A DNA stretch of 11,078 nucleotides from an uncultured Pseudomonadota bacterium (GTDB taxonomy: Bacteria; Pseudomonadota; Gammaproteobacteria; Burkholderiales; Eutrophovitaceae). Position numbers and translations under genes: made by a program. This document shows, piece by piece, positions 1 through 11,078 of this stretch; within the stretch, counting starts at the first letter, position 1, and every line of letters starts with the position of its first letter. Under the pieces are notes generated by a model. It saw only the letters and a list, made by a program, of their open reading frames with translations. It had not been told where the DNA came from and ran no database searches. The stretch spans positions 1-11,078 of the forward strand of contig CAJXPC010000028.1 in assembly GCA_913057845.1 (NCBI GenBank). The letters are read 5' to 3'.

Positions 1-31
1 GTCGGCAGCGTCAGATGTGTATAAGAGACAG
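1..31 (+). other. Nextera/Tn5 sequencing adapter (artifact)
   Basis: These bases match the Illumina Nextera read-1 transposase adapter, lacking its first two bases. They end in the 19-bp Tn5 mosaic end (AGATGTGTATAAGAGACAG, positions 13 to 31). This is library-preparation sequence, not genomic DNA. It is an inverted copy of the block at the other end of the contig. Native sequence begins at base 32. Confidence 0.98.
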
Positions 32-914
32 GCGCCAGAGGCAAGTGATCTGGGTCTCCTCGCCGTATCCCAACCATCCCAATGCGTATGTGTGCTTGAG
101 TGGCCTCATGAGGAATAATAAGCTCCTTTGCCTCAGCACTCGGAGCATTCGCGGCTAGGCGTTCTCTATCAAGTGACCCTTGGGGCAGATTTCCTGACAC
201 TTGTTGTGCTATTTCTCGCGCCTGCACCTCATTCAAATCACCCACGATGGTTATCACTGCATTACTCGCACGGTAGAATCGGGAATGAAACCCAACGAGG
301 TCATCTCTAGTGAGCAATTGAAGCGTCAGTTCCGATCCCTCACCGGTGGATCGGTATGGATGTTCCCCGAACAATGTTTGATGGAGAGCCCGGGAGGCAA
401 TTGATGCTGGTCGAGTATTACTCTCTCGCAAAGACACAAGTGACGCGTTTATTTCCCTATCAAGCACTTCTTGAGGAAAAATTGGATTGGACAATATATC
501 AGCGAGAAGATCTACCGACTGACCGAGGGGCTCATCATACGATAAACTCCTCAGCGTGATCCCAGCCCGATCCAGATCAAACCTCCCTCCCATTTGAGAC
601 CCCGTCGTAGCAAGTCGTTCCGCAATTGCATGTTCATCATACTGTCGCGTACCTGTGTCCAGTAACCGCATCGTTAAACGGGATAAGCCTTCCTTACCAT
701 CCGGATCAAAGGCGGCACCAGCCACAAAATCGACCGCAACATCCACCATAGGCAAGCTGGTTGATTGGATGAATATCACTTTGGTACCAAATTCTGTAAC
801 CCACTGTTCTCGCGCTTGAGCATGCACATTCAAAGCATGCACACACAGGAAGAAGACCAGCATCCTGGAATAGGAGCTTAGAGAAGTGAAGGTATGACGA
901 CTGATTCTCAGCAT
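32..914 (-). CDS. M16 family peptidase-like protein, non-catalytic partner (3' part missing)
   Basis: I read one uninterrupted frame of 294 codons from the ATG at 914 to the adapter junction. The product starts with a signal peptide: basic residues near the N-terminus, a hydrophobic stretch around residues 18-30, and likely cleavage after His-Ala or His-Ala-Gln-Ala near residues 31-34. It is therefore predicted to be periplasmic. The fold is M16 (pitrilysin/insulinase), seen in segments such as FDPDGKEGLSRL (69-80) followed by a DTGT turn at 86-89. The zinc motif HxxEH of active members is replaced by RLTMR at residues 79-83, so both metal-binding histidines are arginine. Family knowledge: such proteins act as the second subunit beside an active M16 peptidase. 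A GGAG ribosome binding site (CTCC at 922-925) lies 7 bases before the start. The gene follows the active paralogue after 22 bases, so the two probably form one operon. Family members are about 430-460 residues, so roughly the last third is missing because the contig ends. Confidence 0.9.
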
Positions 915-936
915 ATTGAAGCTCCAACGAAACGTT

Positions 937-2295
937 CTATTTTGATGTCTTTGGCTCAAGGATGGCAATTGTTGCTTGGTGTTCAACCAAATATTTCTCT
1001 GCTACTTGTCGAACCTGGTCAGGAGTAATCACCCGTAACTTTTCATTGATAACATCAGAGGCATTAGGAGCAAATCCAATTGCCCACATCCGTCCCATAC
1101 GGCTGGCCTGCCCAAGCACCGAGTCGCTCGAGAAAACTTGACCAGCAATTACCTGAGCTTTTACTCGATTTAATTCATCCTCACTCACACCGTGGGTGAC
1201 AAGTTTAAGGGCTTCATCAAGCCAAACCGCTTCCAAATCTCTCAACTCTCGGTCTTTGACGGGGGTAAATGCCACATAAAAAACCCCCGGCCCCCTTCTT
1301 AAACCATCATAACTCACACTAACAGAGTGGGCGATTCCCTCCTCCAAAACCAGACGCTTATGCAAACGTGCAGCTGAATGTCCATCTAACACCCCCGCCA
1401 GCAAGTAAAGCGCATAGGGCTCCCAATCTATGTCGATATCATTCAATCGAGGCGCTGGGTAAGCGGTAATTTGAGACGTCATCGTTGTATTTGCTCTAAC
1501 TGTCACCATTCGGCTACCCAAGCGACCCGGTTCTTCCTGAGGTTTTCTAACAGGCAACAGTCGCGACTTAATAGGGCCAAAATACTTCTCGGATAACCGC
1601 ACCACCTCCGCAGGATCCACATCACCAGCAACAACCAAAGCCGCGTTATTTGGGGCATACCAACGACGATACCAATCCGCCGCATCCTCAAGGGTCAAGT
1701 GCTCAAGGTCGTTCATCCAACCCACTATTGGAGTCCTATAAGGATGTGAGAGGTACATCGTTGCGGCTAACTGCTCCATGAGCAACCCACGCGGATTATC
1801 GTCAACTCTCTGCCTTCTCTCCTCCATCACTACGCGCAGCTCGTTATTGAATTCCTCATCGCGCAGTAATAAATTGTGCATTCGATCAGCTTCCAACTTA
1901 ATCGCAAGCTCTAACTCAGAACTATGAAGCTCTTGCAAATACCCGGTGTAGTCAGTTGAAGTAAATGCATTTGACCGCCCGCCCGTTGCAGCTATCCTTT
2001 TCGCATACTCCCCGGGCGCAAGCGTCTCTGTGCCTTGGAACATCATATGTTCGAGCACATGAGCAACCCCGGTACGACCGCCCACTTCATCCATACTTCC
2101 GGCTCGATACCAAACCATCACCGCAGCGACTGGCGATCGACGGTCAGGTTTAACAATAACCCTCAGACCATTTGATAACGTATCCTGGAATACCGACAAG
2201 GCAGGCTGCACGCTGGATTCGGCTAATGCTGAGGAGAGGGCCATCAACGTTGCCACAATAACAAAAACCACTTCTCTCACCCGATTTTTTCTCAT
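937..2295 (-). CDS. Periplasmic M16 family zinc metallopeptidase (pitrilysin-like)
   Basis: Predicted zinc-dependent endopeptidase of about 452 residues. Residues below are counted from an upstream TTG at 2304, which would give 455. A signal peptide is clear: the basic MRKNRVRE segment, then a hydrophobic stretch to about residue 28 ending ALA before ESS. The zinc motif HVLEH is at 82-86 in the usual setting GVAHVLEHMMFQGT. The third zinc ligand expected about 76 residues later falls on Glu162 (or Glu161) in VVMEERR. The C-terminal half carries the second M16 domain. Start choice: the ATG at 2295 begins a normal signal peptide. The TTG at 2304 has a better placed AGGA, 9 bases upstream, and cannot be excluded. 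The gene is transcribed away from ftsY and is followed by its inactive M16 partner. Pairs of active and inactive M16 proteins next to ftsY occur in Pseudomonas-type genomes. The natural substrate is unknown. Confidence 0.93.
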   Translation of the reverse strand: MRKNRVREVVFVIVATLMALSSALAESSVQPALSVFQDTLSNGLRVIVKPDRRSPVAAVMVWYRAGSMDEVGGRTGVAHVLEHMMFQGTETLAPGEYAKRIAATGGRSNAFTSTDYTGYLQELHSSELELAIKLEADRMHNLLLRDEEFNNELRVVMEERRQRVDDNPRGLLMEQLAATMYLSHPYRTPIVGWMNDLEHLTLEDAADWYRRWYAPNNAALVVAGDVDPAEVVRLSEKYFGPIKSRLLPVRKPQEEPGRLGSRMVTVRANTTMTSQITAYPAPRLNDIDIDWEPYALYLLAGVLDGHSAARLHKRLVLEEGIAHSVSVSYDGLRRGPGVFYVAFTPVKDRELRDLEAVWLDEALKLVTHGVSEDELNRVKAQVIAGQVFSSDSVLGQASRMGRMWAIGFAPNASDVINEKLRVITPDQVRQVAEKYLVEHQATIAILEPKTSK

Positions 2296-2329
2296 ATAAA
2301 TCAATATCTCATGTCCTAAATGAATGACC

Positions 2330-2361
2330 TTTGACGATTAAAACTGTTGGCATCCGTCAAA
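2330..2361. repeat. Inverted repeat in the M16/ftsY divergent spacer
   Basis: TTTGACG at 2330-2336 and CGTCAAA at 2355-2361 form a 7-bp perfect inverted repeat separated by 18 bases. It lies in the 136-base spacer (2305-2440) between the divergent M16 and ftsY genes, about 35 bases upstream of the M16 start codons. The position suits an operator, but no regulator is identified and a chance match is possible. I see no convincing sigma70 promoter for either gene in this spacer. Confidence 0.3.
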
Positions 2362-2440
2362 CCTCAAACGAAAGTTTACAATATCGGTTCGAAATACCAC
2401 TTAATGAACGCGTAAAGCAAATTGACTCGTCCTATATAGA

Positions 2441-3430
2441 ATGTTTAGTTTCCTAAAGTCCCGTAAAGTTTCAAAAGTCATTGAGAGCCCCGATGATTCA
2501 ACAAATGCCACCTCAGAACTTGCGTCAAAAAAGAGCTGGGCTAAGAGCTTATCACTAACACGCTCCAAGCTCGGCCAGCGTCTCTCGCAAATTTTTTCAT
2601 CGAATGGTCCCATTGATGACGATTTGTTTGAACAACTCGAAACAATCCTGATAACCAGTGATGTCGGTGTAGCCGCGACGGAACAACTTATCGCGAATAC
2701 TCAGTCAATTGTAAAAAGAGACAAACTCCAGACAGGACCAGAAGTCAAAGCGGCGCTTAAGTCCGAAATGCTCCGTTTGCTGCAACGTCTTTGCGAACCC
2801 GTGATAGAAAAACCTGGGGAGCCTTACGTTATTTTAATTGCCGGAGTTAATGGTGCAGGGAAAACGACAACCATTGGAAAACTCACAAAACAGTTTGCAA
2901 GTGCTGGTAAAACTGTCTTACTCGCTGCCGGAGATACCTTTCGGGCAGCCGCAGAGGAGCAACTTAAAATTTGGGGCGAACGCAATCAAGTCAGTGTAAT
3001 TTCTCAAGAGAACGGCGACTCCGCTGCTGTAATCTTTGACGCCATTCAATCGGCAAAATCCAAACATATTGATGTTGTCTTGGCCGATACCGCCGGGCGA
3101 CTCCCAACTCAAAAACATTTGATGGCAGAATTAGAGAAAGTGAAACGTGTCATGGGTAAGGCTATTGATACGTCACCCAATGAAGTAATGTTAGTGATTG
3201 ATGCCAATACCGGTCAAAATGCGATCGAACAGGTAAAATCATTCGATAAAGCCCTAGGGATTGATAGCATAGTGCTGACAAAATTGGACGGAACCGCCAA
3301 AGGTGGCTGCTTATTCGGGATTGCTGATTATCGCGCGATCCCTGTAAGATACATCGGCACTGGAGAGGGCATCGATGATTTACAACCATTTGATGCTCAA
3401 GATTTCATCGATGCCATGTTTGAAGAATGA
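2441..3430 (+). CDS. ftsY: Signal recognition particle receptor FtsY (SRP GTPase)
   Basis: FtsY binds the SRP54 homologue Ffh at the inner membrane and delivers translating ribosomes to the SecYEG translocon in a GTP-dependent reaction. The 329-residue product has a short charged N-terminal region (1-45), an N domain of helices (about 45-125) and the G domain. Seen in the G domain are G1 GVNGAGKTT (135-143), the SRP-type motif DTFRAAA (165-171), G3 DTAGR (216-220), G4 TKLD (280-283), then GTAKGG and the closing IPVRYIGTGE motif. E. coli FtsY is much longer because of its acidic A domain, which is reduced here, as in many bacteria. Residue 290 after KGG is Cys, where a hydrophobic residue is commoner. 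The ATG at 2441 has no strong Shine-Dalgarno sequence (AGA just upstream). It is kept because MFSFLK is the typical FtsY beginning. ftsE follows after 24 bases. Confidence 0.98.
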   Translation: MFSFLKSRKVSKVIESPDDSTNATSELASKKSWAKSLSLTRSKLGQRLSQIFSSNGPIDDDLFEQLETILITSDVGVAATEQLIANTQSIVKRDKLQTGPEVKAALKSEMLRLLQRLCEPVIEKPGEPYVILIAGVNGAGKTTTIGKLTKQFASAGKTVLLAAGDTFRAAAEEQLKIWGERNQVSVISQENGDSAAVIFDAIQSAKSKHIDVVLADTAGRLPTQKHLMAELEKVKRVMGKAIDTSPNEVMLVIDANTGQNAIEQVKSFDKALGIDSIVLTKLDGTAKGGCLFGIADYRAIPVRYIGTGEGIDDLQPFDAQDFIDAMFEE

Positions 3431-3454
3431 TTTATTAAATCACCACAAACTTTA

Positions 3455-4108
3455 ATGATCGAAACTGAACAAATATCAAAACGATATCCTGGCGGTCACC
3501 AAGCCCTCAAAAACGTATCGCTTTCCATCCAAGAAGGGGAAATGGTCTTTCTAACGGGCCATTCAGGCGCCGGGAAATCAACCCTCATGAAACTCATTGG
3601 CGGCATCGAGAGGGCCACCAGCGGCTCCATAGCAATTAACGGGACCAAAATCTCAAATTTAACTCGGTCGGCGTTGCCTTACCTCAGACGAAACTTCGGC
3701 TTTGTTTTTCAAGATAATAAATTACTACTGGATCGTAGTGTTTTTCATAACGTAGCGCTCCCCTTATTAATATCAGGTTTCTCAAAGACGGAAATAACAA
3801 CACGCGTGCGTGCTGCATTAGATAAAGTAGGTCTGCTCGAAAAAGAAGGCCTTAGTCCTGTGACGCTATCCGGCGGAGAACAACAGCGGTTATGTATCGC
3901 ACGAGCCATCGTCAACAAACCGGCGATATTGCTAGCAGATGAACCAACTGGGAATCTTGACCCAGGGTATGCCGCCGACATTGTGGCAATGTTTCGCGCG
4001 TTCAACCGCGTAGGTGTCACGGTAGTGATCGCTACGCATGATCCAGCTATGATTCAAGGGTTAGGCGCCCGCATAATCTCGCTCAAGCAGGGAGAGTTGC
4101 AGGAATGA
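3455..4108 (+). CDS. ftsE: Cell division ATP-binding protein FtsE
   Basis: FtsE is the cytoplasmic ATPase of the FtsEX complex. ATP hydrolysis is transmitted through FtsX to periplasmic activators of septal peptidoglycan hydrolases. The 217-residue protein is the normal length. It contains the FtsE N-terminal pattern SKRYPGG (8-14), Walker A GHSGAGKST (35-43), the ABC signature LSGGEQQR, Walker B ILLADEPTGNLD and the switch histidine in ATHD near residue 190. No Shine-Dalgarno sequence is visible in the 24 bases after the ftsY stop. Translation may depend on coupling to ftsY or on the A/T-rich leader. The last four bases overlap the ftsX start (ATGA), which indicates coupled, equimolar synthesis of the two partners. 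Confidence 0.98.
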   Translation: MIETEQISKRYPGGHQALKNVSLSIQEGEMVFLTGHSGAGKSTLMKLIGGIERATSGSIAINGTKISNLTRSALPYLRRNFGFVFQDNKLLLDRSVFHNVALPLLISGFSKTEITTRVRAALDKVGLLEKEGLSPVTLSGGEQQRLCIARAIVNKPAILLADEPTGNLDPGYAADIVAMFRAFNRVGVTVVIATHDPAMIQGLGARIISLKQGELQE

Positions 4109-4998
4109 ATTGGTTTTATATAAGGTTCAGCGCTTTCAGTGACAGCATCAGCAGGTTTTTTCGGCAACCCATCACCTCACTGCTGCATATTCTGGGTATG
4201 GGCATTGCCCTATCCATCCCAATGGGCTGCTACATGCTGCTCGATGGTGCGGACCAATTTTCAAGAAAACTAAACAACTCCACTCAGTTGAATGTATTCC
4301 TGACGACCGAAGCCTCCGATGAGACAGTCAAAACCGCTCAAACACAACTCGAAGAACTATTTGATGGTGATATTAAGTTTATTGATCGCGAACAAGGTCT
4401 CTCAGAATTATCGAAAAACCCTGAATTTAGCGAATTAGTTGCCAACCTTGATACCAATCCAATCCCACACCTGTTCGTTTTAACACCTAACCAGAATGAC
4501 CCTCAACGACTTTTGTCTATTGCTCAAATTATTGAGAATTGGACTTTTGTGGAGGAGGTCAGGTTTGATGCGGATTGGGCCGGCAAACTCGAGTCATTTG
4601 TTAAATTATCAAAAATTCTCGTCATGCTGGTCGTACTTCTCATTGGACTTGGCTTTGTCGCGAGTATTTTCACAACTATTCAATTACAAATCACCATCCG
4701 TAAAGATGAAATCGAAGTGGCGCGACTGGTTGGGGCAACCGGTCGATTCATACGTCGTCCGTTTCTCTACTATGGCTTCATACAAGGTCTACTTGGTGGA
4801 TTATGCGCCGTATTTATTATCTTTTTAGGCATGAAGTATGGGCTAAAATCGATACAGCCAATGCTTGAACCTCTGGGTATTTTCATTCGCAAACCCAGTT
4901 TACTCACGCTGGCGGCACCTTTGATTCTGAGCGTCTCTCTCAGTCTGCTCGGCGCCTGGCTCTCGTCAAACAATCATCTTAGAAAAATTGATTCTTAA
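4105..4998 (+). CDS. ftsX: Cell division ABC transporter permease-like protein FtsX
   Basis: FtsX is the membrane subunit of FtsEX. It does not import or export a known solute but relays conformational change across the inner membrane. The 297-residue product has a short cytoplasmic N-terminus, TM1 at about 24-46, a periplasmic domain at about 47-165 that would contact the hydrolase activator, and three C-terminal helices at about 170-195, 218-245 and 265-288. The conserved cytoplasmic loop KDEIEVARLVGAT follows the second helix and is the FtsE coupling region typical of the family. E. coli FtsX (352 residues) has a longer N-terminus. The shorter form here starts at the ATG overlapping the ftsE stop, which is the only sensible start. 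The gene is followed by 86 bases containing the rpoH promoter. Confidence 0.97.
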   Translation: MNWFYIRFSAFSDSISRFFRQPITSLLHILGMGIALSIPMGCYMLLDGADQFSRKLNNSTQLNVFLTTEASDETVKTAQTQLEELFDGDIKFIDREQGLSELSKNPEFSELVANLDTNPIPHLFVLTPNQNDPQRLLSIAQIIENWTFVEEVRFDADWAGKLESFVKLSKILVMLVVLLIGLGFVASIFTTIQLQITIRKDEIEVARLVGATGRFIRRPFLYYGFIQGLLGGLCAVFIIFLGMKYGLKSIQPMLEPLGIFIRKPSLLTLAAPLILSVSLSLLGAWLSSNNHLRKIDS

Positions 4999-5035
4999 CA
5001 GCATGTTAGGACTAAAAATAGAACTTTTAGAAGGC

Positions 5036-5062
5036 TTGGCACTCTCAGCAGCAGAGTGCTAA
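5036..5062. promoter_or_regulatory. CIRCE operator (predicted HrcA repressor site) on the rpoH promoter
   Basis: The sequence is TTGGCACTC, nine bases, then GAGTGCTAA. The established CIRCE consensus is TTAGCACTC-N9-GAGTGCTAA, so 17 of 18 arm positions match and the spacing is exact. The single difference, A to G in the left arm, also creates the TTGGCA -35 box. The operator covers the -35 box, the spacer and the first three bases of the -10 box, so a bound repressor would block RNA polymerase. HrcA is known to repress through CIRCE and to depend on GroEL for activity, losing repression on heat shock. HrcA itself is not encoded in this window. Control of rpoH by HrcA is my inference from the site. 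Confidence 0.85.
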
Positions 5063-5065
5063 AAT
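5036..5065 (+). promoter_or_regulatory. Predicted sigma70-type promoter of rpoH
   Basis: TTGGCA (5036-5041) fits a -35 box and TAAAAT (5060-5065) a -10 box, with an 18-base spacer. Transcription would begin near 5072, only about 13 bases before the rpoH start codon. The mRNA leader would then be little more than the ribosome binding site AGGA (5073-5076). The promoter lies between ftsX and rpoH, so rpoH can be expressed independently of the fts genes. The boxes are inferred by eye from consensus similarity. Confidence 0.7.
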
Positions 5066-5084
5066 ACACGTTAGGATACAAATT

Positions 5085-5936
5085 ATGAATACTGCCCTTA
5101 TATCAGCGACGTTGCCACCAATCGCCAGCTTGGACTTATATATCCAAGCGGTGAATAAGATCCCACTGCTAACAGCGGAGGAGGAGTCGAGCCTGGCGAA
5201 AAGACTTAAAGAAGAGAATGATCTTGATGCCGCCCGGATCCTCGTTATGTCGCATCTGCGTTTGGTCGTATCAATTGCCCGACGGTTCAACGGATACGGA
5301 CTACCATTTGCAGACCTAATTCAAGAGGGAAATATTGGCTTAATGAAAGCCGTGAAGCGATACGACTACGAAAATGGGGCCAGACTTGTATCATTCGCCA
5401 TGCATTGGATTAAGGCGGAAATTCATGAATTCGTACTCAAGAACTGGCGGATCGTCAAAATCGCCACAACAAAAGCGCAGCGCAAACTCTTCTTTAATTT
5501 ACGGAGTATGCGATCTGATCTCGACACGCTCGACAGCAATGAAATTGATAGGATATCAAAAGCGCTGAACGTTAAAACTAGTGATGTCTCCGAAATGGAG
5601 GCTCGTATGTCAGGACACGACCTCGCGCTCGATCCACTGTCCATGGATGAGGACAATGAGTATTCGCCAATCTCATATTTACCAACCCCAGACTTGGATC
5701 CATCTCAAACCCTTGAAGAAAAACAACTCGAAAAAAATCAAAGTGAGGGCCTGACCGCCGCATTGTTGATTCTTGATGAAAGAAGCCGAGCTATTATTCA
5801 AGCACGATGGCTTAACGAAAAGGACCAATCAACGCTGCATGAATTGGCTGATCAATACGGGGTTTCTGCTGAACGAATTCGACAGATCGAAACTCAGGCC
5901 ATGAAGAAAATGCGAATTGCGATGAGCGAGGCTTAA
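5085..5936 (+). CDS. rpoH: RNA polymerase heat-shock sigma factor RpoH (sigma32)
   Basis: RpoH directs RNA polymerase to heat-shock promoters of chaperone and protease genes. The 283-residue protein is full length. Regions 1.2 to 2.4 cover about residues 15-125. They include the core-binding helix LIQEGNIGLMKAV (78-90) and the -10 recognition segment ending HWIKAEIHEF..NWRIVKIA. The RpoH box QRKLFFNLR (132-140) identifies the heat-shock sigma family rather than RpoD or RpoS, and is the segment linked to chaperone and FtsH control in E. coli. Region 4, with its helix-turn-helix, spans about 228-280 (LHELADQYGVSAERIRQIE). The start is supported by AGGA 8 bases upstream and by alignment of the N-terminus with E. 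coli RpoH. Transcription probably uses the local promoter with the CIRCE site. The gene is convergent with sco, 42 bases between stop codons. Confidence 0.98.
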   Translation: MNTALISATLPPIASLDLYIQAVNKIPLLTAEEESSLAKRLKEENDLDAARILVMSHLRLVVSIARRFNGYGLPFADLIQEGNIGLMKAVKRYDYENGARLVSFAMHWIKAEIHEFVLKNWRIVKIATTKAQRKLFFNLRSMRSDLDTLDSNEIDRISKALNVKTSDVSEMEARMSGHDLALDPLSMDEDNEYSPISYLPTPDLDPSQTLEEKQLEKNQSEGLTAALLILDERSRAIIQARWLNEKDQSTLHELADQYGVSAERIRQIETQAMKKMRIAMSEA

Positions 5937-5978
5937 ACCCTCACTCAAAAAATTGACCTCCAATTATCACCGCCGCGT

Positions 5979-6599
5979 TTAGAGTGGCTCCTTGATCAAT
6001 TGCAAAATATCGCTCGTTAATTCATCTGGATTAGCTCCATATGAAACAAAAAGACGTACCCGACCATCTCGATCGAAAACATATGTGCCTGCGGAATGAT
6101 CTACCGAATAGGTATCAGGCATTGAGCCTTCAATTTTTTGATAAATCACCTTGAATTCCTGAGTGACCGTTGCAATCTCATCAGCGGTACCTGATAAACC
6201 CAAGAAATCTGGATTAAAAGCTCCCATGTAAGAGCCAAGCTTTTCTAAGGTATCCCGTTCTGGATCAACCGTAACAAAAAGAACTTGTACATGTTTCGCA
6301 TCAGCACCAAGCCTTTCCGTCACGACATTGAGCTCCGACAAGGTCGTAGGGCAGACATCAGGGCAGTGCATGAAACCAAAAAACAAAACAACAACCTTGC
6401 CCTTAAAATCAGTTAAGCCAACAGATTGGCCATGGTGACTTGTCAACTCAAACTCTCGTGCGAAATCAGCGCCAGTAATGTCTGTGTGATTGAATTGGGG
6501 GCGACCTCCGGTAGATTTATCACAACCACCAATCAACCCTATAAGCGCAACAAACACTGCCGCCTTAGCAATACTTGGTATTGAAAAATACAGACTCAT
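5979..6599 (-). CDS. sco: SCO1/SenC family copper chaperone lipoprotein for cytochrome oxidase
   Basis: Sco proteins carry copper and handle thiol chemistry needed to form the CuA centre of cytochrome c oxidase subunit II on the periplasmic face. The 206-residue protein has the thioredoxin-like SCO fold with the copper ligands CPDVC (Cys79, Cys83) and His168 in VDHSAG, plus the FVTVDPERDT segment (108-117) conserved in the family. The N-terminus has a hydrophobic stretch ending LIGGC, a lipobox with Cys26 as the likely lipidated residue. Asp27 follows it, which in enterobacteria is an inner-membrane retention signal. Its ATG overlaps the cyoE stop by one base (TAATG), so it is the last gene of the surf1 to sco operon. 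It converges on rpoH. Confidence 0.96.
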   Translation of the reverse strand: MSLYFSIPSIAKAAVFVALIGLIGGCDKSTGGRPQFNHTDITGADFAREFELTSHHGQSVGLTDFKGKVVVLFFGFMHCPDVCPTTLSELNVVTERLGADAKHVQVLFVTVDPERDTLEKLGSYMGAFNPDFLGLSGTADEIATVTQEFKVIYQKIEGSMPDTYSVDHSAGTYVFDRDGRVRLFVSYGANPDELTSDILQLIKEPL

Positions 6600-7486
6600 T
6601 AGAGAATTAGATAATGGTCTAACAACAAGGCCAAAAAAATCAGGGATAAGTATAAAATTGAATATCTAAACGTAGTTCTCGCGACCTCATCAGTGTAATA
6701 CTGCCAAATACGGTAAGAGTAAAACAAAAATATAAGGCCAAGAATTAGAGCTGATACACCATATAACCAATCACTCATCCCAACAACGAACGGAAGCATT
6801 GAGACTGCAAGTAAAATTAAGGTGTACAGAAAAACATGTAACTGAGTAAATTTAACCCCATGCGTTACAGGTAACATAGGTACCTCGGCCTTTGCATACT
6901 CCTCTCGACGATACAGGGCTAATGCCCAAAAATGAGGGGGCGTCCACGCAAATATGATCAGGAAAAGCAACAAAGACTCGTAGGTCACCTCACCTGTAAC
7001 TGCTGCCCAACCGAGGATGGGCGGCATAGCTCCAGACGCACCACCAATAACAATATTTTGAGGCGTCAACGGCTTGAGAATAATGGTGTAGATGACGGCG
7101 TAACCGACAAATGTCGCAAGGGTTAACCACATTGTCAGCGGATTAACAAAAACATACAGCAAAAATAAACCCAGCCCCCCGACAACAAGCGATACCGCAA
7201 CAGTCTCGAAAACAGTCACGGCACCAGTCGGAAGCGGCCTTGCCCGAGTACGAGCCATCACAGCGTCTATTTTTTGCTCAATTAAGCAATTAACCGCAGC
7301 TGCCGCCCCAGCAACCAGCCAAATACCAATAGACCCATAGATCAAAATCTCCGCTGGAGCCAGTGTCGGTTGCGCGAGAAGCATTCCGATAAATGCGGTA
7401 AAGACGATCAACATGATTACTCGAGGTTTTGTAAGCCTCACATAATCTTCGAGACGGGTATACAACGATGTCGTTAATGTGCTCAA
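6599..7486 (-). CDS. cyoE: Protoheme IX farnesyltransferase (heme O synthase)
   Basis: This integral membrane enzyme (CyoE/CtaB/COX10) adds a farnesyl group to heme b to give heme O, the precursor of heme A. The 295-residue protein shows the UbiA-superfamily pattern. The first prenyl-diphosphate site lies around Asn66, Glu70 and Asp74, followed by [10 protein letters not shown] (77-86). The conserved [12 protein letters not shown] segment lies in the central loop. About nine hydrophobic helices are apparent. The first acidic residue of the usual NxxxDxxxD motif is Glu here, a conservative change. The start is a TTG preceded by AGGG 5 bases upstream. A stop codon lies in frame a few codons before it and no ATG occurs nearby, so the non-ATG start is well supported. 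sco overlaps its stop. In Pseudomonas-like clusters a heme A synthase gene precedes it; here only 73 bases separate it from the SCO-like gene. Confidence 0.96.
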
Positions 7487-7559
7487 GGTATCCCTGTCAG
7501 ACTAACCATAAAAAAGAACTAAGTTTACCATTTGACCAATAGCGCGGGCGAATTACTCA

Positions 7560-8159
7560 CTAATTAATTTTTTTCCAGGCTTTAGATATCTTTAATAGCT
7601 TCCTAACATCTTTTTTCATCAGAGATGGATCAATTGTGACGGGAAAACGCATCATCAAATTACCAATTTGATCCACTAAGTAAATATAATTTTTAGCGTC
7701 TTCCAAATCTCCAAAAACAGTAAGCTCGCTCGCATCTGGCAATGTAATGAATCGAGTGCCCTCATGCTCATCAGTTATTTTTTTAGGCAATTGGTTATCG
7801 CCCAACACAAAATGTAATCGCTCAAGTCGATCTTTTTCAGCCCCTTGCGTAAGTCGTATTTGACGCATGAGATAGAGCTTCTTCTCGCAAATATCCTCAC
7901 AACTCGAAGCATCAATCGATACAAAAGACCAAAAACCATAGAGGTCTGCAAAAGAAAAAATGTCTCCTTGAGATGTGCGGACCTCTAAGCCGTATATCGG
8001 CACGGGTTCAATTAAATCACCATTGTTAACAAAACCGTCCGGCTTCCAAAAGGAATACAACGCCGTTGAAGCTATAACTGGCAAGACACATATTGTGAGT
8101 ACGATCCATGGTACCAGCCAACTATTTTTCTTGGGTTTCGTTTTGTTTGATAAATCCAT
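7560..8159 (-). CDS. SCO-like membrane-anchored protein of the cytochrome oxidase cluster, CxxxC without the SCO histidine
   Basis: The 199-residue protein has a basic N-terminus, one membrane helix (about 14-36) and a periplasmic domain. It resembles the uncharacterised protein encoded between surf1 and the heme A synthase gene in Pseudomonas-type cox clusters. The domain looks thioredoxin/SCO-like. WSFVSIDASSCEDIC places a Cys-x3-Cys pair at 87 and 91, after a strand in the position of the SCO copper motif, and YLVDQIGNLMMRF near the C-terminus resembles the last SCO strands. I find no histidine equivalent to the SCO copper ligand between those elements. A role in thiol reduction or copper handling during oxidase assembly is an inference. 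Its ATG lies 38 bases inside the end of surf1 and has no Shine-Dalgarno sequence, so translational coupling to surf1 is likely. Confidence 0.8.
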   Translation of the reverse strand: MDLSNKTKPKKNSWLVPWIVLTICVLPVIASTALYSFWKPDGFVNNGDLIEPVPIYGLEVRTSQGDIFSFADLYGFWSFVSIDASSCEDICEKKLYLMRQIRLTQGAEKDRLERLHFVLGDNQLPKKITDEHEGTRFITLPDASELTVFGDLEDAKNYIYLVDQIGNLMMRFPVTIDPSLMKKDVRKLLKISKAWKKIN

Positions 8160-8859
8160 AGTATATATACAAAAATAAAGTCAAAAAACTAAAAAGTGCC
8201 CACTGCCCTGCGTAAGACAAATGCTTCAATATTCCAAAGCTACGGCTGGACCACGTTCGCTCAAAAATGTTCGTCACTCCCTCAACGGCGTCACCTTGTA
8301 TGACATAGTCGAGGACGTCAAGTGAATATAACGATCGATATCGTTTTAGATCAAGATTCTGCCAAATATCACCGGCAATAACATTTTCAGATAACTCCAG
8401 CGCACCTAAGCCAGGTTTAACAGCTGTCCCACTTACAGAGACAACCGAGTCTGGCATTGCTATCTTTGGTATTTGGCCGAATTCTCGACCCCGCGGAATC
8501 CATCCTAAGTTAACGAGTACGATATCGTTGGAATCAACCAACGTGAGTGGAACCAATACTTCGTATCCTGCTTGGCCTCGACGAATGCGATTGTCTAGTA
8601 CCATGCGGCGTGATGCATCAAATTTTCCCGTTGCGATTACCCGCCGAAACTCCAGACCCGATACAAGATCAACAGCGTTGTTAAGGTTTACAACCCCTTC
8701 GGCTTGCATAGCAATGAACTGAGCTTCTAGCGTACGTTTATAATCTGCTCGTTGGAATTGCCAGTAAGCCGCGGCCAATGTTAAGCCGAGGGTAATAACG
8801 GCCATAATAGTGATGATCCAACTAGGGTGACGCATACTGTGTGGTATCTTTGTAGACAT
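8122..8859 (-). CDS. surf1: SURF1 family cytochrome oxidase assembly protein
   Basis: Surf1 assists heme insertion into subunit I of cytochrome c oxidase in the inner membrane. The 245-residue protein has the family architecture: an N-terminal helix (about 14-34), a large periplasmic domain and a C-terminal helix (about 218-236). Conserved family segments are visible: GKFDASRRMVLDNR followed by GQAGYEVLVPL, then VLVNLGWIPRG, and HLSYAGQWALFSF entering the last helix. The ATG at 8859 gives a normal N-terminus. A second ATG at 8835 (residue 9) is possible and neither has a clear Shine-Dalgarno sequence. The gene is first in its operon. It starts only 24 bases from the divergent DUF2909 gene, so any surf1 promoter must lie largely within that gene's 5' end. 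The 3' end overlaps the SCO-like gene by 38 bases. Confidence 0.94.
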   Translation of the reverse strand: MSTKIPHSMRHPSWIITIMAVITLGLTLAAAYWQFQRADYKRTLEAQFIAMQAEGVVNLNNAVDLVSGLEFRRVIATGKFDASRRMVLDNRIRRGQAGYEVLVPLTLVDSNDIVLVNLGWIPRGREFGQIPKIAMPDSVVSVSGTAVKPGLGALELSENVIAGDIWQNLDLKRYRSLYSLDVLDYVIQGDAVEGVTNIFERTWSSRSFGILKHLSYAGQWALFSFLTLFLYIYYGFIKQNETQEK

Positions 8860-8883
8860 TCGAAAAAAGTAAGGTCAAGTGCA

Positions 8884-9081
8884 ATGAAAATAGTCGTAAT
8901 TTTATTTTTACTCGTAATATTAGGAAGTTTAGCATCTGCTCTGATGTACTTGGTGCGAAGCAAAGGTAAGACAGAAGGAACAGTAAAAGCATTAACACTT
9001 AGAGTTGGACTATCCGTTATGCTTTTTGTTCTGCTGATGGCGGGACATTATTTCGGCATCATTCCACCGACTGGTCTCTAA
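8884..9081 (+). CDS. DUF2909 family twin-transmembrane protein
   Basis: A 65-residue membrane protein with two predicted helices (about 3-23 and 40-60) joined by a short basic loop (RSKGKTEG) and ending in a PPTGL tail. It fits the small DUF2909 proteins encoded between coxC and surf1 in gammaproteobacterial oxidase clusters; their function is not known to me. The true start is the ATG at 8884, with AAGG 9 bases upstream. A longer frame from 8827 is possible but would add a hydrophilic N-terminus with no ribosome binding site. The gene runs against all its cox-cluster neighbours: divergent from surf1 and convergent with coxC. It ends at a strong terminator two bases after its stop. Confidence 0.85.
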   Translation: MKIVVILFLLVILGSLASALMYLVRSKGKTEGTVKALTLRVGLSVMLFVLLMAGHYFGIIPPTGL

Positions 9082-9082
9082 A

Positions 9083-9118
9083 AAAAAACCCACCCGTTTA
9101 GTAACAGGTGGGTTTTTT
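9083..9118. terminator. Bidirectional intrinsic terminator between DUF2909 and coxC
   Basis: An A-run (9083-9088) and CCCACC (9089-9094) pair with GGTGGG (9107-9112) and a T-run (9113-9118). GTT (9096-9098) and AAC (9103-9105) can extend the stem past a C-A mismatch, leaving a TAGT loop. A GC-rich stem with a T-tract on either strand ends the DUF2909 transcript going right and the coxC transcript going left. This structure separates the structural oxidase operon from the surf1 to sco operon. Confidence 0.92.
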
Positions 9119-9131
9119 AAATAATCTATGA

Positions 9132-9983
9132 TTATAGCCAATAAACCATTATAAACAGTCCCAACCAAACCACGTCGACGAAGTGCCAATACCACGCAAC
9201 GCCTTCAAACCCAAAGTGCGTTTCTGGCTTGAAATGTCCACGAATACCGCGTATCCAAATCACGATAAGCATGATTGTTCCGATCGTGACATGAAATCCA
9301 TGAAATCCAGTCAACATGTAAAACGTCGCACCGTAAGCCCCACTCTCAAGCGTCAAGTCCAATTCAGTATACGCATGCATGTACTCTTCAACCTGAAGGG
9401 CCAAAAAAGTCACGCCAAGGGCAATCGTCAAGAACATAAACACGTTGAGCCTCGCGCGCTGACCTTTTAAGAGCGCCCAGTGTGCGATCGTTAGCGTCAC
9501 ACCTGACGTCAACAATAACGCCGTATTGATTGCGGGCAGCCCCCACGCACCCATCGGCGTAAATTTACTTTCCACCCCGGGTCCATCGGTCGGCCAAGTC
9601 GCCGAAAACCCACTCCAAAGAAGTGATCCCGTATCACCCTCTGCCAACCAAGGGATTGAAAGCACCCTCATGTAGAAAAGTGCCCCAAAGAATGCCGCAA
9701 AAAACATCACTTCAGAGAAAATAAACCAGCCCATTGACCAACGGAACGACATGTCTACCTGTTTATTGTATTTTCCAGATTCGCTCTCACGAATAACTGC
9801 GCCAAACCAACCAAAGAGCATATAAGCCATAACTAGCGACCCGGCTAAAAGCACATAGCCTCCGCCTGAGACAGTGTTTATGGTTAATACCGCCCCGAAT
9901 GCCATCAAAAACAACCCGACTGAACCGATAATCGGCCAATAAGAGGGCTCTGGCAAATAATATCCTCCGGACTGCGAGCTCAT
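9132..9983 (-). CDS. coxC: Cytochrome c oxidase subunit III
   Basis: Subunit III of the heme-copper cytochrome c oxidase, an inner-membrane protein that stabilises the catalytic core subunit and its proton uptake. The 283-residue sequence shows seven hydrophobic helices and family-typical segments: SMGWFIFSEVMFF in helix 3, QVEEYMHAY near helix 5, GFHGFHVTIGTIML in helix 6, and the C-terminal YWHFVDVVWLGLF. Residues 104-145 form a long loop between helices. A strong Shine-Dalgarno sequence (AAGGGGAG) lies about 5 bases before the ATG at 9983. The gene follows DUF2970 after 61 bases in which I see no feature other than that site, and it ends at the shared terminator. Confidence 0.98.
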   Translation of the reverse strand: MSSQSGGYYLPEPSYWPIIGSVGLFLMAFGAVLTINTVSGGGYVLLAGSLVMAYMLFGWFGAVIRESESGKYNKQVDMSFRWSMGWFIFSEVMFFAAFFGALFYMRVLSIPWLAEGDTGSLLWSGFSATWPTDGPGVESKFTPMGAWGLPAINTALLLTSGVTLTIAHWALLKGQRARLNVFMFLTIALGVTFLALQVEEYMHAYTELDLTLESGAYGATFYMLTGFHGFHVTIGTIMLIVIWIRGIRGHFKPETHFGFEGVAWYWHFVDVVWLGLFIMVYWL

Positions 9984-10044
9984 TGTTACTCCCCTTTAAT
10001 AATTTATTATTTTAAATTCACCAAACAATGCTTGAAAACGTCTA

Positions 10045-10245
10045 CTAATTGACAATTATCTTAACCACTGCAATCACACCGGTGACAAACAAGACCGAAC
10101 AAATTAGTCCCGCAATAATCACATGTTGCGGCCGAAGCGCGCTCAAATCACGCTCTAAAGCCCCACGCTTACCGATACCAACAAACCCACTCAACACAGC
10201 TCTAATTGCTTGAAAGGGAATTTTTATCCACGAATAATCTATCAC
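10045..10245 (-). CDS. DUF2970 family small membrane protein
   Basis: A 66-residue protein with one predicted helix near the C-terminus (about 42-62). Before it lies a conserved-looking hydrophilic segment: AVLSGFVGIG, then ERDLSALRPQHVI. This matches the DUF2970 proteins found next to ctaG and coxC in gammaproteobacterial oxidase operons; a role in oxidase assembly or stability is inferred from location only. The start is GTG, overlapping the ctaG stop by four bases (GTGA), so translation is probably coupled to ctaG. There is no strong Shine-Dalgarno sequence of its own. Confidence 0.85.
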   Translation of the reverse strand: MIDYSWIKIPFQAIRAVLSGFVGIGKRGALERDLSALRPQHVIIAGLICSVLFVTGVIAVVKIIVN

Positions 10246-10823
10246 GACTTAGATGCCGGAAAATCAACCTCCTCAAGAGAGTCTCCAACACGTATTGTGC
10301 CTTCAATCTCGAACATCGTATATGACAGCGTCACGGTACCAACGTCTGCGGGCAGACTCGGATCGATTACGAATACTACAGAAAAATCTCGAGTTTCGTG
10401 TGCGTTGATTGTCTGCTGCGTGAAGCAAAAACATTCCAATTTCTTCACATATTGTGCCGCATGCTGCGGGCCATAACTCGGAATAGCTTGCGCATCGAAC
10501 GCGGTGTCAGTTGGATTAGTCAGCCTAAACGTTGCATGCACTAATTCACCGGGATGCACATTCATTTTAAACTCTATAGGAACCAACTCCCAACCCAATT
10601 CGCTCCTTGTGTTCGCGTCAAATTCCATTACAACCGTGCGACTTTCATCAACCTGTGTATTTACTATTTCATCAGGCTTAATTAGGTCATACACACCCGT
10701 GACCTCACAAATTTTTTTATAAAGAGGCACCAGGGCATAGCCGAATGCAAACATCACCAACGCAACTACAATCAGCTTGCGCAGCAGATTTTTGTTTTGA
10801 TAATCAAGGTTAGAGATTTTCAT
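10242..10823 (-). CDS. ctaG: Cytochrome c oxidase assembly protein CtaG (COX11), CuB copper chaperone
   Basis: CtaG/COX11 delivers copper to the CuB site of subunit I. The 193-residue protein has one N-terminal membrane helix (about 15-35) and a periplasmic immunoglobulin-like domain. The copper motif CFCF is at 131-134 (KLECFCFTQQ). A further conserved cysteine, Cys39, sits just after the helix in YKKICEVTG. The segments VHPGELVHATFRLTNPTD and SYTMFEIEG are also family-typical. Length is normal. The ATG at 10823 overlaps the stop of the upstream 29-codon gene by one base (TAATG), and its own stop overlaps the DUF2970 start, so the three are translationally chained. Confidence 0.97.
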   Translation of the reverse strand: MKISNLDYQNKNLLRKLIVVALVMFAFGYALVPLYKKICEVTGVYDLIKPDEIVNTQVDESRTVVMEFDANTRSELGWELVPIEFKMNVHPGELVHATFRLTNPTDTAFDAQAIPSYGPQHAAQYVKKLECFCFTQQTINAHETRDFSVVFVIDPSLPADVGTVTLSYTMFEIEGTIRVGDSLEEVDFPASKS

Positions 10824-10912
10824 TAATACATCGCACGACGAATAACAAAACCCAAGAAAAACACGATAGCGATTGTGGCCAACGTCAGCGCTGTTTTTTT
10901 ATTCTTAGTCAT
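10823..10912 (-). CDS. 29-residue single-helix protein, cytochrome oxidase small assembly protein-like
   Basis: The frame from ATG 10912 to TAA 10823 encodes 29 residues: a basic N-terminus (MTKNKK), a hydrophobic helix (TALTLATIAIVFFLGFVI) and a basic end (RRAMY). It is too short for most gene callers. Support comes from three things: the exact one-base TAATG overlap with ctaG, its place between coxA and ctaG where other proteobacterial clusters carry tiny membrane proteins called cytochrome oxidase small assembly proteins, and the clean membrane topology. The Shine-Dalgarno candidate (AAGG) is about 14 bases away, which is weak. An in-frame stop lies upstream with no other start between. 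Confidence 0.72.
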   Translation of the reverse strand: MTKNKKTALTLATIAIVFFLGFVIRRAMY

Positions 10913-10949
10913 TATTTTTATCGTTACCTTTTATAAATCTTGCCTCAGA

Positions 10950-10985
10950 AAATGGCGGGACGATGCCAACATCGTCCCGCCATTT
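10950..10985 (-). terminator. 16-bp perfect hairpin after coxA (terminator, attenuator or mRNA end-stabiliser)
   Basis: Bases 10950-10965 and 10970-10985 are perfectly complementary around a CCAA loop, with a GC-rich core (GGCGGGACGATG). On the coxA strand the stem is followed by only a short T-run (the stem end plus one T, then C), so termination may be partial. It lies 14 bases after the coxA stop and 37 bases before the small ORF. That position suits reducing expression of the downstream assembly genes relative to coxA, or protecting the coxA mRNA 3' end. Confidence 0.75.
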
Positions 10986-10999
10986 AATTGAGCTAGGTT

Positions 11000-11031
11000 T
11001 TAGCTCCTCAGATCAGGAGGCGTTTCAAAAC
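11000..11031 (-). CDS. coxA: Cytochrome c oxidase subunit I, last codons only (5' part missing)
   Basis: Reading leftward from the adapter junction, one frame gives FETPPDLRS and then a TAA at 11002-11000. A short Phe-Glu-x-Pro-Pro tail is what I would expect at the C-terminus of bacterial subunit I, and coxA is the expected neighbour on this side of the small ORF and ctaG. Only nine codons are present, so the call relies mostly on gene order. The cut is the end of the sequenced fragment. Confidence 0.65.
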
Positions 11032-11078
11032 CTGTCTCTTATACACATCTGACGCTGCCGACGAATAGAGAGGTGTAG
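11032..11078 (-). other. Nextera/Tn5 adapter with i5 index (artifact)
   Basis: From 11032 the sequence is the reverse complement of the Nextera read-1 adapter (mosaic end 11032-11050, remainder to 11064). ATAGAGAG follows at 11065-11072, the reverse complement of index CTCTCTAT (Nextera S502/N502). The start of the P5-side sequence GTGTAG is at 11073-11078. This is library sequence that was not trimmed before assembly. Confidence 0.98.

Follow-up and report, generated by a model that had tools for sequence, protein, structure and literature searches.

The window, by which we mean the whole stretch of DNA analysed (11,078 nucleotides, from an uncultured member of the Burkholderiales), carries the gene order ftsY-ftsE-ftsX-rpoH, the same as in E. 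coli. Between the end of ftsX (4998) and the start of rpoH (5085) lies an inverted repeat of the CIRCE type, placed upstream of a heat-shock gene and over a predicted promoter. The features of this region are as follows.

4105..4998, plus strand: ftsX, the upstream neighbour of rpoH (best match FtsX_Gneg, 226.7 bits, below the model cut-off of 255)
5021..5026, plus strand: conserved GAACTT block, sigma-E-like -35
5036..5062, plus strand: CIRCE-type inverted repeat, predicted HrcA operator (arms 5036-5044 and 5054-5062, spacer 5045-5053)
5036..5041, plus strand: sigma-70-like -35, TTGGCA, formed by the left CIRCE arm
5043..5047, plus strand: TCTCA, sigma-E-like -10, 16 bp from GAACTT (TC from the left arm, TCA from the spacer)
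5060..5065, plus strand: sigma-70-like -10, TAAAAT, made of the right-arm end plus AAT and extended by TG at 5057-5058
5085..5936, plus strand: rpoH, heat-shock sigma factor sigma-32, 283 aa (TIGR02392)

The repeat reads TTGGCACTC-TCAGCAGCA-GAGTGCTAA, with one mismatch to TTAGCACTC-N9-GAGTGCTAA and none to TTRGCACTC. It is the sole match when the whole window is searched for CIRCE with no more than three mismatches, and a chance repeat can be rejected, given that 0 of 200 dinucleotide shuffles of the window yielded such a match. The preliminary description of this DNA had read a 17 of 18 CIRCE match with the exact 9-base spacing at this position and had named the gene beneath it as that of the heat-shock sigma factor. 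Both statements hold: the rpoH product scores 391.7 bits against the TIGR02392 family profile (cut-off 323.1), and its QRKLFFNLR segment, which we take to be the RpoH box, shows little or no variation among 28 aligned proteins. No Rfam family matches the window at gathering scores. Beyond rpoH, on the minus strand at 5979-10823, lies a cytochrome oxidase assembly cluster whose members, named from family matches or by eye, are SCO1-like, heme o synthase, SURF1, subunit III and CtaG.

Across eight genomes of the genus, the arms of the repeat show identities of 0.94 and 1.00, as against 0.56 in the spacer and 0.58-0.77 in the flanks, where the three bases that complete the sigma-70-like -10 are the exception (1.00). 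The arms are likewise conserved in 49 loci of the order and in 74 loci from named organisms among the matches listed. The preliminary description had raised the question of whether relatives retain the arms upstream of rpoH; they are kept, the spacer is not, and the presence of the site tracks that of hrcA. This linkage was observed in a sample of 61 genomes of the order (the window's own and 60 relatives), 57 of which have rpoH above the family cut-off; the remaining four (G005, G022, G045 and G060) were left out of the CIRCE count. For 54 genomes the 400 nt ahead of the model start were read directly, and for three (G020, G033 and G039) the region was taken from coordinates. With up to four mismatches allowed, CIRCE stands at rpoH in 50 of 50 evaluable genomes that carry hrcA, with three or fewer mismatches in 48 and four in the other two (G025 and G041). 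It was found in none of the five genomes at least 98% complete that lack hrcA (G034, G049, G055, G056 and G059; best 5-8 mismatches), and it is present in both incomplete assemblies without an hrcA match (G000, 87%, and G014, 66%). The association with hrcA gives a Fisher p of 3e-7 that ignores phylogeny and overstates independence, because 17 of the 61 genomes come from one family.

A wider sample of the phylum holds 110 genomes, of which 102 were examined, three being the window's own or already counted and five having no rpoH at 1e-80. The best rpoH copy per genome was used, with a second copy in five genomes and most second copies of other classes left out. CIRCE stands at rpoH in both hrcA-bearing genomes of the same order, and in other orders of the class in 4 of 4 hrcA-bearing genomes versus 0 of 18 that lack hrcA. 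The corresponding figures in other classes are 11 of 56 and 0 of 22, so that 45 of the 56 hrcA-bearing genomes there are without CIRCE at the rpoH copies examined. The other-class sites are those at L302, L305, L309, L312, L314, L316, L318, L321, L323, L325 and L297. Ten of these 11 genomes belong to one family (f61), and the sites may therefore represent a separate occurrence of the link. Apart from G000 and G014, none of the 45 genomes without an hrcA match in the two samples has CIRCE at rpoH. In these samples, genomes of the class that keep hrcA have CIRCE at rpoH as a rule, and those of other classes have it only exceptionally.

Loci from named organisms were drawn from the best 80 RpoH matches listed, a non-random set of mostly Betaproteobacteria with genera including Thauera, Cupriavidus, Nitrosomonas, Janthinobacterium and Comamonas. 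CIRCE with no more than three mismatches is present in 76 of these 80 best matches, a Cupriavidus locus (L192) among them; two of the 76 duplicate genomes of the order sample, namely G007, of the window's genus, and G016, of its family. The four loci without it, among the matches listed, are L156, L219, L183 and L188. For L156, only 45 nt of upstream sequence exists and hrcA was not found in the genome; in L219 (Gallionella), CIRCE is absent from rpoH and hrcA was likewise not found in the genome. L183 and L188, both Nitrosospira, have hrcA and no CIRCE at rpoH, and both still show GGAACTTT upstream of the gene. Nitrosospira is a real exception, in which the operator has been lost and the repressor kept.

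The two arms of the repeat also supply a sigma-70-like promoter, whose -35 and -10 elements at the window's rpoH are separated by 18 bp. A scan of 4700-5300 for such promoters gives one match where 0.9 are expected by chance, and the promoter call therefore rests on conservation. In the 49 order loci aligned on CIRCE, an A at +28 (0.90) and a T at +29 (1.00) are kept outside the arms, and every order site with four or fewer mismatches has the arm-supplied pair with its 18-bp spacer. An operator laid over the only good promoter of rpoH had been proposed earlier. The overlap with a sigma-70-like promoter stands, but this promoter is not the only one, given that a conserved sigma-E-like promoter also overlaps the operator.

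This second promoter was recognized through the GAACTT block at 5021-5026, which is absent from the preliminary description. The sigma-E promoter consensus is GGAACTT, about 16 bp and a TCTGA-like -10. The window has GAACTT-N16-TCTCA, and the region upstream of E. coli K-12 rpoH has GAACTT-N16-TCTGA, which is known as the sigma-E promoter P3. When the 49 order loci are aligned on CIRCE, the conserved blocks outside the arms are GGAACTTTT at -16 to -8, T-C-A at the start of the spacer and the A-T that completes the sigma-70-like -10. We attribute the bias in the first three spacer bases to the sigma-E-like -10. Among 34 representatives (G000 for its family plus the genomes of other families among the 49 order loci), GGAACTT with at least five of seven bases occurs at -16 or -17 in 23, and control pairs of neighbouring offsets give a mean of 0.85 and a maximum of 3. 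The same match is found in 32 of the 74 named loci among the matches listed (controls, mean 2.4, maximum 8). The spacer starts with T-N-A in 22 of the 34 representatives versus 0 of 17 groESL spacers, 11 of the 17 being from the window's family, and in 23 of the 74 named loci among the matches listed. In genomes of the class that lack hrcA, 8 of 18 loci have GAAC(T/C)(T/C)-N15-17-TC(T/A)NA no farther than 300 nt from the model start of rpoH, whereas 300 base shuffles gave 0.1 such loci on average and never more than 2.

RpoE is encoded in the source genome (G000:C54:2105-2677, E 9e-86), and within the genus 7 of 8 genomes carry an exact GAACTT at spacing 16. The TC-T-N-A form of the -10 is not conserved there, being found in only one of the eight, G000 itself. 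Across 49 genomes the sigma-E motif shows no significant association with RpoE, occurring in 29 of 41 that encode it and in 4 of 8 that do not (Fisher p 0.41), and for this reason the putative sigma-E-like promoter at the rpoH operator is the weaker part of our findings.

The source genome itself (G000, the window's own assembly) comprises 309 contigs at 87% completeness, and the PF01628 profile finds no hrcA in it. PF03444, the DNA-binding part, is also empty in G000, and the same model misses hrcA in G001, G004 and G008, which bear the gene; a DNA search of G000 with the hrcA region of G002 gave no match, which shows nothing by itself. PF01628 finds hrcA in all eight same-genus genomes. In two sister loci (G002 and G003) the gene order is nadK-hrcA-hemH, with names assigned by eye from translations, and ferrochelatase, the hemH product, is not found in G000 either, even though genes for heme o synthase and for parts of cytochrome oxidase lie in the window. 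Because all eight same-genus genomes have hrcA and its neighbour hemH is also missing, an assembly gap over hrcA-hemH is likely; it is the simplest reading, although not proof. We infer that the source organism itself has hrcA.

At three or fewer mismatches, G000 holds two CIRCE sites, the one at rpoH and another, free of mismatches, ahead of groES-groEL. We considered whether hrcA is autoregulated through CIRCE and rejected the idea, given that no site lies within 200 nt of the gene at any of the 28 loci, out of 30, that could be evaluated (best 6-10 mismatches). Sigma-32-like promoters are in no clear excess upstream of hrcA (mean best score 9.2 of 14 versus 8.8 in shuffles), and we therefore do not claim that sigma-32 drives hrcA.

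Given these observed elements, their geometry, their conservation and their phyletic linkage to hrcA, we consider it quite likely that the repeat serves as an HrcA operator superimposed on the promoters of rpoH and that it forms part of a GroEL-titrated cascade to sigma-32. The overall reading in the preliminary description, an HrcA operator on rpoH, draws support from the conservation of the arms and from the tracking of hrcA. HrcA binding and repression, their dynamics, dependence on GroEL in this lineage and use of either promoter are predicted from sequence comparison. GroEL would keep HrcA active, and HrcA would cover rpoH from -35 to -10 and block RNA polymerase. Since both promoters overlap the operator, HrcA would be expected to block both. 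Unfolded protein would draw GroEL away, HrcA would become inactive and rpoH would be transcribed, after which sigma-32 would drive its own regulon. The groESL operon would be switched on twice, by sigma-32 and by release of HrcA, because its sigma-32-like promoter runs directly into its own CIRCE. Newly made GroEL would then re-activate HrcA, closing rpoH and groESL, and the sigma-E-like promoter would add a response to envelope stress that HrcA could still block. In Caulobacter, GroESL is reported to keep HrcA folded (PMC8119881).

Two readings would deny the repeat any present role as an operator. If the lineage had lost hrcA, the site in the window would be a relic, as might be suspected from an assembly with no hrcA match. 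This is very unlikely, given that hrcA is present in every same-genus genome, that the assembly is fragmented and incomplete and also misses hemH, the neighbour of hrcA in two sister loci, and that both CIRCE sites of G000 are intact. In contrast, the site has decayed in G049, a 99% complete genome in which hrcA was not found: its arms have five mismatches, and GGAACTT and TGATAAAAT remain. In this one genome the operator seems to have gone while the promoters stayed. The same genome speaks against the proposal that the arms are conserved only as a -35 and an extended -10, with the palindrome incidental, since there the arms decayed and the -10 and GGAACTT were kept. It is true that the arms yield these promoter elements, set 18 bp apart, wherever an order site has four or fewer mismatches. 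However, the strictest columns include CACTC and GAGTG, which fall mostly within the promoter spacer, where sigma-70 places little sequence demand, and the presence of the site tracks hrcA. We regard an incidental palindrome as scarcely credible.

Two other readings are compatible with an HrcA operator at rpoH and concern what it does. HrcA might merely set a low basal level of rpoH transcription, with heat control exerted mainly through translation, stability and chaperone inhibition, such that the cascade would be minor. Control of sigma-32 in E. coli is mostly post-transcriptional, which lends this weaker form some appeal. Moreover, predicted pairing of the start region is alike in 53 hrcA-bearing and 23 hrcA-lacking rpoH loci (p 0.58 and 0.50), and folding energy gives p 0.07, in a comparison that used plain base shuffles and start codons assigned by rule and counted G000 as hrcA-bearing. 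Because pairing does not differ, there is no sign of HrcA replacing an RNA thermosensor, and we reject the idea that such a thermosensor was lost where HrcA was kept. Against a minor role, not one of the 50 evaluable hrcA-bearing genomes in the order sample is without the site, and such retention points to strong selection. Furthermore, the start region of the window's rpoH is predicted to be open (mean pairing 0.32), whereas that of E. coli is closed (0.71), these being single cases. We view a minor cascade as possible but doubtful. Alternatively, HrcA could sense heat directly, and the rpoH switch would then report temperature rather than GroEL load. The HrcA of Campylobacter jejuni is described as an intrinsic thermosensor (PMC8533110), but the GroESL dependence reported for Caulobacter (PMC8119881) argues the other way, and direct sensing in this lineage appears rather unlikely.

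Bacteria are usually described as handling heat shock either through HrcA/CIRCE or through sigma-32. If the GroEL-titrated cascade is correct, the sigma factor would itself be under a repressor in all 50 evaluable genomes of the order sample that carry hrcA, and in related groups as well. The result would be a feed-forward loop in which HrcA represses rpoH and groESL, sigma-32 activates groESL and GroEL closes the loop. The cascade would also offer a testable explanation for the reliance of E. coli, in whose control genome HrcA found no match, on other means of controlling sigma-32.

The link between CIRCE and rpoH is itself a known prediction, since it was printed in 2004 for Geobacter sulfurreducens, where Table 8 gives CIRCE upstream of rpoH at -51 (PMC545781). 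The preliminary description had allowed that it might have been predicted before, and the portion of that paper containing the table bears this out. Predicted CIRCE sites are given there also at groESL and at hrcA-grpE-dnaK-dnaJ. The likeness is that a consensus CIRCE lies just upstream of rpoH. The differences are that G. sulfurreducens is one genome, the passage around Table 8 giving no rpoH site for other species, whereas in the window's order the site recurs in all 50 evaluable hrcA-bearing genomes and is absent upstream of hrcA (28 of 28). In this order, a sigma-E-like promoter overlaps CIRCE. Among the passages returned by a literature search for CIRCE or HrcA at rpoH, only those of PMC545781 gave CIRCE at rpoH. 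None of the returned passages gave a distribution in Beta- and Gammaproteobacteria, a linkage to hrcA or an overlap with sigma-E, although Permina and Gelfand 2003 and RegPrecise may list rpoH. The work of Permina and Gelfand is said to be a survey of beta-, gamma- and epsilon-proteobacteria and would be the likeliest place for rpoH sites, and a 2007 study of Geobacter RpoH reportedly exists.

What is new here is the conserved GGAACTT, one sigma-E spacing upstream of a TC-T-N-A made of arm plus spacer, as upstream of E. coli rpoH. The E. coli P3 arrangement and that of the window share GAACTT-N16 (followed by TCTGA and TCTCA, respectively) within the same ftsY-ftsE-ftsX-rpoH order. They differ in that the stretch read upstream of E. 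coli rpoH has no CIRCE, and the E. coli control genome has no HrcA match. A broader proposal, which we judge to be evenly balanced between right and wrong, is that wherever Beta- and Gammaproteobacteria have retained hrcA, a three-input node lies some 45 bp upstream of rpoH. Here, sigma-E and sigma-70 promoters would be interlocked with CIRCE, whose arms double as promoter elements, and the state of cytoplasmic GroEL, acting through HrcA, would veto the making of sigma-32 both at its basal level and under envelope stress. This may be an old state of the class, from which lineages lacking hrcA, such as E. coli, would have kept the sigma-E promoter and lost the operator, and the E. coli scheme would be derived.

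The more familiar setting for HrcA and CIRCE is groESL, for example in Caulobacter, which shares with the present case the operator consensus and a presence that tracks hrcA. The groESL operon of the source genome is of this known type, with CTTGAAA...CCCATAT, a sigma-32-like promoter recognized by eye, followed directly by CIRCE. At rpoH, in contrast, the target is a sigma factor gene, and the arms themselves form a sigma-70-like promoter, whereas the groESL CIRCE lies just downstream of a sigma-32-like one. In the groESL locus (L001 3-854, G000:C112), the groEL frame reaches the locus end and contains ...LLYTSPSPRDLSTS, which looks adapter-derived and lies at the contig end, where such sequence is a common assembly artefact.
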